From Rhodopila globiformis (GTDB taxonomy: Bacteria; Pseudomonadota; Alphaproteobacteria; Acetobacterales; Acetobacteraceae), in NCBI RefSeq assembly GCF_002937115.1, contig NZ_NHRY01000260.1, forward strand, positions 62,001-126,000: a stretch of 64,000 bases of DNA, given 5' to 3'. Numbering within the stretch: the first letter of the stretch is position 1; every line of letters starts with the position of its first letter. The position numbers and the translations under genes are program-made. The notes below the pieces were generated by a model, which ran no database searches, was not told the DNA's origin, and saw only the letters and a program-made list of their open reading frames with translations. Shown here piece after piece: positions 1-64,000 of this stretch.

Positions 1-310
1 GGTCCGAACGGCGACCTGGACGGTGGGGACGACGGCGTGACGGGCGGCCGTCCGCGGGCCGGGCGCCGGGATCGGCAAAGGCGTGGATTGCCTGGCCATC
101 GCACGGAAGTAACGATTATGTCGCTGTTCCGCCGCGCCACGTCCTGCCTGCGTCCCGGTCACGGGACGGACTGACGGCGTTTCGCGTCATGATCCGGCGG
201 GGGACCGCCACAGCACGATCGGACGTTTGCACCGGCATCGAGAGCGCCCATTGCGGAAGCGTGGTGCATGCGCTGCAGGTCCTGGCGACGGCCGCGGAGT
301 CTCCTGACGC
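1..310. other. No recognisable gene at left edge
   Basis: Nothing here could be tied to a known family. Frame 1 on the plus strand stays open from the window edge to a TGA at 172-174 and would encode a Gly/Asp-rich then Arg-rich tail, so it could be the end of a gene starting outside the window, but the composition is not convincing. No tRNA-like or terminator structure was noticed. Confidence 0.3.
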
Positions 311-823
311 TCAGACACGCCGCACCAGGGGCCTGGACGGATCGACGACTGCCAGATTGACTGGCCCGATGCCGCAGATCGCGATGACGGCAGGCTCGGG
401 ATGGCCGCGGATCACGCCATCATAATGCGGCGTTCCAGCGACCCGGTGGACGAAGCTGCCGGCCGCCACGGGGACACATGCGGCCGGGTCGAAATCGGCT
501 CCGCTGTTGCACCACCACGTACCCGATACCACCACGCAATATCGGTCAGTACCGTAATGATGCGGCGCGCTCATGAAGCCTGGCCACCAACGGATCAGTG
601 TGTAGTACAGGCCGGCTTTGGTCGGGTCGCCAGCCAGCAGGCAATTGTCGACGCTCCGCTCCGGGAAAGCCGGGTTGGACTTCCATTGCAGTTCGCCGGG
701 TTTGCGGATGATGGTCTGACTGGGATCGAGCGGACTTGCCGCCGCGCTCTTGACGAAACCAATCGGCAGCGCCGAGACGAGCGCGGCCAGCAGGGCATCC
801 CGCCGGAGCGTTGTTTGTGTCAT
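311..823 (-). CDS. Exported cupin-domain protein
   Basis: A 170-aa protein with a likely signal peptide (residues 1-29; Arg-rich start, hydrophobic core, Ala-rich cleavage area ending KSAAA). The rest is a single cupin barrel: HHYGTDRYCVVVSGTWW matches the first cupin motif (two His, then strand and G-W turn) and the segment ending VHRVAGTPHYDGV supplies the second His region. Such periplasmic cupins often bind a metal, but no substrate can be assigned. The ATG at 823 is chosen because it has a GGGAGG ribosome site 6 bases upstream; a longer open frame further upstream has no export signal and looks non-coding. It is divergent from the Crp/Fnr gene, 590 bases away. Confidence is good for the fold and low for the role. 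Confidence 0.75.
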   Translation of the reverse strand: MTQTTLRRDALLAALVSALPIGFVKSAAASPLDPSQTIIRKPGELQWKSNPAFPERSVDNCLLAGDPTKAGLYYTLIRWWPGFMSAPHHYGTDRYCVVVSGTWWCNSGADFDPAACVPVAAGSFVHRVAGTPHYDGVIRGHPEPAVIAICGIGPVNLAVVDPSRPLVRRV

Positions 824-1413
824 TGCAGCCTCCCGTTGCTGACAAGCCCATTCTTTCGCGGCAGTGATATCCCGCCGATCGGCCGCGTTTACTGTAGCCG
901 AAGTGTCGCCCATGATCACGCGCGTAGCCAGCGGCTTGCCGCACAGACTCGTTGCGCGCCCCTGTCTGGACCGTAACAAAGCGACCGATTGCCATGCAGC
1001 GCCGCGGGCGACTGCCTGCGTGCCGGCGCTCCCCGCCCTGATCTTCGTCGCGGCGACTTCGCCATCTTCCCCGAGCCGGGCGACGGCTGCTCCGCGGCTC
1101 AACCGGTATGTCCTTGCCGGACATGCCGATGAATTGCCTCCCGGCGCGCCAGTCGTGACCAGTCGGAGCATGTATCTCGCCGGCACCAGCGAAAAATCGT
1201 TTCCAATAACAAGACCACGTTGACGAGGAAGAGCCGGCGTTTCATGATCCGAATGGCATCGTCCCGTCCTCGTGCGGGATGGCCGGTCCGGGACTCATCG
1301 CCTGAATTCGCGGCTGCATAGCTGGTACGGAACAGCGCCAGTCTGTCGTGATGCGCTGCGATATGCCGTCGCCGGTCTGGTCCGTCATGTTCTGCCGGTA
1401 AGGGAGACACGCG
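824..1413. other. Intergenic region between divergent genes
   Basis: 590 bases separate the cupin gene and the Crp/Fnr gene. Both promoters should lie here. Some short open frames exist on the minus strand, one beginning MKRRLFLVNVVLLLETIF near 1243, but none continues into a recognisable protein, and a decayed gene is possible. One copy of the palindrome GCCGATCGGC lies at 874-883. Confidence 0.4.
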
Positions 1414-2109
1414 ATGTCACTGGCCTCGATCACCGTATTCAAGGGCATGAGCCAACACGACCTTCGCCGTCTCGAGCAGGGCAGCGTTGCCCTCGAACCG
1501 CATGACGGCACAACCCTGTTCGCGCAGGGCGATCCCGCCGACGCCGTCTATGCGGTCACCGGCGGTGACGGCCATGTCCGCATCGGCGTGATTGATCGCC
1601 ACAGCAAGGCGCTGATGGTCGAGGTGTTCCGCAGTAGCGACATCTTCGGCGAAATTGGCGTGATGGACAGCGACGTGCGCAGTGCGGCCGCTGTGATCGA
1701 AGGCCGGGTAAGGCTGGTGAAAATCAGCCGCGCCGCATTTCTTTCGGCGCTGAAAACATGTCCGTCGCTCGGCGAGGCGCTGTGTCGCATGATGGCGCTA
1801 CGGTTGCGGCGTACGTTCGCGCTGCTCCAGGATGCCACGTTCGAAAGCCTGGAAGTGCGCCTGGCGCGGCAGATCCTGTACCTGGCGGAACGGGAGGGCC
1901 GCCCGACGGACCATGGGATACGGCTGGCGCACCGCTTTCGCCAGGCCGATCTTGCCGATCTGCTCGGGGCGACGACCCGCAGCATCATTACGATCCTGAA
2001 TGCCTGGCGAACGGCGGGCGTGGTTGCCTATGACACGGATCGGGCGCTGCTGACCGTGCGGAATCTCGCTGCGCTGCGGGCGATCACCGGGGCTGACAGT
2101 CCCGAATAG
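1414..2109 (+). CDS. Crp/Fnr-family transcriptional regulator
   Basis: A 231-aa regulator. Residues about 5-120 form a cyclic-nucleotide-binding-like barrel (EVFRSSDIFGEIGVMD resembles the phosphate-binding-cassette region). A dimerisation helix follows, and residues about 150-220 carry a winged helix with the recognition segment RQADLADLLGATTRSIITIL. There are no clustered N-terminal cysteines, so it is not an Fe-S FNR. Whether it binds cAMP cannot be judged, since the Arg-Ser pair of E. coli CRP is not clearly present. The ATG at 1414 has a GGGAG site 9 bases upstream. No adjacent target is obvious; the hybrid kinase gene begins about 320 bases downstream on the same strand. A perfect CRP-type operator exists elsewhere in the window at 30701, but a link is only speculative. 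Confidence 0.85.
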   Translation: MSLASITVFKGMSQHDLRRLEQGSVALEPHDGTTLFAQGDPADAVYAVTGGDGHVRIGVIDRHSKALMVEVFRSSDIFGEIGVMDSDVRSAAAVIEGRVRLVKISRAAFLSALKTCPSLGEALCRMMALRLRRTFALLQDATFESLEVRLARQILYLAEREGRPTDHGIRLAHRFRQADLADLLGATTRSIITILNAWRTAGVVAYDTDRALLTVRNLAALRAITGADSPE

Positions 2110-2429
2110 CCGGAACCGGTGCGGCGGACGCTGGCCAAGGCCCGGAGGAACCAAGGCGCTTGCGGCGCGAGCACCCGCCCCAACCTGCAAGCGCGGCAAT
2201 CAGCCGCCTGGCTGGCCGGACAGTCTTGCCCAATGACAAATTCAACAGTGAGTGAAAAGGTTTCGTATGAACTTGAATTGTGAAACCTCATTGCGACTCC
2301 GGCCCGGCATTGCCCCACGATGGAAGCCCGTTGTCTGAACCGCTTGTGTATGTCTGCCCGGGCAAAAAGCCGACAGTCTGCAAGCCAGTTTCAAGAGCCA
2401 GCGCCGGCCAGGGTCGATATCGGGGAAGT

Positions 2430-5400
2430 ATGGTGAAGGAGCGGGTCAGTCACGCGGGAAGCACAGCCACGCCCGGGCGTGTGCGGCAGCATGTCGATGG
2501 CGAGATGGATCTGCCTCCGACGGCTATCCAGCCCGATGGACCGCGCCTTCTTCCAGGCCAGGCGGCAACCGCCTTTTCCAGTCAGGGACCGGATGCAAAC
2601 GCAAAAATCATCGCCGCGCCCGTCGCAACAGCACCGCTCGGCCCGTCCGTTGACGGAAGCGGAGCGGCTGCCGGAGAACCAGCCGCTGATCTATCCCGTC
2701 CCATAGCGCCGTCCGGACGATTGAGCGCCTGGGTGCTCGACCTGCGCACCTGGGCGCTGTCCGGCTCGGTCCTGTTCAGCGACAAGTTCCGTGACGATCG
2801 CGCCACCCCCTTCGACCCGCGCGAACTGGAAGCCGCCATCCATCCCGATGACCGCAACCGCTGGCGAACCGCGTTTGAACTTGCCGTCACCACAGGCGCG
2901 GAACTCGACCTGGATTACCGGCTCTACCGGCCTGACGGCACGCTGGTCTGGCTGCATGTCCGGGGACAGGTCACCTGCGACCTGGATGGCGTCCCGCTGC
3001 GCATGACCGGCGTCTCGCTCGACGTGACCGAACGGCGGGCATCCGACCTCCGGCTCGAACTCAGCGAGGAATCGCTGCGGCTCGCCACCGAGGCCGCCGA
3101 AATCGGCTCCTGGGATCTCGACCTGGACACCGGCGAGCTGACCTGGTCCGACCGCACGCGGGCGATGTTCGGCATCTTCTCCGGGGGGCCGGTCAGCATG
3201 GCGGACTTCTACGCCGGCCTGCATCCTGATGATCGGGAGGCCACCGGCGCGGCCTTCGCGTCGTCGATGGACCCGGCTGTCCGGGCCACGTACGACGTCG
3301 AATACCGCACCATCGGCAAGGAGGACGGCGTCGTCCGCTGGGTGGCGGCCAAGGGCAAGGGCCTGTTCCAGGACGGCCGCTGCCGACGCGCCATCGGCAC
3401 CGCCATCGACATCACCGCCCGGAAGCTTGCCGCCAACCGGCAGGCGTTCCTGCTCGACTTGTGGGACCGCCTGCGCGCTCACTCGCAGCCCGACGCCATC
3501 GTGGCGGCGGCGGCCGAGGCGCTCGGGCGGCACCTGAAGGCCAACCGCGTCGGCTATGGCCAGGTGCTGGCCGATGACGAGACGATCGCGCTCGAGACCT
3601 ATTTCGTGGACAGCGTCGCGCCCGTGACCGGCGCCTTCCCGCTGGCGGCCTTTGGCGCCGCCGCGGTCGCGCGCCAGCGCCAGGGACTGACGATCGCTGA
3701 CGACGACCTGCCCCCGTACCTGGCGGATGGCCCGCAGGCCTACGTCCCGGCCGACACGCGGTCGTTCGCCTCCGTGCCCCTGGTGCGGGATGGCCGCTTC
3801 ATCGCCTGCCTGTTCGTCAGCTACCGCGATCCCCATCCCTGGCACCCGGACGAAATCGCCCTGGTCGAGGACGTGGCGGCGCGCCTGTGGGACGCCTGGC
3901 AGCGTGCCCGCGCCGAGGCGGCGCTGCGCCAGGCCAATGACACGCTCGAGAAGCTGATCGCCGAGCGCACCGCCGCGTTGCAGGCCAGCGAGGCAAGGCT
4001 GCGGACGATCTTCGAGACGAGCTACCAACTCCAGGGGCTGATCGCGCTCGACGGCACCCTGCTTGAAGCGAATGCGACGTTGCTTGCCGCCATCGGGGCG
4101 ACGCCCGGCGACGTCATCGGCCGGCCGTTCTGGCAGACGCCGTGGTTCACCGGCACGCCCGGCATGGCGGACACCATCCGCGCGGCCGTGGCGGCGGCCT
4201 CGCGCGGCGAGACCATGCGCCGGGAGATCACCCTGCAGCTGCCCTCGGGCAGGCGGTCGTTCGACTTTTCCATCCGGCCGGTCCGCGACGAGAACGGGAC
4301 GATCGTCGCGTTCGTGCCGGAGGCCGCCGACGTCACCGAGCGGCGCGAAACCGAGGAGGCGCTGCGGCAGTCGCAGAAGATGGAGGCCATCGGCCAGCTC
4401 ACCGGCGGGATCGCGCACGACTTCAACAATCTGCTGGCCAGCATCATGGGCAGCCTGGAGCTGGCGTCCCAGCGCATCGGCGCCGGGCGCGCAGCCGAGA
4501 GCGAGCGCTTCCTGACCATCGGCATGACGGCGGCCAGGCGCGCGGCCGCCCTGACGCAGCGCCTGCTGGCTTTCGCGCGGCGCCAGTCGCTGGCGCCGGC
4601 CCGGGTGGACGGCAACCGCCTGGTCGAGAGCATGGAGGACCTGCTCCGGCGCACGCTCGGCCCGGCCGTTGACCTGAGGATGAACCTTGGCAGCGGCCTG
4701 TGGCCGGTGCTGTGCGATCCGAACCAGCTGGAGAACGCCCTGCTGAACCTGGCGATCAACGCCCGCGACGCGATGCCGGACGGCGGCCGCCTGACGATCG
4801 AGACCGCCAACGCGATCCTCGACGACATCTATGCCCGCAGCCATGCGGATGAAATCAGGCCAGGCGCCTATGTTGCCATTACCGTGACCGACACCGGGAC
4901 GGGTATGGAGCCGGATGTCATGGCGCGGGCGTTCGAACCCTTCTTCACGACCAAGCCGACCGGACAGGGCACCGGCCTGGGGCTGTCGATGCTGTATGGG
5001 TTCGTCAAGCAGTCCGAGGGGCATGTGACGATTACCTCGCGGCCGGGCCAGGGCACCTCGTTCACCGTCTACCTGCCTCGTTATGACGGAGCGGCCGATC
5101 CGCAGGCCGATGACGGCGCGGACGACGCCGCACTGGCGTCACGGGCCGGCGATGGCAGCGTGGTGCTGATTGTCGACGACGAGGCCAGCCTGCGCATGCT
5201 GGTCGCCGAACGGCTGCACGAGCTTGGCCACGCGGTGATCGAGGCGGCGGACGGCCCCTCCGCCCTGCGCCTGCTGCAGTCCAACATGCGGGTCGATCTC
5301 CTGCTGACGGATGTCGGCCTGCCTGGCCTGAACGGGCGCCAGGTCGCCGATGCCGCCCGCGCGCAGCGTCCCGGCCTGCCGGTGCTGTTCATGACCGGAT

Positions 5401-5558
5401 ACGCCCACGCTTCGGCCGGCGGCAACCGCCTGCTCGAGCCGGGCATGGAGCTGATCACGAAGCCGTTCGCATTGGAGGCGCTGCTTGCCAGGGTTCAGCG
5501 CATGCTGGGCGCCCCTGGCGATGCGGCCGGTGCGTCGGAGACCGGCAGGCCGGCGTAG
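2430..5558 (+). CDS. PAS/GAF hybrid sensor histidine kinase
   Basis: A soluble hybrid kinase of about 1042 aa with no transmembrane segment. Order seen: PAS about 95-205, PAS_3-type about 210-335 (EIGSWDLDLDTGELTWSD), GAF about 345-500, PAS about 525-645, a HisKA H-box with GGIAHDFNNLL (phospho-His near 662), HATPase with the DTGTGM and GQGTGLGLS boxes, and a C-terminal receiver (VLIVDDEAS, phospho-acceptor Asp in LLLTDVGLPG near 960, conserved Lys in ITKPF). The HDFNNLL H-box subtype usually goes with a fused receiver. The start is uncertain: an in-frame GTG at 2280 would add 50 unusual residues and lacks a ribosome site, while the ATG at 2430 is preceded by GGGGAAG. The 320 bases before it hold an AT-richer stretch around 2230-2280 that may contain the promoter. 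No cognate output gene is adjacent, so the signal and target are unknown. Confidence 0.85.
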   Translation: MVKERVSHAGSTATPGRVRQHVDGEMDLPPTAIQPDGPRLLPGQAATAFSSQGPDANAKIIAAPVATAPLGPSVDGSGAAAGEPAADLSRPIAPSGRLSAWVLDLRTWALSGSVLFSDKFRDDRATPFDPRELEAAIHPDDRNRWRTAFELAVTTGAELDLDYRLYRPDGTLVWLHVRGQVTCDLDGVPLRMTGVSLDVTERRASDLRLELSEESLRLATEAAEIGSWDLDLDTGELTWSDRTRAMFGIFSGGPVSMADFYAGLHPDDREATGAAFASSMDPAVRATYDVEYRTIGKEDGVVRWVAAKGKGLFQDGRCRRAIGTAIDITARKLAANRQAFLLDLWDRLRAHSQPDAIVAAAAEALGRHLKANRVGYGQVLADDETIALETYFVDSVAPVTGAFPLAAFGAAAVARQRQGLTIADDDLPPYLADGPQAYVPADTRSFASVPLVRDGRFIACLFVSYRDPHPWHPDEIALVEDVAARLWDAWQRARAEAALRQANDTLEKLIAERTAALQASEARLRTIFETSYQLQGLIALDGTLLEANATLLAAIGATPGDVIGRPFWQTPWFTGTPGMADTIRAAVAAASRGETMRREITLQLPSGRRSFDFSIRPVRDENGTIVAFVPEAADVTERRETEEALRQSQKMEAIGQLTGGIAHDFNNLLASIMGSLELASQRIGAGRAAESERFLTIGMTAARRAAALTQRLLAFARRQSLAPARVDGNRLVESMEDLLRRTLGPAVDLRMNLGSGLWPVLCDPNQLENALLNLAINARDAMPDGGRLTIETANAILDDIYARSHADEIRPGAYVAITVTDTGTGMEPDVMARAFEPFFTTKPTGQGTGLGLSMLYGFVKQSEGHVTITSRPGQGTSFTVYLPRYDGAADPQADDGADDAALASRAGDGSVVLIVDDEASLRMLVAERLHELGHAVIEAADGPSALRLLQSNMRVDLLLTDVGLPGLNGRQVADAARAQRPGLPVLFMTGYAHASAGGNRLLEPGMELITKPFALEALLARVQRMLGAPGDAAGASETGRPA

Positions 5559-5714
5559 GCGCGGAGCGCATTGGCGATCGGCCCACGACCAGCACCAGGT
5601 TGCTGCGCAACGGCCGTGCCTCGTGTCTTTTCATTTGTTGGGGAGCTTGTCCCCATGGCTGTCTGGATAAGGCGGCGGTTGGAGAAGGATTGGGTGCCCG
5701 GTCCGTTGCCCCTC

Positions 5715-5880
5715 CGTCCTGGCCGGGCGTGTCCCGGCCATCCACCCCCCGCCGTTGAAGCGCAGATGGCCGGGACACGCCCGGCCATGACGGTGAGAGA
5801 ACGGCCGCGGCGCCAAATCCTTCTTCACCAATCGTCTCATCCTGACGCGCATGGGGACACGCCCGGCCAGGACGGAGGGG
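5715..5880. repeat. Interspersed palindromic repeat, copy A
   Basis: Two 22-base arms at 5721-5742 and 5765-5786 are exact reverse complements (they begin GGCCGGGCGTGTCCCGGCC) around a 22-base loop. A shared flank follows (GAGAGAACGGCCGCGGCGCC), and a third half-arm lies near 5851-5873. Related copies occur near 10.15, 44.6, 49.95, 52.27, 56.2, 58.4 and 61.1 kb. Open frames through the arms are artefacts of the repeat. The element lies between the hybrid kinase and the kdp operon and could act as a transcription terminator or mRNA stabiliser. Confidence 0.85.
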
Positions 5881-5950
5881 CCAGCCCCCGCTGATGTATA
5901 TCAAGCATTGATCACCGGTGTACTGCTACGTCACGACGCTCGCGGCGGCT

Positions 5951-5989
5951 TATATGGGATTTCTATTCCCCGCCCGTTTGCCCCATATA
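5951..5989. promoter_or_regulatory. Inverted repeat upstream of kdp operon
   Basis: TATATGGG at 5951-5958 pairs with CCCATATA at 5982-5989 across a 23-base spacer, about 65 bases before the first small kdp gene. It is one of the few AT-rich stretches in the area and is placed where an operator or promoter would be expected. No match to a defined KdpE box is claimed. Confidence 0.4.
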
Positions 5990-6053
5990 GTCTTTATAGG
6001 CGCGCCTGCCCTAATCGAGCCACGCTACCTGACCTTCTGAAGGGAGCCTGGAG

Positions 6054-6137
6054 ATGGTTGACCTGATTTTCCTCGCCACCGGCGCCGCTTTCCTTGTCCT
6101 GTGCGGGCTGTATGCCCTGGCCTGCGACCGGCTGTAG
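6054..6137 (+). CDS. 27-aa membrane peptide preceding kdpF
   Basis: A short gene starting MVDLIFLATGAAFLVLCGLY and ending ALACDRL: one hydrophobic helix followed by a small polar tail with Cys and Arg. It has a strong ribosome site (AAGGGAGCCTGGAG just upstream) and ends 11 bases before kdpF. From memory, similar single-helix peptides sit in front of kdpF in other alphaproteobacterial kdp operons and are usually left unannotated. By position it may be a second accessory subunit of the Kdp complex or a translational-coupling leader; neither is shown. Confidence 0.65.
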   Translation: MVDLIFLATGAAFLVLCGLYALACDRL

Positions 6138-6148
6138 AGAACCCGCGC

Positions 6149-6238
6149 ATGACCTTCGACTATATCCTCGGCGGCCTGGTGACGGCGTTCCTGCTCGTCT
6201 ACCTGGTCTTTGCGCTGCTCAGGCCCGAACGCTTCTAG
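6149..6238 (+). CDS. kdpF: Kdp complex small subunit KdpF
   Basis: A 29-aa single-span membrane peptide ([20 protein letters not shown] then FALLRPERF), matching KdpF in length, hydrophobicity and the typical ending with L-x-P-E-x-F. KdpF stabilises the KdpFABC potassium pump in the inner membrane. It starts 11 bases after the preceding peptide and ends 19 bases before kdpA, as in kdp operons generally. Confidence 0.92.
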
Positions 6239-6257
6239 CACTGCCGGATCCATAATC

Positions 6258-7967
6258 ATGACACTAAACGGCTGGCTGCAGATCGCGCTGTACTGCGTCC
6301 TGCTGACCCTGCTGGTCAAGCCGCTCGGCGGCTACATGACCCGCGTCTTCAATGGGGAGAAAACCTTTCTCTCCCCCGCCCTGAAACCGCTCGAGACCGG
6401 CATCTACCGCCTCTGCGGCGTGCGCGAGGCCGAGGAGCAGCACTGGGTGACCTACGCCATTGCGATGCTGGCCTTCACCTTCGCCGGCTTCGTCGTGCTG
6501 TATGGCCTGCAGCGGCTGCAGGCGGTGCTGCCGTTCAACCCGCAGCATCTCGACCCGGTGGCGCCGGACCTGGCGTTCAACACCTCGGTCAGCTTCGTCA
6601 CCAACACCAACTGGCAGTCCTACACGCCGGAAAGCACCATGAGCGACCTGGTGCAGATGGCGGGACTGACGGTGCACAACTTCGTCAGCGCCGCCACCGG
6701 CATCGCGCTCGCTTTGGCGCTGATCCGCGGCTTCGCCCGGCGCTCGGCGAAAACCGTTGGCAACTTCTGGGTCGATCTCATCCGCTGCACCTTCTACGTG
6801 CTGATGCCGATCTGCATCGTCGCCGGGCTGTTCATGGTCTGGCAGGGCGTGCCGCAGAACCTGGGCGCCTATACGGCCGTCACTACGCTCGAAGGCGGCA
6901 AGCAGCTGATCGCGCAAGGCCCGGTCGCCTCGCAGGAGGCGATCAAGATGCTCGGCACCAACGGCGGCGGCTTCTTCAACGCCAACTCGTCGCACCCGTT
7001 CGAAAACCCCACCGCGCTGACGAACCTGCTGCAGATGCTGCTGATCTTCTCCATCGGCGCGGCGCTGACCAACGTCTTTGGCCGAATGGTCGGCAGCCAG
7101 CGCCAGGGCTGGGCGATCTTCGCGGTGATGGCGGTGCTGTTCCTCGCCGGCGTCGCCACGCTCTACGCGTCCGAAGCTGCCGGCAACACCCTGCTCGCCC
7201 ACCTGCCGCTCGACCACGCCGCCGGCAACATGGAGGGCAAGGAGGTCCGCTTCGGCATCGCCAACTCGGCGCTGTTCGCCACCATCACCACCGATGCCTC
7301 CTGCGGCGCGGTCAACACCATGCATGACAGCCTCACGCCCATCGGCGGCATGGTGCCGATGCTCAACATCATGCTCGGCGAGATCATCTTCGGCGGCGTC
7401 GGCTCCGGCCTGTATGGCATGTTGCTGTTCGTCATCGTCGCGATGTTCGTCGCCGGACTGATGGTCGGCCGCACGCCGGAATACCTCGGCAAGAAGCTGG
7501 AGGCGAAGGAGGTCAAGATGGCGATGCTCGGCATCCTGATCCTGCCCTTGTCGATGCTCGGCTTCACCGCGCTGGCGGTGGTGATCCCGCCGGGTGTCTC
7601 GGCGCTGGCCAATGCCGGCCCGCACGGCTTCTCCGAGGCGCTGTACGCCTATACCTCCGCCACCGGCAACAACGGCAGCGCGTTCGCCGGCCTGTCCGCC
7701 AACACACCATTCTGGAACAGCACGCTGGGGCTGGCAATGTTCATCGGCCGCTTCCTGATGATCGTCCCGATGCTGGCGGTCGCCGGCTCGCTGGCGGCGA
7801 AGAAGATCGTACCCGTCTCCGCTGGCACCTTCCCGACCGACGGCGGCCTGTTCGTCGGCCTGGTCGTCGGCGTGATCCTGATCACCGGCGGCCTGACCTT
7901 CCTGCCGTCGCTGGCGCTCGGGCCGATCGTCGAGCAGTTGGCGATGCACGCCGGCACCACGTACTGA
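6258..7967 (+). CDS. kdpA: Potassium-transporting ATPase, subunit A
   Basis: A 569-aa polytopic protein, close to the roughly 557 aa of E. coli KdpA. It is the channel-like potassium-binding subunit of the Kdp pump. Filter-type loops are visible: [58 protein letters not shown] and [15 protein letters not shown], which hold the four selectivity-loop regions of the superfamily. The start [12 protein letters not shown] at 6258 is chosen over an upstream in-frame ATG because it begins the first helix, fits the family and avoids overlap with kdpF. kdpB follows after 11 bases. Confidence 0.96.
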
Positions 7968-7978
7968 GGCATTTCATC

Positions 7979-10111
7979 ATGGCATCCAGAACCCATTCCC
8001 GCAGCGCCCGCTCCAGCCTGTTCGACCCGGCGATCCTGGTCCCGGCGATCGGCCAGGCGGTGCGCAAGCTCGATCCGCGGCTGATGGCGCGCAACCCGGT
8101 GATGTTCGTGGTCGAGGTCGTCTCGGCCCTGACCACCATCATCCTGCTGCGCGACCTGGTCAGCGGCGGCGACTATCCCGGCTTTACGCTGCAGATCACG
8201 ATCTGGCTGTGGATCACCGTGCTGTTCGCCAACTTCGCCGAAGCGGTGGCCGAGGGCCGCGGCAAGGCGCAGGCGGCCACGCTCCGCCGCGCCCGTACCG
8301 AGACCAAAGCGCGGCGGCTGCTGCCGGACTCCACCGGCGCATATGACCCGAAAGGGCTGTATGAGGAGATCTGGGCTCCCGACCTGAAGCAGGGCGATTT
8401 CGTGCTGGTCGAGGCCGGCGAACTGATCCCGAGCGACGGCGAGGTGGTGGAAGGCATCGCCTCGGTCGACGAATCGGCGATCACCGGCGAGTCCGCCCCC
8501 GTCATCCGCGAGAGCGGCGGCGACCGCTCGGCGGTGACCGGCGGCACAAGGGTGCTGTCGGACTGGATCAAGGTCCGCATCACCGCCGCCCAGGGCTCGA
8601 CCTTCCTCGACCGCATGATCGCCCTTGTGGAAGGGGCGGAGCGGCAGAAGACGCCGAACGAGATCGCCCTGAACATCCTGCTGGCCGGGCTGACGATCAT
8701 CTTCGTCATCGCCGTGACCACCATCCCCAGTTTCGCGACTTATGCCGGCGGGTCGGTGTCGGTGGTGATCCTGGTGGCGCTGTTCGTGGCGCTGATCCCG
8801 ACCACCATCGGCGCATTGCTGTCCGCCATCGGCATCGCCGGCATGGACCGCCTGGTGCGGTTCAACGTGCTGGCGATGTCGGGTCGGGCGGTGGAGGCGG
8901 CGGGCGACGTCGATACGCTGCTGCTGGACAAGACCGGCACCATCACGCTGGGCAACCGCCAGGCCACCGAGTTCCTGCCGCTCGCCGGCGTGACCGCGCG
9001 CGAGCTGGCGGATGCCGCGCAGTTGTCGTCGCTGCCCGACGAGACGCCGGAAGGCCGCTCCATCGTCGTGCTGGCGAAGGAGACGTACGGCATCCGCGGC
9101 CGCGAGATGGCGCCGATGGGGGCGCACTTCATCCCGTTCTCGGCGCAGACGCGGCTGTCCGGCATCGACTTCGAGGGCTCGTCCATCCGCAAGGGCGCGG
9201 TCGACGCGGTGCTGGCCTGGGTGCGTGGCGGCACGGACGCGACAGCGCGCAGTGGCGGCGGCGCCACCACGCTGCGGCCGGCGGTGAGCAATGCGACGGT
9301 GCGCGAACTGGAGATCAAGGCCGAGGCCATCGCCAAGGCCGGCGGCACGCCGCTGGCAGTGGCGAAGGACGGGCGGCTGCTCGGGGTGATCACGCTGAAG
9401 GACATCGTCAAGGGCGGCATCCGGGAACGGTTCAGCGCACTGCGCCGGATGGGCATCCGCACGGTGATGATCACCGGCGACAACCCCCTGACCGCCGCCG
9501 CCATCGCCGCCGAGGCCGGGGTGGACGACTTCCTGGCGCAGGCCACGCCGGAGATGAAGCTGAAGCTGATCCGCGAGGAGCAGGCGCAGGGCAAGCTGGT
9601 GGCGATGTGCGGCGACGGCACCAACGACGCCCCGGCGCTGGCGCAGGCCGATGTCGGCGTGGCGATGAACACCGGCACCATGGCGGCGCGCGAGGCCGGC
9701 AACATGGTCGACCTCGACAGCGACCCGACCAAGCTGATCGAGATCGTCGAGATCGGCAAGCAACTGCTGATGACCCGTGGGGCGCTGACGACGTTTTCCA
9801 TCTCCAACGACGTGGCGAAGTATTTCGCCATGATCCCGGCGATGTTCATCGCCTTCTATCCGCAGCTCCAGGCGCTGAACGTCATGCACCTGAACAACCC
9901 GCGCAGCGCCATCCTGTCGGCGATCATCTTCAACGCGCTGATCATCGTCGCGCTGATCCCGCTGGCGCTGAAGGGCATCCGCTACCGCCCCATCGGCGCG
10001 GCGGCGCTGCTGCGGCGCAACCTGCTGATCTATGGCGTTGGCGGGCTGATCGCGCCGTTCGTCGGCATCAAGCTGATCGACATGGCGGTCAGCGCCATCG
10101 GACTGGCTTAG
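7979..10111 (+). CDS. kdpB: Potassium-transporting P-type ATPase, subunit B
   Basis: A 710-aa P-type ATPase catalytic subunit that hydrolyses ATP to drive potassium import. The phosphorylation motif DKTGT has its Asp at residue 317; also seen are the dephosphorylation loop (TGES), the nucleotide-domain region [27 protein letters not shown] and the hinge [20 protein letters not shown]. It is somewhat longer than the 682 aa of E. coli KdpB, mostly from an N-terminal extension ([10 protein letters not shown]) and a Gly/Ala/Arg insert near residues 415-435. The operon is interrupted after this gene by a 386-base region holding palindromic repeats before kdpC. Confidence 0.97.
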
Positions 10112-10149
10112 TAAACTTCGCTATTGAAATGGAACAAGACCGTTGTCTC

Positions 10150-10460
10150 TCCGTCATGGCCGGGCGTGTCCCGGCCATCTACCCCGAACCGTCGAAGCGC
10201 GGATGGCCGGGACACGCCCTACGCAATGCACACATCTTGGAAACGGTCCGCCGCTGCGTTTCCCTTTCGTCATGGCCCGGCTCGTCCGGGCCACCTATTC
10301 CAGCACGTGTGCCGCGACAGGTGGCCCGGACGAGCCGGGCCATGACGATGGGGGAACGCTCTCGGCCGTGAGACAAGCACTTGATTTTACGGTCATTTCC
10401 GACTCGTTTCCGGGATGTGTGCATCCCGTAGGGACACGCCCGGCCATGACGAGGGCAACC
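10150..10460. repeat. Interspersed palindromic repeat block, copy B
   Basis: This is a composite of two palindromes. The first has an arm at 10158-10179 (GGCCGGGCGTGTCCCGGCC plus ATC) answered at 10202-10219. The second is a perfect 29-base inverted repeat, 10268-10296 against 10319-10347, with a 22-base loop. A third half-arm lies at about 10430-10450. The block fills the gap between kdpB and kdpC, which are normally adjacent. Almost the same composite recurs at 61.13-61.48 kb, including the intervening unique-looking segments. Confidence 0.88.
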
Positions 10461-10497
10461 GCCCGGTGGTCCATTTCTTCTACAGGACGAAATCGCA

Positions 10498-11103
10498 ATG
10501 CTGCAACATATCCGCCCCGCCATCATGATGATCGTGCTGATGACGATCCTCACCGGGCTGGCCTATCCGCTGGCGATGACCGGCATCGCCCAACTGATCT
10601 TCCCCTGGCAGGCCAACGGCAGCCTGATCACCCGCGACGGCAAGGTCATCGGCTCGGCGCTGATCGGGCAGAACTTCACGTCGGAGAAATACTTCCACGG
10701 CCGCCCCTCGGCCACGACCGACACCGACCCGAACGACGCCAGCAAGACCATTCCGGCGCCGTACAACGCCGACAACTCCGGTGGCTCCAACCTCGGGCCG
10801 ACGTCGAAGGCGCTGGTTGACCGCATCACGGCCGACACCAACAAGCTGGCGGCGGAAAACCCCGGCACGAAGGTGCCGATGGACCTGGTGACCACCTCGG
10901 CCAGCGGGCTGGATCCGGACATCTCCCCCGCCGCCGCGCTGTTCCAGGTGCCGCGCATCGCCAAGGCCCGCAACCTGCCGCCGGAGCGGGTGCGCGCGCT
11001 GGTGGAGGCGCATATCCAAGGCCGGATCGCCGGCTTCATCGGCGAGCCGCGCGTCAACGTGCTGGCGCTGAACATGGCGCTTGACGCCCTGCCGGCAACC
11101 TGA
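10498..11103 (+). CDS. kdpC: Potassium-transporting ATPase, subunit C
   Basis: A 201-aa protein of KdpC length. It has one N-terminal membrane helix (residues 7-30) and then a periplasmic domain with the family signatures [20 protein letters not shown] and [34 protein letters not shown], and [12 protein letters not shown] at the end. KdpC is required for assembly and function of the pump. A TACAGGACG sequence 9 bases before the ATG supplies a ribosome site. kdpD follows after 15 bases. Confidence 0.96.
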
Positions 11104-11118
11104 GCGGACTCCCGCCGC

Positions 11119-13824
11119 ATGGGCGAACAACCATCCCCGGATCGCCGCCCCTCGCCGGACGCCCTGCTGCGGGAAGCCCAGAAGGCGCTGCGCGGCCGCC
11201 TGAAGATCTTCCTCGGCGCCGCGCCCGGCGTCGGCAAGACCTACGAGATGCTCTCCTCCGCCCGGGCCAGGCGGCGCGAGGGCATCGACGTGGCCGTCGG
11301 CGTGGTCGAAACCCACGGCCGGGCGGAAACCGAGGCGCTGATCGAGGGCCTGGAGGTCATCCCCCGCCACACCATCCCCTATCGCGGCCACACCCTGACC
11401 GAGATGGACATCGACGCCATCCTGGGCCGCCGCCCGCGCCTCGTCCTGGTCGACGAGCTGGCCCACACCAACGCGCCCGGCAGCCGCCATCCCAAGCGCT
11501 ACCTGGATGTCGAGGAACTGCTGGGCGCCGGCATCGACGTCTACACCACGCTGAACATCCAGCATGTCGAGAGCCTGAACGACGTGGTGGCGCGCATCAC
11601 CCGCGTGCGCACCCGCGAAACCGTGCCGGATTCGGTGATCGAGCGCGCCGACGACATCGAGCTGATCGACCTGACCCCGGACGACCTGATCCAGCGGCTG
11701 AAGGAGGGGAAAGTCTACGTCCCGGCCCAGGCCGAACGGGCCGTGCAGCACTACTTCCAGCCCGGCAACCTGACCGCCCTGCGCGAACTCGCGCTGCGCC
11801 GCACCGCACAGCGCGTGGACGACCAGATGCTCGACTACATGCGCAGCCACGCCATCGAGGGGCCATGGCCAGCGAGCGATCGGGTGATGGTATGCATCCA
11901 GGGCGACGCCAAGGCCTCGGCGGTCGTGCGCCATGCCAAGCGGCTGGCGGACCGACTGCACGCGCCCTGGACCGCGATCAGCATCGAAACCTCCCACGCC
12001 ACCCGCGCCAGCGCCGCCGAGCAGGACAGAACCGCCGAGGCGTTGCGGCTGGCGCAGCAACTGGGGGCCGAACCAGTGCTGATCCCCGGCCAGGACGTCG
12101 TCGACTCGATCGTCGACTATGCCCGCGCCAACAACGTCACTCACCTGATCGTTTCCAAATCCAACCGCGCGCCGTGGTGGCAATGGCTGCGCGGCTCGAT
12201 CACCCAGCAACTGATCAACCGCGCCGGCGGGATCAACATCCACGTCATCGAGGTGAAGGAGGAGCGCGCCGCCACGCAGGCGGCCCGGCCGGTGGCTGCC
12301 GGTCCTTCGCCCGGGCTGTGGCCGTTCGTGGTGGCGGCGCTGCTGATCGGGCTGGCGACCGGGCTGGCCCAGGGCCTGCACGACCTGCTGAGCGTCAGCA
12401 ACGTGGCGCTGGTATACCTGACGGCGATCCTGATCACCGCCGTGCTGCATGGCCTGGGGCCGTCGCTGCTGGCCTGCCTGCTGGCCGTGCTGGCGTACAA
12501 CTTCTTCTTCCTGCCGCCGCTCTACACTTTCACCATTGCCGATCCGGAAAACGTGGTGGCGCTGTTCTTCTTCGGCGTTGTCGCGGTGATCGCCAGCAAT
12601 CTTGCCGCCCGGGTGCGCGGCCAGGCGGTCTCGGCCCGGCTGCGGGCGCGGCACACCGACGACCTGTACCAGTTCAGCCGCAAGCTGGCTGCCGCCGTTA
12701 CCCTGGACGACCTGCTGTGGGCCACCGCCCACCAGATCGCCCTGATGCTGAAAGTGCGCGTCGTTCTGCTGCTGCCGGAGGACGGCAGCATCGCCGTACG
12801 CGCCGGCTTCCCGCCCGAGGACATGCTGGACGACGCGGACCTCGCCGCCGCCAGGTGGTGCTGGGAGAAGGACCGCGTCGCCGGCCGCGGCTCCGACACG
12901 CTGCCCGGCGCCAAGTGGCTGTTCCAGCCGCTGCGCACCGGGCGCGGTCCGCTGGGCGTCGTCGGCATCATCCGCGACGAGCCCGGCCCGCTGCTGACGC
13001 CGGACCAGCAGCGGCTGATGGATGCGCTGGCGGACCAGGCGGCGCTGGCGATCGAGCGGGTCAACCTCGCCCGCGACCTGCACCTGACCCGCCTGCAGGC
13101 CGAGACCGACCGGCTGCGCTCGGCGCTGCTGACCTCGATCTCGCACGACCTGCGCACGCCGCTGGCGTCGATCCTGGGCTCGGCCACCAGCCTGCGGTCG
13201 CAGGATGCGTTCCTCGATTCCCCGACCAAGGAGGCGCTGCTGGGCACCATCATCGACGAAGCCGATCGGCTGAATCGTTTCATTGGGAATCTGCTGGACA
13301 TGACGCGGCTGGAATCGGGGGCGCTGAAGCCGCGGGTTTCGGCGGCGGAGGTGTCGGATGTCATCGGCGCCGCGTTGCAGCGGGCGGCGAAGATCCTGGC
13401 GCAGCACCGGGTCGAGGTGCACCTGCAGCCGAACCTGCCGATGCTGGCGCTGGACATGGTGCTGTTCGAGCAGGTGCTGTTCAACCTGCTGGACAATGCC
13501 GCCAAATACGCGCCCGCCGGCAGCCTGATCACCATCGCCGCCGGCCGGGAGGGCGACAGCGTGCTGATCCGGGTGATGGACGAAGGCGACGGCATCCCGG
13601 CCGGCGACGTCGAGCGCATCTTCGAGAAATTCCACCGCGTCGAGGGATCCGACCGCCGGCGCGTCGGCACCGGGCTGGGCCTGGCGATCTGCCGCGGCTT
13701 CGTCGAGGCAATGGACGGCACGATCACCGCGGCCAACCGGTCCGGCGGGAAAGGCGCCGTTTTCACCATCACCTTGCCGGTTCCGGCAATTCCGCCGTTG
13801 CCGGCCGAGGAGGCGGCTTCGTAA
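11119..13824 (+). CDS. kdpD: Osmosensitive K+ channel histidine kinase KdpD
   Basis: A 901-aa sensor kinase. The order seen is an N-terminal KdpD domain with Walker A-like GAAPGVGKT (about residues 33-41) and VDELAHTNAPGSRHPKR; a universal-stress-like domain about 255-370; four membrane helices about 390-500; a GAF-like domain about 530-650; an H-box SISHDLRTPLASIL (His near 676); and an ATPase domain with NLLDNAAKYAP and GTGLGLAI. In the known system KdpD phosphorylates KdpE to activate kdpFABC at low potassium. The gene is coupled to kdpC, but no kdpE follows: the next gene is on the opposite strand and encodes an oxidoreductase. The partner must be elsewhere on the chromosome or has been replaced. 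Confidence 0.96.
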   Translation: MGEQPSPDRRPSPDALLREAQKALRGRLKIFLGAAPGVGKTYEMLSSARARRREGIDVAVGVVETHGRAETEALIEGLEVIPRHTIPYRGHTLTEMDIDAILGRRPRLVLVDELAHTNAPGSRHPKRYLDVEELLGAGIDVYTTLNIQHVESLNDVVARITRVRTRETVPDSVIERADDIELIDLTPDDLIQRLKEGKVYVPAQAERAVQHYFQPGNLTALRELALRRTAQRVDDQMLDYMRSHAIEGPWPASDRVMVCIQGDAKASAVVRHAKRLADRLHAPWTAISIETSHATRASAAEQDRTAEALRLAQQLGAEPVLIPGQDVVDSIVDYARANNVTHLIVSKSNRAPWWQWLRGSITQQLINRAGGINIHVIEVKEERAATQAARPVAAGPSPGLWPFVVAALLIGLATGLAQGLHDLLSVSNVALVYLTAILITAVLHGLGPSLLACLLAVLAYNFFFLPPLYTFTIADPENVVALFFFGVVAVIASNLAARVRGQAVSARLRARHTDDLYQFSRKLAAAVTLDDLLWATAHQIALMLKVRVVLLLPEDGSIAVRAGFPPEDMLDDADLAAARWCWEKDRVAGRGSDTLPGAKWLFQPLRTGRGPLGVVGIIRDEPGPLLTPDQQRLMDALADQAALAIERVNLARDLHLTRLQAETDRLRSALLTSISHDLRTPLASILGSATSLRSQDAFLDSPTKEALLGTIIDEADRLNRFIGNLLDMTRLESGALKPRVSAAEVSDVIGAALQRAAKILAQHRVEVHLQPNLPMLALDMVLFEQVLFNLLDNAAKYAPAGSLITIAAGREGDSVLIRVMDEGDGIPAGDVERIFEKFHRVEGSDRRRVGTGLGLAICRGFVEAMDGTITAANRSGGKGAVFTITLPVPAIPPLPAEEAAS

Positions 13825-13885
13825 GCGCGCTCGCGCCGGATCCGGGAAGCGGCGTTGGCACTGTCGTCAGGGCCGCTGTTTGGCG

Positions 13886-15277
13886 TTACGGCTGGCGGCG
13901 ATCCACCACCGGCTTCACGTCGCCGGCGAGCGTCGGCACCAGTTCGGACACGGTTGGATGTATGTGCATGGTATGCGTGAGCGTGGACCGGTTGCCGCCC
14001 GCCGCCATGATGTCGATGATGGCATGAATTGCCTCGTCGCCACCCGTGCCAAGGATCGCGGCGCCCAGGATTGCATCGGTGTCTGCATCTGCAACGATTT
14101 TCATCAGCCCGAGCGTTTCGTCCTTCTCGCGCGCGCGGGCGACGCGGGCCATCGGCCGCCTGCCGACGACGATCCGCTTGCCGGTTGCACGCGCCTCGGT
14201 CTCGGTCATTCCGACGCGTCCGAGCGGCGGGTCGACATACAGCGCGTAGCACGGGATCCGATCGGTGACCTTGCGGCTTGCCCCGTTCAGCAGGTTGTCC
14301 GCAACGATTTCGTAGTCGTTGTAGGACGTATGGGTGAACGCACCGCGGCCGTTGCAGTCCCCCAATGCCCAGACGCCGGCCACACTGGTTTCAAGCTGAT
14401 CGTTGACCGCAATGAAACCGCGTGGGTCGGTTGCGATGCCCGTGGTTTCCAGCCCCAGATCGTCGGTGTTCGGACGCCGCCCGACCGCGAGCAGGACGTG
14501 GCTGCCGATGACTTCCGGCGGACCTTCGGCGCAATCGGTAGCGACGGCGATTCCCCGGGCGTGGGGCGCAAACCGGATGCACGCGGCGCCGGTGCGGACG
14601 GTGATGCCCTCGGCTTCCAGGAAAGACCGGATCGATGCCGAAATCTCCTCGTCCTCCCGCGCGATCAGGCGGGGGCTCTTTTCGACAACGGTGACCTTCG
14701 ATCCGAAGCGCCGGTATATCTGGGCGAACTCCAGCCCGATATAGCTGCCGCCAATGACGACGAGATGGTCGGGCAGCACGTCGGTTTCGAGCAGCGAACT
14801 GTTGGTGAAATATGGGACGTCGTTCACCCCGGGCAGGTCCGGGACCAGCGCGCGCCCGCCAACATTGATGAAGATGCGATCCGCCTCGAACAGGTCCGCG
14901 CCAAGCCGGACGACGTGGGGTCCTTCGAACCGGGCATGACCCCGCAGCAGAGAGCACCGTTCCATGCCCTGCAGCCAGGATTCGTTCCCTTCCCTGGCGT
15001 CCCTCGAGATCTTCTGCGACCGCGCATGGACACGCGCCATATCGATGCGGATGTCGCTCGTCAGCACGCCGAAATCCTCGCCGCGGCGGGCGAGGTGGGC
15101 CGCGTAGGCGCTGGCGACAAGGGTTTTCGTCGGCGTGCAGCCGGTATTGACGCAGGTGCCGCCCACTTTATGGCGTTCCATGACAGCAACAGTCATGCCG
15201 GCCTCGGCCAGGCGCGCGGCCATGGGCGATCCTGCCTGCCCCGTGCCGATGACGATCGCGTCGAAGCGCCGGCTCAT
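13886..15277 (-). CDS. MerA-like FAD/NAD(P) disulfide oxidoreductase
   Basis: A 463-aa class I pyridine-nucleotide disulfide oxidoreductase. It has an N-terminal FAD site (IGTGQAGSPMAARLAEAG), the redox-active pair GGTCVNTGCTPTK (CxxxxC), an NAD(P) site (VVIGGSYIGLEFAQIYRRFG), the second FAD motif VWALGDCNGRGAFTHTSYND, and the C-terminal His-Glu dyad in HIHPTVSELVPT. It lacks the N-terminal metal-binding domain and C-terminal vicinal cysteines of mercuric reductase, so mercury reduction is not supported; a general disulfide or dihydrolipoamide-type activity is likelier. It is convergent with kdpD (61-base gap) and divergent from the FIST gene. The start MSRRFDAIVIG is standard for the family. 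Confidence 0.88.
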   Translation of the reverse strand: MSRRFDAIVIGTGQAGSPMAARLAEAGMTVAVMERHKVGGTCVNTGCTPTKTLVASAYAAHLARRGEDFGVLTSDIRIDMARVHARSQKISRDAREGNESWLQGMERCSLLRGHARFEGPHVVRLGADLFEADRIFINVGGRALVPDLPGVNDVPYFTNSSLLETDVLPDHLVVIGGSYIGLEFAQIYRRFGSKVTVVEKSPRLIAREDEEISASIRSFLEAEGITVRTGAACIRFAPHARGIAVATDCAEGPPEVIGSHVLLAVGRRPNTDDLGLETTGIATDPRGFIAVNDQLETSVAGVWALGDCNGRGAFTHTSYNDYEIVADNLLNGASRKVTDRIPCYALYVDPPLGRVGMTETEARATGKRIVVGRRPMARVARAREKDETLGLMKIVADADTDAILGAAILGTGGDEAIHAIIDIMAAGGNRSTLTHTMHIHPTVSELVPTLAGDVKPVVDRRQP

Positions 15278-15608
15278 GCCGCCTGGCCTTGCGCGGCGCG
15301 CGCCAGGCGATGTTCACCGGGAATGTCAATCAGGATGGCCAGGAGCTTAGCGAAACACATGCGGTTCCCCTTGAGTCAGGCCTGGAAGCATGGGCGGGAC
15401 TATGCACCTTCCGTGCGCCCTGGTCCAAGGCTTGACGGCTGGAACAGGCCGAATTGAGAACGGAGCGGTGACAGCTACCTCTTCTGTGAACGGGATACTT
15501 CGACTGGTAACATCTGCTGGAGCCGGTATACTATCCGGCGGCGTCCACGCTGCCCGCCGTATTTTGCGCCGCCTGAGCCGGGCGGCCAAGGCCATGAGGA
15601 AACGTGAA
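15278..15608. other. Divergent intergenic region upstream of FIST gene
   Basis: 331 bases between the oxidoreductase and the FIST protein. An open frame extends the FIST protein upstream to 15390, but that extension has no homologous look and the good ribosome site is at 15609. A TATACT box at 15527-15532 could be a -10 element for the rightward genes, although no well-spaced -35 partner was found. Confidence 0.4.
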
Positions 15609-16754
15609 ATGCCGCCAAGCGGCATACGACACGCCTATTCGACAGCCCCGACCGCCAGCGAGGCGGCGCGGGAGATTCATGCCGGGCTCGCACAGGCCGA
15701 TCTGGAACTTGTCGTCCTGTTTTGTTCCCGAGGCTTCGACCTCGAAGCCCTCGGTCCGGAACTCGGCCAGCTGTTCGGGGACGCGACCGTGGTGGGATGC
15801 ACAACCGCAGGTGAGATCACGCCGGTTGGCTACCTGGAGGGCTCGATCACCGGCTTCAGCCTGTCCGCCGATGAATGCGAGGCGGTTGCGCAACTGATCC
15901 CGGCGATCTCGTCGTTGCAGATCCCGCAAGGCACGGCAGCCGCGGACGCTCTGATCCGGCGGCTTGCCGAGCGCGGCAGCACGCCCGAACCGCCGGACAC
16001 CTTCGCCCTGCTGCTGATCGACGGCATGTGCGCGACCGAAGAGCTTGTCCTGAGCGCGATCCATCGCCGCCTCGACCCGATCCCCCTGCTCGGCGGTTCG
16101 GCCGGTGACGGCATGCGGTTTGAGCGGACCTTCGTCTATTGGCAAGGCCGTTTCCATCCCGATGCAGCCCTGCTGACGCTCGTGAAGATCCGGCGGCCGT
16201 TTCGCGTCTTCAGGCGCCAGCACTTTTTCGCAACCGATACGCGCATGGTCGTCACCGGCGCGGACCCGGCGCGGCGCGTGGTGACCGAGATCAATGCCGA
16301 ACCGGCCGGCCCCGAGTATGCGCGCATCATCGGCCTGGACTACCGCGCGCTGACCCCGATGATGTTTGCCGGGCATCCGGTGATGGTGAAGGTCGGCGGT
16401 GATTACTACATCCGCTCGATCCAGAAGACGAACGAGGACGGCAGCCTGACGTTCTACTGCGCGATCGACGAAGGCGTCGTGCTGACGCTCGCACGCCACG
16501 AGGACATCATCGAGAACCTGCGCAGTTTCTTCGCCGACATGCGCGCCCGGATGGGCAAGCCGCTGCTGGTCATCGGCTTCGACTGCGTGCTGCGCAGCGT
16601 GGAAGCCGAGAGCCGGCAGGTGAAGCATGTCGCGAGCCGCATCCTTGCCGAGAACAACGTCATCGGCTTCAGCACCTATGGCGAGCAGCTTGCCGCGATG
16701 CACGTCAACTACACGTTCACCGGCCTGCTGATCGGCAGCGGGACGGAGACGTGA
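15609..16754 (+). CDS. FIST-domain sensory protein
   Basis: A 381-aa protein with FIST N and FIST C domains. Recognisable are LVVLFCSRGFDLEALGPEL, VVGCTTAGEITPVGYLEGSI and IPLLGGSAGDGMRF (N half), then GLDYRALTPMMFAGHPVMVK, LLVIGFDCVLR and NNVIGFSTYGEQLAAMHVNYT (C half). FIST proteins are cytoplasmic ligand-sensing partners of kinases; NosP, one member, senses nitric oxide through haem. Whether this one binds haem cannot be told from sequence. The ATG at 15609 has GAGGAAA six bases upstream. The next gene, a hybrid kinase, overlaps its stop by four bases, so the two are translationally coupled. The pair recalls the PA1975-PA1976 (ErcS') arrangement near the alcohol-oxidation genes of Pseudomonas. 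Confidence 0.88.
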   Translation: MPPSGIRHAYSTAPTASEAAREIHAGLAQADLELVVLFCSRGFDLEALGPELGQLFGDATVVGCTTAGEITPVGYLEGSITGFSLSADECEAVAQLIPAISSLQIPQGTAAADALIRRLAERGSTPEPPDTFALLLIDGMCATEELVLSAIHRRLDPIPLLGGSAGDGMRFERTFVYWQGRFHPDAALLTLVKIRRPFRVFRRQHFFATDTRMVVTGADPARRVVTEINAEPAGPEYARIIGLDYRALTPMMFAGHPVMVKVGGDYYIRSIQKTNEDGSLTFYCAIDEGVVLTLARHEDIIENLRSFFADMRARMGKPLLVIGFDCVLRSVEAESRQVKHVASRILAENNVIGFSTYGEQLAAMHVNYTFTGLLIGSGTET

Positions 16755-18148
16755 CCGATCTGCCGCCCCACGATCCGGATGCGTACGCCCGGCACGAAGC
16801 CGAATTGCGCAAGCTGCGCAAGATCAACCGCGTGCTGATGGACCGTGTCGAGCGCGACATGGACGCCCAGGGCGGCGACGCCTATTCGCTGTTCCGCACC
16901 GCGATTACGCTGGAGGCACGGGTCAGCGAACGCACGACCGAGCTGACCAAGCTCACGCATCAGCTGATGCACGAAATTTCCGAACGGCGGCAGGTCGAGA
17001 AGGCGCTGCTCGCCGCGAAAGCCGAGGCGGAGCAAGCCAATCTTGGCAAGACCCGATTCCTGGCCGCCGCCATGCATGACCTCTGCCAGCCGCTGAACGC
17101 CGCGCGGTTGTTCCTGGGCGCGCTTGCCGACGAGGTTGCAAGCGACCGTCACCGCGATCTTCTCGGCCGCATCGATTCAGCGCTCGATACGGTCGATGAA
17201 TTGCTGGGAACGTTGCTCGATATTTCCAAACTGGACTCCGGCGTCTGGCCGGTGACCCTGGGCAACGTCGCGAGCGGGCCGATACTGGCGCGGCTGGCCG
17301 AGGAATACCGGCCGCAGGCACACGCGGCGGGCCTTGACCTGCGGGTCGTTGCATGCGGCGCGATCGTGCACACCGATCAGCACCTGTTCGAACGGATCCT
17401 GCGCAACCTGATCAGCAACGCGATCCGCTACACAGCCGAGGGCCGCGTGCTCATCGGCTGCCGTCGCCAGGGAACGCGCCTGGCGGTGCAGGTATGGGAC
17501 ACCGGCGTTGGCATTCCCAGCCAGATGCAACGACAGATCTTCGAGGAGTTCCAGCGCCTCGGTAACGCACCGCGACGGGAGGGCAAGGGACTGGGGCTTG
17601 GACTGGCGATCGTCGATCGCATTGCCCGCCTGCTCGACCTTGGCATCGAAGTGAAAAGCCAGGTCGGGCGCGGTTCGTGCTTTTCCGTTATGGTCCCGAT
17701 CGGTACAGCTGCGAACGGTCCCGACTGGGCGCCGCCGGACAGGCGGATCGAGCCACCGGGCCTGGACGGCAAAACCATTGTCGTCATCGACAACGACGAG
17801 ATTGCCATCGACGGCATGCGCGCCGTGCTCAATGGCTGGGGATGCCGCCTGGTCGGCGCCGCTTCGTCGCAGGACGCGGAGGAACGGCTGGCTGCCGATG
17901 CGCTGGTTCCGGACCTTGTCGTCGCGGATTATCACCTCGATCACGGAACATACGGCACGGACGTGATCACGGCGCTTCGCAGCCGATATGGCAACGACCT
18001 GCCTGCCCTGGTGGTATCCGGCGACAGATCGACGCAACTGCGCGGCTCCTTGAAGGCGTCGGGCTATGCTTTTCTCGCCAAGCCGGTCAGTCCGGCCCGG
18101 CTGCGCGCCATGATGAGCTACCTGGTGAGCCCGCCGACGGATGAATGA
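16751..18148 (+). CDS. Hybrid histidine kinase, ErcS'/NahK-like
   Basis: A 465-aa soluble kinase. N-terminal coiled coil about 15-100 (LEARVSERTTELTKLTHQLM), H-box with RFLAAAMHDLCQPLNAARLF (phospho-His near residue 113), ATPase domain (NLISNAIRYT, DTGVGIP, GKGLGLGLAIVDR), and a C-terminal receiver about 340-455 (IVVIDNDEIAIDGM, acceptor Asp in LVVADYHLDH, Lys in FLAKPVSP). The MHDLCQPLNA H-box is the subtype seen in NahK and ErcS'. The GTG start overlaps the FIST stop (GTGA), which supports a sensor-kinase pair in which FIST controls kinase activity. Its 3' end overlaps the convergent LuxR-type regulator gene by 31 bases. Likely output is through that regulator to the PQQ-dehydrogenase genes; this is inference from gene order. 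Confidence 0.88.
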   Translation: MTDLPPHDPDAYARHEAELRKLRKINRVLMDRVERDMDAQGGDAYSLFRTAITLEARVSERTTELTKLTHQLMHEISERRQVEKALLAAKAEAEQANLGKTRFLAAAMHDLCQPLNAARLFLGALADEVASDRHRDLLGRIDSALDTVDELLGTLLDISKLDSGVWPVTLGNVASGPILARLAEEYRPQAHAAGLDLRVVACGAIVHTDQHLFERILRNLISNAIRYTAEGRVLIGCRRQGTRLAVQVWDTGVGIPSQMQRQIFEEFQRLGNAPRREGKGLGLGLAIVDRIARLLDLGIEVKSQVGRGSCFSVMVPIGTAANGPDWAPPDRRIEPPGLDGKTIVVIDNDEIAIDGMRAVLNGWGCRLVGAASSQDAEERLAADALVPDLVVADYHLDHGTYGTDVITALRSRYGNDLPALVVSGDRSTQLRGSLKASGYAFLAKPVSPARLRAMMSYLVSPPTDE

Positions 18149-18795
18149 TCCGCTGCCTGGAGTTCGGGTGGCATGGCGCCGCTGCGCTGGAACGCAACGA
18201 TGGCCTGGGCGCGGGTGGCAACGCCGAGCTTGCGCAGGATGGCCGTCATGTGCGCCTTCACGGTCACGTCGCTGATGTCCAGGTCGCGCGCGATCTGCTT
18301 GTTCGAGCAGCCTTTGGCGAGCAGGACGAGCACGGCGATCTGCCGCGGGGTCAGCGGCTCGTCTGCAGCGGCCGCGCTGGCGGCCGGCTCGATGCCCTGG
18401 AACGGGGTGTAGATGCCGCCATCGAGCACGACCTGCAGCGCCTGCATCATGGCGTCCTTCGACGTGGATTTGGCGATGTAGCCGGCTGCGCCGCAGGCCA
18501 GCGCACGCCGCACGACGGACAGATCCTCCAATGACGAAATTACAACGATCGGCGTCGCCGGCACCTTGTCCCGCAGGGCGACCAGATCAGCCAGGCCGTT
18601 CGAGCCTGGCATGAACAGGTCCAGCAGGATCAGGTCCAGGTCGTCGTCGCGGGCAACGGCCTCGAACAGTTCCGTCGTCGCGCACGCTTCCAGGCAGGTC
18701 AGCGCCCAGCCGCGCGCGGCGAACAGGCGTTCGACGACCTCGCGAATGGCTTCGCGGAACAGCGGGTGATCTTCGGCTACCAGGACTTTCTGCAC
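18118..18795 (-). CDS. NarL/LuxR-family response regulator, ErbR-like
   Basis: A 225-aa two-domain response regulator. The receiver occupies residues 1-125 (VLVAEDHPLFREAI, acceptor Asp in LILLDLFMPGSNG, Lys in GYIAKSTSKDAM). The C-terminal LuxR-type helix-turn-helix spans about 145-210 (EPLTPRQIAVLVLLAKGCSN and DLDISDVTVKAHMTAILRKL). It points away from the PQQ dehydrogenase gene across a 176-base divergent region and runs into the 3' end of the hybrid kinase gene. In pseudomonads ErbR/AgmR, a regulator of this family, activates the quinoprotein ethanol oxidation genes; the same role here is inferred from the neighbourhood. It is not a KdpE homologue, which would have an OmpR-type domain. 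Confidence 0.9.
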   Translation of the reverse strand: MQKVLVAEDHPLFREAIREVVERLFAARGWALTCLEACATTELFEAVARDDDLDLILLDLFMPGSNGLADLVALRDKVPATPIVVISSLEDLSVVRRALACGAAGYIAKSTSKDAMMQALQVVLDGGIYTPFQGIEPAASAAAADEPLTPRQIAVLVLLAKGCSNKQIARDLDISDVTVKAHMTAILRKLGVATRAQAIVAFQRSGAMPPELQAADHSSVGGLTR

Positions 18796-18971
18796 GGACG
18801 CTCATGCTCCTTCGCCTGTTTCCGGCAATTGCGGAGTTATCCGTCTTGATAGCTCTCCGACCACTGCCGTTGCCATTCGACCTTTGTCTAATATACCGCC
18901 ACCGATCCGAGAGCCATGATGCCCGTCAAGCCGCGTCGATAGCGGCGTGAAGAACACCAAGAGGACGTACC
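18796..18971. promoter_or_regulatory. Divergent control region, regulator / PQQ dehydrogenase
   Basis: 176 bases that must hold the promoters of the LuxR-type regulator (leftward) and the PQQ-dehydrogenase operon (rightward). The stretch 18840-18900 is lower in GC than its surroundings. No unambiguous operator was identified by eye. Confidence 0.45.
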
Positions 18972-20684
18972 GTGGCAAGATTTAAAACCCGGCTTGATAA
19001 TGCTTGCTTTGTTCTAGGCCTGCTCACAGCCCTGGGAACCGGCGCGCGCGCGGATGAGGCGCTCGACCGTGCGGCGGCAAATCCCAGCAACTGGGCGATG
19101 TACGGGCACGGCTATGACAACACCCGCTACTCGCCGCTCAATCAGATCAACGCGAAAAATGTCGGCCACTTGAAGCTGGCCTATTCGTTCCAGCTCGGCT
19201 CGCTGCGCTCCAATGAATCGTCGCCGATCGTTATTGGTGATACGATGTATGTCAGCACCTCCTGGGGGCCGAAGTACGTCTACGCCATCAACGCCGCGAC
19301 CGGCGAGCGCAAGTGGACGTACGAGCCGGACATTCCCGACGACGTGCTGCAATACGGCTGCTGCGACGCCAACAGCCGCGGTGTGGCCTATGGCGCCGGC
19401 AAGATTTTCGTCGGCCGTCTCGACGGCAAGCTCGCGGCGGTCGATGCCGAGACCGGCAAGGAACTGTGGGTTACCACGGTTGTGGACTACAAGCAGGGTT
19501 CGGTCATTACTTCGCCGCCGCTTGTGGTCAAGAACATGGTCATCACCGGCTTTGGCGGCGGTGAATACGGCGCGCGGGGCAGCCTGCAGGCCTATGACAT
19601 CGAGACTGGCAAGCTGCTGTGGCGGACCTATACCATTCCGGGGCCGGGTGAGCCCAACAACGACACCTGGAAGGGCGACAGCTGGCAGCACGGCGGCGGC
19701 GCGCCCTGGCTGGTCGGGTCTTACGATCCCAAAACGGATACGGTGTTCTGGGGCACGTCGAATCCCGGGCCTTGGAACTCCGTTGTGCGCAGCACCGGCG
19801 ACGGCAACTATGGCAAGCTGACCAACCTTTACACCTCCAGCACGGTCGCCTTCGACCCCGGCGCCGGCAAGATCAAGTGGTGGGTGCAGGGAACGCCCGA
19901 GGACGCCTGGGACTATGACGGCGTCAACGAGCTGGTGCTGGCCAACCTGCCGCTGCACGGCAAGGAGACGCCGGTCTACATGAAGGCCGATCGCAACGGC
20001 TTCTTCTACGTCGTCAACCGCGACACCGGAAAGATCGTTTCTGCCGAGAAGTTTGTTCCGACGACCTGGGCCACCACGATCGACATTGCCACCGGCAAGC
20101 CGCAGGAGGTCGCCGACCAGCGTCCGGGGCCGAACCATCCGGTCAAGGGCGTCTGTCCGAACCTGATCGGCGGCAAGAACTGGCAGCCGATGTCGTATAA
20201 TCCCGAAACCCGGCTGGTCTACATCCCGTCCAACAACGTCTGCATGGACTGGTCCGTTTCGGAAGTGAACTACCGAAAGGGCGTATTCTACCTGGGCGCG
20301 GAATTCCCGACGCATCCGGGGCCGGGTGGCTACATGGGCGAACTGATTGCCTGGGACCCGATCGCGCACAAGAAGGTCTGGACCGTCAAGACCGACCTTC
20401 CGTTCAATGGCGGCACCATGACCACCGCGGGCGACCTGACGTTCTGGGGTGACCTTCATGGCGTGTTCCATGCCTATGACGCCAAAAACGGCACCGAACT
20501 GTGGAAGACGTCGCTTGGCTCGGGCATCGGCGCCGGCCCGATCAGCTTCTCGGTCAAGGGCAAGCAGTACATCGCCGTCGTTGTCGGACGCACCGCCTCC
20601 ATCCCTGCGTTCCTCGGTGCGGTCGGCAAGAAGATCACCGACGCCACGCCCGAGGGTGGCGCGCTGTTCGTCTTCACGGAGTGA
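18972..20684 (+). CDS. Lanthanide-type PQQ alcohol dehydrogenase
   Basis: A 570-aa periplasmic quinoprotein of the methanol/ethanol dehydrogenase family. It has a signal peptide (cleavage near GTGARA-DE), eight-bladed propeller repeats with W-docking motifs, the adjacent-cysteine disulfide ring C130-C131 (YGCCDAN), catalytic Asp314 and a second Asp316 in WDYDGVNE. In known enzymes the Asp two residues after the catalytic Asp marks lanthanide dependence (XoxF, PedH), while calcium enzymes have Ala or Ser there, so a lanthanide-PQQ enzyme is expected. By sequence it lies between XoxF and ExaA/PedH types, so substrate (methanol, ethanol or other primary alcohols) is open. It starts with GTG after AAGAGGACG and leads an operon with the XoxJ-cytochrome fusion, aldehyde dehydrogenase, DUF779 and cytochrome c genes. 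Confidence 0.93.
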   Translation: MARFKTRLDNACFVLGLLTALGTGARADEALDRAAANPSNWAMYGHGYDNTRYSPLNQINAKNVGHLKLAYSFQLGSLRSNESSPIVIGDTMYVSTSWGPKYVYAINAATGERKWTYEPDIPDDVLQYGCCDANSRGVAYGAGKIFVGRLDGKLAAVDAETGKELWVTTVVDYKQGSVITSPPLVVKNMVITGFGGGEYGARGSLQAYDIETGKLLWRTYTIPGPGEPNNDTWKGDSWQHGGGAPWLVGSYDPKTDTVFWGTSNPGPWNSVVRSTGDGNYGKLTNLYTSSTVAFDPGAGKIKWWVQGTPEDAWDYDGVNELVLANLPLHGKETPVYMKADRNGFFYVVNRDTGKIVSAEKFVPTTWATTIDIATGKPQEVADQRPGPNHPVKGVCPNLIGGKNWQPMSYNPETRLVYIPSNNVCMDWSVSEVNYRKGVFYLGAEFPTHPGPGGYMGELIAWDPIAHKKVWTVKTDLPFNGGTMTTAGDLTFWGDLHGVFHAYDAKNGTELWKTSLGSGIGAGPISFSVKGKQYIAVVVGRTASIPAFLGAVGKKITDATPEGGALFVFTE

Positions 20685-20689
20685 GCGTC

Positions 20690-21859
20690 GTGCGACGGAC
20701 CTTTCTGACAACTCTGATGGCTGGGACGGCGCTTTTTAGCGCCGTTTCCACCAGCCAGGCGGCGGCGCCGCTGCGGCTGTGCGCGGACCCGGCGAATTTG
20801 CCCTTCAGTACGTCGTCACCCGCGGCTGCGAAAGCAGGCACGCCGGGCCTTTACGTCGAGATCGGCCAGGCAGTCGCCGACGCGCTCGGCCGGCCGATGG
20901 AAACGATCTGGTCGCTCAGTTACTTTGGAAAGCGTAACCTGCGGACCACGCTGCTCGCCGGGCAGTGCGACTTCGCGGTGGGCCTGCCGGCGGTCGAAGA
21001 CTTCATGGGCCCGAGGGTCGTCTTCTCGCGCCCGATCATGTCCGTGGGCTACGCGCTGGCCGTGCCCAAGGATGCCGGGACCAACCTCAATGGCAAGCGG
21101 GTGGCGGTGCAGTTCGCGTCTCCACCGCAGAGTTTCGTGGCTACACGTGAAACGATCACGCCCGCGACGGTGATGGATCCTGATGCCGGCATGCGCCTGC
21201 TCGCGGACGGCAAGGTGGATGCGGCGTTCGTCTGGGGGCCGTCGGCAGGCTATGTCAACCATGCGGTGCTGCACGATGCGTTCCGGGTCGTGCCGGCGGA
21301 CGGGCCGCAGATGCGCTACGAGGCGGCCATCGGCTTTTCGCGCAAGAACAAGGAACTGCGCGATCAGGTGAACGCCGTCCTGCCGGGGCTGTCGGCGAAA
21401 ATCGCGGCACTTGTGGTGAAATATGCCGTGCCGGAAGGCCCGCCGGTCAAGCTGGCGGCGATGGATACGGTGCAGTCCGTGATTGCCGAGGCGCAGGCGC
21501 CGGCGGAAACGCCGAAGCCTGAGGCAAAGCCGGCGGAACAGCCTGCCGTGGCCAGCGTCAATCCAACGGCCGAGGCTCCCAAGGCGGCGCCCAAACCGTC
21601 GGCGGCGGAAGTGGCCGAAGGGCGCGAAATCTTCAACGGCACCTGCGCCCACTGCCACGGGCCGGACGCGGTGCAGTCGGAACGCCGCATCAACCTGCGC
21701 CTGCTGCGTCACCGTTACGGTGATGACATGTATGCCGTGTTCCACAAGACGGTGACGAAGGGACGGCCGTCCAAGGGAATGCCGACCTGGGGAAACGTGT
21801 TCACCGAGGACGATTTTTCAAAGATCTATGCTTTCCTGAGCACCATCCAGGCCCCCTGA
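20690..21859 (+). CDS. XoxJ-like binding protein fused to cytochrome c
   Basis: A 389-aa two-part exported protein. Residues 1-27 are a signal peptide. Residues about 28-255 are a family-3-type periplasmic substrate-binding fold (LRLCADPANLPFS, GLYVEIGQAVADALGRPM, GQCDFAVGLPAVEDFMGP), as in XoxJ/MoxJ/PedG proteins that accompany PQQ dehydrogenases. After a Pro/Ala/Lys/Glu-rich linker (about 265-305) comes a c-type cytochrome with C319-x-x-C322-H323 (GTCAHCHGPDA) and a likely axial Met in GMPTWG. XoxJ and the cytochrome acceptor are normally separate genes, so the fusion could tether electron acceptor to enzyme. The start is chosen as the GTG at 20690 with GGAG eight bases upstream; an earlier GTG at 20681 overlaps the stop of the dehydrogenase gene and is possible. 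Confidence 0.88.
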   Translation: MRRTFLTTLMAGTALFSAVSTSQAAAPLRLCADPANLPFSTSSPAAAKAGTPGLYVEIGQAVADALGRPMETIWSLSYFGKRNLRTTLLAGQCDFAVGLPAVEDFMGPRVVFSRPIMSVGYALAVPKDAGTNLNGKRVAVQFASPPQSFVATRETITPATVMDPDAGMRLLADGKVDAAFVWGPSAGYVNHAVLHDAFRVVPADGPQMRYEAAIGFSRKNKELRDQVNAVLPGLSAKIAALVVKYAVPEGPPVKLAAMDTVQSVIAEAQAPAETPKPEAKPAEQPAVASVNPTAEAPKAAPKPSAAEVAEGREIFNGTCAHCHGPDAVQSERRINLRLLRHRYGDDMYAVFHKTVTKGRPSKGMPTWGNVFTEDDFSKIYAFLSTIQAP

Positions 21860-21907
21860 TCCCGTCCGGATTTGCCGGACTGTTACAACAACATAACGGA
21901 GTGGAAA

Positions 21908-23428
21908 ATGGTTGAGAAAGCCCTGAGCGAAGTCGCACAGCAGATTGCGTTGCGATCACATTACGAAAACTGGATCGGCGGCAAGTGGGTTGCGCCGGTG
22001 AAGGGGCAGACCTTCGACAACCCGTCGCCGATCAACGGCCGCACCGTCAGCACGCATGCCCGCTCCACCGCCGAGGACATCGAACTCGCGCTGGACGCCG
22101 CGCATGCCGCCAAGGACGCCTGGGGCCGCACCTCGCCGGCCGAGCGCGCCCTCGTCCTGAACAGGATCGCGGACCGCATGGAGGAGAAGCTGGATCTTCT
22201 TGCCATGGTCGAGACGATCGACAACGGCAAGCCGATCCGCGAGACGAAGGCTGCGGATTTGCCGCTGGCAATCGATCATTTCCGTTACTTCGCCGGCTGC
22301 GTGCGCGCCCAGGAAGGCAGCCTGTCGGAAATCGACCACGACACCATCGCCTATCATTTCCATGAGCCGCTCGGCGTTGTCGGCCAGATCATTCCGTGGA
22401 ATTTCCCGCTGCTGATGGCGGTGTGGAAGCTGGCTCCGGCGATTGCCGCGGGCAACTGCGTGGTGCTGAAGCCGGCCGAGCAGACGCCGCTGGCGGTTTT
22501 GGTTCTGATGGAAACTATCGCCGATCTGCTGCCGCCTGGCGTGGTGAACGTGGTGACCGGGTTCGGCGTCGAGGCCGGCAAGCCGCTGGCGCAGAACAAG
22601 CGCATCGCCAAGATCGCCTTCACCGGCGAAACGACGACCGGCCGGCTGATCATGCAGTACGCCAGCGAGAATCTGATCCCGGTGACGCTGGAACTCGGCG
22701 GCAAGTCGCCCAACATCTTCTTCGCCGACGTCATGGCCGAGGATGACGACTTCCTCGACAAGGCGCTGGAAGGCTTCACCATGTTCGCGCTGAACCAGGG
22801 CGAGGTCTGCACCTGCCCGTCGCGCGTCCTGGTGCACGAAAGCATCTATGAGCGCTTCATCGAACGTGCCGTGGCGCGGACCCGCAAGGTGGTGCAGGGC
22901 AGCCCACTCGATCCCGCAACGATGATCGGCGCGCAGGCCTCCAACGACCAGTTGGAAAAGATCCTGTCGTATCTCGACATCGGCAAGCAGGAAGGGGCGA
23001 AGGTGCTGACGGGCGGCAATCGCGCCCATCTCGGCGGCGACCTTGAAGGCGGCTTCTACGTGGAGCCGACGATCTTTCAGGGCCACAACCGGATGCGGAT
23101 CTTCCAGGAGGAGATCTTCGGGCCGGTCGTGTCGGTCACGACCTTCAAGGACGACGACGAGGCGCTCGCCATCGCCAACGACACGCTTTATGGCCTGGGC
23201 GCCGGCGTGTGGTCGCGCAACGGCAACCGCGCCTATCGCTTCGGCCGGGCGATCCAGGCCGGGCGCGTCTGGACCAACTGCTATCACCTGTATCCCGCGC
23301 ATGCGGCGTTCGGCGGCTACAAGCAGTCGGGCATCGGGCGTGAGACGCACAAGATGATGCTGGATCATTACCAACAAACAAAGAACATGCTGGTCAGCTA
23401 CAGCCCGAAGGCACTGGGCTTCTTCTGA
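21908..23428 (+). CDS. NAD-dependent aldehyde dehydrogenase, ExaC-like
   Basis: A 506-aa aldehyde dehydrogenase of the ExaC/AcoD/AldB type. Catalytic Cys301 lies in [11 protein letters not shown], general-base Glu262 in [14 protein letters not shown], the NAD site is around [11 protein letters not shown] and FTGETTTGR, and the C-terminal [12 protein letters not shown] is typical. The enzyme is cytoplasmic and would oxidise acetaldehyde or another aldehyde from the periplasmic alcohol dehydrogenase to the acid. The ATG at 21908 follows a GGAG site and matches the family start; a longer frame begins at 21872. It lies 48 bases after the fusion gene and 53 bases before the DUF779 gene, in the same direction. 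Confidence 0.95.
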
Positions 23429-23481
23429 GCGAGTGGAGCGCGGGCCTTTGTCGCCCGCGCTCCTGCTTCTGGAGTGTTGAG

Positions 23482-23874
23482 ATGGTCGAGCGGGTTCGTG
23501 TGACGGAGGCCGCGGAAGCCGTCATCCGCCAACTTGAAGCGGCGCACGGCAATCTGGTGTTCCATCAGTCCGGCGGCTGCTGCGACGGCAGCGCGCCGAT
23601 GTGCTACCCACGCAATGAATTCCGCGTCGGCGCGCAGGACGTCTTCCTGGGAACGATCGCCGGCGTTCCTATGTTCATGGGCGCGGCGCAGTTCGAGTAC
23701 TGGGCGCACACGCAACTGATTATCGACGTCGTGCCCGGCCGGGGCGGCGGATTTTCGCTGGAGGCGCCGCTGGGCGTGCGATTTCTAACGCGCAGCCGGG
23801 TCTTCACCGACGCCGAGGCGGAGGAATTGAGCCTGGAAGGGCCGCCAAAGCGGGGCGACGAGGTGACGGAGTGA
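23482..23874 (+). CDS. DUF779-family protein
   Basis: A 130-aa protein matching DUF779, whose members nearly always neighbour aldehyde dehydrogenases of the ExaC/AcoD type. The conserved core HQSGGCCDGSAPMC holds three cysteines, and EYWAHTQLIIDVVPGRGGGF is also typical. The Cys cluster suggests metal or redox binding, but the function is not known. The ribosome site GGAG lies about ten bases before the ATG. Its stop overlaps a possible GTG start of the following cytochrome gene, so the two are probably coupled. Confidence 0.9.
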   Translation: MVERVRVTEAAEAVIRQLEAAHGNLVFHQSGGCCDGSAPMCYPRNEFRVGAQDVFLGTIAGVPMFMGAAQFEYWAHTQLIIDVVPGRGGGFSLEAPLGVRFLTRSRVFTDAEAEELSLEGPPKRGDEVTE

Positions 23875-23879
23875 ACGAC

Positions 23880-24284
23880 ATGATGAAGCGGCTGCGACTG
23901 TGGGCGGCCCCGGTGATCATCGCCACGGTCTTCGGCATGGCGAACGCGGTAGCGGCGGAGCCCGCAACTGACAGTGTGGCGAACGGAAAGGCCATTTTCC
24001 AGCGCACCTGCGCCAACTGCCATTCGCTGGAGATTGGCGTCAACAAAGTCGGACCGAGCCTCTGGCATGTCATGGGGCGGCCGATCGCGGCTGTGCCTGA
24101 CTTCAATTACTCGAAAAGCCTGCGGGAACGACGGACGGACTGGCAGGTCTGGGACGAGGCCACGTTGAACGTCTATCTCCGCAACCCGCGGGAAACCGTT
24201 CATAACGTAAAGATGTTCTTCAGGGGCCTGCCCAATCCGACGGACCGGGCGGATGTCATAGCGTATCTCAGTACTTTGCAGTAA
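23880..24284 (+). CDS. Class I c-type cytochrome
   Basis: A 134-aa exported cytochrome c. A signal peptide (about 1-26, ending AVAA) is followed by a haem site C44-x-x-C47-H48 (RTCANCHSLE), the KVGPSLWHVMGR loop of mitochondrial-type cytochromes, and an axial Met in NVKMFFRGLPNPTDRADVIA. It likely passes electrons from the PQQ enzyme or the fusion protein to a terminal oxidase. The ATG at 23880 has GGAG eight bases upstream; a GTG at 23871 overlapping the previous gene is an alternative. It is the last gene of the alcohol-oxidation operon. Confidence 0.92.
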   Translation: MMKRLRLWAAPVIIATVFGMANAVAAEPATDSVANGKAIFQRTCANCHSLEIGVNKVGPSLWHVMGRPIAAVPDFNYSKSLRERRTDWQVWDEATLNVYLRNPRETVHNVKMFFRGLPNPTDRADVIAYLSTLQ

Positions 24285-24289
24285 ATATC

Positions 24290-24306
24290 GGAGGGCCCCA
24301 CCCTCC
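24290..24306. terminator. Possible bidirectional terminator
   Basis: GGAGGG (24290-24295) and CCCTCC (24301-24306) form a 6-bp G/C stem with loop CCCCA, just after the cytochrome stop and before the end of the convergent sorbosone-dehydrogenase gene. There is no clear U tract, so this is a weak candidate. Confidence 0.35.
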
Positions 24307-24336
24307 CGGGCATTCCTGCGGCCGCACGCGGCGAAC

Positions 24337-25680
24337 TCAGGGCGCGGCGTGCACCCGCCAAACGGCATTTCCGACATCATCGGCCACCAACAGGCCACCG
24401 TGCCCATCCACCGCCACCCCGACCGGCCGGCCACGGGCCTCGCCGGCGGCATTGAGGAAACCGGTCAGGACATCCACCGGCTCGCCCTCCGGCTTTCCGT
24501 TTACGAACGGAATGAAAATCACCCGGTAGCCGCTCGGCGGGCGGCGGTTCCAGGAGCCATGCTGGCCGACGAAGGCGCCGGCGGTGAACGGCGGCGGCAG
24601 GCCGCTCCGCGCCGTAATCGCCAGCCCCAGCGAGGCGGTATGCGGTCCCAGCGCATAGTCCGGCGCGATCGCCCGTGCCACAAGGTCCGGTCGTTGCGGC
24701 TTCACCCGGTCATCGACGTGCTGGCCGAAATAGCTGTACGGCCAGCCATAGAAGCCGCCGTCCCGCACCGAGGTCATGTAGTCCGGCACAAGGTCGCTGC
24801 CCAGCGCATCGCGCTCGTTCACCGCGGTCCACAGCACCGGCGCCGGATCCAGCGCGAAAGCCAGGCCGTTGGGATTGCGCAGGCCGGTGGCAAAGCTGCG
24901 GTGCGTGCCGGTGGCGGCATCCACCTGCCAGATCTGCGCCCTGCCCGCCTCGGCCGCCATGCCGTTCTCGCCGACATTGCTGTTCGATCCGATGCTGACA
25001 TAGAGGAACCGGCCGTCCGGGCTGGCGACGAGGTTCTTGGTCCAGTGGTGGTTGAGCCGCCCCGCGGGCAATTCTGTCAGCACCGAACCGGGATCGTCGA
25101 TGCGCGTCTGGCCAGCGTGATAGGCATAGCGGCGGATCGCGTCGGTATCCGCAACGAACAGCCGGTCCCCGACAAGCGCGATGCCGTAGGGCGAGTTCAG
25201 TCCCTGCAGGAAAACCGAGCGGACGTCCGCCGTGCCGCTGCCATGCGTGTCGCGCAGCAGGATCAGCCGGTTGGGGCTGGGCACGCCGGCCCCGGCACGA
25301 GACATGATGCGCCGCGCGATGAAGCCGCGCAGGCCGGAGTCGTCGTCCGGCTTCGGCGGGGTATTCGTTTCGGCGACCAGCACGTCGCCGTTCGGCAGGA
25401 CATAAACGTTGCGCGGATGGTCGAGACCGGTCGCGAAGGCATCGACCGCAAGTCCCGGCGCCGGCGTCGGCCGCTCACCGGCGTGCCAGCCGATGGCCGG
25501 CGCGACTTTCACCGTCGGGAACAGCGTCCGCACCGGCGGCGGCAACTGCGGATGCGGGCCGATTCCGGCGGAAAGCGGCAGCTTCGCGCTCTCGCCGCGG
25601 GAGGCCATCCCGACCGCGACGCCGGCCAGCACCAGGATGACCGCGCCCAGGCTCAATCGTTTCATGGTGCGGCGTTGCAT
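24337..25680 (-). CDS. Sorbosone dehydrogenase-family PQQ propeller protein
   Basis: A 447-aa exported protein with an N-terminal hydrophobic signal ([19 protein letters not shown]) and a six-bladed beta-propeller of the glucose/sorbosone dehydrogenase family. Family segments include [80 protein letters not shown] and [10 protein letters not shown]. Members are PQQ-dependent sugar or aldose oxidising enzymes, and many remain uncharacterised. It converges on the PQQ alcohol dehydrogenase operon and could share its cofactor supply. The start [10 protein letters not shown] has AAAGGGG eight bases upstream; the internal Met at codon 6 is an alternative. Substrate unknown. Confidence 0.88.
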
Positions 25681-25847
25681 GAAAAGCGCCCCTTTCGGTG
25701 CCGAAGCGTTGCAGCCGGATCATCGCACGGCACGAAGACGCCCGGCAAAGCACGGCTGTAGCTTTCATTGTCTGTTCGCGACAAGTTGACCGGACCGGCA
25801 GGCGATGGCCTGAAGCACAAGCGCGCCTCGGCCGACGCGGGGCAGCG

Positions 25848-27059
25848 CTACCAAAGCCGCCGGCTGGCCAGTTCCGCGCCCTGGGCAAGCGACGTGAGCT
25901 TTGCCCAGGCGATGTCGGCATGAACGCGACCGCCCAGGCCGCAATCGGTCGCGGCGATGACGTTCTCCCGGCCGACGATGTTGGCGAACCGCAGTATTCT
26001 CTCAGCCACCAGTTCGGGATGCTCGACAACGTTCGTGGCGTGGCTGACGACGCCGGGCAGGATCAGCTTGCCCTCCGGCAACCTGACGTCCTGCCAGACG
26101 CTCCATTCGTGCTCGTGGCGGACGTTTCCTGCCTCGAATGAATAAGCCTGGCAGTCGATCGCCAGCATCACGTCGATGATGTCGCGCATCGGAATGTCGG
26201 TGGTGTGCGGGCCGTGCCAACTGCCCCAGCACAGATGGAAGCGGATCCGGTCCCGGGGCAGGCCTTTGATGGCATGGTTCAATGCCTCGACCCGGCGCAT
26301 GGAAAATCGCCGGTACGCCTCGACCGTCGGTTCGGGATTGATCATATCCCAGTTCTCGGCAATCGACGGGTCGTCGAGTTGCAGGATCAGCCCGCTGTCA
26401 ACAATCGCCTTGTACTCCTCGCGCATCGCATCGGCGCAGGCGAACAGGAATTCATCATCGGTCTTGTAATAATCGTTGCCGATGCGCGAGGCGCTGCCCG
26501 GGGCGACCGACGTCATGAAGCCTTCCTCGATCCCATGGGCTGCCAGCGCCGCCTTGAAATGATCGATGTCGGCCTTGATGGCGGCCTGTCCCGTGTAGGT
26601 CAGCGGCCCCACGCAAACCGGGAAGTGCGCCGCCCTCGGTCCCGTGCTGACGCCTGACTCAGGATCGCCGTAAGCAGCCGCGAACCGCAGCCGGTCACGC
26701 CGATCGGCGAAACTCGTCAGCACCACCTCGCCAGGATGCGAGCGCCTGGCAGGCATTTCGTACAGGCCCGGACCGGACAGCATGAGACCGCCGAGGCGCT
26801 GAAAGGAATAGCTCCACCACGCGCCATAGTTCACCCGGTGTCCCATCGACTTGCCGAACTCGCCATCGCCCGGAATATCAATGCCGGCCGCCTTCTGGCG
26901 GCCCACCACGTCGCCGACCGCGGCGCGGAGCAACGCCTGGAACCGGGCCTCGTCCATGTCATCGTTGCCGGTCCGGCTGCGGTTGGCCTCGATCAGGCTA
27001 TCCGGACGCGGCAAGCTGCCGGCATGGCTGGTCAGAATGCGGTCTGTGCTCGCTTTCAT
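25848..27059 (-). CDS. MetE C-terminal-domain-like methyltransferase
   Basis: A 403-aa single-domain protein of the cobalamin-independent methionine synthase (MetE catalytic half)/epoxyalkane:CoM transferase family. Expected zinc-ligand regions are HLCWGSWHGPH, SFEAGNVRHEHEW and TDCGLGGRVHADIAWAKL. The N-terminal start with ILTSHAGSLPRP and GDGEFGKSMGH is typical of the short standalone group. Full-length MetE is about 750 aa, so this is not methionine synthase itself; a thiol alkyl transfer or degradation role is likelier. No neighbour points to a substrate. A 167-base gap separates it from the sorbosone-dehydrogenase-like gene, which is transcribed in the same direction. Confidence 0.85.
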   Translation of the reverse strand: MKASTDRILTSHAGSLPRPDSLIEANRSRTGNDDMDEARFQALLRAAVGDVVGRQKAAGIDIPGDGEFGKSMGHRVNYGAWWSYSFQRLGGLMLSGPGLYEMPARRSHPGEVVLTSFADRRDRLRFAAAYGDPESGVSTGPRAAHFPVCVGPLTYTGQAAIKADIDHFKAALAAHGIEEGFMTSVAPGSASRIGNDYYKTDDEFLFACADAMREEYKAIVDSGLILQLDDPSIAENWDMINPEPTVEAYRRFSMRRVEALNHAIKGLPRDRIRFHLCWGSWHGPHTTDIPMRDIIDVMLAIDCQAYSFEAGNVRHEHEWSVWQDVRLPEGKLILPGVVSHATNVVEHPELVAERILRFANIVGRENVIAATDCGLGGRVHADIAWAKLTSLAQGAELASRRLW

Positions 27060-27185
27060 AGTTTCCTCTCCGAATTATTTGCCGGGCCGTTCGCCGGCCA
27101 CGGCAACCCGGGCGGGGCGACGCCGGGCAACAATCGCTTTCGGCCCGGGGCATCAGGTCCAGCAGATCGATTGCAACTCCACCCG

Positions 27186-28928
27186 TCAAGCCGTTCTCGC
27201 CTGAGGGCCGTTCCTACCCACCCGGATCAAATGCCGCACCCGTGGCTTCCCCTGGATCTGGAAGCCGGTCGCCGCTTTTCGCAGTTCCCACCCAAGCTCC
27301 GTGATCCGTTCGCGCTGGCGCAGGTACTCCAGCCAGGACGCGCTGTGGAACGTTTCGATGAAGACCCCTTCGTCGTCCGCATCCTCGTACACCGCCCAGT
27401 CATACGCGTCGTTGCGTAGGCGTTCCGCCCCAAGCCGGCGCACGACATCCAGGAACGCCTCGCGATCGGCAGGGCGAATGCGGTACTCGATGTCGATCTG
27501 CACCGGCCCGCTGTCCGGCCGCACCTCGGCGGCCAGCACCGGCGCCGGCCAGTGCATCGAGGGCGTGACATCCACCCCTTCCGCGATCCGCAGCCGGCAA
27601 CGCCGCAGCAACGGGATCGCGACCAGCAGGCAGGCCGCCGCGGCCAGCAAAGTTTCGGATGAACCGATGGCGGCGGCGACCTGACCCCAGGCCACGCTGC
27701 CCAGAGTCAGGCTGCCGAACAGCACTTTCGCGAACACGCCAAGGCCCCGCCCGCGCACCCAACCGGGCACCGAAGCCTGCGCCGCGACATTGATGGTGGC
27801 CAGCACGGCGATCCAGCACAGCCCCGCCAGCAGGCTCGCGGCGAGCGCCGTCGGCACGTCGTATGCCATCGCATAGAGCGCCATGGCGCCGGCTGTCCCG
27901 ACCGTGCCGGCGACCACGAGACTGTCGGCGCTCATCCGCTCGCGCAGCCACGGCAACAGGAACGTGCCGGCGACCGAGCCGACGCCAATCGTGGCGAGCA
28001 GGATGCCATAGCCCTGCATCCCGCCGCCGATCTGGCTCCGCGCCAGCGCCGGTAGCAGCGCCCAGTAAGCGGCAGCGAACGGAAAGAACCCGCCGCCCCG
28101 CATCAGCGCGGCGCGCAGTTCCGGATTGTAGCGGGCGTGCCGCAGTCCGGCGAGCATGGCACGGCCGATATGTTCCGACGGCAACGAGGGCGCCTCGCGC
28201 CGCTCCACGCGCCACAGCAGAACGGCGGTGATCATGACGACGTTGCTCACCGCGTTCAGCCAGAACGGCGCGGCCATCCCGAGGCCCGCGATGACGGTGC
28301 CGATCAGCGCCGGTCCGACGACACGGCTGAGGCTGACGCCGAAACTGTTGAGCGTTACGGCGGACGGCAGTTCCTCCTGACTGACGAGTTGCGGCAGCAC
28401 CGCCTGCCACGTCGGCAGGATCAGCGCGATTGCGGTTCCCGAAACGAAGGTGACGGCAAGCAATGTTGCGGGCGTTGCCTGGTTGAACAGGACCAGGGCC
28501 GCGAAGCCGGCGATGAACGGCGTGGTAAGCAACTGCGTGGCCAGCAGAAGCCGCCGCCGGTCGATGATGTCGGCCAGCGCGCCGGCGGGAAAGCCGAACA
28601 GGAACACCGGCAGCGCCATTGCCGCCTGCACCAGCGCGACCGTCGAAGGATTGCCGCTGAGCTCGGTCATCAGCCACCCGGAGGCGGCATTCTGCAGCCA
28701 CGTGCCGATGTTGGATGCGACCATGGCCACCCACAACAGGGTGAAGACGGCGTGGCGGAACGGGCTCCAGGATGCCGACAGGGCCAGCGCTGCCGTGGGT
28801 TCCTGCGGATCAGGCTCGGGGGGTCTGTCTGGCAGTTGGGTCAGGACGCATGCCTCCGGCCGGAACCGTGCCTCCGCGCGGCGCCACGGAGACGGGATGC
28901 GCGACGATAGCATTGGTGCCATTGGCAT
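27186..28928 (-). CDS. MFS exporter with C-terminal ABM-like domain
   Basis: About 580 aa. Residues about 35-430 form twelve hydrophobic helices of the EntS/DUF894-type major facilitator group (TLLWVAMVASNIGTWLQNAA, GFPAGALADIIDRRR, LLPALARSQIGGG). After the last helix comes a soluble tail of about 120 residues (VQIDIEYRIRPADREAFLDV, ETFHSASWLEYLRQRERITE) resembling a dimeric alpha-beta-barrel (antibiotic-monooxygenase-like) fold. This combination recurs in proteobacteria; the tail's role is unknown. Substrate export is assumed. The start is unclear: ATGs at 28928 and 28922 have no strong ribosome site, and the frame is open further upstream. The methyltransferase gene lies upstream on the same strand, 82 bases away. 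Confidence 0.82.
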   Translation of the reverse strand: MPMAPMLSSRIPSPWRRAEARFRPEACVLTQLPDRPPEPDPQEPTAALALSASWSPFRHAVFTLLWVAMVASNIGTWLQNAASGWLMTELSGNPSTVALVQAAMALPVFLFGFPAGALADIIDRRRLLLATQLLTTPFIAGFAALVLFNQATPATLLAVTFVSGTAIALILPTWQAVLPQLVSQEELPSAVTLNSFGVSLSRVVGPALIGTVIAGLGMAAPFWLNAVSNVVMITAVLLWRVERREAPSLPSEHIGRAMLAGLRHARYNPELRAALMRGGGFFPFAAAYWALLPALARSQIGGGMQGYGILLATIGVGSVAGTFLLPWLRERMSADSLVVAGTVGTAGAMALYAMAYDVPTALAASLLAGLCWIAVLATINVAAQASVPGWVRGRGLGVFAKVLFGSLTLGSVAWGQVAAAIGSSETLLAAAACLLVAIPLLRRCRLRIAEGVDVTPSMHWPAPVLAAEVRPDSGPVQIDIEYRIRPADREAFLDVVRRLGAERLRNDAYDWAVYEDADDEGVFIETFHSASWLEYLRQRERITELGWELRKAATGFQIQGKPRVRHLIRVGRNGPQARTA

Positions 28929-29010
28929 CGATACGTGGGGCGCGGGCCGCAGGCGCGCACACGACCGGTACAGGCTGATCACATTACGGCGGGCCGCGGG
29001 GCGGCCGCAG

Positions 29011-29775
29011 CTACGCCGCAACCGCTTCGATCATCAGGGTATCGAGCATGAACGATCCGTCCGGCTCGATGCTGAAATGAGAGCGCACCTCGCTCGAGGC
29101 CGCCGCCTGCAGCGCCCGGATCATGCGGATGTTCTCCTCCGGCGTGCGCATCCGCGCGGTCCAGACGGGAAAATCCATGCGCAGCCGCCAGATCCGGCAG
29201 CCGCGGACGGCAAAGCCGCAGCGTGCCAGGGCGTCCGTCCATTCCGACATTGCATAATCCCGGACATGCGAGCCGTCCCGCAGCAGTTCGACCGCCTGCA
29301 GATGGGTGTCGAGCAACGCCCGGCCCGGTGAAAAGACGTCGATGAAGACGGCTGGAGCGCCGGCCTTGATCACGCGGCGCGCCTGCCGCACGCCACCCTC
29401 GAAGTCCTGCCAGTGGTGGGCGGAAAAGCGGCAGGCGATGAAGTCGAACGTGCCGGCCTCGAACGGCAGGCGCTCGGCGCGCGCCTCGGCGGTTTCGATG
29501 TTGGCCAGTCCCCGGCCGCGGGCTGTCGCGGCGACCGCCGCCAGCATCTCGGCCGACAGGTCGCAGGCCGTGACCTTCCGCGCGTGCCGGGCCAGCAGAT
29601 AGGCGACATGGCCGCCGCCGGTGCCCAGGTCCAGCGCGTGCGCCGGAGCGGCCTGCGCGACGATCGTCTCCAGCGCCGCCAGATCCTCGCCCTGCGCATG
29701 CACTGCGCTTTCGACATAGGCTTTTGCCCGGGGCCCGAACTGGTCCGCGACGACGTCTTCATGAGCTCTCTGCAT
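29011..29775 (-). CDS. SAM-dependent class I methyltransferase
   Basis: A 254-aa methyltransferase. Motif I ALDLGTGGGHVAYLLARHA binds SAM, motif II KVTACDLSAEML supplies the acidic residue, and motif IV is FDFIACRFSAHHWQDF. The layout is UbiE/Methyltransf_11-like with a C-terminal region of about 100 residues. The substrate is unknown. It diverges from the MmyB-like regulator gene 83 bases away, and regulators of that family commonly control the adjacent divergent gene. The MFS gene follows downstream and could be co-transcribed. Confidence 0.88.
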   Translation of the reverse strand: MQRAHEDVVADQFGPRAKAYVESAVHAQGEDLAALETIVAQAAPAHALDLGTGGGHVAYLLARHARKVTACDLSAEMLAAVAATARGRGLANIETAEARAERLPFEAGTFDFIACRFSAHHWQDFEGGVRQARRVIKAGAPAVFIDVFSPGRALLDTHLQAVELLRDGSHVRDYAMSEWTDALARCGFAVRGCRIWRLRMDFPVWTARMRTPEENIRMIRALQAAASSEVRSHFSIEPDGSFMLDTLMIEAVAA

Positions 29776-29821
29776 GGATGCCTCCCCGTGGATGGCGCAA
29801 GGATGCCCGGACGCCAGCCTG

Positions 29822-29851
29822 TTACAAGAGGAACGTTTATCCTGGTATAAA
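29822..29851 (+). promoter_or_regulatory. Candidate promoter of MmyB-like regulator
   Basis: TTACAA (29822-29827) and TATAAA (29846-29851) are 18 bases apart, a good sigma-70-type arrangement. Transcription would begin at or within a base or two of the ATG at 29859, so the mRNA may be leaderless. The site lies in the short divergent region shared with the methyltransferase gene. Confidence 0.4.
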
Positions 29852-29858
29852 TGGTGCC

Positions 29859-30629
29859 ATGCTCGATCCGGACCAGAGACGCCTGCTTGGCGATTTCGTG
29901 CGGGCGCACCGCGAGCGGCTGCGTCCCGACGCCCCGGGCGGGCGGCGGCGAACGCCGGGGCTGCGGCGCGAGGAACTTGCCGCCCGCGCCGGCATCAGCG
30001 CCACCTGGTGCGCCTGGATCGAGCAGGGTCGTGACGTGCAGGCCTCACCGCAGGCGCTGGGGCGGCTGGCACGGGCGCTGTCCCTCTCCCGCGCCGAGCG
30101 CACCTATCTGTTCGAGCTGGCCGATCGGCGTGATCCGGACAGCGAGGCCGGCGAGGCGGCGGACGAGGCGCCGGCGTCGTTGCGGGAAATGGTGCAGGCG
30201 GTCGCACCCCCGGCCTATGGCCTCGACCGGTTCTGGAACGCATGCTGCTGGAATGCCGCCGCGATGCATTTGTTCCGCGGCTGGCTGGATGCCGGCGCCC
30301 AGCGCAACCTGCTGCGCTATATCTTCCTGGATGCGCAGGCACGCGCGCTGATCCCCGACTGGGAACACCGGGCGCGGCGGGTGCTGGCGGAATTCCGTGC
30401 CGATTACAGCCACAATCTGAAGGACAAACGGATGCAGTCGATGGTGGCGGCGTTGCGCGCGGAAAGCGTCTTGTTCGCCCGGGCCTGGGGCGAGCAGGGC
30501 GTGCTGGACCGCACCGGCGGCCTGCGCAGTTTCACCCACCCCGAGCTTGGCCCGCTGCGATTCCGCCAGCATACCTTTACGCCTGCGGATCGGCAGGACT
30601 TCAAGCTGGTATTGCTGATGCCGGCCTGA
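29859..30629 (+). CDS. MmyB-like helix-turn-helix regulator
   Basis: A 256-aa regulator. Residues about 5-85 are an XRE-type helix-turn-helix with the family signature GRRRTPGLRREELAARAGIS and WCAWIEQGRDVQASPQAL. Residues about 110-255 form the MmyB ligand-binding (PAS-like) domain (FWNACCWNAAAMHLF, RNLLRYIFLD, DWEHRARRVLAEFRADY, SFTHPELGPLRFRQHTF). MmyB-like proteins bind small hydrophobic ligands and usually regulate a divergent gene, here the methyltransferase. The ATG at 29859 begins the conserved domain; it has no clear ribosome site, consistent with leaderless translation. Confidence 0.9.
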   Translation: MLDPDQRRLLGDFVRAHRERLRPDAPGGRRRTPGLRREELAARAGISATWCAWIEQGRDVQASPQALGRLARALSLSRAERTYLFELADRRDPDSEAGEAADEAPASLREMVQAVAPPAYGLDRFWNACCWNAAAMHLFRGWLDAGAQRNLLRYIFLDAQARALIPDWEHRARRVLAEFRADYSHNLKDKRMQSMVAALRAESVLFARAWGEQGVLDRTGGLRSFTHPELGPLRFRQHTFTPADRQDFKLVLLMPA

Positions 30630-30700
30630 GGGTCCGCGCCGGCTGAACGGACCGCATCGCCAACAATCTATCCCGCGCGGCACGGCGCTGCGGTGGGCGA

Positions 30701-30716
30701 TGTGATCTGGTTCACA
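30701..30716. promoter_or_regulatory. Perfect CRP-type operator
   Basis: TGTGATCTGGTTCACA is an exact TGTGA-N6-TCACA palindrome, the consensus core for CRP binding. It lies 60 bases before the start of the 68-aa double-glycine peptide gene, so it is well placed to activate or repress it. The surrounding GC content makes a chance match of ten fixed bases unlikely. Confidence 0.65.
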
Positions 30717-30776
30717 CCCGCCAAAACCAGTTCCTGGCACCATGACAGTCATTGCAGCAACAGGAGGAACGTCATC

Positions 30777-30983
30777 ATGCCGTGGTCCGACGCCAACGAC
30801 AGCCTTGTCGCCCCGCATCAGCAAATTCCACGCGATCCGGTCGAGCTGACGCCGGCCGAGGCGTCCCTGGTATCCGGCGGCGTAATGTGCAGCCGCGACC
30901 CGGGCGTGCAGGTCCTGGTATGGTTTGCGACGGGAGGGATGGGTATCGGCTACCGGAACGGTCCGTTCACCTGCTGGGGCTAG
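30777..30983 (+). CDS. Double-glycine-leader peptide, bacteriocin-like
   Basis: A 68-aa protein with a strong AGGAGG ribosome site. Residues 1-35 look like a double-glycine leader, ending ELTPAEASLVSGG with the hydrophobic/acidic spacing that C39 peptidase-type transporters recognise. Residues 36-68 form a small hydrophobic, Gly-rich core with cysteines at 38 and 66, near the two ends, which could form a ring, plus Trp49 and Trp67. This fits a class II-like bacteriocin or modified peptide (RiPP) precursor. No peptidase-ABC exporter, modification enzyme or immunity gene was recognised next to it, so processing must come from elsewhere. A perfect CRP-type site lies 60 bases upstream. An alternative reading is a non-secreted small protein with a fortuitous GG. 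Confidence 0.7.
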   Translation: MPWSDANDSLVAPHQQIPRDPVELTPAEASLVSGGVMCSRDPGVQVLVWFATGGMGIGYRNGPFTCWG

Positions 30984-31008
30984 CAAAGCGCCAGTTCGTC
31001 CCGGCACC

Positions 31009-31476
31009 TTACGGCTCTCGCTGCCCGCGCCCGTACAGGCCGATCAGCTCGCACGAGTCGATCGCCTGCATCCGCGCGGCGGCTTCGACATCCGGGCACA
31101 GCGCACCGGCCCCAAGGCCGAGCTGGCTGACACGCAGCGCATACAGCCGGAAATGGTAATGATGCGACGGCGCGCCGCGTGGCGGACAGGGGCCGCCATA
31201 GCCCCGCCGCCGGAAGTCGTTGATGGCCTGCGGCGGGAATGACCGCATCGGCGACCAGTTCTCGGACAATCCCCGCGCCTCCGGGGGGATGTCGTAGATG
31301 CCCCAGTGATACCAGGTCCGGCCGGGCGCATCCGGATCGCTGCACACCAGGACAAAGCTGCGCGTCGCGGCCGGCGGATCGGCCCAGGCGAGCGGCGGCG
31401 AAACATTCGTGCCGTCGCAGGTGTGGCGCACCGGGATCCAGGCGCCCGGTGCGAAGGCTTGACTGGTCAGGCGCAT
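31009..31476 (-). CDS. YbhB/YbcL-family PEBP-like protein
   Basis: A 155-aa phosphatidylethanolamine-binding-like protein (Raf-kinase-inhibitor-like). Conserved stretches are HTCDGTNVSPPLAW, CSDPDAPGRTWYHWGIYDIP and GYGGPCPPRGAPSHHYHFRL. No catalytic role is established for the bacterial group. The start overlaps the end of the decayed capA by 10 bases. It is transcribed towards the double-glycine peptide gene (convergent, 25-base gap). Confidence 0.9.
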   Translation of the reverse strand: MRLTSQAFAPGAWIPVRHTCDGTNVSPPLAWADPPAATRSFVLVCSDPDAPGRTWYHWGIYDIPPEARGLSENWSPMRSFPPQAINDFRRRGYGGPCPPRGAPSHHYHFRLYALRVSQLGLGAGALCPDVEAAARMQAIDSCELIGLYGRGQREP

Positions 31477-32081
31477 GCGGATCCCCCTGTAAGAGCAAAG
31501 CTGTTGTCCCCCCGCGGCACGATGCGAGCCCCCAGGCTGCCGCTTTCGCGCGCGAGCACGTCATGCAGCCACGCGGCGTCCGGAGCCGATGGCCGGTTCA
31601 GCCGGAAATACCGGATCGGCATGGGCTGCAGGTCAAGCGCCCCTGGCACGGCAGCCTCGTGCCCGTCGCGGCCGGCTCCTGCGATCTGGATTCCGGCGCG
31701 ATGCAAGGTGGCGATCGTTTCCAGCAGGCCGGCGCGCGCCCGGTCCAGCACGCAGCAGTCGATCCGGGCGGCTGTCAGGACGGCGACATTGTCCGGGTGC
31801 ATGCGGTAATGGATGCTCTTGGGCCAGGGATTGTCATGGGTGGTGCTGGCGGTTTCGAGATTGACCATCCTCGCCACCAGCTGTGCGGCATCCAGCACGG
31901 CGAGCGCGTCACCCCATACGCAATCGGGTCCGGCCGGGTGTGGACTCGGCCCGTCCGCGGCTTCCGCCAGGTGGACGCAATCCGCAGCGGACCGCACAAA
32001 CGGCTCATGCAGCCAGGATCGTGTCATGCGTGCCGATCCATGCCTCTGTCCCTGTGGCCGGGCGAGGGAGCGAGACGGCAA
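31467..32081 (-). pseudogene. Internally deleted CapA-like protein
   Basis: The 204-aa frame aligns, from memory of the family, to separate pieces of CapA/PgsA-type metallophosphatases. Residues about 25-115 match the N-terminal part (HEPFVRSAADCVHLAEAADG, VWGDALAVLD, VNLETASTTHDNPWP, HYRMHPDNVAVLTAA). At CCVLDRARAGLLETI the expected ANNHVLDWG metal-site segment is missing. Residues 150-204 match the extreme C-terminus (PMPIRYFRLNRPSAPDAAWL). The start of the domain with the first metal ligand and most of the middle are gone; an intact CapA is roughly 350-400 aa. A catalytic product is not expected. The open frame survives, so the deletions were in-frame or recent. Confidence 0.65.
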
Positions 32082-32393
32082 TCCGGACTGACGTCCTTAT
32101 TGTGCAGCAATCGATGATCCTTGCGGTCCTGTCCCGTTTGAAGCCTTATCTGTGCGGGTGGCTGTCGCGTTGATCTATATCAACGACGCGCACCAGTCCG
32201 TGACGACCTGAGAGCGGAGGTCTTGCGGGCCGGATGGCTGTATCTGATTCGGAACAACAGCCCGCATGACACCGTTCCCGTCGAACGACGCCTGATCGGC
32301 GGCCGCGCCTGACGATTCGGTATCGCACCGAGCACGAAAACGGTCCGGCCGCGGACCACCGGCATGGTAACCGATCCGTGATCCAACATGATA

Positions 32394-32440
32394 CTTGCAC
32401 CATGCAAGCGTCATCGCCATACTGGCTTTCACATTGAAAG
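32394..32440. promoter_or_regulatory. Two matched palindromes in hxlR promoter
   Basis: CTTGCACCATGCAAG (32394-32408) and CTTTCACATTGAAAG (32426-32440) have the same 6-3-6 layout and their centres are 32 bases apart, about three helical turns. A -35-like TTGCAC (32396-32401) and -10-like CATACT (32418-32423), 16 bases apart, lie across them. This is what an autoregulated HxlR-type promoter would look like. The rest of 32082-32393 shows nothing recognisable. Confidence 0.55.
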
Positions 32441-32458
32441 TTACACGGGTTTCAGACC

Positions 32459-32965
32459 ATGCATCGCAAGAGCTTCTCCGACATGCCCTGCCCCATCGCC
32501 CGCAGCCTGGAGCGCGTCGGCGAATGGTGGAGCATCCTGATCCTGCGCGATGCCTTCCACGGCCTGACCCAGTTCGACCAGTTCCAGAAAAGCCTGGGCA
32601 TCGCCCCCAACATCCTGGCTCGCCGGCTGAACGCCCTGGTCGAGAACGGCCTGCTCGAACGCCGCCGCTACAGCGAGCGGCCGCCGCGCGACGAATACGT
32701 GCTGACCGAGAAAAGCCAAGATTTCCGCCCGGTCCTGTGGACGCTGCTGGCCTGGGGCAACCGTCATTTCGCCCCTGAAGGCGCGAGCGTCGTCGTGGTG
32801 GACGCCGCGACCGGGATCACGGCGGACCCGGTGCTGATGGACCGGGTCAGCGGCAAGGTCATGACCCATCCCGCCTTCCGCAGCGCCCCCGGACCCGCCG
32901 CGGATCATCGGACGCGCGCCCGCCACGCCGCCCCTTCGCAGATCGCCACGGAGGCCACGCCATGA
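32459..32965 (+). CDS. HxlR-family transcriptional regulator
   Basis: A 168-aa winged-helix regulator of the HxlR/MarR-like group. Features are MPCPIARSLERVGEWWSILI with the single N-terminal Cys11 that often senses electrophiles or oxidants, the DNA-reading helix FQKSLGIAPNILARRLNALV, and the wing RRRYSERPPRDEYVLTEKSQ. A low-complexity tail (about 135-168) is less conserved. The gene overlaps the following EmrA-like gene by four bases (ATGA), so it is in one operon with the pump and an SDR. It likely represses the operon through the two palindromes just upstream until an inducer binds. Confidence 0.9.
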   Translation: MHRKSFSDMPCPIARSLERVGEWWSILILRDAFHGLTQFDQFQKSLGIAPNILARRLNALVENGLLERRRYSERPPRDEYVLTEKSQDFRPVLWTLLAWGNRHFAPEGASVVVVDAATGITADPVLMDRVSGKVMTHPAFRSAPGPAADHRTRARHAAPSQIATEATP

Positions 32966-34059
32966 GCGACCAGGTCATCACTCGCGACGTCGCGCGGCCG
33001 GCGCGCACGGCCCGCCGCCGGATGTCCAGGCAAGCGGCCTTCGCCGCCCTGGGCCTTGTCGCGCTGACGGCCGCCGGCGCGTACGGCCACGAGTGGTGGA
33101 CCATCGGCCGCTTCATCGAAAGCACCGACGACGCCTATGTCGGCGGCAACGTCACGCCGATCGCGCCGCATGTCGCCGGCTTCGTGAAACAGATCCTGGT
33201 CACCGACAATCAGTATGTGCGGGCCGGCCAGCCGTTGATCCGCCTCGACCCGGCCGACTACATCGCCGCGTTGGGCCACGCGCAGGCGGTGCTGCAGGCG
33301 CGCCAGGCGGCCATCGCCGCGCTGCAGGCCAGGCGGGTGCTGCAACGTTCGATCATCGCCGGCGCCGAGGCCGATCTGGCGGCGCGGCAGGCACAGGCGG
33401 TTTTCACCGCGCAGGAGGCCGAACGCTACCGCTCGCTGGCCGTCACCGCCGCCGGTTCTCGCCAGGATGCGCAGAAGGCACTGGCCAGCGACAAGGCGGC
33501 CCGGGCCGGCGTGCTGGCATCGCAGGCGGCGATCGCGGCAGCGAACGAGCAACTTGCGGTGCTGGACGCTGAAACCATCGCCGCACAGGCGGACCTCCAC
33601 CAGGCGCAGGCGGATGTGCGCACCGCGCAGCTCAACCTGGGCTATACCGAGATCGTCGCCCCGGTATCCGGTTACGTCGGAAACCGTTACGCCCAGGTCG
33701 GCGCTTACGTTGCAGCCGGTACGAACCTGCTGTCGGTGGTGCCCGCGACCGGCCTGTGGGTGGATGCCAACTTCAAGGAAGACCAGCTTGGCCACATGAA
33801 GCCGGGCGACCCGGCAACGATCGTCGCCGACGTGCTGCCGGGCCGGACGTTCCAGGGCCATGTCGTCAGCCTGTCTCCGGCCACCGGCGCGGTGTTCAGC
33901 GTGATCCCGCCGCAGAACGCCACCGGCAACTTCACGAAGATCGTGCAGCGCGTGCCGGTGCGCATCGCCTTGGACGGCGACGGCCAGGAACTCGGGCTGC
34001 TGCGGGCCGGTCTGTCCACGACCGCCAGCGTCAACACGAAGGCGGAGCCCGGGCCATGA
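32962..34059 (+). CDS. HlyD/EmrA-like membrane fusion protein
   Basis: A 365-aa periplasmic adaptor subunit. One N-terminal membrane helix (about 22-42), then a lipoyl-like half (DDAYVGGNVTPIAPHVAGFV), a long coiled-coil hairpin about 95-210 rich in Ala/Gln, and the second lipoyl half and beta-barrel (GYTEIVAPVSGYVGNRYAQV, VDANFKEDQLGHMKPGDPAT). It would bridge the MFS pump to an outer-membrane channel, which is not encoded here. It is coupled to the regulator upstream and to the pump downstream by four-base overlaps. Confidence 0.93.
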   Translation: MSDQVITRDVARPARTARRRMSRQAAFAALGLVALTAAGAYGHEWWTIGRFIESTDDAYVGGNVTPIAPHVAGFVKQILVTDNQYVRAGQPLIRLDPADYIAALGHAQAVLQARQAAIAALQARRVLQRSIIAGAEADLAARQAQAVFTAQEAERYRSLAVTAAGSRQDAQKALASDKAARAGVLASQAAIAAANEQLAVLDAETIAAQADLHQAQADVRTAQLNLGYTEIVAPVSGYVGNRYAQVGAYVAAGTNLLSVVPATGLWVDANFKEDQLGHMKPGDPATIVADVLPGRTFQGHVVSLSPATGAVFSVIPPQNATGNFTKIVQRVPVRIALDGDGQELGLLRAGLSTTASVNTKAEPGP

Positions 34060-35603
34060 GCAGCGCGGCACGCGGCGTCCTGCCGTTCGCGGTGATGTGC
34101 TTCGGCATGTTCATCGCCCTGCTGGACATCCAGATCGTTGCGTCCTCATTGGCCGACATCGGCGGCGGGCTGTCGGCGGCGCAGGACGAGATCAGCTGGG
34201 TGCAGACGGCGTACCTGATCGCCGAGATCTGCATAATCCCACTGTCCGGCTGGCTGACGCGGGTGTTCTCCACGCGCTGGCTGTTCACCGCCTCGGCCCT
34301 GGGCTTCACCCTGTCCAGCGTGCTGTGCGGCATGGCGTGGGACATCGACAGCATGATCCTGTTCCGCGCCTTGCAGGGGATGCTGGGCGCGTCGATGATC
34401 CCCACGGTCTTTACTTCATCGTTCCATTACTTCGAGGGCCACCGGCGGGTCTATGCCGCGGCGGTGGTCGGCACGATCGCCTCGATCGCGCCCAGCCTGG
34501 GGCCGGTCATCGGTGGCTGGATCACCGACACGCTGGACTGGCGCTGGCTGTTCTACATCAACCTGGTTCCCGGCTTCCTGGTCACCATCGGCGTCGCCGC
34601 CCTGGTGGACATCGACAAGCCGGACCTGCGGCTGCTGAAGGGCGCCGACTATCTCGGCATCGCCCTGATGGCCGTCGCGCTGGGCACCCTGGAATACGTG
34701 CTGGAGGAAGGCGCCCGCTGGAACTGGCTCAGCGACCACACGATCCGCAACTGCGCGGTCATGTCCGCGGTCGCCGGCATCCTGTTCGTCATCCGCAGCC
34801 TGACCTTTGCGCAGCCCGTGGTGGACCTGCGCGCGCTGGGCAACCGCAACTTCCTGCTGGGCTGCATCCTGTCGTTCGTCACCGGCATCGGCATGTTCGC
34901 GACGATCTACCTGACGCCGCTGTTCCTGGGCTATGTGCGTGGGTTCTCCGCCTGGCAGACCGGCGTGGCGGTGTTTTCCACCGGCGTGGCCTCGATCGTC
35001 GGCGTGCCGGTCTATGTCATGCTGGGCAAGCGCGTCGACCTGCGCTGGCTGATGCTGTTCGGCCTGGCCAGCTTCGGCCTGTCGATGTGGAGCTTTACGT
35101 TCATCACCAACGACTGGGGCGGCGACCAGTTGCTGATTCCGCAGATCCTGCGCGGGTTCCCGCAGGTGTTCGCCGTCGCGCCCGCGGTGACGCTGGGCCT
35201 GGGCAGCCTGTCGCCGGCGCGGCTGAAATATGCCAGCGGCCTGTTCAACATGATGCGCAACCTGGGTGGCGCGGTCGGCATTGCGGTGTGCGGCGCGGTG
35301 CTGAACGACCAGACGAACCTGCACTTCCTGAACATTGCCTCCACCCTGACGCCCGCCAATGCGGCGATGAACGATCTGCTGGCGGGGCTGGGCGCGCGAT
35401 TGACCGATGTGCTTGGTTCCGTGCCGGCCGGCCATCTGGCGGCGCTGGAGCAGTTGCGGGCCATCGCCTACCGCGAAGCCGCGACCATGGCTTATGCCGA
35501 CGCCTTCCGCACCATCATGCTCGCCTTCCTTGTCACCACGCCGCTGGCACTGCTGTTGCGCAGGGTCAGCCCGCCGAAGACGGCCGCGGCCGACGCGCAC
35601 TGA
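34056..35603 (+). CDS. DHA2-family MFS drug exporter, EmrB-like
   Basis: A 515-aa, 14-helix major facilitator of the EmrB/QacA group. Typical motifs are MFIALLDIQIVASSLADIGG in helix 1, LSGWLTRVFSTRWLF (motif A-like) and GVLPFAVMCFGM at the start. Proton-driven export of hydrophobic compounds is the expected role. The start overlaps the adaptor's stop by four bases. The operon order regulator-adaptor-pump-SDR suggests an inducible resistance unit, with the SDR possibly modifying the same toxic compound. Confidence 0.94.
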   Translation: MSSAARGVLPFAVMCFGMFIALLDIQIVASSLADIGGGLSAAQDEISWVQTAYLIAEICIIPLSGWLTRVFSTRWLFTASALGFTLSSVLCGMAWDIDSMILFRALQGMLGASMIPTVFTSSFHYFEGHRRVYAAAVVGTIASIAPSLGPVIGGWITDTLDWRWLFYINLVPGFLVTIGVAALVDIDKPDLRLLKGADYLGIALMAVALGTLEYVLEEGARWNWLSDHTIRNCAVMSAVAGILFVIRSLTFAQPVVDLRALGNRNFLLGCILSFVTGIGMFATIYLTPLFLGYVRGFSAWQTGVAVFSTGVASIVGVPVYVMLGKRVDLRWLMLFGLASFGLSMWSFTFITNDWGGDQLLIPQILRGFPQVFAVAPAVTLGLGSLSPARLKYASGLFNMMRNLGGAVGIAVCGAVLNDQTNLHFLNIASTLTPANAAMNDLLAGLGARLTDVLGSVPAGHLAALEQLRAIAYREAATMAYADAFRTIMLAFLVTTPLALLLRRVSPPKTAAADAH

Positions 35604-35635
35604 TTTCGAAGCTTACTTTCAGGGAGAGACTGATC

Positions 35636-36439
35636 ATGCAATCTTCGTTTCGTACCGTCCTGATTACCGGCGCCTCCACCGGCATTGGCGCGACGTACGC
35701 CGATCGTTTCGCCCGGCGTGGCCACGGGCTTGTGCTGGTGGCGCGCGACCAGGGGCGCCTGGAGACTCTTGCCGCCCGGCTGCGTGACGATTACCGCGTT
35801 CCCGTTGACGTGGTCGCCGCCGATCTGACCAGGGCCGGGGACCTGGGCCGTGTGGAGACGCGGCTGCGGCAGGACGCGGAAATCGGCATCCTGGTGAACA
35901 ACGCCGGGGCGGCGGTGGGCGGCGGGTTCGCCAGTCCTGACCTGGATGCGCTGGAGCGGCTTGTTGACCTCAACGTCACCAGCCTTATGCGCCTGACCGG
36001 CGCGGTGGTGCCGCGTTTCCTGGCGGAGGGCGGCGGCGCGATCATCAACCTGACGTCGGTGCTCGCCGTCGCGCCCGAACTGATGCCCGGGATCTACCCG
36101 GCGACGAAGGCGTTCGTGCTGACCTTTTCCCAGTCGCTGCAATCCGAACTGGGGCCAAGCGGCATTTATGTGCAGGCCGTGCTGCCGGCGGCGACCCGGA
36201 CCGAGATCTGGGAACGGTCCGGCATGGATCCGAATGCCTTTCCGGCCATGATGGACGTCGGCGAGCTAGTCGATGCCGCCCTGGTCGGTTTCGATCGCAA
36301 GGAGACGATTACCATCCCACCGCTGCCTGACGAGAACCAGTGGACGCAGTTCACCGCCGCGCGCCAGGCCATGCTGCCGAACTTCCGGCAGACGCACCCC
36401 GCCGACCGCTACCTGGATGGCGCCGCCGCGGGACGGTAG
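35636..36439 (+). CDS. Short-chain dehydrogenase/reductase
   Basis: A 267-aa classical SDR. The cofactor motif is TGASTGIG (residues 11-18), NNAGAAVGG follows in strand 4, the catalytic Ser is in NLTSVLAVAP and the YxxxK pair in YPATKAF. The Tyr-Pro-Ala-Thr-Lys motif and the sequence after it resemble the oxidoreductase group named for DltE/YqjQ. NADP preference is suggested by Arg residues after the second strand (ARDQGRLE). It lies 32 bases after the pump gene with its own GGGAGAG ribosome site, so it is the last gene of the HxlR-controlled operon. Confidence 0.92.
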   Translation: MQSSFRTVLITGASTGIGATYADRFARRGHGLVLVARDQGRLETLAARLRDDYRVPVDVVAADLTRAGDLGRVETRLRQDAEIGILVNNAGAAVGGGFASPDLDALERLVDLNVTSLMRLTGAVVPRFLAEGGGAIINLTSVLAVAPELMPGIYPATKAFVLTFSQSLQSELGPSGIYVQAVLPAATRTEIWERSGMDPNAFPAMMDVGELVDAALVGFDRKETITIPPLPDENQWTQFTAARQAMLPNFRQTHPADRYLDGAAAGR

Positions 36440-36558
36440 CTTTTCGTTGGGAACGACCTGAGTCCATCGGGATTTTGCCCTGAAGCCCGTCCGGTGCGTT
36501 ATTATCATGGCAGGCGGCTGGCCTGAATGATGAAACGGCGAGCGGGGGGGGGAAGTCG

Positions 36559-37887
36559 ATGGACGCTATCATGCCGTCATCCGTTTCGTCCGAACAGTTC
36601 CAGTGGGTGATCCACTGGCTGTTCGGCGACGCCTTGCAGTTCGCGAATCTCATCCAGGTTCCGGCACTGATCATGACTGGCGGCGTCGCCTGGCTGCTGT
36701 GCCGTCCGGTGCAGCATTGGGCCGTCGCGTGGATCAACCGGCTGCCGGACCATCATCATCTCGACAGCCTGCTGCATCGGCCGTGGCTGATCCAGCGGGT
36801 GGTGCCGCTGATCACGCCCACCGCCTGGGTGATCGGACTATGGATCGCCGTCACGGTCGCCGCGCGCACCGGCTGGCCCGACACGGTTGCGCGGATCGCC
36901 ATGAACCTGCTGATCGCATGGCTGGTGATCCGCCTGGCGGCCGATATCGTTCCCAATGCGGTGCTTGCCCGGATGATCGCCGTGCTGGCCTGGATCGTTG
37001 CGGCGCTCAACATCCTGCACCTTTTGGGCCCCACGCTTGCGTTGCTCGACGGCACCGCCATCGTCGTCGGCGGACTCCGGGTTTCGCTGCTGACCATCGT
37101 CAAGGGGGTCGTTTCGCTGACCACGCTGCTGTGGGTGGCGACGGTGGCGTCCAAGCTGTTCGAGCGCCGCATCACCCACGTCGCCGAGATCACTCCCCGC
37201 GCGCGGGTGCTGCTGGGCAAGCTGCTGAAGGCGACGCTGATTACCCTGGCGGTGGTGCTGTCGCTGACCAGCATCGGCGTGGACCTGTCCAGCTTCGCGC
37301 TGTTCACCGGCGCGCTTGGCGTGGGCATCGGCCTCGGCCTGCAGCGGACGGTGTCGAACCTGTTCAGCGGAATCGTCCTGCTGCTCGACCGCTCCATCAA
37401 GCCGGGCGACGTCATCGAGGTCGGCGGGACCTATGGCTGGGTGGCCTCGCTCGGCGCACGCTACGTCGCGGTGGAGACCCGCGACGGGACGGAATATCTC
37501 ATTCCCAACGAAGACATCATCACGCACCAGGTGATCAACTGGTCCCACAACAACGACCGGGTTCGGCTGAAAGTCCCGATGCGCGTGCCGCATGATTCCG
37601 ACCTGGACCAGGTGATCGCCCTGGCGCTGGAGGCGGCCGCGGCGCCGCCGCGCATCCTGGCGTCGCCGGCGCCGGCTGTGCTGATCATGGCCTTCGGCGA
37701 GAGCGCGATCGAGCTTGAACTACGATTCTGGATCACCGACGCGCAGAACGGCGTGCACAACGTGAAAAGCCAGGTTCTTTACGAGATCTGGCGGCTGTTC
37801 CAGCAGCAGGGCATCCGGATTCCCTATCCCAAGCGCGACCTTTACGTACGCTCCACGCCGCAGGCCGGGCAGCTGGGGGAATCCTGA
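36559..37887 (+). CDS. Mechanosensitive channel, MscS family
   Basis: A 442-aa channel with several N-terminal helices (about 25-210) before the MscS core. The pore-lining helix and gate region read LFTGALGVGIGLGLQRTVSN, followed by LFSGIVLLLDRSIKPGDVIE, the beta-domain motif GWVASLGARYVAVETRDGTE, YLIPNEDIITHQVINWSH, and a C-terminal alpha/beta domain. It would release solutes under hypo-osmotic shock and thus complements the two potassium uptake systems in the window. A run of nine G residues (36544-36552) lies just before the ribosome site GGAAG. Confidence 0.92.
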   Translation: MDAIMPSSVSSEQFQWVIHWLFGDALQFANLIQVPALIMTGGVAWLLCRPVQHWAVAWINRLPDHHHLDSLLHRPWLIQRVVPLITPTAWVIGLWIAVTVAARTGWPDTVARIAMNLLIAWLVIRLAADIVPNAVLARMIAVLAWIVAALNILHLLGPTLALLDGTAIVVGGLRVSLLTIVKGVVSLTTLLWVATVASKLFERRITHVAEITPRARVLLGKLLKATLITLAVVLSLTSIGVDLSSFALFTGALGVGIGLGLQRTVSNLFSGIVLLLDRSIKPGDVIEVGGTYGWVASLGARYVAVETRDGTEYLIPNEDIITHQVINWSHNNDRVRLKVPMRVPHDSDLDQVIALALEAAAAPPRILASPAPAVLIMAFGESAIELELRFWITDAQNGVHNVKSQVLYEIWRLFQQQGIRIPYPKRDLYVRSTPQAGQLGES

Positions 37888-37903
37888 TCCGCACGGCGCC
37901 GCT

Positions 37904-38902
37904 TTACGCCCTCAGCCGCGGCAGCACCTTGTCGGTAAGCAGCCGGAACGAGCGTCCGCTCATCGGCGCCGCCATCAGGTAGGTCATGCCGATCGCCTCG
38001 GCAAACGACTGGATCTGGTCGGCCACGCGCTCCGGGGTGCCGTGGATCATCACCTCATCCAGATAGAACGCCACCGGGTCCCTGCCGCCGAATGTCCTCT
38101 CCTCCTGCCGGACGTTGCCGCTGTGCTGCGGGCCGACATAGGACGCGATCGTCCATTCCGCCACGCGGTGCGCCACGGCGTGCGCCTTCTCGTCGGTGTC
38201 ATCGACGGCGACCAGCCGCGCCATCGGAATGGTGCGGCCGGCGTCGCTGTAGCCGGCCTCGGCCAGTTTCGCCCCATAATGCCGGCGCTTCCGGATCAGG
38301 TCAGCGCGGGAGGAATGCGGGTCCATCAGGATCGAGTGCCCCTGCCCCGCCGCCCACTCGATCGCCGGAATCGACGACGCCGCCAGCCAGACCGGCGGAT
38401 GCGGCGTCTGCAGCGGCTTGGGCAGCACCTCCACGCCGTCGTAATGAAAGAACCGGCCCTGGTGCGAAACCCGTTGGCTGGTCCACGCCTTCAGGACGAT
38501 CTCCACCGTCTCGTGGAAGCGTGCGGCGCTTTCCTCGCCCGGAATGCCGAAGGCGGCGAATTCGCTGCGCTCGAAACCACGTCCGGCGCCCCAGTTGACC
38601 CGGCCGCCCGACAGGACGTCCAGCAGCGCCACCTCCTCGGCCAGCCGGAGCGGATTGTAGAACGGCGCCAGCGAGACCGCCGTGCCGATGCGCAGCCGTC
38701 TGGTGCGGGCGGCGGCCATGGTGCCCATCATGTGCACCGACGGGCAGACCGAGAAGCTGGAAAAATGATGTTCGGCCAGCCAGACGGCATCGTATCCGGC
38801 CTGGTCCATGATGGCAAAGCGCTCCATCGCCGTTTCGTAAACCGAATTGAGCGGCACCGACCGGTCGCGCCAGCCGAAGAACTGCAGAATGCCGATTTGC
38901 AT
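37904..38902 (-). CDS. Luciferase-like (LLM) flavin oxidoreductase
   Basis: A 332-aa LLM-class flavin-dependent monooxygenase, TIM-barrel type. Family segments are YDAVWLAEHHFSSF, LRIGTAVSLAPFYNPLRLAE, LLDVLSGGRVNWGAGRGFER and VIHGTPERVADQIQSFAEAI (read here as MIHGTP). It would use reduced FMN and oxygen to attack an unknown organic substrate. No flavin reductase gene is adjacent. It is convergent with the MscS gene (16-base gap), and the region upstream, 38903-39083, is the divergent promoter area for a 55-aa gene. Confidence 0.9.
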   Translation of the reverse strand: MQIGILQFFGWRDRSVPLNSVYETAMERFAIMDQAGYDAVWLAEHHFSSFSVCPSVHMMGTMAAARTRRLRIGTAVSLAPFYNPLRLAEEVALLDVLSGGRVNWGAGRGFERSEFAAFGIPGEESAARFHETVEIVLKAWTSQRVSHQGRFFHYDGVEVLPKPLQTPHPPVWLAASSIPAIEWAAGQGHSILMDPHSSRADLIRKRRHYGAKLAEAGYSDAGRTIPMARLVAVDDTDEKAHAVAHRVAEWTIASYVGPQHSGNVRQEERTFGGRDPVAFYLDEVMIHGTPERVADQIQSFAEAIGMTYLMAAPMSGRSFRLLTDKVLPRLRA

Positions 38903-39083
38903 GTTTCCCCTCCCGTGACCGTGCGGTGCGGCGGCATGGTCGGGGATTTCCGCCGGGTGGTCCAGAACCCCGGCGGCAACCCTCCGCCACCATCCCGTGA
39001 AAGCGGCGGTGTGACCCGGGTCGCAGAAATCCCCCGGCGGCCCCTATATAAGCGTTCATTGTCAAGCATCCGTGGAGTGTCCC

Positions 39084-39251
39084 ATGTCATACGTCACACC
39101 GGCTGAACTCGCCGAGATCGTGCCGGACCTGCGGGCCCTGGCCAGCATCGAGCCATCCGCCGAGGTGCGCGCCGCCTTCATACGCCTTGCGGATCGATAC
39201 GATTCCATGGCAATCGGCTGCCACGATCCCGACCAGGCCGCCGCGGACTGA
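39084..39251 (+). CDS. Small hypothetical protein, 55 aa
   Basis: Starts MSYVTPAELAEIVPDLRALA and ends DPDQAAAD. It has a GGAG site eight bases before the ATG. The residue pattern predicts two amphipathic helices with charged faces and no membrane segment. The family is not recognised. Coding is supported by good codon-position bias and the ribosome site, but the length leaves doubt. Confidence 0.55.
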   Translation: MSYVTPAELAEIVPDLRALASIEPSAEVRAAFIRLADRYDSMAIGCHDPDQAAAD

Positions 39252-39639
39252 ACATCCGGCCCGGCTGCGTCATGAAAATTCCTTTGGAGAGACAAAGGAA
39301 AAAATCCCCCGGACATGCGCGCCAGGGGTTTGCAGGCTGCGCGGCCCGTGCTAGGCGTGCCGTGTCCTCGGAAACGAGCGGCGGACACCATGACGCAGGC
39401 GCGCGATGCGGAGCCAGATCGCCCGCGCGCCCGGGGTCCGTTTGAACGCCGTCTGGCCGTCCTTCACCTGCCAATGACCATGCGTCCTCAGGGCCGCGGT
39501 CGTTGCCGCGCGCTGGCCTGATCGCTCGCTCCGCGGCATCTGGCAGACGTCGGATGTTCCTTCGCCCGAAGCAGTCGGGCGCGCTTGCCTTCCAACTGAC
39601 AATCGCCTGCCCCGGCGCGGCAGGCACAGAGGAGACAGG
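39252..39639. other. Intergenic region without clear gene
   Basis: 388 bases. A hairpin-like stretch CCTTTGGAGAGACAAAGG at 39282-39299 (arms CCTTTG and CAAAGG) follows the 55-aa gene and could be a terminator, with an A-rich run just after it. The remainder has short frames on both strands that resemble nothing known. Confidence 0.35.
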
Positions 39640-40713
39640 ATGAATCTTCGAACATTGATGCAGGCCGGCCCCACGAAGGCGAACGAGCTGTTCGTCAGGC
39701 TGTCCGAAACCTCGGACGGCGCCATCAAGACCAGGGAAAAGCTGTTCGCCGAGCTGAAGACCGAGCTGGAGCTGCATGCCAGCCTGGAAGAGCAGCACCT
39801 GTACCCGGTCCTGCGCCGGAACGCGGAAACCAAGGAACTCGTTGCCGACGCGATCAAGGACAACAAGGAGCTTCGCGCGAAACTTGCCGAGCTGGAAGCA
39901 TTGCCGAAGAACGACGAAGCCTTCCCCGAACGGCTGAAGGATCTGCAGAAAGCCTTCCGCCAGCACGCCCGCGATGAGAACCGCGAGCTGCTGCCGGCGG
40001 TGCAGCAGGCGCTGACCGAGGAACAGGCACAAAACCTCGCCGGCAAGATCGAAGCCGGCATCGCCGGCGCCGAACAAGCCAGGCAGGATGAACTGGAGCA
40101 GCGCCGGGTAAAGGCCCGCCAGGAGCGCGAACAGGCCGAGTCCGCCCACGCCCAGACCGCCAACGCCGAGCCCGTTCACCGGAACCAGGCCGAGCCGAAG
40201 CAGGCGAAGCCTGCCGAGGAACGCCAGGACACCGAACCGCAAGCCTCCGCGAGGCCGGAGTCTCGTAACCAGGAAGAAACAGAGTCGCGTGCCTCCAGGC
40301 TGCCGCAGCGCAACGCCCTCCGGGCCGTCGAAGCGGCCGCCGGCGAAGCCCGGAGCGTCAACGCCGGCATGCGCGAGGCAACCGAAAACTACGTCCACAT
40401 GATGCGGACCGTGGCCCTGGACCCGCAGGAACTGATCGCTCTGCCCAGGTTCGCGGTCGGCGCAATCACCGACATGCAGGCTGCCTGGCTCGACTGGGTG
40501 AACCAGACGGCGCTCGCCGGAACGCGGCTGTCCCGTGAAATCCTGCGGCAGACGGCCGAGCAGCAGCAGCGGCTGGTCGTGAATTCGATGCAGCGCTGGA
40601 TGGACCAGAACGCCCGTATCATGCAGGTGACCATGCGTGCGGCGCAGGAAGGCCTTCGTCCATTCCTCGATCGTTCCACCGCCGGCCAGCAGGAGCACCC
40701 GCAACGCCGGTAG
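39640..40713 (+). CDS. Hemerythrin-like domain joined to phasin-like domain
   Basis: A 357-aa protein in three parts. Residues 1-150 are a four-helix hemerythrin-type bundle (HASLEEQHLYPVLR and FRQHARDENRELLPAV give the His/Glu ligand pattern). Residues about 150-230 are a very charged Gln/Glu/Arg-rich linker with likely coiled coil. Residues about 230-357 resemble a phasin helical region (ATENYVHMMRTVALDPQELI, DMQAAWLDWVNQTALAG, RWMDQNARIM). Hemerythrin domains bind oxygen or iron or sense redox; phasins coat polyhydroxyalkanoate granules. The combined role is unknown. The ribosome site GGAGACAGG lies right before the ATG. No pha genes are adjacent. Confidence 0.7.
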   Translation: MNLRTLMQAGPTKANELFVRLSETSDGAIKTREKLFAELKTELELHASLEEQHLYPVLRRNAETKELVADAIKDNKELRAKLAELEALPKNDEAFPERLKDLQKAFRQHARDENRELLPAVQQALTEEQAQNLAGKIEAGIAGAEQARQDELEQRRVKARQEREQAESAHAQTANAEPVHRNQAEPKQAKPAEERQDTEPQASARPESRNQEETESRASRLPQRNALRAVEAAAGEARSVNAGMREATENYVHMMRTVALDPQELIALPRFAVGAITDMQAAWLDWVNQTALAGTRLSREILRQTAEQQQRLVVNSMQRWMDQNARIMQVTMRAAQEGLRPFLDRSTAGQQEHPQRR

Positions 40714-41482
40714 CCCGCGGGCTTCGAACCGCGGCGGCGGTTGCAGCTGGTGCCCTGCAACCGCCGCCTGCGCCCGGACTGCCCGGCGGCGTTCCGCCCG
40801 CCACTTCACCCAGTCGTCAATTGATCGTTCCGCCATACTGCGCATCCGCCGATGCTGATCTGTGTTCGTGCGTTGGAAGAAGATGAGGCAAGAGGATCGA
40901 TCGATGACCGACAACCGGTGGGAGCTGCCGCTCGTGCTCATTATGTCTGCCGCGGCTTTTCTGTCGGTATGGCACTTCGTCGCGCTGCTCCTTGCCTGAC
41001 TCCTTCCCAGCCTGCCCGCCTGATCGTGCAGAGCGCTGTCGCATAGCCCCGGCCATCCATCCGCGTGCTTCGAACTGACCGCAGAGGATCGTCCGGCATC
41101 GGTGCCCGTTCTTGCGGGAAACCGGCAAATGCGCCTGTTCACCGGACCTTTCCGTTCCGCTGCCCTGTTTCCACCACGTGCCCCATTCCGCAGCAGCGGA
41201 CGGCGTGCATCAGGCTCCGCGCGCCTGCCCGCAACAGGATGATCCCTCCCGCAACATAATTGGCGTCATGGTTCCGCACGTTCCTGTGGTATGCTGGAAA
41301 CACATGGCGGGCCACTCTTTCATTCTCCGCCGGCTACCTGTTTGAATTGAAACTTTTTGCCAGTGTGTTACTGCTTCGCGCCACGTGTATCCGCCCGCAG
41401 CACAGGTTCGCGGAGCCGGATCTTTCGCTGATAATCCGCACGGCGTTGCCTGCCAAGTTGCCGCGAAGAGGCTTTGATCGAC
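40714..41482. other. Long intergenic region with one small ORF
   Basis: 769 bases before the CHASE3 kinase. The only plausible gene is the 31-aa membrane peptide at 40904-40999, listed separately. The part 41330-41480 is lower in GC and should hold the kinase promoter. Nothing else was recognised. Confidence 0.4.
40904..40999 (+). CDS. 31-aa single-span membrane peptide
   Basis: Starts MTDNRWELPLVLIMSAAAFL and continues SVWHFVALLLA: a short polar head and one hydrophobic helix. AGAGGA lies eight bases before the ATG. No family is recognised, but the amphipathic layout and ribosome site argue for a real small membrane protein. Confidence 0.4.
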   Translation: MTDNRWELPLVLIMSAAAFLSVWHFVALLLA

Positions 41483-44400
41483 ATGACACCATCGTCGTCC
41501 ACCTCAACCCTCGAACACGGTGTGGCAGCATCGTTAAATTGGAGAGACGACGGATGGTTGTTCAGCGCGATCTGCGCGCTGCTGCTGATCGCCGTTATCG
41601 CTGTGACGACCTTCATCATCGGCCTGCCCTACATGCGGGAGCGGCTGTCGGCCGCCAGCTCGGTGGAGCACACCTACGAAGTGATCGGCACCATCGGTGA
41701 CTTTCTGCTGGGCATCCAGAACCTCGAGTCCAGCCAGCAACACTACCTGCTGACGCGCGACCAGGCCGCGCTTGCTTCCTATAACCGCGGCGTTGACCGG
41801 GCACGCCGCGGCCTTTCCCAGTTGCAACAGCTGACGCTTGACAACCCGCACCAGCAGGACCGGCTGCACACCCTGCAGGATCAGGTGCACGGCCTGCTGA
41901 CGATCACCAATCGGGCCAACGCGGCGGCGGACAGCGGCAACGTCCGTGATGCTGCCGACATGATCCAGGCAGGTGACGCTGCGAAGCTCCGGAATGGCAT
42001 TCGTCATACCGTGGACGACGTAGTTGCTGAAGAACAACAATTGCTGCGGCAGCGCCGGGACGCGCAGGCTGATCTGTATCGTCGCACCGTCGTGGTCTTC
42101 ATCGGCCTGTCGGCGACCGCCGCCGGCGGCCTGCTGCTCGGCGGCTTCGCACTGGCCATGGCGCTGCGCGCGGCACGATCCGCCCGGCGCGAAACCGCCG
42201 AGCGCCAGCGCCTGCTTGCGATGATGGATCTTGCCGCCGTCATGCTGCGCGACTTCGACGGCATCGTCCGCTTCTGGTCGGAAGGTTGCCATCGGCTCTA
42301 TGGCTGGACCGCCACCGAGGCCGTCGGGCGCCCGGCGCATGCACTGCTGCAGACCGTCTTCCCGATCCCGCAAGCCGAAATCGAGGGCCGGCTGCGTCGC
42401 GACCAGGAATGGAGCGGCGAGCTGCGCCAGAAAACCAGGGATGGCACCGACCTGATCGTCCAGGCCCGCAAGCTGCTGCGTCCGGGCGCGAACGGGCAGG
42501 TGCCGTTGATCATGGAGAACGTCACCGACGTCACGCCGCAGGCCCGCGCCGAAACCGCCCTGCGCGAGAACGAGGCCCGGCTGCGCCTGGCGCAGCAAGT
42601 CGGCGGCATCGCCAGCGCCGACTGGACGACGTCGGAACCGCGCGCGCTGTGCTCGGAGGAATTCCGGCGGCTCTACGGCCTGCCGCCGCAACAGGACGCC
42701 ATTACCCAGGCCGCCTGGCTGGACCTGATCCACCCCGGCGACCGCGACCGTGTCGCAACCGAAATGCGCGCGGTTGCCGAACACACGGACAGCGTCGCCT
42801 CGGAGTTCCGTATCCGCCGCGACGACGGCGGCCAACGCTGGATCGCCATGCGCGCCGTCTCGTTCGCCGCCAATGGCGGCAAGGCGCGGCGGGTGATCAG
42901 CGCGCACCAGGACGTCACCGACCTGGTCGCCGCCCGCGAGGACCTGACGGCGCGGCGGGACGACCTGGAACGGCAGGTCGCCGAACGCACCGCCGCCGTG
43001 GCCGAAGCGGAAATGCGCTTTCGCGCCATCTTCGACTCGCAGTTCCAGCTCATCAGCCTGCTGGCGCCGGACGGCACCACGCTGGAGGTCAACCGCACCG
43101 CCCTGGAAACCGGCGGGCTCGCGCGCCACGAGGTGGTCGGCCACAAGTTCTGGACCGTCGGCGGGTGGCCGCGCTCGGAACGCGAGCGCCTGCCGGAGGA
43201 GGTTGCCGCGGCCGCCGCCGGCAGCCCGGTCCGCCGCGAGGCCGAACTACACGGAACCAACGGGCGCAGCATCTGGATCGACTACTCGCTGAAGCCGGTG
43301 CGCGACGCGGCAGGCGGCCGGGTCGAATGGATCATCGCCGAGGGCCACGACGTGACCGAGCGGCGGGCCATGGCCGAAAGCCTGGCGCAGGCCAAGAAGA
43401 TGCAGGCGCTCAGCCAGCTCGCCGCCGGAATTGCGCACGATTTCAACAACATCCTGCAGGCCGTGTCCGGTGCCGCGACCATGGCGGCGCGGCGGCCGGA
43501 GGATCACGACCGGGCGCGCCGGTTCGCCCAGATCTCGATCGACGCCGCCGCCCGCGGCGCCGCGATCACCGAGCGCCTGCTCTCGTTCGCCCGCCAGGGC
43601 GAGATGCACACCGAAGCGATTCCGGTCACCAGCCTGCTCGGCAACCTGCGCGAACTGCTGACCGGCAGCTTCGGCAGCGCGATCACGGTGCAGACCGCGA
43701 TCGCGCCCGACGTGCCGATGGTGCTGGCCGATCGGGCGCAGATCGAGACGGTGCTGGTCAATCTCGGCACCAATGCGCGGGAAGCCATGCCGCAGGGCGG
43801 CACGCTGACGCTGTCGGCCGAACCGGTGCATGTCGTGCGTGGCGGCCCCTTCCCGGCCGATGTCCCGCCCGGCGACTACGTGCGCATCGCCGTCGCCGAC
43901 ACCGGCGTCGGCATGAATGCAACGACGCTGGCGCGCATGGCCGAGCCATTCTTTTCCACCAAGCAGCCCGGCCAGGCCATCGGCCTGAGCCTCGCCATGG
44001 CGAAGGGGTTCGTGGAGCAATGTGGCGGCGCGTTCACGATATCCAGCACCCCGGGCGCCGGCACCACCGTCAGCCTGTGGCTGCCCCAGGCGGCCGAGGA
44101 AGCGCAGGTGCAGGCCGGCACGGACCTGGACGGCCAGCACAGCCTGATCCCCGCCCGGGTCCTGATCGTCGATGATGACGATTTCGTGCGCGAAGTGCTG
44201 GCGGCCCAGCTCGAAGCGGTCGGCTTCGCCACGTTGGTGGCCAGCAGCGGCAACGAGGCAGTCGCCCTGCTGGAGTCCGGCGAGACCGTCGACGTCCTGA
44301 TCAGCGACCTGGCGATGCCCGGGATCAACGGCATCGAGACGATCCAGCGCGCGCGGGCGCTGCGGCCCAGGATGCCGTGCTTCCTGGTGACCGGCTATGC

Positions 44401-44515
44401 CACGGAACAGGCGGCGCCGGCGGATGAGAGCGTGTTCACGTTGCTGCGCAAGCCGGTCTCGGCCGACACGCTGGCGCGCCAGATCGAAGCCGCGGTTCGC
44501 GCGACGCGCGGATAG
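41483..44515 (+). CDS. CHASE3/PAS hybrid sensor histidine kinase
   Basis: About 1010 aa. Two membrane helices (about 27-48 and 205-230) bracket a CHASE3 extracytoplasmic sensor (QNLESSQQHYLLTRDQ). Then three PAS domains (about 245-350, 360-480, 510-635), a HisKA box with AAGIAHDFNNILQAVSG (His near 652), an ATPase domain with DTGVGMN and a variant G box GQAIGLSLAMAKGF, and a receiver from about 893 (VLIVDDDDFVRE, acceptor Asp in VLISDLAMPG, Lys in LRKPVS). It parallels the hybrid kinase at 2.4-5.6 kb from its last PAS onward, so the two are probably paralogues. The G box has GQAIGLSL where GTGLGL is usual. An in-frame TTG nine bases upstream is an alternative start. Signal and target are unknown. 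Confidence 0.88.
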   Translation: MTPSSSTSTLEHGVAASLNWRDDGWLFSAICALLLIAVIAVTTFIIGLPYMRERLSAASSVEHTYEVIGTIGDFLLGIQNLESSQQHYLLTRDQAALASYNRGVDRARRGLSQLQQLTLDNPHQQDRLHTLQDQVHGLLTITNRANAAADSGNVRDAADMIQAGDAAKLRNGIRHTVDDVVAEEQQLLRQRRDAQADLYRRTVVVFIGLSATAAGGLLLGGFALAMALRAARSARRETAERQRLLAMMDLAAVMLRDFDGIVRFWSEGCHRLYGWTATEAVGRPAHALLQTVFPIPQAEIEGRLRRDQEWSGELRQKTRDGTDLIVQARKLLRPGANGQVPLIMENVTDVTPQARAETALRENEARLRLAQQVGGIASADWTTSEPRALCSEEFRRLYGLPPQQDAITQAAWLDLIHPGDRDRVATEMRAVAEHTDSVASEFRIRRDDGGQRWIAMRAVSFAANGGKARRVISAHQDVTDLVAAREDLTARRDDLERQVAERTAAVAEAEMRFRAIFDSQFQLISLLAPDGTTLEVNRTALETGGLARHEVVGHKFWTVGGWPRSERERLPEEVAAAAAGSPVRREAELHGTNGRSIWIDYSLKPVRDAAGGRVEWIIAEGHDVTERRAMAESLAQAKKMQALSQLAAGIAHDFNNILQAVSGAATMAARRPEDHDRARRFAQISIDAAARGAAITERLLSFARQGEMHTEAIPVTSLLGNLRELLTGSFGSAITVQTAIAPDVPMVLADRAQIETVLVNLGTNAREAMPQGGTLTLSAEPVHVVRGGPFPADVPPGDYVRIAVADTGVGMNATTLARMAEPFFSTKQPGQAIGLSLAMAKGFVEQCGGAFTISSTPGAGTTVSLWLPQAAEEAQVQAGTDLDGQHSLIPARVLIVDDDDFVREVLAAQLEAVGFATLVASSGNEAVALLESGETVDVLISDLAMPGINGIETIQRARALRPRMPCFLVTGYATEQAAPADESVFTLLRKPVSADTLARQIEAAVRATRG

Positions 44516-44574
44516 AGCCAAGCCACGGCCTGGCTCAGACGCACAGGCGCTGACGACGGCCAAAGGGCGGCCGT

Positions 44575-44908
44575 CCCCGATCGTCATGCCGGGCGCAGGC
44601 CCGGCATCCACGCCTTGCGGTGCCGCTATCGGCATAGGCGTGGATGGTGGGCCTTCGCCCCATTGGCGTTAAAAATGGGGCTGGCTGTTGCCTCCTCGTC
44701 ATGGCCCGGCTTGTCCGGGCCACCTATTCCAGCACTGTGCCGCGACAGGTGGCCCGGACAAGCCGGGTCATGACGGAATGGCAAGCATCGTGCCGCCGCC
44801 ACGCTATTTTAACGCCAATGGGGCCTTCGCCTACCATGACATTGTAGAAATGGCCGTGCCCGCAACCCCTATTTCAACGCCTATGGGACGCCGGCCCACC
44901 ATCCACGC
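44575..44908. repeat. Interspersed palindromic repeat block, copy C
   Basis: A composite between the kinase and CYTH-CHAD genes, filling nearly the whole 393-base gap. It contains a CATCCACGCC...GGCGTGGATG element (44605-44646), then the GGCCCGG(C/A)-type palindrome with arms around 44696-44725 and 44747-44775, then more half-arms to the end of the gap. The second palindrome is nearly the same as the one in the kdp block. Confidence 0.8.
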
Positions 44909-46444
44909 CTATGCCCAGAAGGGCGCCTGGCCACGGAAGCGTTTCCAGCGCCTGGCGAGCCGGTCCAGGGCCGCGTCGTGCCGGCGGCCGAGCTGCTGCG
45001 TCAACGCCCCGACGGCCGGCACCAGGTCGGGCCGCGACCCGTTGCCCAGGCGATCCGCCAGTCCGGGGGCGGTCACGGCATCATTCATCTCGCCCAGCAG
45101 CTTCTGCAGCTTCTTGCAGCGCTGCAGATAGGCATCCACCGCCTCATCCGGGTAGAGCGAGCGCAGGTAGTCGACCCCATACCGCAGCTTCTTCAGCGAC
45201 TTGCGCAGCGCATGCCGATCGGCATCCGAGGCATGCGGCAGGCGGCGGCCCCGCCGGTGCACCTTGCGCGCCATCCGGTCGAGCAGGCGGGGCGCCAGAT
45301 CCACCATCAACTTGTGCAGCGCGGCATTGCCCGGCACAGCGTCCTGTTCCACCCAGGCCGCCATGCCAAGCGCCAGGGCGGTGAACGCCGGCGCCGTCAC
45401 GTGCGCGGCGAACTGCCGGTGCGCGGCCTGCCGTTCGGCATGGGCAGGCGGCTGCAGCAGGTCGCACCAGCCTGCCGTGTCCGGGTCGCGCATCGCCTCG
45501 GGCAGCACCTGCAGGCAGAACACGTCCCAGTCGCGCGCCTGGCCGAACACCTGGCCGACACGGCGCAGTTCCGCCTGGAACCGGGCGGCGGCGTAGGGCT
45601 CCAGGCACGGCGCGAACAGCGCCAGGGCGGCGCGCAGGCGGCGGATGGCGACGCGCATCTGGTGCACGCCTTCGGCATCGCCGGACAGCGCCGCCTGCTG
45701 GTTGGCCAGCAAATGCCCAAGCCCGGCGCCGACGATCCGCCGGAACGCCTCGGCCGCGCGGATGGTCCGCGGCAGGACGATGTCCCATGCTTTCCGCACC
45801 GCCGGCTTCTGGTTGTGCCTCAGCCGGTAGCCGCGCGCGGCCTTGCTCTCGCTTTCGATGGTGAACGGAACGGCCGCATGCAGCGCCAGCGCCCAGCGAA
45901 ACAGTGCGGCGGGGGTCCCCTGCTTCAGCTCCAGTTCCAGTTCATGAACCGGTGTGCTCGCTTTCCCCGCCTTGATCACGCCCTCGTCGAGCGCCGCTTC
46001 GACGACGGTGCCGGCATCCAGCCGCACGGTATGGATCGTTCGGCGGATATCGGTGCTGACGACCGGCTTCACCGCCAGTCCCGGCGGCAGCCGATCCGCC
46101 AGCCTGGTGCCGGCCAGCAGTCCCAGGTCCGGTTCGCTGGCTTCCATCGGCCACTCGAACTCGTCCCGGTCCGCGGCGGCGCCGTTGCTTCGGCCTGCCT
46201 TCACGGTCTGGATATGGCGGCCATCGGCGCAGCGGACGCGCAGGCTCAGCCCGGACCGGGCAATTGCTTCGTCAGGCGTGTCGAAATAGCTGGTGAGCTC
46301 GTGGCGAGGCGGCGGGGTCTCGCCGCCGGCGCGTGCTGCGACCGCGGCCACCAGGGCGGCGGTGCATTCGGCAGGGACCACGAGCTTCAGCTCCAGTTCG
46401 CGCGGGGGATCGGGCACGCTGGCTACGGACGGCTGCTGGGTCAT
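44909..46444 (-). CDS. CYTH-CHAD domain protein
   Basis: A 511-aa protein with an N-terminal CYTH triphosphate-tunnel domain (signature ELELKLVV at about 16-23, then SGLSLRVR, ESESKAARGYRLR) and a C-terminal CHAD helical domain from about residue 235 (GVHQMRVAIRRLRAALALF, ALRKSLKKLRYGVDYL, LGEMNDAVTA), rich in His and Arg for phosphate binding. CYTH enzymes act on triphosphates such as inorganic tripolyphosphate, and CHAD domains bind polyphosphate granules, so a role in polyphosphate or triphosphate metabolism is likely. No ppk or ppx gene is nearby. Confidence 0.93.
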   Translation of the reverse strand: MTQQPSVASVPDPPRELELKLVVPAECTAALVAAVAARAGGETPPPRHELTSYFDTPDEAIARSGLSLRVRCADGRHIQTVKAGRSNGAAADRDEFEWPMEASEPDLGLLAGTRLADRLPPGLAVKPVVSTDIRRTIHTVRLDAGTVVEAALDEGVIKAGKASTPVHELELELKQGTPAALFRWALALHAAVPFTIESESKAARGYRLRHNQKPAVRKAWDIVLPRTIRAAEAFRRIVGAGLGHLLANQQAALSGDAEGVHQMRVAIRRLRAALALFAPCLEPYAAARFQAELRRVGQVFGQARDWDVFCLQVLPEAMRDPDTAGWCDLLQPPAHAERQAAHRQFAAHVTAPAFTALALGMAAWVEQDAVPGNAALHKLMVDLAPRLLDRMARKVHRRGRRLPHASDADRHALRKSLKKLRYGVDYLRSLYPDEAVDAYLQRCKKLQKLLGEMNDAVTAPGLADRLGNGSRPDLVPAVGALTQQLGRRHDAALDRLARRWKRFRGQAPFWA

Positions 46445-46640
46445 GGCGTTTCAACGCAGCAGCGGCGCCATCGGCTGAGCGCAAAATGCAGCGACCCGGC
46501 ATCGTCGATCGGCATCAGAACGATATTGAGTCAAAATGATGAAGCCTCGCTTCGCGCGCCGGGTCGGGCTATCGTCCGTGGCTCAGGCCTTGCCACGGTT
46601 CAATGCGTGATCAGACACCCGCCTCGCGGCAGCGTCACCG

Positions 46641-48236
46641 ATGCCTGCCGCAGCCAGGCCGGCCTGGCGTCGCGCTGTCGCGGCACGCCTGCGCATGAGG
46701 TCGTCGGATCGCGGAGACATCGCTATTCCAAACCTGCTTGCCCTTCCTGTCCGATACCCCGCTTTGGTGCTGGCGGCGGCGCAACTGGGTCTGCATATCT
46801 GGTGCAACGGACACTACGGCGTGTTCCGCGATGAGTTGTATTTCATCGCCTGTGGCTGGCGGCCGGACTGGGGTTATGTCGACCAACCGCCACTGATGCC
46901 GCTGATCGCGGCTTCGTCCTGGCACATCTTCACCGGCAGCCTGCGCGGCCTGCGTGTTGTGCCCGCGCTCGCCGGCGCGGCGACGGTGGCGCTGACCGTG
47001 CGGGCGGCCGGTGAGCTCGGCGGTGGCCTCTATGCCCGTTGGCTGGCCGGGCTGTGCGTCATGGCCGCCGGTGTGCTTCAGGTCTTCAGCGTGCTGCTGG
47101 TGACCGACACACTCCAGCCGCTGCTCTGGACCGCATTGACCCTGGCGCTGATGCCGGCGTTGAGTGGCCGGAACGGGTGGTGGTGGGGCGTCGGCGCACT
47201 GGCCGGCCTGGCATTCCTGACCAAGTACATGGTGCTGTTCCAGGTTGCGTCACTCGGGCTCGGCATTCTTGCCATGCCGCAGCGGCGCGTTCTGGGGACA
47301 CACGGGCCTTGGCTCGCGGCGCTGCTCGCGCTGGCAATCGCGGCGCCGAACCTGGCCTGGCAGGCCGCGCACGGCTTCCCGTTTCTTGAGCTTGGCGCCA
47401 ATGCGATGGCCGGCAAGAACATCGTCCTGTCGCCGCCGGCGTTTCTGCGTGAGCAGGTGTTGTCCTTGAATCCGGTGACCGCGCCCGTCTGGGCCGCCGG
47501 GCTCATCGCGCTGCTGACACAGCGAGCCTTTGCCGGATTGCGGTGGATCGCGCTCGGCTGGGTCGCGTTGATGGCCATGATGCTGATGATCCACGCCAAG
47601 CCATATTATCCCGCGGCCTGCTATCCGATGTTGATGGCCGCGGGCGCCGTCGCGCTGGAGGCATGGCTCCGGCCGCGCCCGCTTCGCGCCGCCGTCGTTG
47701 GGACGGTGATCGTCGGCGGCGTCGGCCTGGCGCCGCTGTTCCTGCCCGTGCTGCCGGTCGAACGCTTCATCGCCTATCAGCATGCGCTCGGGCTGGAACC
47801 CTCGACCGGCGAGAATCGCGCGCTGGGCACGCTGCCGCAATACTATGCCGACATGTTCGGCTGGCACGCACTGGCGGCGAAGGTGGCGCAGGCCTATGCC
47901 GCCCTGCCGGCGCAGGAGCGGGCCCAGGCCGTCTTCTTTGCCGGCAACTATGGCGAAGCGGCGGCGGTGGAGGTGCTCGACGCCGGCACGGTGCCGGTGA
48001 TCAGCGCGCACAACAATTACTTTCTCTGGGGTCCGGGGCGGTACGACGGCAGCGTGGTGCTGCTGCTGGCGCGGCCGGACCGCGTGCCGATTGGCAAATT
48101 CGATAGCTGTTCGCCCGTGGGTATCACGAACGCCGCCTATGCGATGCCGGACGAAACCGGGAAGCTGCTGCTGGTGTGCCGCAACCGGCACAGGCTGCCG
48201 CCGGTGTCATGGCCAGCGTTGAAACACTATGACTGA
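46641..48236 (+). CDS. GT39/ArnT-like membrane glycosyltransferase
   Basis: A 531-aa polytopic protein of the dolichyl/undecaprenyl-phosphate-mannose-type GT-C group. The first periplasmic loop carries FRDELYFIACGWRPDWGYVD, with the Asp-Glu pair typical of ArnT/PMT catalytic loops, followed by QPPLMPLIA. About ten to twelve hydrophobic helices follow, and the C-terminal periplasmic part is soluble. It would transfer a lipid-linked sugar to an unknown acceptor at the periplasmic face. The start is unsure: the first ATG gives an Ala/Arg-rich leader, while the ATG at 46695 (MRSSDRGDIA) would shorten it by 18 residues; neither has a good ribosome site. Confidence 0.82.
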   Translation: MPAAARPAWRRAVAARLRMRSSDRGDIAIPNLLALPVRYPALVLAAAQLGLHIWCNGHYGVFRDELYFIACGWRPDWGYVDQPPLMPLIAASSWHIFTGSLRGLRVVPALAGAATVALTVRAAGELGGGLYARWLAGLCVMAAGVLQVFSVLLVTDTLQPLLWTALTLALMPALSGRNGWWWGVGALAGLAFLTKYMVLFQVASLGLGILAMPQRRVLGTHGPWLAALLALAIAAPNLAWQAAHGFPFLELGANAMAGKNIVLSPPAFLREQVLSLNPVTAPVWAAGLIALLTQRAFAGLRWIALGWVALMAMMLMIHAKPYYPAACYPMLMAAGAVALEAWLRPRPLRAAVVGTVIVGGVGLAPLFLPVLPVERFIAYQHALGLEPSTGENRALGTLPQYYADMFGWHALAAKVAQAYAALPAQERAQAVFFAGNYGEAAAVEVLDAGTVPVISAHNNYFLWGPGRYDGSVVLLLARPDRVPIGKFDSCSPVGITNAAYAMPDETGKLLLVCRNRHRLPPVSWPALKHYD

Positions 48237-48295
48237 ACGAAGGCCGACCGCTGGAAGCCAAGCCGTTTGGAATCTGATCCGAAGGAGATCATGTC

Positions 48296-49861
48296 ATGGA
48301 TGGCCGCCTGAAATTCTACGGTTGGGGCATTGAGAACACCGGCCTGGACGAAGCCGAGCGGGCGCGGTTGTTCGGCTTCATCAGCAGTCGCCTCGGCGTC
48401 GAGCCTCGTGAGGTCGCGCCGCCGCGGACGGCGGACATCACCCTGCGCGCCCCACGACTGAGCCTGCCCGCCTCCCTGGCCCCGGTGCTACAGGACGGCC
48501 CGTACGAACGGCTGCTGCACACCTATGGCAAGTCATTCCCCGAGACGGTGCGCGCCTTCGACCGCGACTTTGCCAACGCGCCGGACCTTGTCGCCGTGCC
48601 GGCGAACGAAGCCGACGTCACCGCCGTGCTGGACTGGGCAGGCTCGGCACGTGTCGCCGTTATCCCGTTCGGCTGCGGCTCCTCGGTCGTCGGCGGGGTC
48701 GAGCCTGCCGTCGGCGACCGCTATGCCGGCGTCGTCAGCCTCGACCTGCGCCGCCTGGACCGGGTGCTGGAGGTGGACGCGACCAGCCGCGCCGCGCGCA
48801 TCCAGGCCGGCATCCTCGGCCCGGCGATCGAGGCGGCGCTGAAACCGCACGGCATGGCGATCCGGCACTATCCGCAGAGCTTCGAGTTCTCCACCCTGGG
48901 CGGCTGGATCGCCACCCGCTCGGGCGGGCACTTCGCCACGCTGTACACCCACATCGACGATTTCGTCGAAAGCGTGAGGACTGTCACCCCGGCCGGGGTG
49001 ATCGAATCGCGCCGCCTGCCCGGGTCGGGCGCCGGGCCAAGTCCCGACCGCATGATCATCGGCTCGGAAGGCGCGCTCGGAGTCATTACCGAGGCCTGGA
49101 TGCGGCTGCAGCACCAGCCACGCTTCCGCGCCGGCGCCGCGTTCGGCTTCCCCGACCTGTTCGCCGCGGCCCGCGCGGTGCGCGCCGTCGGCCAGGCCGG
49201 GCTCTACCCGTCGAACCTGCGCGTCATCGACAACGACGAGGCCGGCATCTACGGCGTCAACAACTACGAGGAATCGCTGCTGATCCTGGGCTTCGAGTCC
49301 AGCGACCATCCGGTGGACGCCTGGATGGGGCGGGCGGTCGAGCTGATCCAGGACCTCGGCGGCCGGCGGCATGCCGATGACGGCGCGGTGCTGCGCTGGC
49401 GCACTGCGTTCATCCGCATGCCTTATGCGCGCGAACTGACGGTGCCGCTGGGCGTGATCAACGACACGTTCGAGAGCGCGGTGACCTGGGACCGGTTCGA
49501 GGCCTTCCACACCGCCGTGCGCTCGGCGACCGCGGCGGCGCTGAAGGAGGCGACGGGGCGCGAGGGAACGGTCTCGACCCGGTTCACCCATGTCTATCCC
49601 GACGGCCCGGCGCCGTACTACACGTTCAACGTCCGCGGCACGCCGGGCCAGCTGCTGCAGCAATGGCGGCACATCAAGACCCGCGCGTCGGACGCGCTGA
49701 TCGCCGCCGGCGGGACGATCACGCACCACCACGCGGTCGGCCGTGACCACATGCCGTGGTACCGGCAGCAGCGCCCTGCCCTGTTCGGCAAGGCGCTGGA
49801 GGCGGCGAAGGCGGTGCTCGACCCGGCGGCGATTCTCAATCCGGGCGTGCTGGTGCCGTAG
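48296..49861 (+). CDS. FAD-binding oxidoreductase, alkyl-DHAP synthase-like
   Basis: A 521-aa flavoprotein of the vanillyl-alcohol-oxidase/FAD_binding_4 family. The FAD domain has FGCGSSVVGGVEP and YPQSFEFSTLGGWIATRSGG, IIGSEGALGVITEAW; the C-terminal domain has RFTHVYPDGPAPYYTF and the active-site triad region ITHHHAVGRDH. These match alkyldihydroxyacetonephosphate synthase-type enzymes, which in bacteria mostly have unknown alkyl or 2-hydroxyacid substrates. The ribosome site AAGGAG is strong and the ATG at 48296 fits the family (the KFYGWG motif near the start is typical). It stands alone, with a repeat block downstream. Confidence 0.9.
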   Translation: MDGRLKFYGWGIENTGLDEAERARLFGFISSRLGVEPREVAPPRTADITLRAPRLSLPASLAPVLQDGPYERLLHTYGKSFPETVRAFDRDFANAPDLVAVPANEADVTAVLDWAGSARVAVIPFGCGSSVVGGVEPAVGDRYAGVVSLDLRRLDRVLEVDATSRAARIQAGILGPAIEAALKPHGMAIRHYPQSFEFSTLGGWIATRSGGHFATLYTHIDDFVESVRTVTPAGVIESRRLPGSGAGPSPDRMIIGSEGALGVITEAWMRLQHQPRFRAGAAFGFPDLFAAARAVRAVGQAGLYPSNLRVIDNDEAGIYGVNNYEESLLILGFESSDHPVDAWMGRAVELIQDLGGRRHADDGAVLRWRTAFIRMPYARELTVPLGVINDTFESAVTWDRFEAFHTAVRSATAAALKEATGREGTVSTRFTHVYPDGPAPYYTFNVRGTPGQLLQQWRHIKTRASDALIAAGGTITHHHAVGRDHMPWYRQQRPALFGKALEAAKAVLDPAAILNPGVLVP

Positions 49862-49919
49862 ATGACGCGGCGATTTCTGGCGAGGTCTCCTGCCCGGGAA
49901 TGACGCGGCCGTGGCCCAT

Positions 49920-50230
49920 CCCGTCATGGCCCGGAGAAGTCGCATCGGCGCTGACTTGGAGGGACAGGGCCGGGTCCTTGCCCTATCGTCATGGCCGGGC
50001 GTGTCCCGGCCATCCACCCCCCCACCGTTGAAGCGCAGATGGCCGGGACACGCCCAGCCATGACGGTGAGAGAACGGCCGCGGCGCCAAATCGTTCTCCG
50101 GCCGTCGTCTTATCCTGATACGCATGGTGACACGCCCGGCCATGACGATAGCGCGACGACCCTGCCCTGTTCCCCCTGAAGTTAGCGCCGATGCAGACAA
50201 GCCGGGCCATGACGGTGAGGGAACGGCCGC
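49920..50230. repeat. Interspersed palindromic repeat block, copy D
   Basis: Contains the arms GGCCGGGCGTGTCCCGGCC at about 49993-50011 and the reverse complement at about 50041-50060 with the C-rich/GTTGAAGCGCAG loop shared with copy A, the GAGAGAACGGCCGCGGCGCC flank, and further half-arms at about 50132-50145 and 50203-50215. It fills the space between the convergent FAD oxidoreductase and flippase genes. Confidence 0.85.
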
Positions 50231-50248
50231 TTCCCATGCAGGCCGGTG

Positions 50249-51499
50249 TCACAACGCCGTCGCGCGGATGCGGAAACCGCCGGTCAGCGGCCGCAGCAGG
50301 CCGACGCCCAGCGCCTGCGCGTTCGCCCACAGCGCATAGGGGCTGACCAGAACCTGGCCGACGGTCCAGATCATCACCGCCTGCCAGGAATCGCCGGGCC
50401 GCAGCACCACCACCCCCAGGCAGGCGGCCACCATCGCGGCGAGGTTGGCATACAGGGTGAAGCGCACCTGGCCGAGCGCGACCAGGGCGACCCCACCGGG
50501 AAACATCAGCGTGGACAGCGCCATCAGTCCCACCAGCGGCAGGGCCGCCTGCCCGGCCGCTCCCCAGCCGGGTCCCATCAGCAGCCCGACCCCGCGCTCC
50601 AGGCCCAGGGCCAGCAACAGGCAAAGCGGCAGCACGAGGGCAGCGGAAAACCGCACCCAGTGGTCCACCTGCGCCAGCAGCTTCGGCTGCGCCGTCTGGT
50701 GCTCGGCCAAAGCCGGCAGCATCAGCCGCCACAGCGCGGAGAACACCAGCTCGCGCACCGTATCGACCAGGCGGAACGCCAGGTGCACCTGCCCCAGCAC
50801 CGCCGCCCCTGCGCTGCCGCCAATCAGCACGGCGAACAGCCGGTAGCGCGCGATCAGCACCAGGGTGGAGGCCGTCAGCGGCATCCCCACCGCCAGCAGC
50901 GACCGCACCGTCGCGCCCTCGAAGCAGAGCGCCGGAAGCCAGCCGCGGCTGCCCAGCAGCACCAGCGCGCCGCAAGCCGAGGTGACCGCCTGCTGCACCA
51001 CCAGCGCCCAGGCCCCCGCGCCGGCCAGCGCGGCCGAGACCCCGACGGCGGTGCCCACACCCTGGCCGAGGATGGTGCGCAGCGCCAGGCGGGCATAGGC
51101 GCGCTCGCGGGTCAGCATGCCCTGGACGACCCCACCGGCGCCGACCAGCGGCAGCGCCGCCGCCAGCACCAGCGTCATCGGCACCAGCCGCCCGTCATGC
51201 AGCAGCCGCGCGAGGCCCCAGCCGCTCGCCGCCTGCAGCAGCATCGCCACAAAGCCGACCGACAGCGAGGCCCAGAAGGCGCTGGAGAGCATCCGGTCAT
51301 TGACCGCCAGCCGCTGCACCAGGGCGTCGGCGAACAGCCCGTTGACCGCCACCCAGAACACCACGTGTACCGCGGTCGCCGCGGCACCGATGCCCAGTTC
51401 CGCCGGGCCGATCAGGCGCGCCACGACGAATGATGCGATGAAAGACAGGGTGGCGGCGACCAGCGCCTCCAGGCCCGACCACAGGGCGTTGCGCCTCAT
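50249..51499 (-). CDS. Wzx-like oligosaccharide flippase
   Basis: A 416-aa polytopic protein of the MOP/polysaccharide-exporter superfamily. Helices are regularly spaced, with N-terminal SGLEALVAATLSFIASFVVA, RLIGPAELGIGAAATAVHVV, then LLGSRGWLPALCFEG in the middle and RFRLVD-like motifs. It should move lipid-linked sugar repeats across the inner membrane. The start overlaps the previous membrane-protein gene by four bases. It is the last gene in the wzc-galE operon. Confidence 0.87.
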   Translation of the reverse strand: MRRNALWSGLEALVAATLSFIASFVVARLIGPAELGIGAAATAVHVVFWVAVNGLFADALVQRLAVNDRMLSSAFWASLSVGFVAMLLQAASGWGLARLLHDGRLVPMTLVLAAALPLVGAGGVVQGMLTRERAYARLALRTILGQGVGTAVGVSAALAGAGAWALVVQQAVTSACGALVLLGSRGWLPALCFEGATVRSLLAVGMPLTASTLVLIARYRLFAVLIGGSAGAAVLGQVHLAFRLVDTVRELVFSALWRLMLPALAEHQTAQPKLLAQVDHWVRFSAALVLPLCLLLALGLERGVGLLMGPGWGAAGQAALPLVGLMALSTLMFPGGVALVALGQVRFTLYANLAAMVAACLGVVVLRPGDSWQAVMIWTVGQVLVSPYALWANAQALGVGLLRPLTGGFRIRATAL

Positions 51500-52881
51500 G
51501 GCGGGCGGCGCAGCGACAGAAGGGAGACGGCGGCAACAAACGGCGGCAGCCACATGACCCGGGCCTGGTAGCGGTCATGCGGGCCGGACAGGGCGCCGGT
51601 GATTGCGGCGCCGACGGGCAGCACGGACAGCACAGCAGCCAGGAAGCCGGCACAGGCCGCGCGGCGGCGTAGCGCCACGGGCAGCAGCAGGAGGCAGGCG
51701 GCGACGCCGGCCAGGGCGGCGGCGCGGTGGACCTTCGCCAGCACCGGCGGGACGGCCAGTCGCCCGCGCTGCTGCCGCGCGGTGGCATAGGCGGCACGCT
51801 CGGCCGGCGGAAAATCGCGCGCGATCCAGGGCGTGACCTGGATCGGCCAGGGTCCCAGGCCGTCGCCGCTGGCGAACCGGGCCAGTTGCGCCAGCGTGTT
51901 CGCCAGCGCCGCCCGCGCCACGCCGGCCGCATCGGCGGCGATAGTGGCCGCAATGATGGCGCCGGCCTCCCGCGAGACCGCTTTCGGGCCGCCGGCCAGA
52001 TACAGGGGGCTATCCGGCTCCCAAAGAAAATCGTCGGATGTTGGCGGCATCCGGTCGAGGAACCCGCACAATCGCCAACCCGCTGCCGGGCAATCGCGTC
52101 GCAGGACTGCAAGGCCCGGCCCGTCATACAGAACGCGGGCAAGCAGGAAGACATTGCCGAACGGCGCTATGGCGAAGCGTCCGTGCGCGGCGAGGTTCAC
52201 TGCGCAAAGGGCAAGGATCGCCAGGCCGACGGGCAACAGAGTCAGGTGCCAGATCCGCCGCCCGGCCATCCGCGCTTCAACGGTGGGGGGCGGATGGCCA
52301 GGATTCCGCCCGGCGGTGGTGACGGGCCGCCACGGCGGCACCACCCGCCTCAGGACCAGCAGCAAACCGGCCAGCGTGGCCGCCAGCGGCAGGCTCGACA
52401 ACTGGCAGGCGATCATGAACGACGCCAGTCCGGCCAGGGTCACCCGCTCCCACCGGCGCAACCGCTCGGGCACCAGGGCCAGCAGGCACAGCGCCAGGAC
52501 CAGCAGCGGCGTAAACACGTCGGGCATCAGCGTGCAGGCCAGCCACGGCAGCCAGGTTCCCAGAGACACGGCCGCCACCAGCGCCAGGAACACCGTCTCG
52601 GACAACCCCGGCGCAAGGGCGCGGCAGGCCAGCCGCAGGACCCACGCCGCCAGCAGCGCCTGGACGACAATTACCGGCCAGGTCGTCACCGTCGCGTGCA
52701 GCGGCAGCATGAACAAACTGTAGAAGACCGGCCGATCCCAGCCGGCGTAGCGGTGAATGGCCTGCGAGAGGTAGGTGCCGGTGTCGGCGAACACGATCGG
52801 GTAGCCGTTCCACAGTGCCGGCCACAGCAGCATCGCCGCCGCGGCCGGCACGGACAGAACGGCCGCCCGGTCAGTCGCCAT
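51496..52881 (-). CDS. Polytopic membrane protein of EPS operon
   Basis: A 461-aa hydrophobic protein with about nine to eleven membrane helices (start MATDRAAVLSVPAAAAMLLW). The first loop has NGYPIVFADTGTYLSQAIHR, and similar uncharacterised proteins occur in exopolysaccharide clusters; a GT-C-like glycosyltransferase or polymerase function is possible but unproved. Residues about 188-208 (GHPPPTVEARMAG) come from an interspersed DNA repeat lying in frame between two helices, in a likely loop. The start at 52881 overlaps the galE stop by 11 bases; the stop overlaps the flippase start. The family is not identified with confidence. Confidence 0.72.
   Translation of the reverse strand: MATDRAAVLSVPAAAAMLLWPALWNGYPIVFADTGTYLSQAIHRYAGWDRPVFYSLFMLPLHATVTTWPVIVVQALLAAWVLRLACRALAPGLSETVFLALVAAVSLGTWLPWLACTLMPDVFTPLLVLALCLLALVPERLRRWERVTLAGLASFMIACQLSSLPLAATLAGLLLVLRRVVPPWRPVTTAGRNPGHPPPTVEARMAGRRIWHLTLLPVGLAILALCAVNLAAHGRFAIAPFGNVFLLARVLYDGPGLAVLRRDCPAAGWRLCGFLDRMPPTSDDFLWEPDSPLYLAGGPKAVSREAGAIIAATIAADAAGVARAALANTLAQLARFASGDGLGPWPIQVTPWIARDFPPAERAAYATARQQRGRLAVPPVLAKVHRAAALAGVAACLLLLPVALRRRAACAGFLAAVLSVLPVGAAITGALSGPHDRYQARVMWLPPFVAAVSLLSLRRPP
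52258..52320. repeat. Palindromic repeat inside a coding sequence, copy E
   Basis: The segment with CCGGCCATCCGCGCTTCAAC and GGTGGGGGGCGGATGGCC matches the arm-loop-arm core of the interspersed repeat near 61.15 kb, with some divergence in the outer arms. It lies in frame inside the EPS membrane-protein gene and contributes about 20 residues without breaking the reading frame. Confidence 0.75.
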
Positions 52882-53860
52882 AGCCGCTCGGGTGGGCTTT
52901 TCGCCAAGCGAACGCCGTGCTGACGATCTCGTCCAGCGCGGCATGCACCGGCTTCCAGCCCGCCTCCTGCGCCCGCCGGGACGAGGCCACCAGCACCGCG
53001 GCATCGCCCGGCCGGCGCGGCGCGATCCGGTGCGGCACCGTCAGGCCGCTGACCCGCTCCACCGCGGCGATCACCTGCCGCACCGAGTGGCCGGCGCCGT
53101 TGCCCAGGTTCCACACAACCGAGCCGCGGTCCAGATGCTCCAGCGCCAGCAGGTGCGCCGTCGCCAGGTCGGAGACGTGGATGTAGTCGCGGATGCACGT
53201 GCCATCGGGGGTCGGGTAGTCGTCGCCATACACCTCCAGCGCCGGGCGGCGGTCCAGCGCGGCGTCGATCACCAGCGGGATCAGGTGCGATTCCGGCCGG
53301 TGGTCCTCGCCCAGCCGCCCGGCCGGATCAGCGCCCGCAGCGTTGAAGTAGCGCAGGCAGGCATAGCGCATCCCATGCACCTGACCCGCCCAGTGCAACG
53401 CCCGCTCGATCATCCACTTGCTGTCGCCATAGGCCGATTGCGGGTCGATCCGCCCGTCCTCGGGAATCGGCGCCTCGCCGGGCTCGTTGAACAGCGCGGC
53501 GGTGGAGGACAGCACGAAGCGCATCACGCCATGGCGGATGCAGGAATCGATCAGCCGCATGCCGTTGGCGGCGTTGTCCAGCAGGTAGCGCATCGGCATG
53601 CGCATGCTCTCGCCCACCTGCGACAGCGCGGCGAAATGGAACACCGCCTGCCAGCCGCCCTCGGCCAGCACCGCGTCAATCTGTTCCACATCCGCCAGAT
53701 CGGCCGCCACCAGCCTGGCCTGCGGCGGCACCGCGGCGCGGTGGCCGGTGCGGAAATTGTCCATCACGGTCACCGAGGCGCCCTGGTCCACCAGCGCGGC
53801 CACCAGATGGCTGCCGACATACCCGGCCCCGCCGGTCACCAGAAAACGGCCAGTCATCAT
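52871..53860 (-). CDS. galE: UDP-glucose 4-epimerase
   Basis: A 329-aa extended SDR. It has the NAD motif TGGAGYVGSH, catalytic Tyr-Lys in YGDSKWMIER, Ser-Thr in SSTAALF, and the family stretches HFAALSQVGESM, RYFNAAGADPAG and TPDGTCIRDYIHVSDLA, all of GalE. It interconverts UDP-glucose and UDP-galactose in the cytoplasm, providing galactosyl precursors for polysaccharide. It lies three bases after the wzc-like gene and overlaps the following gene by 11 bases, firmly in the EPS operon. Confidence 0.94.
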   Translation of the reverse strand: MMTGRFLVTGGAGYVGSHLVAALVDQGASVTVMDNFRTGHRAAVPPQARLVAADLADVEQIDAVLAEGGWQAVFHFAALSQVGESMRMPMRYLLDNAANGMRLIDSCIRHGVMRFVLSSTAALFNEPGEAPIPEDGRIDPQSAYGDSKWMIERALHWAGQVHGMRYACLRYFNAAGADPAGRLGEDHRPESHLIPLVIDAALDRRPALEVYGDDYPTPDGTCIRDYIHVSDLATAHLLALEHLDRGSVVWNLGNGAGHSVRQVIAAVERVSGLTVPHRIAPRRPGDAAVLVASSRRAQEAGWKPVHAALDEIVSTAFAWRKAHPSGYGD

Positions 53861-53863
53861 CCA

Positions 53864-56068
53864 CTACCCCCTGTCATGAGCCCGGTAGCGGCGATGATAC
53901 ATTCCCGCATCCGGCGAACCGGAGCGAAGATGCGCACGGGGATCAACTCTTGTCAGTACCGTTCCGATGACCCTGGCGCGGGAGTCGTACAGCACGTCCA
54001 GCGCGTGATGCAGCTCGGCCCGGCAGGTCCACCGCCAGCGCACGCACATCAGCGTGGCATCGGCCAGCGCCGCGACGATGCGGGCGTCGGTCACCACCTC
54101 GACCGGCGGCGCGTCGAGCAGCACAAGGTCGTATCTGGCACGGACGTCGGCCAGGAGCCGGCGCATGTCCTCCGACAGGAAGAAGCCCGCCACGTCCCCG
54201 CCCGGCTTGCCCGCCGGAATGACATGCATGCCGGTCAACGGATCGTTCTGGACCACGCTCTGCCAGTCGATCGTGCCGCGCAGGATGTCCAGCAGACCCG
54301 CGACCGGCCCGCGGGCGGAGGCAAGCTGCAGCACAGGCTGCCGGACATCGCACCCGACCGCCAGCACCCGCTCCCCGCTGAGCTGCGCCGATCGGCCGAG
54401 CGAAACGGTGAGGAGGGACTTGCCTTCGGCCGGACGCGCGGCCGTGACCGCCACCACCACCGGCCGATCGGCTGAGAGGGACAGGGCGGCGCGCACCGAG
54501 CGGATGTGCTCGGCGAAGGCGGTCAGCGGCCGCCGCGTGGCGTATTCGTCGATCGCCAGATGCCCGAGCGCCCGCCGGCCGACCTGCGGGATCGCGGCGT
54601 AGCAGGGCAGCCCGGTCATCGCCCGCAGTTCGTCGCCGCTGTGGATCGTGTCGTCGGTCAGGTGGAGGATATAGACCAGCAGCAGGCCGATGAAGACGCC
54701 CGCCGCGCTCGCCGCCGCCAGGATCGGGATTGTCTTCGGCGCACTGGGACGCTCGGGCGGGATCGCCTGGGAGATTTCGTGCGCTTCCGGGAACTCGATC
54801 CAGGTCTGGTGGGCGACCTGCTGCGTCCGGTCCAGCACCGACTGCAGCTGCGTTCGCGCGGCCTCCAGGTCGCGGTTCATGGCGTTCAGCGGGATCTGCT
54901 CGCGCGCTGCCCGCTCGGCGGCCGTTTCGGTATCCTGCAGCGCGGCTTCCAGCGACCGGACGCGTTCCGCCGCGGCGTGCTGGTCCGCCTCGATCGACGC
55001 CACCACCCGGGCGGTTTCCGCCGCCACCGCCCGCTGGCCTTCGGCAAGCTGGCGGTTCAGCCCCTGGACCTCGGGGTGCGCGCTGCCCAGGCGGCCCTGT
55101 ACGGCCTGGAGTTCTGCCGCCAGGCGCTCCTGCTGGGCGCGCAACTGCACGACCGACGGCGCCACCGCGGCCTGGGCGGCGGCCCCGCGCTGGCCGCGCG
55201 CCGCATCCAGCTTGCCGTCGGCGCCCGCCAGTTCGGCGCGCGCCGTGTCGAGCGCCTCCAGCAGGCGGGTGATCTGCTCGGTGTCGGTGCCGGCGTGGAT
55301 GCCCTGGCTCAGCGCGTGGCTGGCGCGGTACTGGGCGATCTTTTCCTCCGCCTGCCGCACGGTTTCGCGCAGCGTCCGTGCCTGGTCCTCGAACTGCCTC
55401 TTCACCTCGTCCACCTTGCGATGCCGATCGGCGTAGAGGCCCTTGATATAGGCGTCCATCGCGTTGTTGGCGCCGTTCGCGGCGACGATGGGATCGCCGG
55501 CGGTGAAGGTGACCTGCAGGACGTGGGAGAACTTCACCGGCGCGGCATGCAGGGCGGCCTGGACAGCCAGCAGCGTCAGCTCAATGCTGCGATTCCGGCT
55601 CGGCCCGACCGGGGTGACCGCCTCGTCGTCCTCCAGCCCGAGCAGAGCGGTCAGCGTGGCCCAGGCGCGATGCAATGGCCCCGGCGGTCGCAGCGAGGCG
55701 TTGAAGATCGAATCGGCAAACAGGTTGCCGCGTTCGGCGACACGCTGGGCAATGCGCAGGCTTTGCAGCACCTCGGCCTGGCTGGCCATCACAGCCTCGG
55801 TGATCGGCTCCTGCCGCGCCGCGTTCTGGTAGTCGCTGGCTTGGTAGATCAGTTCGCCGGTGGCGGTGTAGAGCGGGGTGACCTGCTGCAGGATCAGGCC
55901 GGCGCAGAGCGGGACCAGCAGGCTGGTCGCGAGCAGCGTCCAGCGGCGCTGACGAATGACCGCCAGGAATCCGGGCAGGCTGTCCTGCCATGCCCCGGGT
56001 GGGCCGTCCGGGCGGGACGGCCTGGCGACGGGCGCCTCGCTCCTGAGATCCGTTGGGCTGTCAGGCAT
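53864..56068 (-). CDS. Wzc-like chain-length determinant / tyrosine kinase
   Basis: A 734-aa two-part protein. Residues about 25-450 are a Wzz/GumC-type domain: first membrane helix about 42-62, long periplasmic coiled coil about 190-410, second helix about 450-470. Residues about 525-734 form a bacterial tyrosine kinase: Walker A RPAEGKS, A' region VLAVGCDVRQP, Walker B LVLLDAPP. It controls polysaccharide polymerisation and export. Differences from typical Wzc are GCDVRQP where D-x-D-L-R-x-P is usual, and only two tyrosines near the end (GMYHRRYRAHDRG) instead of a Tyr cluster. It is the first gene of the leftward operon; an AT-rich stretch around 56150-56170 may be its promoter. Confidence 0.9.
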   Translation of the reverse strand: MPDSPTDLRSEAPVARPSRPDGPPGAWQDSLPGFLAVIRQRRWTLLATSLLVPLCAGLILQQVTPLYTATGELIYQASDYQNAARQEPITEAVMASQAEVLQSLRIAQRVAERGNLFADSIFNASLRPPGPLHRAWATLTALLGLEDDEAVTPVGPSRNRSIELTLLAVQAALHAAPVKFSHVLQVTFTAGDPIVAANGANNAMDAYIKGLYADRHRKVDEVKRQFEDQARTLRETVRQAEEKIAQYRASHALSQGIHAGTDTEQITRLLEALDTARAELAGADGKLDAARGQRGAAAQAAVAPSVVQLRAQQERLAAELQAVQGRLGSAHPEVQGLNRQLAEGQRAVAAETARVVASIEADQHAAAERVRSLEAALQDTETAAERAAREQIPLNAMNRDLEAARTQLQSVLDRTQQVAHQTWIEFPEAHEISQAIPPERPSAPKTIPILAAASAAGVFIGLLLVYILHLTDDTIHSGDELRAMTGLPCYAAIPQVGRRALGHLAIDEYATRRPLTAFAEHIRSVRAALSLSADRPVVVAVTAARPAEGKSLLTVSLGRSAQLSGERVLAVGCDVRQPVLQLASARGPVAGLLDILRGTIDWQSVVQNDPLTGMHVIPAGKPGGDVAGFFLSEDMRRLLADVRARYDLVLLDAPPVEVVTDARIVAALADATLMCVRWRWTCRAELHHALDVLYDSRARVIGTVLTRVDPRAHLRSGSPDAGMYHRRYRAHDRG

Positions 56069-56209
56069 CCGCGGTGATCAGCCTTTGTTGCTCGCGGCCG
56101 GACGCCGCTGGTCCGCCGACGGGTGATGAAGACCATCGTGGTATCGCGGAAATGCTTAATATTTCGCTAACAGGACGCGGTCTTCACTGGCTCCGCTATG
56201 GCCAGGGCA

Positions 56210-56345
56210 CGGCCGTTGCTACCCCGTCATGGTGGGCGAAGAACCACCATCCACGCCTTTTGCCGATACCTGCACCGCAAGGCGTGGATGGCGGCCCGGA
56301 GCCTGTGCCCGGGCTTGTCCCGGGTAGCCGCCATGACGATGAGGA
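56210..56345. repeat. Interspersed palindromic repeat, copy F
   Basis: Contains a CATCCACGCC...GGCGTGGATG element (56248-56290) that is the inverted counterpart of the one at 44605-44646, then CCCGGGCTTGTCCCGGG at about 56308-56324 and a CGCCATGACG end. It lies between the Wzc-like gene and kup; the rest of 56069-56455 shows no gene. Confidence 0.7.
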
Positions 56346-56455
56346 CAGGCCACCTGTGCGTCCCAACCGACCTGCGGTCTGCTGTAGCGCCTACCCGCCC
56401 AGACACGACGGCGGGGAGACGACCTCGCGCCGCTGCCGACCGCCTTGTCCCGCCC

Positions 56456-58366
56456 TTACAGCGCGATCTGCTGCCCGACCTCCAGGAAGCGCTCCGCTGG
56501 CAGGTCGAAACGATCCGGCGCCCGCACTGCGTTGCGGTACATCACCGCGAACAGCATCCGCCGCCATCCCGGCAGCCGCGGCCGATCGGCCTTGCGCACC
56601 ACCTCGTCCTGCGCGGCGAAATACACGGCGTCGTCAAGCTTGAGCGGGCAGCCTTGCTCCCGCGCGCAGGCCAGCGCCGCCGCGAGATTTGGTATCTCGA
56701 CGAAACCGAACCGCACGGTGACATGCCAGAAATCGTCGCCGAGCCGCTTTATCTCGGCCCGCTGCGACAGCGGAACGCGCGGATATTCCTCGAACCGCAC
56801 GGTCAACGTGACCACGATTTCCTGCAACGCCTTGATCTGGGCGACATGCCTGACCAGCACCGGGGGTACCACGTTGTCGCTGCGGCTGAGGAACACGGCC
56901 GTACCGGGCACGCGTGCGATCCTGCCCGTCTTCAGGTCCGCCAGGAATGCCGCTGCCGACTCGGGCTGATTCACCGGCGAGCGATGCACCGCCTCCATGC
57001 CGCGCCGCCACGTGGTCATGACGAGGAACAGCAGCCCGCCAAACAGCAGCGGAATCCAGCCGCCCTCGCGCAGCTTCAGCAGGTTGGCGCCGAAGAAGGC
57101 CAGGTCGATCGCCAGGAACACGCCGCTGAGCAGCAGCGCCAGCGGCGCCGGCCAGCGCCAGACGTCGCGCATCGCATTGAACAGCAGGGCCGTGGTCAGC
57201 AGCATGGTGGTGGAGACGGCGGTGCCGTACGCCCCGGCAAGCCGTTCGGAGCTGCCGAACGTGAAGGCGAGGGCCAGGGTGCAGACCATCATGGTCCAGT
57301 TCACCACCGGCACGTAGATCTGGCCGTACTCCTGATCCGAGGTCTGGCGGATGTTCAGCCCGGGAAACCAGCCGAGCTGCATCGCCTGCCGGGTCAGCGA
57401 AAACACCCCGGTGATGATCGCCTGGCTGGCGATGATCGTCGCGCCGGTCGCCAGCACCACCAGTGGCACGACCGCCCAGACGGGGGCCAGCCGGAAGAAC
57501 GGATTGCCCTGCAGGCCGGGGTCCGCCAGCAGCAGCGCGGTCTGGCCGGCGTAGCACAGCAGCAGCGCCGGCAGCACGATCCCGTACCACGACGCCCGGA
57601 TCGGCTTCCGCCCGATGTGGCCCATGTCGGCATACAGCGCCTCGCCGCCGGTGATCGCCAGGAACACGCCGCCCAGGACGATGAAGCTGTGCCAGCCATG
57701 CGCGACCATCACCTGGATCGCCAGCCGTGGGTCGAGTGCCCGGGCCACCTCCGGATGGCGCAGCACGCTGAGCAGGCCGAGCGCGCCGATGACCACGAAC
57801 CACAGCAGCATGACCGGGCCGAAGACGCGGCCGATGCTGGCCGTCCCACGCACCTGGCCGCTGAACAACAGCAGCAGGACCACCAGAGCAGCCGGCAGCA
57901 CGTAGGGCTTCAGCGCGCCGGTCGCCACGCTGACGCCCTCCAGCGCGCTCAGCACCGAGATCGCCGGCGTGATGATCCCGTCGCCGTAGATCAGCGCCGC
58001 GCCGAACAGGCCTGCGGGCACCAGCACCACCGCCGCCCGCCCGGCCGATCGGCTGACCAGGGCCATCAGCGCCAGGATGCCGCCTTCGCCGTGGTTGTCG
58101 GCCCGCATGACGAAGATGCTGTACTTGATGGAAACCGTGATGATCAGCGCCCAGACGACCAGCGACAGCAACCCGAGCGCATCCGCGGCGGACGGACGGC
58201 CGCCAACGGAGCCGACGATCGTCTGGTAGGTGTAGAGCGGGCTGGTGCCCAGGTCGCCATAGACGATCCCCAGCGCCGCCAGCCCGCCCGCCACCGTCAC
58301 CGGCCGATCGGCCGGTGACGTCTGGGGAGGCGCCTGAGTCGGGCCGGGGGCGGCAGGACGGTCCAT
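56456..58366 (-). CDS. kup: KUP-family potassium uptake protein
   Basis: A 636-aa transporter (E. coli Kup is 622 aa) with twelve hydrophobic helices. The signature GIVYGDLGTSPLYTYQTIVG lies in helix 1; also seen are RADNHGEGGILALMAL, GDGIITPAISVLSALEGV, FLAITGGEALYADMGHIGRK and the C-terminal soluble domain. It imports potassium, probably with protons. Together with kdpFABCD it gives the organism a low-affinity constitutive and a high-affinity inducible system. The start at 58366 is preferred over an ATG 19 codons upstream because AAGG lies nearby and the leader matches family length. Confidence 0.95.
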   Translation of the reverse strand: MDRPAAPGPTQAPPQTSPADRPVTVAGGLAALGIVYGDLGTSPLYTYQTIVGSVGGRPSAADALGLLSLVVWALIITVSIKYSIFVMRADNHGEGGILALMALVSRSAGRAAVVLVPAGLFGAALIYGDGIITPAISVLSALEGVSVATGALKPYVLPAALVVLLLLFSGQVRGTASIGRVFGPVMLLWFVVIGALGLLSVLRHPEVARALDPRLAIQVMVAHGWHSFIVLGGVFLAITGGEALYADMGHIGRKPIRASWYGIVLPALLLCYAGQTALLLADPGLQGNPFFRLAPVWAVVPLVVLATGATIIASQAIITGVFSLTRQAMQLGWFPGLNIRQTSDQEYGQIYVPVVNWTMMVCTLALAFTFGSSERLAGAYGTAVSTTMLLTTALLFNAMRDVWRWPAPLALLLSGVFLAIDLAFFGANLLKLREGGWIPLLFGGLLFLVMTTWRRGMEAVHRSPVNQPESAAAFLADLKTGRIARVPGTAVFLSRSDNVVPPVLVRHVAQIKALQEIVVTLTVRFEEYPRVPLSQRAEIKRLGDDFWHVTVRFGFVEIPNLAAALACAREQGCPLKLDDAVYFAAQDEVVRKADRPRLPGWRRMLFAVMYRNAVRAPDRFDLPAERFLEVGQQIAL

Positions 58367-58424
58367 GCTGGTGTGGCCTTTGCTTGATGGGGGGCTACGT
58401 GATGGGCGGCACGAATGGTACACC

Positions 58425-58520
58425 CGTCATGGCGGCCGAAGGGACGGCCATCCGCACCTTGCCACGTTGATGCAGACGCAGGCTTGGATGCGGGTCCTGC
58501 CCCCGGCATGACGATGAGAG
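58425..58520. repeat. Degenerate interspersed repeat, copy G
   Basis: A shorter, diverged member (CCCGTCATGGCGGCCGAAGG then GGCCATCCGCACCTTGCC, later CCCCCGGCATGACGATGAGA) just upstream of kup. The palindrome is imperfect. It lies in the 191-base gap between the kup start and the end of the thioredoxin-domain gene. Confidence 0.55.
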
Positions 58521-58557
58521 GCCGGTGCCAACGTATCGGAACTTCAGGCACCAGATA

Positions 58558-60582
<2,025 letters not shown>

Positions 60583-60696
60583 GGTGGAGTCCTTGGTTGC
60601 TGCCTGCGGTACATAAGGCGTTGCCGGGCAGATCACAGGCCGCCGGCGTGGTGGCGGATTCACCAAATGTTAAGCCTCTGCGGCCATCATCAGCCA

Positions 60697-61080
60697 ATGC
60701 CGATCGGCCGCCGGAGAGATGTGACTGCCTATGCCAGCGGCCTGGCCGCCGAGGAGATCGCATGCGCGGCGCTGCGGGACGACGGCTGGACCATCCTGGC
60801 CCGGCGTGTCCGCACCAAGGCCGGCGAGGTCGACGCCGTGGCGGAAAAGGCCGGCATCCTTGCGATCATAGAAGTGAAGTCCCGCCCCACCCTGGCCGAG
60901 GCCGCGGTGGCGCTGGGTGTCCGGCAGCAGAACCGGCTGCTGGCAGCCTGCGAGATCATCCTGGGCGAGCATCCGGACTGGGGCGTCAATGGCGTCCGCT
61001 TCGATATCCTGCTGGTGGACGCCGCCGGCCGGGTGCGGCGGATCGCCGATGCGTTCCGGCTGGGCGACCTGCCGGGGTGA
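60697..61080 (+). CDS. YraN/UPF0102-family nuclease-like protein
   Basis: A 127-aa protein with the UPF0102 pattern GLAAEEIACAALRDDGW, then the restriction-endonuclease-like core GEVDAVAEKAGILAIIEVKS (Glu/Asp...Glu-x-Lys), and VRFDILLVD near the end. YraN proteins resemble Holliday-junction-resolvase folds, and a DNA repair or processing role is suspected. It is divergent from the DUF255 gene by 114 bases. The ATG at 60697 gives the usual length; a GTG at 60721 is possible. Confidence 0.9.
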   Translation: MPIGRRRDVTAYASGLAAEEIACAALRDDGWTILARRVRTKAGEVDAVAEKAGILAIIEVKSRPTLAEAAVALGVRQQNRLLAACEIILGEHPDWGVNGVRFDILLVDAAGRVRRIADAFRLGDLPG

Positions 61081-61124
61081 AGGCCATGCGTATCAGGATA
61101 GGGCGTCCGGCGGAGCAAGGGCTT

Positions 61125-61500
61125 CTCCGTATCGTCATGGCCGGGCGTGTCCCGGCCATCTGCGCTTCGACGGTGGGGGGTGGATGGCCGGGACACGCCC
61201 TACGGGATGCACAGATCTCGGAAACGGTCCGCCGCTGCGTTTCCCTTTCGTCATGGCCCGGCTTGTCCGGGCCACCTATTCCAGCACTCGTGCCGCGACA
61301 GGTGGCCCGGACAAGCCGGGCCATGACGATGGGGGAACGCTCTTGGCGCTTGGCGCCCAGGCAAGCACTTGATTTTACGGTCATTTCCCACTCGTTTCCA
61401 GGATGTGTGCATTGCGTAGGGACACGCCCGGCCATGACGGAGAGAGAATGGCCGCGGCGCCAAATCCTTCCCAGGCCGTCGTCTTATCCTGATACCCATA
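61125..61500. repeat. Interspersed palindromic repeat block, copy H
   Basis: Nearly a duplicate of the block between kdpB and kdpC. It begins with GGCCGGGCGTGTCCCGGCC (about 61139-61157) and its reverse complement (about 61182-61200), then CGGAAACGGTCCGCCGCTGC, a second palindrome with arms about 61248-61276 and 61299-61327, a shared tail (GCACTTGATTTTACGGTCAT), and a final half-arm about 61418-61437. It occupies the gap between yraN and the DUF3108 gene. Confidence 0.88.
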
Positions 61501-61550
61501 AGGGTGAGCCCCGGGTGTGTCGGCCTGTGCGCATCGGGCGGAAGACCGCC

Positions 61551-62360
61551 CTACCCGCTCCCGCGGGCGAGCGCCGCATCCCGGCTTTTCCTGACCCCGG
61601 TCAGTTCCATCGTGGCGTCGCCGAACCAGCGGGTTTCGAAACTCATGCGCACCGGTATCGGCGGCCCGCCGGCCACCACCGGCGCAAGCCAGGCCGAGCC
61701 GTGCAGCGGTTTCGCCTCACGCGCGCGATTGCCGTCGATCTTGAAGCCCGCGACCATGTGCCCGGAGAAGCTGCAATGCAGCGCGCTACCGGAGAAATCC
61801 GACCGCCGGCTGGGCGCCAGTTCCTCCTGGCCGACGGTGTGCGCCTCGATTTCGACCGCGCGCCGCCCGTCGTAGGTGCGCACCGTGGCATCACAACGGC
61901 CGGTGCTGCCGACGGAACGGATCAGCTCCATCAGCGCGCTGAGTATGTCGATCGAATTGCTTTGCAGGGTCTCCGGAACCGGCTCGCGCGGGTCGTCGTC
62001 GGTCGGCAGGAGCCGGCGCACCCTGGGTTGCCCATGCTCATAGGCGATATCGGTCAGGCGCTCCCGGCCATGCCAGGTGCCCTGGCCGACGAAATGGTTC
62101 GGCATGGGCCTCATTCCGTACCAGACGCCCTGCACCTCGTAGTACTGGTGCCCGTGGAAAAGGAACCCGGCCATGCCGGTCGTGCGATAGGCGAGGTCCA
62201 TGCTGTAATCCCGCGGCCCCATGCTGACGCCGGCCTCGACATGGGCGATCTCCAGGCCGGCGGCATACGTGGCGTAGCTGGCATGGACGGCAGGCGGCGC
62301 CTGCCCCAGCGCCGCGGACGGCAACAACAGACCGATCAGGAATACGACGCCCCGCCTCAT
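61551..62360 (-). CDS. DUF3108 exported protein
   Basis: A 269-aa protein with a signal peptide (MRRGVVFLIGLLLPSAALGQ) and a DUF3108 domain: YRTTGMAGFLFHGHQYYEVQ, SNSIDILSALMELIRSVGST, GRRAVEIEAHTVGQEEL, MSFETRWFGDATMELTG. Members are predicted periplasmic beta-rich proteins of unknown function, common in this bacterial group. It lies 50 bases downstream of motA on the same strand, without sign of a joint role. The upstream frame continues far beyond the Met but has no homology. Confidence 0.85.
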   Translation of the reverse strand: MRRGVVFLIGLLLPSAALGQAPPAVHASYATYAAGLEIAHVEAGVSMGPRDYSMDLAYRTTGMAGFLFHGHQYYEVQGVWYGMRPMPNHFVGQGTWHGRERLTDIAYEHGQPRVRRLLPTDDDPREPVPETLQSNSIDILSALMELIRSVGSTGRCDATVRTYDGRRAVEIEAHTVGQEELAPSRRSDFSGSALHCSFSGHMVAGFKIDGNRAREAKPLHGSAWLAPVVAGGPPIPVRMSFETRWFGDATMELTGVRKSRDAALARGSG

Positions 62361-62410
62361 TGAATGCGACTGTATGCAGGCTTGCGACGGACGCAAGGGT
62401 CCGCGGGTCA

Positions 62411-63274
62411 CTATATGTCGAGCGCCTGCAGGGCCTCCTCCAGTTCCTGGAAGCTGGGCATGTGTTCGTTCGGCACCATCTTGCGGCCGGATTCGACGCT
62501 GACCTGCGGCGCGTTGCCGTGCAGGTGCGTCACCAGCACGGCGCGGATGACCTCCAGGTACTTGGACTCCTCCTCCGCGATGCCCTTCATCCGGGTCGCG
62601 AACGGGCCGACGATGCCATAGGCCAGCAGCACGCCGAGGAAGGTTCCGGTCAGCGCGCCGCCGATCATCGCACCCAGGATGGCGGGGGGCTGGTCGATGT
62701 GGGACATGGTCTTGATCACGCCCAGCACCGCCGCGACGATCCCCAGCGCCGGCAGCCCGTCCGACATGGTCTGCAAGGCGTGCGACGGGTGCAATTCCTC
62801 GGCCAGGGTCTTGCGCAGTTCCCGGCCCATCACGTCCTCGATCTGGTTGGGATCGTCTGCGTTCATCCCGACCATGCGCAGATAGTCGCACATGATCGTG
62901 CTGGCGTGGTGGTTGGCGAGGATCTTGGGAAACCGCTGGAACGCCTTGCTGTCCGCGGGTTTCTCGATATGCGGCTCGAGCGCCATGGCGCCCTTGGTGC
63001 TGGCCAGCCGGACCAGGAAGTACAGCAGGCTCAGCAGCTCGATGTAGTCCGCTTTGCGGAACGCCGCGCCCTTGATCGCCTTGCTCAGCCCGCCCAGCGT
63101 GTGCTTCACGTCGTGCAGGCTGTTCGACATGATGAAACCGCTGATCGCGGCGCCGCCGATGGTCCACATCTCGAACGGCACGGCCTCGATCAGCGGCGCC
63201 ATGCTGCCGCCCGAGGCCAGGTAGCTGCCGAATACGCAGATGAACAGGAAGACCAGGCCGCCGATGGTCAGCAT
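62411..63274 (-). CDS. motA: Flagellar motor stator protein MotA
   Basis: A 287-aa protein, the family length. Four membrane helices: two at the N-terminus (LTIGGLVFLFICVFGSYLAS; MWTIGGAAISGFIMS), two in the C-terminal half (LPALGIVAAVLGVIKTMSHI; GALTGTFLGVLLAYGIVGPF). The cytoplasmic loop holds charged residues that contact FliG (ELRKTLAEELHPSHALQTMS), and the signature GTFLGVLLAYGIVGP is canonical. With MotB it forms the proton channel that drives the flagellum. It starts 22 bases after motB. The ATG at 63274 has no strong ribosome site. Confidence 0.95.
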   Translation of the reverse strand: MLTIGGLVFLFICVFGSYLASGGSMAPLIEAVPFEMWTIGGAAISGFIMSNSLHDVKHTLGGLSKAIKGAAFRKADYIELLSLLYFLVRLASTKGAMALEPHIEKPADSKAFQRFPKILANHHASTIMCDYLRMVGMNADDPNQIEDVMGRELRKTLAEELHPSHALQTMSDGLPALGIVAAVLGVIKTMSHIDQPPAILGAMIGGALTGTFLGVLLAYGIVGPFATRMKGIAEEESKYLEVIRAVLVTHLHGNAPQVSVESGRKMVPNEHMPSFQELEEALQALDI

Positions 63275-63296
63275 GGCGCGGGTCCGGGGCGCGGGC

Positions 63297-64000
63297 CTAA
63301 GGCCCGGCCGGCTGTGTCCCTGCCGTAGCCGCCGGAGCCTCCGGTGCCGCCGCCTGCGGCATCTGGCGCAGCACGAGGATGGCGATGCGCCGGTTCGCCG
63401 CGGCCAGCGGGTCGTTGGGCAGCAGCGGCTCGCGGTCCGCCAGTCCGGTGACCGACCGTATCCGCGATTCCGGCAGCCCGTCATCCACCAGCAGGCGGCG
63501 CGTGGCGTTGGCCCGCTCGGCCGACAGTTCCCAGTTGGTCCGGTCCGGCCCCGGGAACGGGGCCGCGTCCGTGTGCCCGGCGATCGAAATCGGCTGGCTG
63601 AGCTTCAGCAGGACCGGCACGATCTTCTGCAGCAGCAGCCGTGCCCGCTCGTTCGGCGCGGACGAGCCGGTGGGGAACATCGGCAGCTTGACCTCGTCCA
63701 TGATCTGGATCCGCAGCCCCTCGGGTGTCATGTCGATCGCCAGTTGCTTTGCCAGCACCGCCAGGGCGGGATCGCTGCGCACGGCATCCCTGATCTGCTG
63801 CGCCGCCTGCTCGAACGCGGCTTTCTCCAGGCGTTCCCGTTCGGCTTCCTGCTCCGCCGGCGTCTGGTAACGCCGATCGGCCGCGCCATCGGGTTGCCCA
63901 GCTGGGGAGGCGGGCTGGTCCGCAGCCTGGCGCTGGGCTGCCGACCCGGCCATCCGTGCGGCACCGTCCTCGGCGGCCAGGTCTTCGGCGGCCAGGTCTT
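63297..64000 (-). CDS. motB: Flagellar motor protein MotB, C-terminal part
   Basis: The window holds the last part of MotB; the frame stays open to the right edge, so the N-terminal membrane helix with the proton-carrying Asp is outside. Seen are an Ala/Gln-rich linker, a charged helix, and an OmpA-like peptidoglycan-binding domain (VKLPMFPTGSSAPNERARLL, ISIAGHTDAAPFPG, NWELSAERANATRRLLVDDG, NRRIAILVLR). At the edge a 15-base sequence coding Asp-Leu-Ala-Ala-Glu is repeated in tandem. The protein anchors the stator to the cell wall. The gene order here is motB then motA, the reverse of the common order. Confidence 0.93.
   Translation of the reverse strand, partial: DLAAEDLAAEDGAARMAGSAAQRQAADQPASPAGQPDGAADRRYQTPAEQEAERERLEKAAFEQAAQQIRDAVRSDPALAVLAKQLAIDMTPEGLRIQIMDEVKLPMFPTGSSAPNERARLLLQKIVPVLLKLSQPISIAGHTDAAPFPGPDRTNWELSAERANATRRLLVDDGLPESRIRSVTGLADREPLLPNDPLAAANRRIAILVLRQMPQAAAPEAPAATAGTQPAGP

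Follow-up and report, generated by a model that had tools for sequence, protein, structure and literature searches.

The gene under study lies on the plus strand at positions 30777-30983 of the window, that is, the whole stretch of 64,000 nucleotides of the Rhodopila globiformis genome that was analysed. An SD sequence, AGGAGG (30762..30767, plus strand), can be read directly 9 nt 5' of the ATG, and the 68-aa open reading frame that follows translates into the leader MPWSDANDSLVAPHQQIPRDPVELTPAEASLVSGG and the core VMCSRDPGVQVLVWFATGGMGIGYRNGPFTCWG, after which comes a TAG stop codon (30981..30983). The leader comprises residues 1-35 (30777..30881) and ends in ELTPAEASLVSGG, with C39 cleavage predicted to fall after Gly35; the core comprises residues 36-68 (33 aa, 30882..30980). 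Cys3, Cys31, Trp14 and Trp32 are the marked residues of the core, which in its disulfide form has a computed monoisotopic mass of 3558.65 (3.56 kDa), against 3560.66 when reduced, and a computed net charge of about +0.7 at pH 7. A first-pass annotation of this DNA had reported a 68-aa frame with AGGAGG, a leader, a 33-aa core with cysteines at positions 3 and 31 and two tryptophans, and translation bears out each of these elements as well as the precursor architecture that was read from them, a leader ending in ELTPAEASLVSGG joined to a two-cysteine core.

The GC content of the frame at codon positions 1, 2 and 3 is 0.65, 0.54 and 0.81. An alternative GTG start is also open and would give a 96-aa form; in our judgement the ATG with its SD sequence is the better start. 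No match to a sigma-70-like promoter or to a terminator was found at the peptide gene, and a single-sequence AlphaFold2 model was uninformative (pLDDT 48.8).

Directly upstream on the plus strand is an XRE/MmyB-like regulator (HTH_31 and MLTR_LBD domains by Pfam, 29859..30629), and convergent to the peptide gene downstream, on the minus strand, is a gene of the PEBP family (phosphatidylethanolamine-binding protein, PF01161, 31009..31476). The further upstream neighbours were assigned by Pfam to a methyltransferase of the generic Methyltransf_11/UbiE type (29011-29775, 1 kb upstream), an MFS_3 transporter and a MetE-like protein, and the further downstream neighbours to PGA_cap, an HxlR regulator, an HlyD/MFS efflux pair and an SDR. 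None of the ten neighbours scanned with Pfam is a C39 exporter or a RiPP enzyme. Nor was an immunity gene recognised among them beside the peptide, whose flanks are the regulator and the PEBP-family protein; immunity proteins are described in PMC10233263 as having no conserved sequence features. The first-pass statement that no transporter or modification gene lies nearby thus stands for C39 exporters and RiPP enzymes and falls for transporters in general, since MFS transporters and the HlyD/MFS pair are within about 5 kb. At 32459-36439 the HxlR-type regulator is followed by the HlyD/MFS efflux pair and the SDR in the layout of an ordinary efflux operon. Elsewhere in the window, positions 50001-52000 have a strong AT skew (0.337) and a high GC content (0.732) compared with the rest.

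The methyltransferase and regulator genes (window 29026-30624) recur as a block in the congener G002, with 73% DNA identity; past the block that contig has another 346 nt, in which there is no peptide. Of the 32 other congeners, only 2 have a match to the PEBP gene at E 1e-20, with about 35% identity. The absence of the peptide from the remaining 346 nt in G002 and the rarity of the PEBP gene among congeners together place the peptide within a variable stretch.

The leader and family models

The surroundings of C39 exporters were taken from 15 of 31 C39-positive genomes and scanned for GG-leader ORFs. Of the 27 hits of this loose scan some 15 looked genuine by eye, and 12 of these leaders, all from other genomes, were picked by eye for a profile (PSSM) from which the window peptide was left out. 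The window leader scores 25.4 on this profile, and the runner-up ORF in the window scores 17.1. The highest score was 15.9 in 20 order-1 Markov sequences of 64 kb and 16.8 in 112 order-2 Markov sequences (7.2 Mb, one genome length), while the 12 training leaders score 19.9-38.2 when each is left out in turn. Because 25.4 exceeds the random maxima and falls inside the range of the training leaders, the window leader groups with other GG leaders; it is of the double-glycine type, beyond chance.

More specifically, the leader has Val at -4, Glu at -8, Leu at -12 and the GG pair, which is the pattern of hydrophobic residues at -4 and -12 with an acidic residue at -8. From EL on, and with the exception of position -7, it fits the consensus M(R/K)ELX3E(I/L)X2(I/V)XG(G/A) given for Gram-negative leaders in PMC3140520. 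At -7 it has Ala, as against Leu in 12 of 12 training leaders, and the scan had demanded L, I, V, M or F there. PMC6363468 describes the motif Leu(-12)x3Glu(-8)Leu(-7) and the importance of Leu-7 in C39 leaders, and reports for another C39 substrate that Lys or Asp at -7 strongly impairs cleavage. A hidden Markov model (A2) built from these 12 leaders gave no match to the window peptide at E <=10; it also missed a GG-leader ORF of G083 that has a profile score of 22.1.

The lone family match of the peptide is to Pfam PF10439, Bacteriocin_IIc, which covers class II bacteriocins with a double-glycine leader. Residues 24-60 match its profile weakly (E 0.008), and the 16.6 bits lie below the curated threshold of 27.1. 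Such sub-threshold matches are common, being present in 8 of 14 control genomes, and none of the 33 genomes of the genus, this one included, has a Bacteriocin_IIc match above the cut-off. The peptide reaches no Pfam or NCBIfam cut-off, matches no microcin family and leaves TIGR01847 (bacteriocin_sig) unmatched, and the cores alone match nothing in Pfam at E 10. A likeness of WxATGG to the tail of pediocin was considered and dropped because the cores have no Pfam match at that level. The first-pass proposal of a peptide of undescribed type therefore divides: it stands for the core, a credible one for which the libraries searched, Pfam and NCBIfam, have no family match above a cut-off, and it does not extend to the kind of peptide, as GG-leader peptides are already a known class and the leader is of that known kind.

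Distribution of the core

Homologues were sought in overlapping sets of 145 relatives and of 397 family, 385 class and 395 order genomes, the order-level search being made with a two-sequence model that included the G083 core and matched G083 itself. The sole clear relative of the core is in G083 (locus L002), another Acetobacteraceae genome (56% identity, E 5.3e-9), so that a homologue exists among relatives, in one genome only. The 32 other congeners gave no match to the peptide better than E 0.0078.

The two cores are identical at 20 of 34 aligned residues (GG counted in), and common to both are the two cysteines, CSRDP, W, ATG and NGxFxCWG. Synonymous codon differences occur at 9 of the 20 identical residues. 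The synonymous/non-synonymous comparison of the core pair indicates constraint (pN 0.26, below pS 0.68), and random placement of the same substitutions kept as many residues in 3 of 20,000 trials, a test somewhat biased toward conserved residues in that the G083 pair was picked by protein search. From this pair, the core looks selected at the protein level. Upstream of the G083 copy, no frame of the 240 nt scores above 3.3, as against 19.5 for the window leader over the same 14 columns, and the upstream DNA of the two loci aligns no better than shuffled sequence (14.0 against a shuffle mean of 14.3). Because the G083 copy lacks a recognisable leader, no second full-length precursor was seen, and the missing leader is the main point against a living family.

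Weaker matches were judged to be chance. Those in G040, G239 and G325 (E 0.001-0.003, family set) were of partial length, had internal stops or lay in long host frames; a C39 exporter was searched for in G239 and G325, and none was found. Twelve more genomes in the class set (E 0.003-0.05) were set aside on the same kinds of evidence, as were G811 and G426 in the order set, which were the only weak matches inspected, and those briefly. Peptide patterns recovered 135 stretches from assembled-genome contigs, none of which was confirmed, and the exact pattern NGxFxCWG-stop occurred at 77 loci there, with the core in 1, again G083. Viral contigs yielded 21 stretches, none confirmed; 4 plasmid and 5 phage records came up, at best with E 0.3, and the PDB gave one chain taken as chance (E 1.8). 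Literature searches, made by topic rather than by sequence text, returned no title on the peptide among the matches listed.

A single C39 exporter and other candidate precursors

The first-pass annotation had pointed to a C39-type exporter as something to look for elsewhere in the genome, whose draft assembly has 278 contigs and is 98.55% complete. One was found, on another contig (C187): the only Peptidase_C39 (PF03412) match above the cut-off, with no other at E <=1, belongs to a 729-aa exporter with ABC_membrane and ABC_tran domains. Its neighbours include an adjacent HlyD_3 adaptor, an AraC-type regulator and a protein that resembles a hydrolase without reaching the Pfam cut-off, and OEP outer-membrane factors are present in the genome. 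The spacing of exporter residues Cys26, His99 and Asp115 equals that of the CvaB triad, whose catalytic residues are given in PMC9746304 as Cys32, His105 and Asp121. The best NCBIfam model for the exporter is NHLM_micro_ABC1, at 506.8 bits under a cut-off of 853.3. In the 19 kb around it the loose scan gave 2 hits, both judged to be non-precursors, and the maximum profile score was 9.6. The C39 domain has a patchy distribution among relatives, being present in 31 of 118 genomes (this one included). G083 also has a C39 exporter, and some 2 kb upstream of it are GG-leader ORFs scoring 22.1 and 13.0.

Six further candidate GG precursors (L137-L141) occur on five contigs (C124:6158, C277:38003, C254:587 and 1086, C250:52385, C48:10478), all away from the contig of the single C39 exporter. 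Their leader-model E values run from 4e-4 to 0.23, the last ones being weak, and their profile scores from 26.9 to 35.1; the C124 candidate passes the NCBIfam model TIGR01847 bacteriocin_sig (17.0 against a cut-off of 15.7). Their leaders are of the same type as that of the window peptide, whereas their cores are unrelated by eye, mostly Gly- or Pro-rich, and none has a two-cysteine loop. Because the C39 exporter and its HlyD partner lie elsewhere and the six precursors are scattered, the window peptide is probably a substrate in trans.

Interpretation and comparison with known systems

The gene is best explained as a solitary double-glycine precursor that would be exported in trans. The C39 exporter would cut after Gly35, and the 33-residue core would leave through the HlyD-type partner and a TolC-like pore. 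A Cys3-Cys31 disulfide, probably formed outside the cytoplasm, would close nearly the whole peptide and give a hydrophobic, Gly-rich, near-neutral loop. For its role, antagonism of related bacteria in the manner of a bacteriocin or microcin seems most likely, with peptide signalling second. The probability of a secreted, C39-processed peptide is put at roughly two in three; the antagonistic activity is proposed more tentatively, at somewhat less than even odds. The sequences themselves show a leader that is statistically distinct, a core that has been under purifying selection, and genes for exporter, adaptor and outer-membrane factors; we infer that the peptide is expressed, is exported in trans, holds a disulfide and acts as an antagonist. 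A new bacteriocin-like peptide is plausible.

The same export would equally serve a pheromone, a secreted signal sensed by the kin of the producer and lacking antimicrobial action. That reading gains from the regulator gene directly upstream and from the fact that an immunity-type gene was not recognised alongside the peptide, and Dirix et al. in 2004 reportedly proposed GG peptides of Gram-negative bacteria as signals as well as bacteriocins, which counts in its favour. However, the regulator belongs to the MmyB-like MLTR_LBD type, and in G002 its block is found with no peptide in the remaining 346 nt. The ten scanned neighbours include neither a histidine kinase nor a peptide receptor, and the distribution of the peptide is narrow and patchy; signalling seems unlikely. 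The leader and the exporter could also belong to an enzymatically modified precursor (RiPP) whose two cysteines would carry, for instance, a thioether or an azoline in place of a plain disulfide. C39 leaders are common to RiPP precursors too (PMC6363468), the best NCBIfam model of the exporter, below its cut-off, is NHLM_micro_ABC1, and 1 kb upstream there is a methyltransferase gene (29011-29775). None of the ten Pfam-scanned neighbours, however, has a lanthionine synthetase, radical SAM, YcaO or ATP-grasp domain, and the methyltransferase is generic and kept in G002 without the peptide; modification of this kind is improbable.

Two readings would deny the gene a present function. If it were a decaying or unexpressed remnant, with the window and G083 copies both relics, the missing G083 leader, the Ala at -7, the lack of a good match in the 32 other congeners and the absence of a promoter-like match would all be expected; yet the window copy is intact, with start, SD sequence, leader and core in a single frame, and 20 of 34 core residues have been kept through many synonymous changes, so that decay seems distinctly unlikely. 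So short a frame could conceivably have arisen by chance in GC-rich intergenic DNA and resemble a precursor by accident, and as 83 ORFs of >=40 aa were listed in 10 kb here, the ORF as such means little. That reading is made highly improbable by a leader score above that of a genome-equivalent of random sequence and by an independent core homologue with protein-level constraint.

The preferred reading, an exported double-glycine peptide, can be set beside two described systems. Class IIa microcins (microcin V type; CvaA/CvaB/TolC) resemble it in the GG leader, the C39 ABC exporter with an HlyD-type adaptor, and a plain peptide with a possible disulfide; the HlyD-type adaptor and the outer-membrane factor of class II microcin systems are both in this genome. 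Compared by description and by Pfam and NCBIfam only, they also differ from it. PMC10233263 describes microcins as about 5-10 kDa in size, with an immunity gene typically immediately adjacent, whereas the core here is 3.56 kDa and no such gene was recognised. Several features count against a classical class II microcin: the lack of a recognised immunity gene, the absence of a nearby C39 exporter, the small size, the Ala at -7 and the very narrow distribution. One class of GG-peptide bacteriocins from Bacteroides is likewise described in PMC10233263 as having no immunity protein, a class that we take to be the bacteroidetocins. Compared by description, bacteroidetocins (proposed class IIf) share a short Cys-containing core after a GG leader in a Gram-negative organism. 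As described in PMC6671954, they have 42-aa cores, four cysteines in the main members and at least two in the wider set, and leaders of 15-16 aa, and in Bacteroidetes their genes accompany those for an exporter, a TM protein and a thiol oxidoreductase; an exporter and a thiol oxidoreductase of that type are absent from the ten scanned neighbours of the window peptide.

Cluster-based mining easily overlooks solitary GG precursors, since they are far away from any exporter or immunity gene. If the peptide is exported in trans, Acetobacteraceae would hold a dispersed set of secreted peptides, and this one, with 33 residues and two cysteines, would be simple to synthesise for testing. A wider and more doubtful proposal is of a dispersed repertoire, in which seven unlinked or loosely linked solitary genes with one leader type and unrelated cores would share the single unlinked C39 exporter, and in which the CSRDP...CWG core would represent a new family of minimal disulfide-looped antagonists that has no immunity gene of its own and is acquired and lost as a cassette.

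Some further resemblances among GG-leader ORFs were observed in passing. The core start LNPQPLPP is common to peptides of this genome (L138, 4881-5138) and of the congener G026 (L099, 12720-12523), and the motif occurs in none of the papers whose text was searched. By eye, the leaders and Pro-rich tails of L139 1020-1229 (this genome) and L225 4056-4241 (G083) are alike, the latter ORF lying about 2 kb from the C39 exporter of G083. In the congener G020, three tandem GG-leader ORFs (L096, 2319-3343) stand near a C39 exporter, and two of their cores are Met/Gly-rich.
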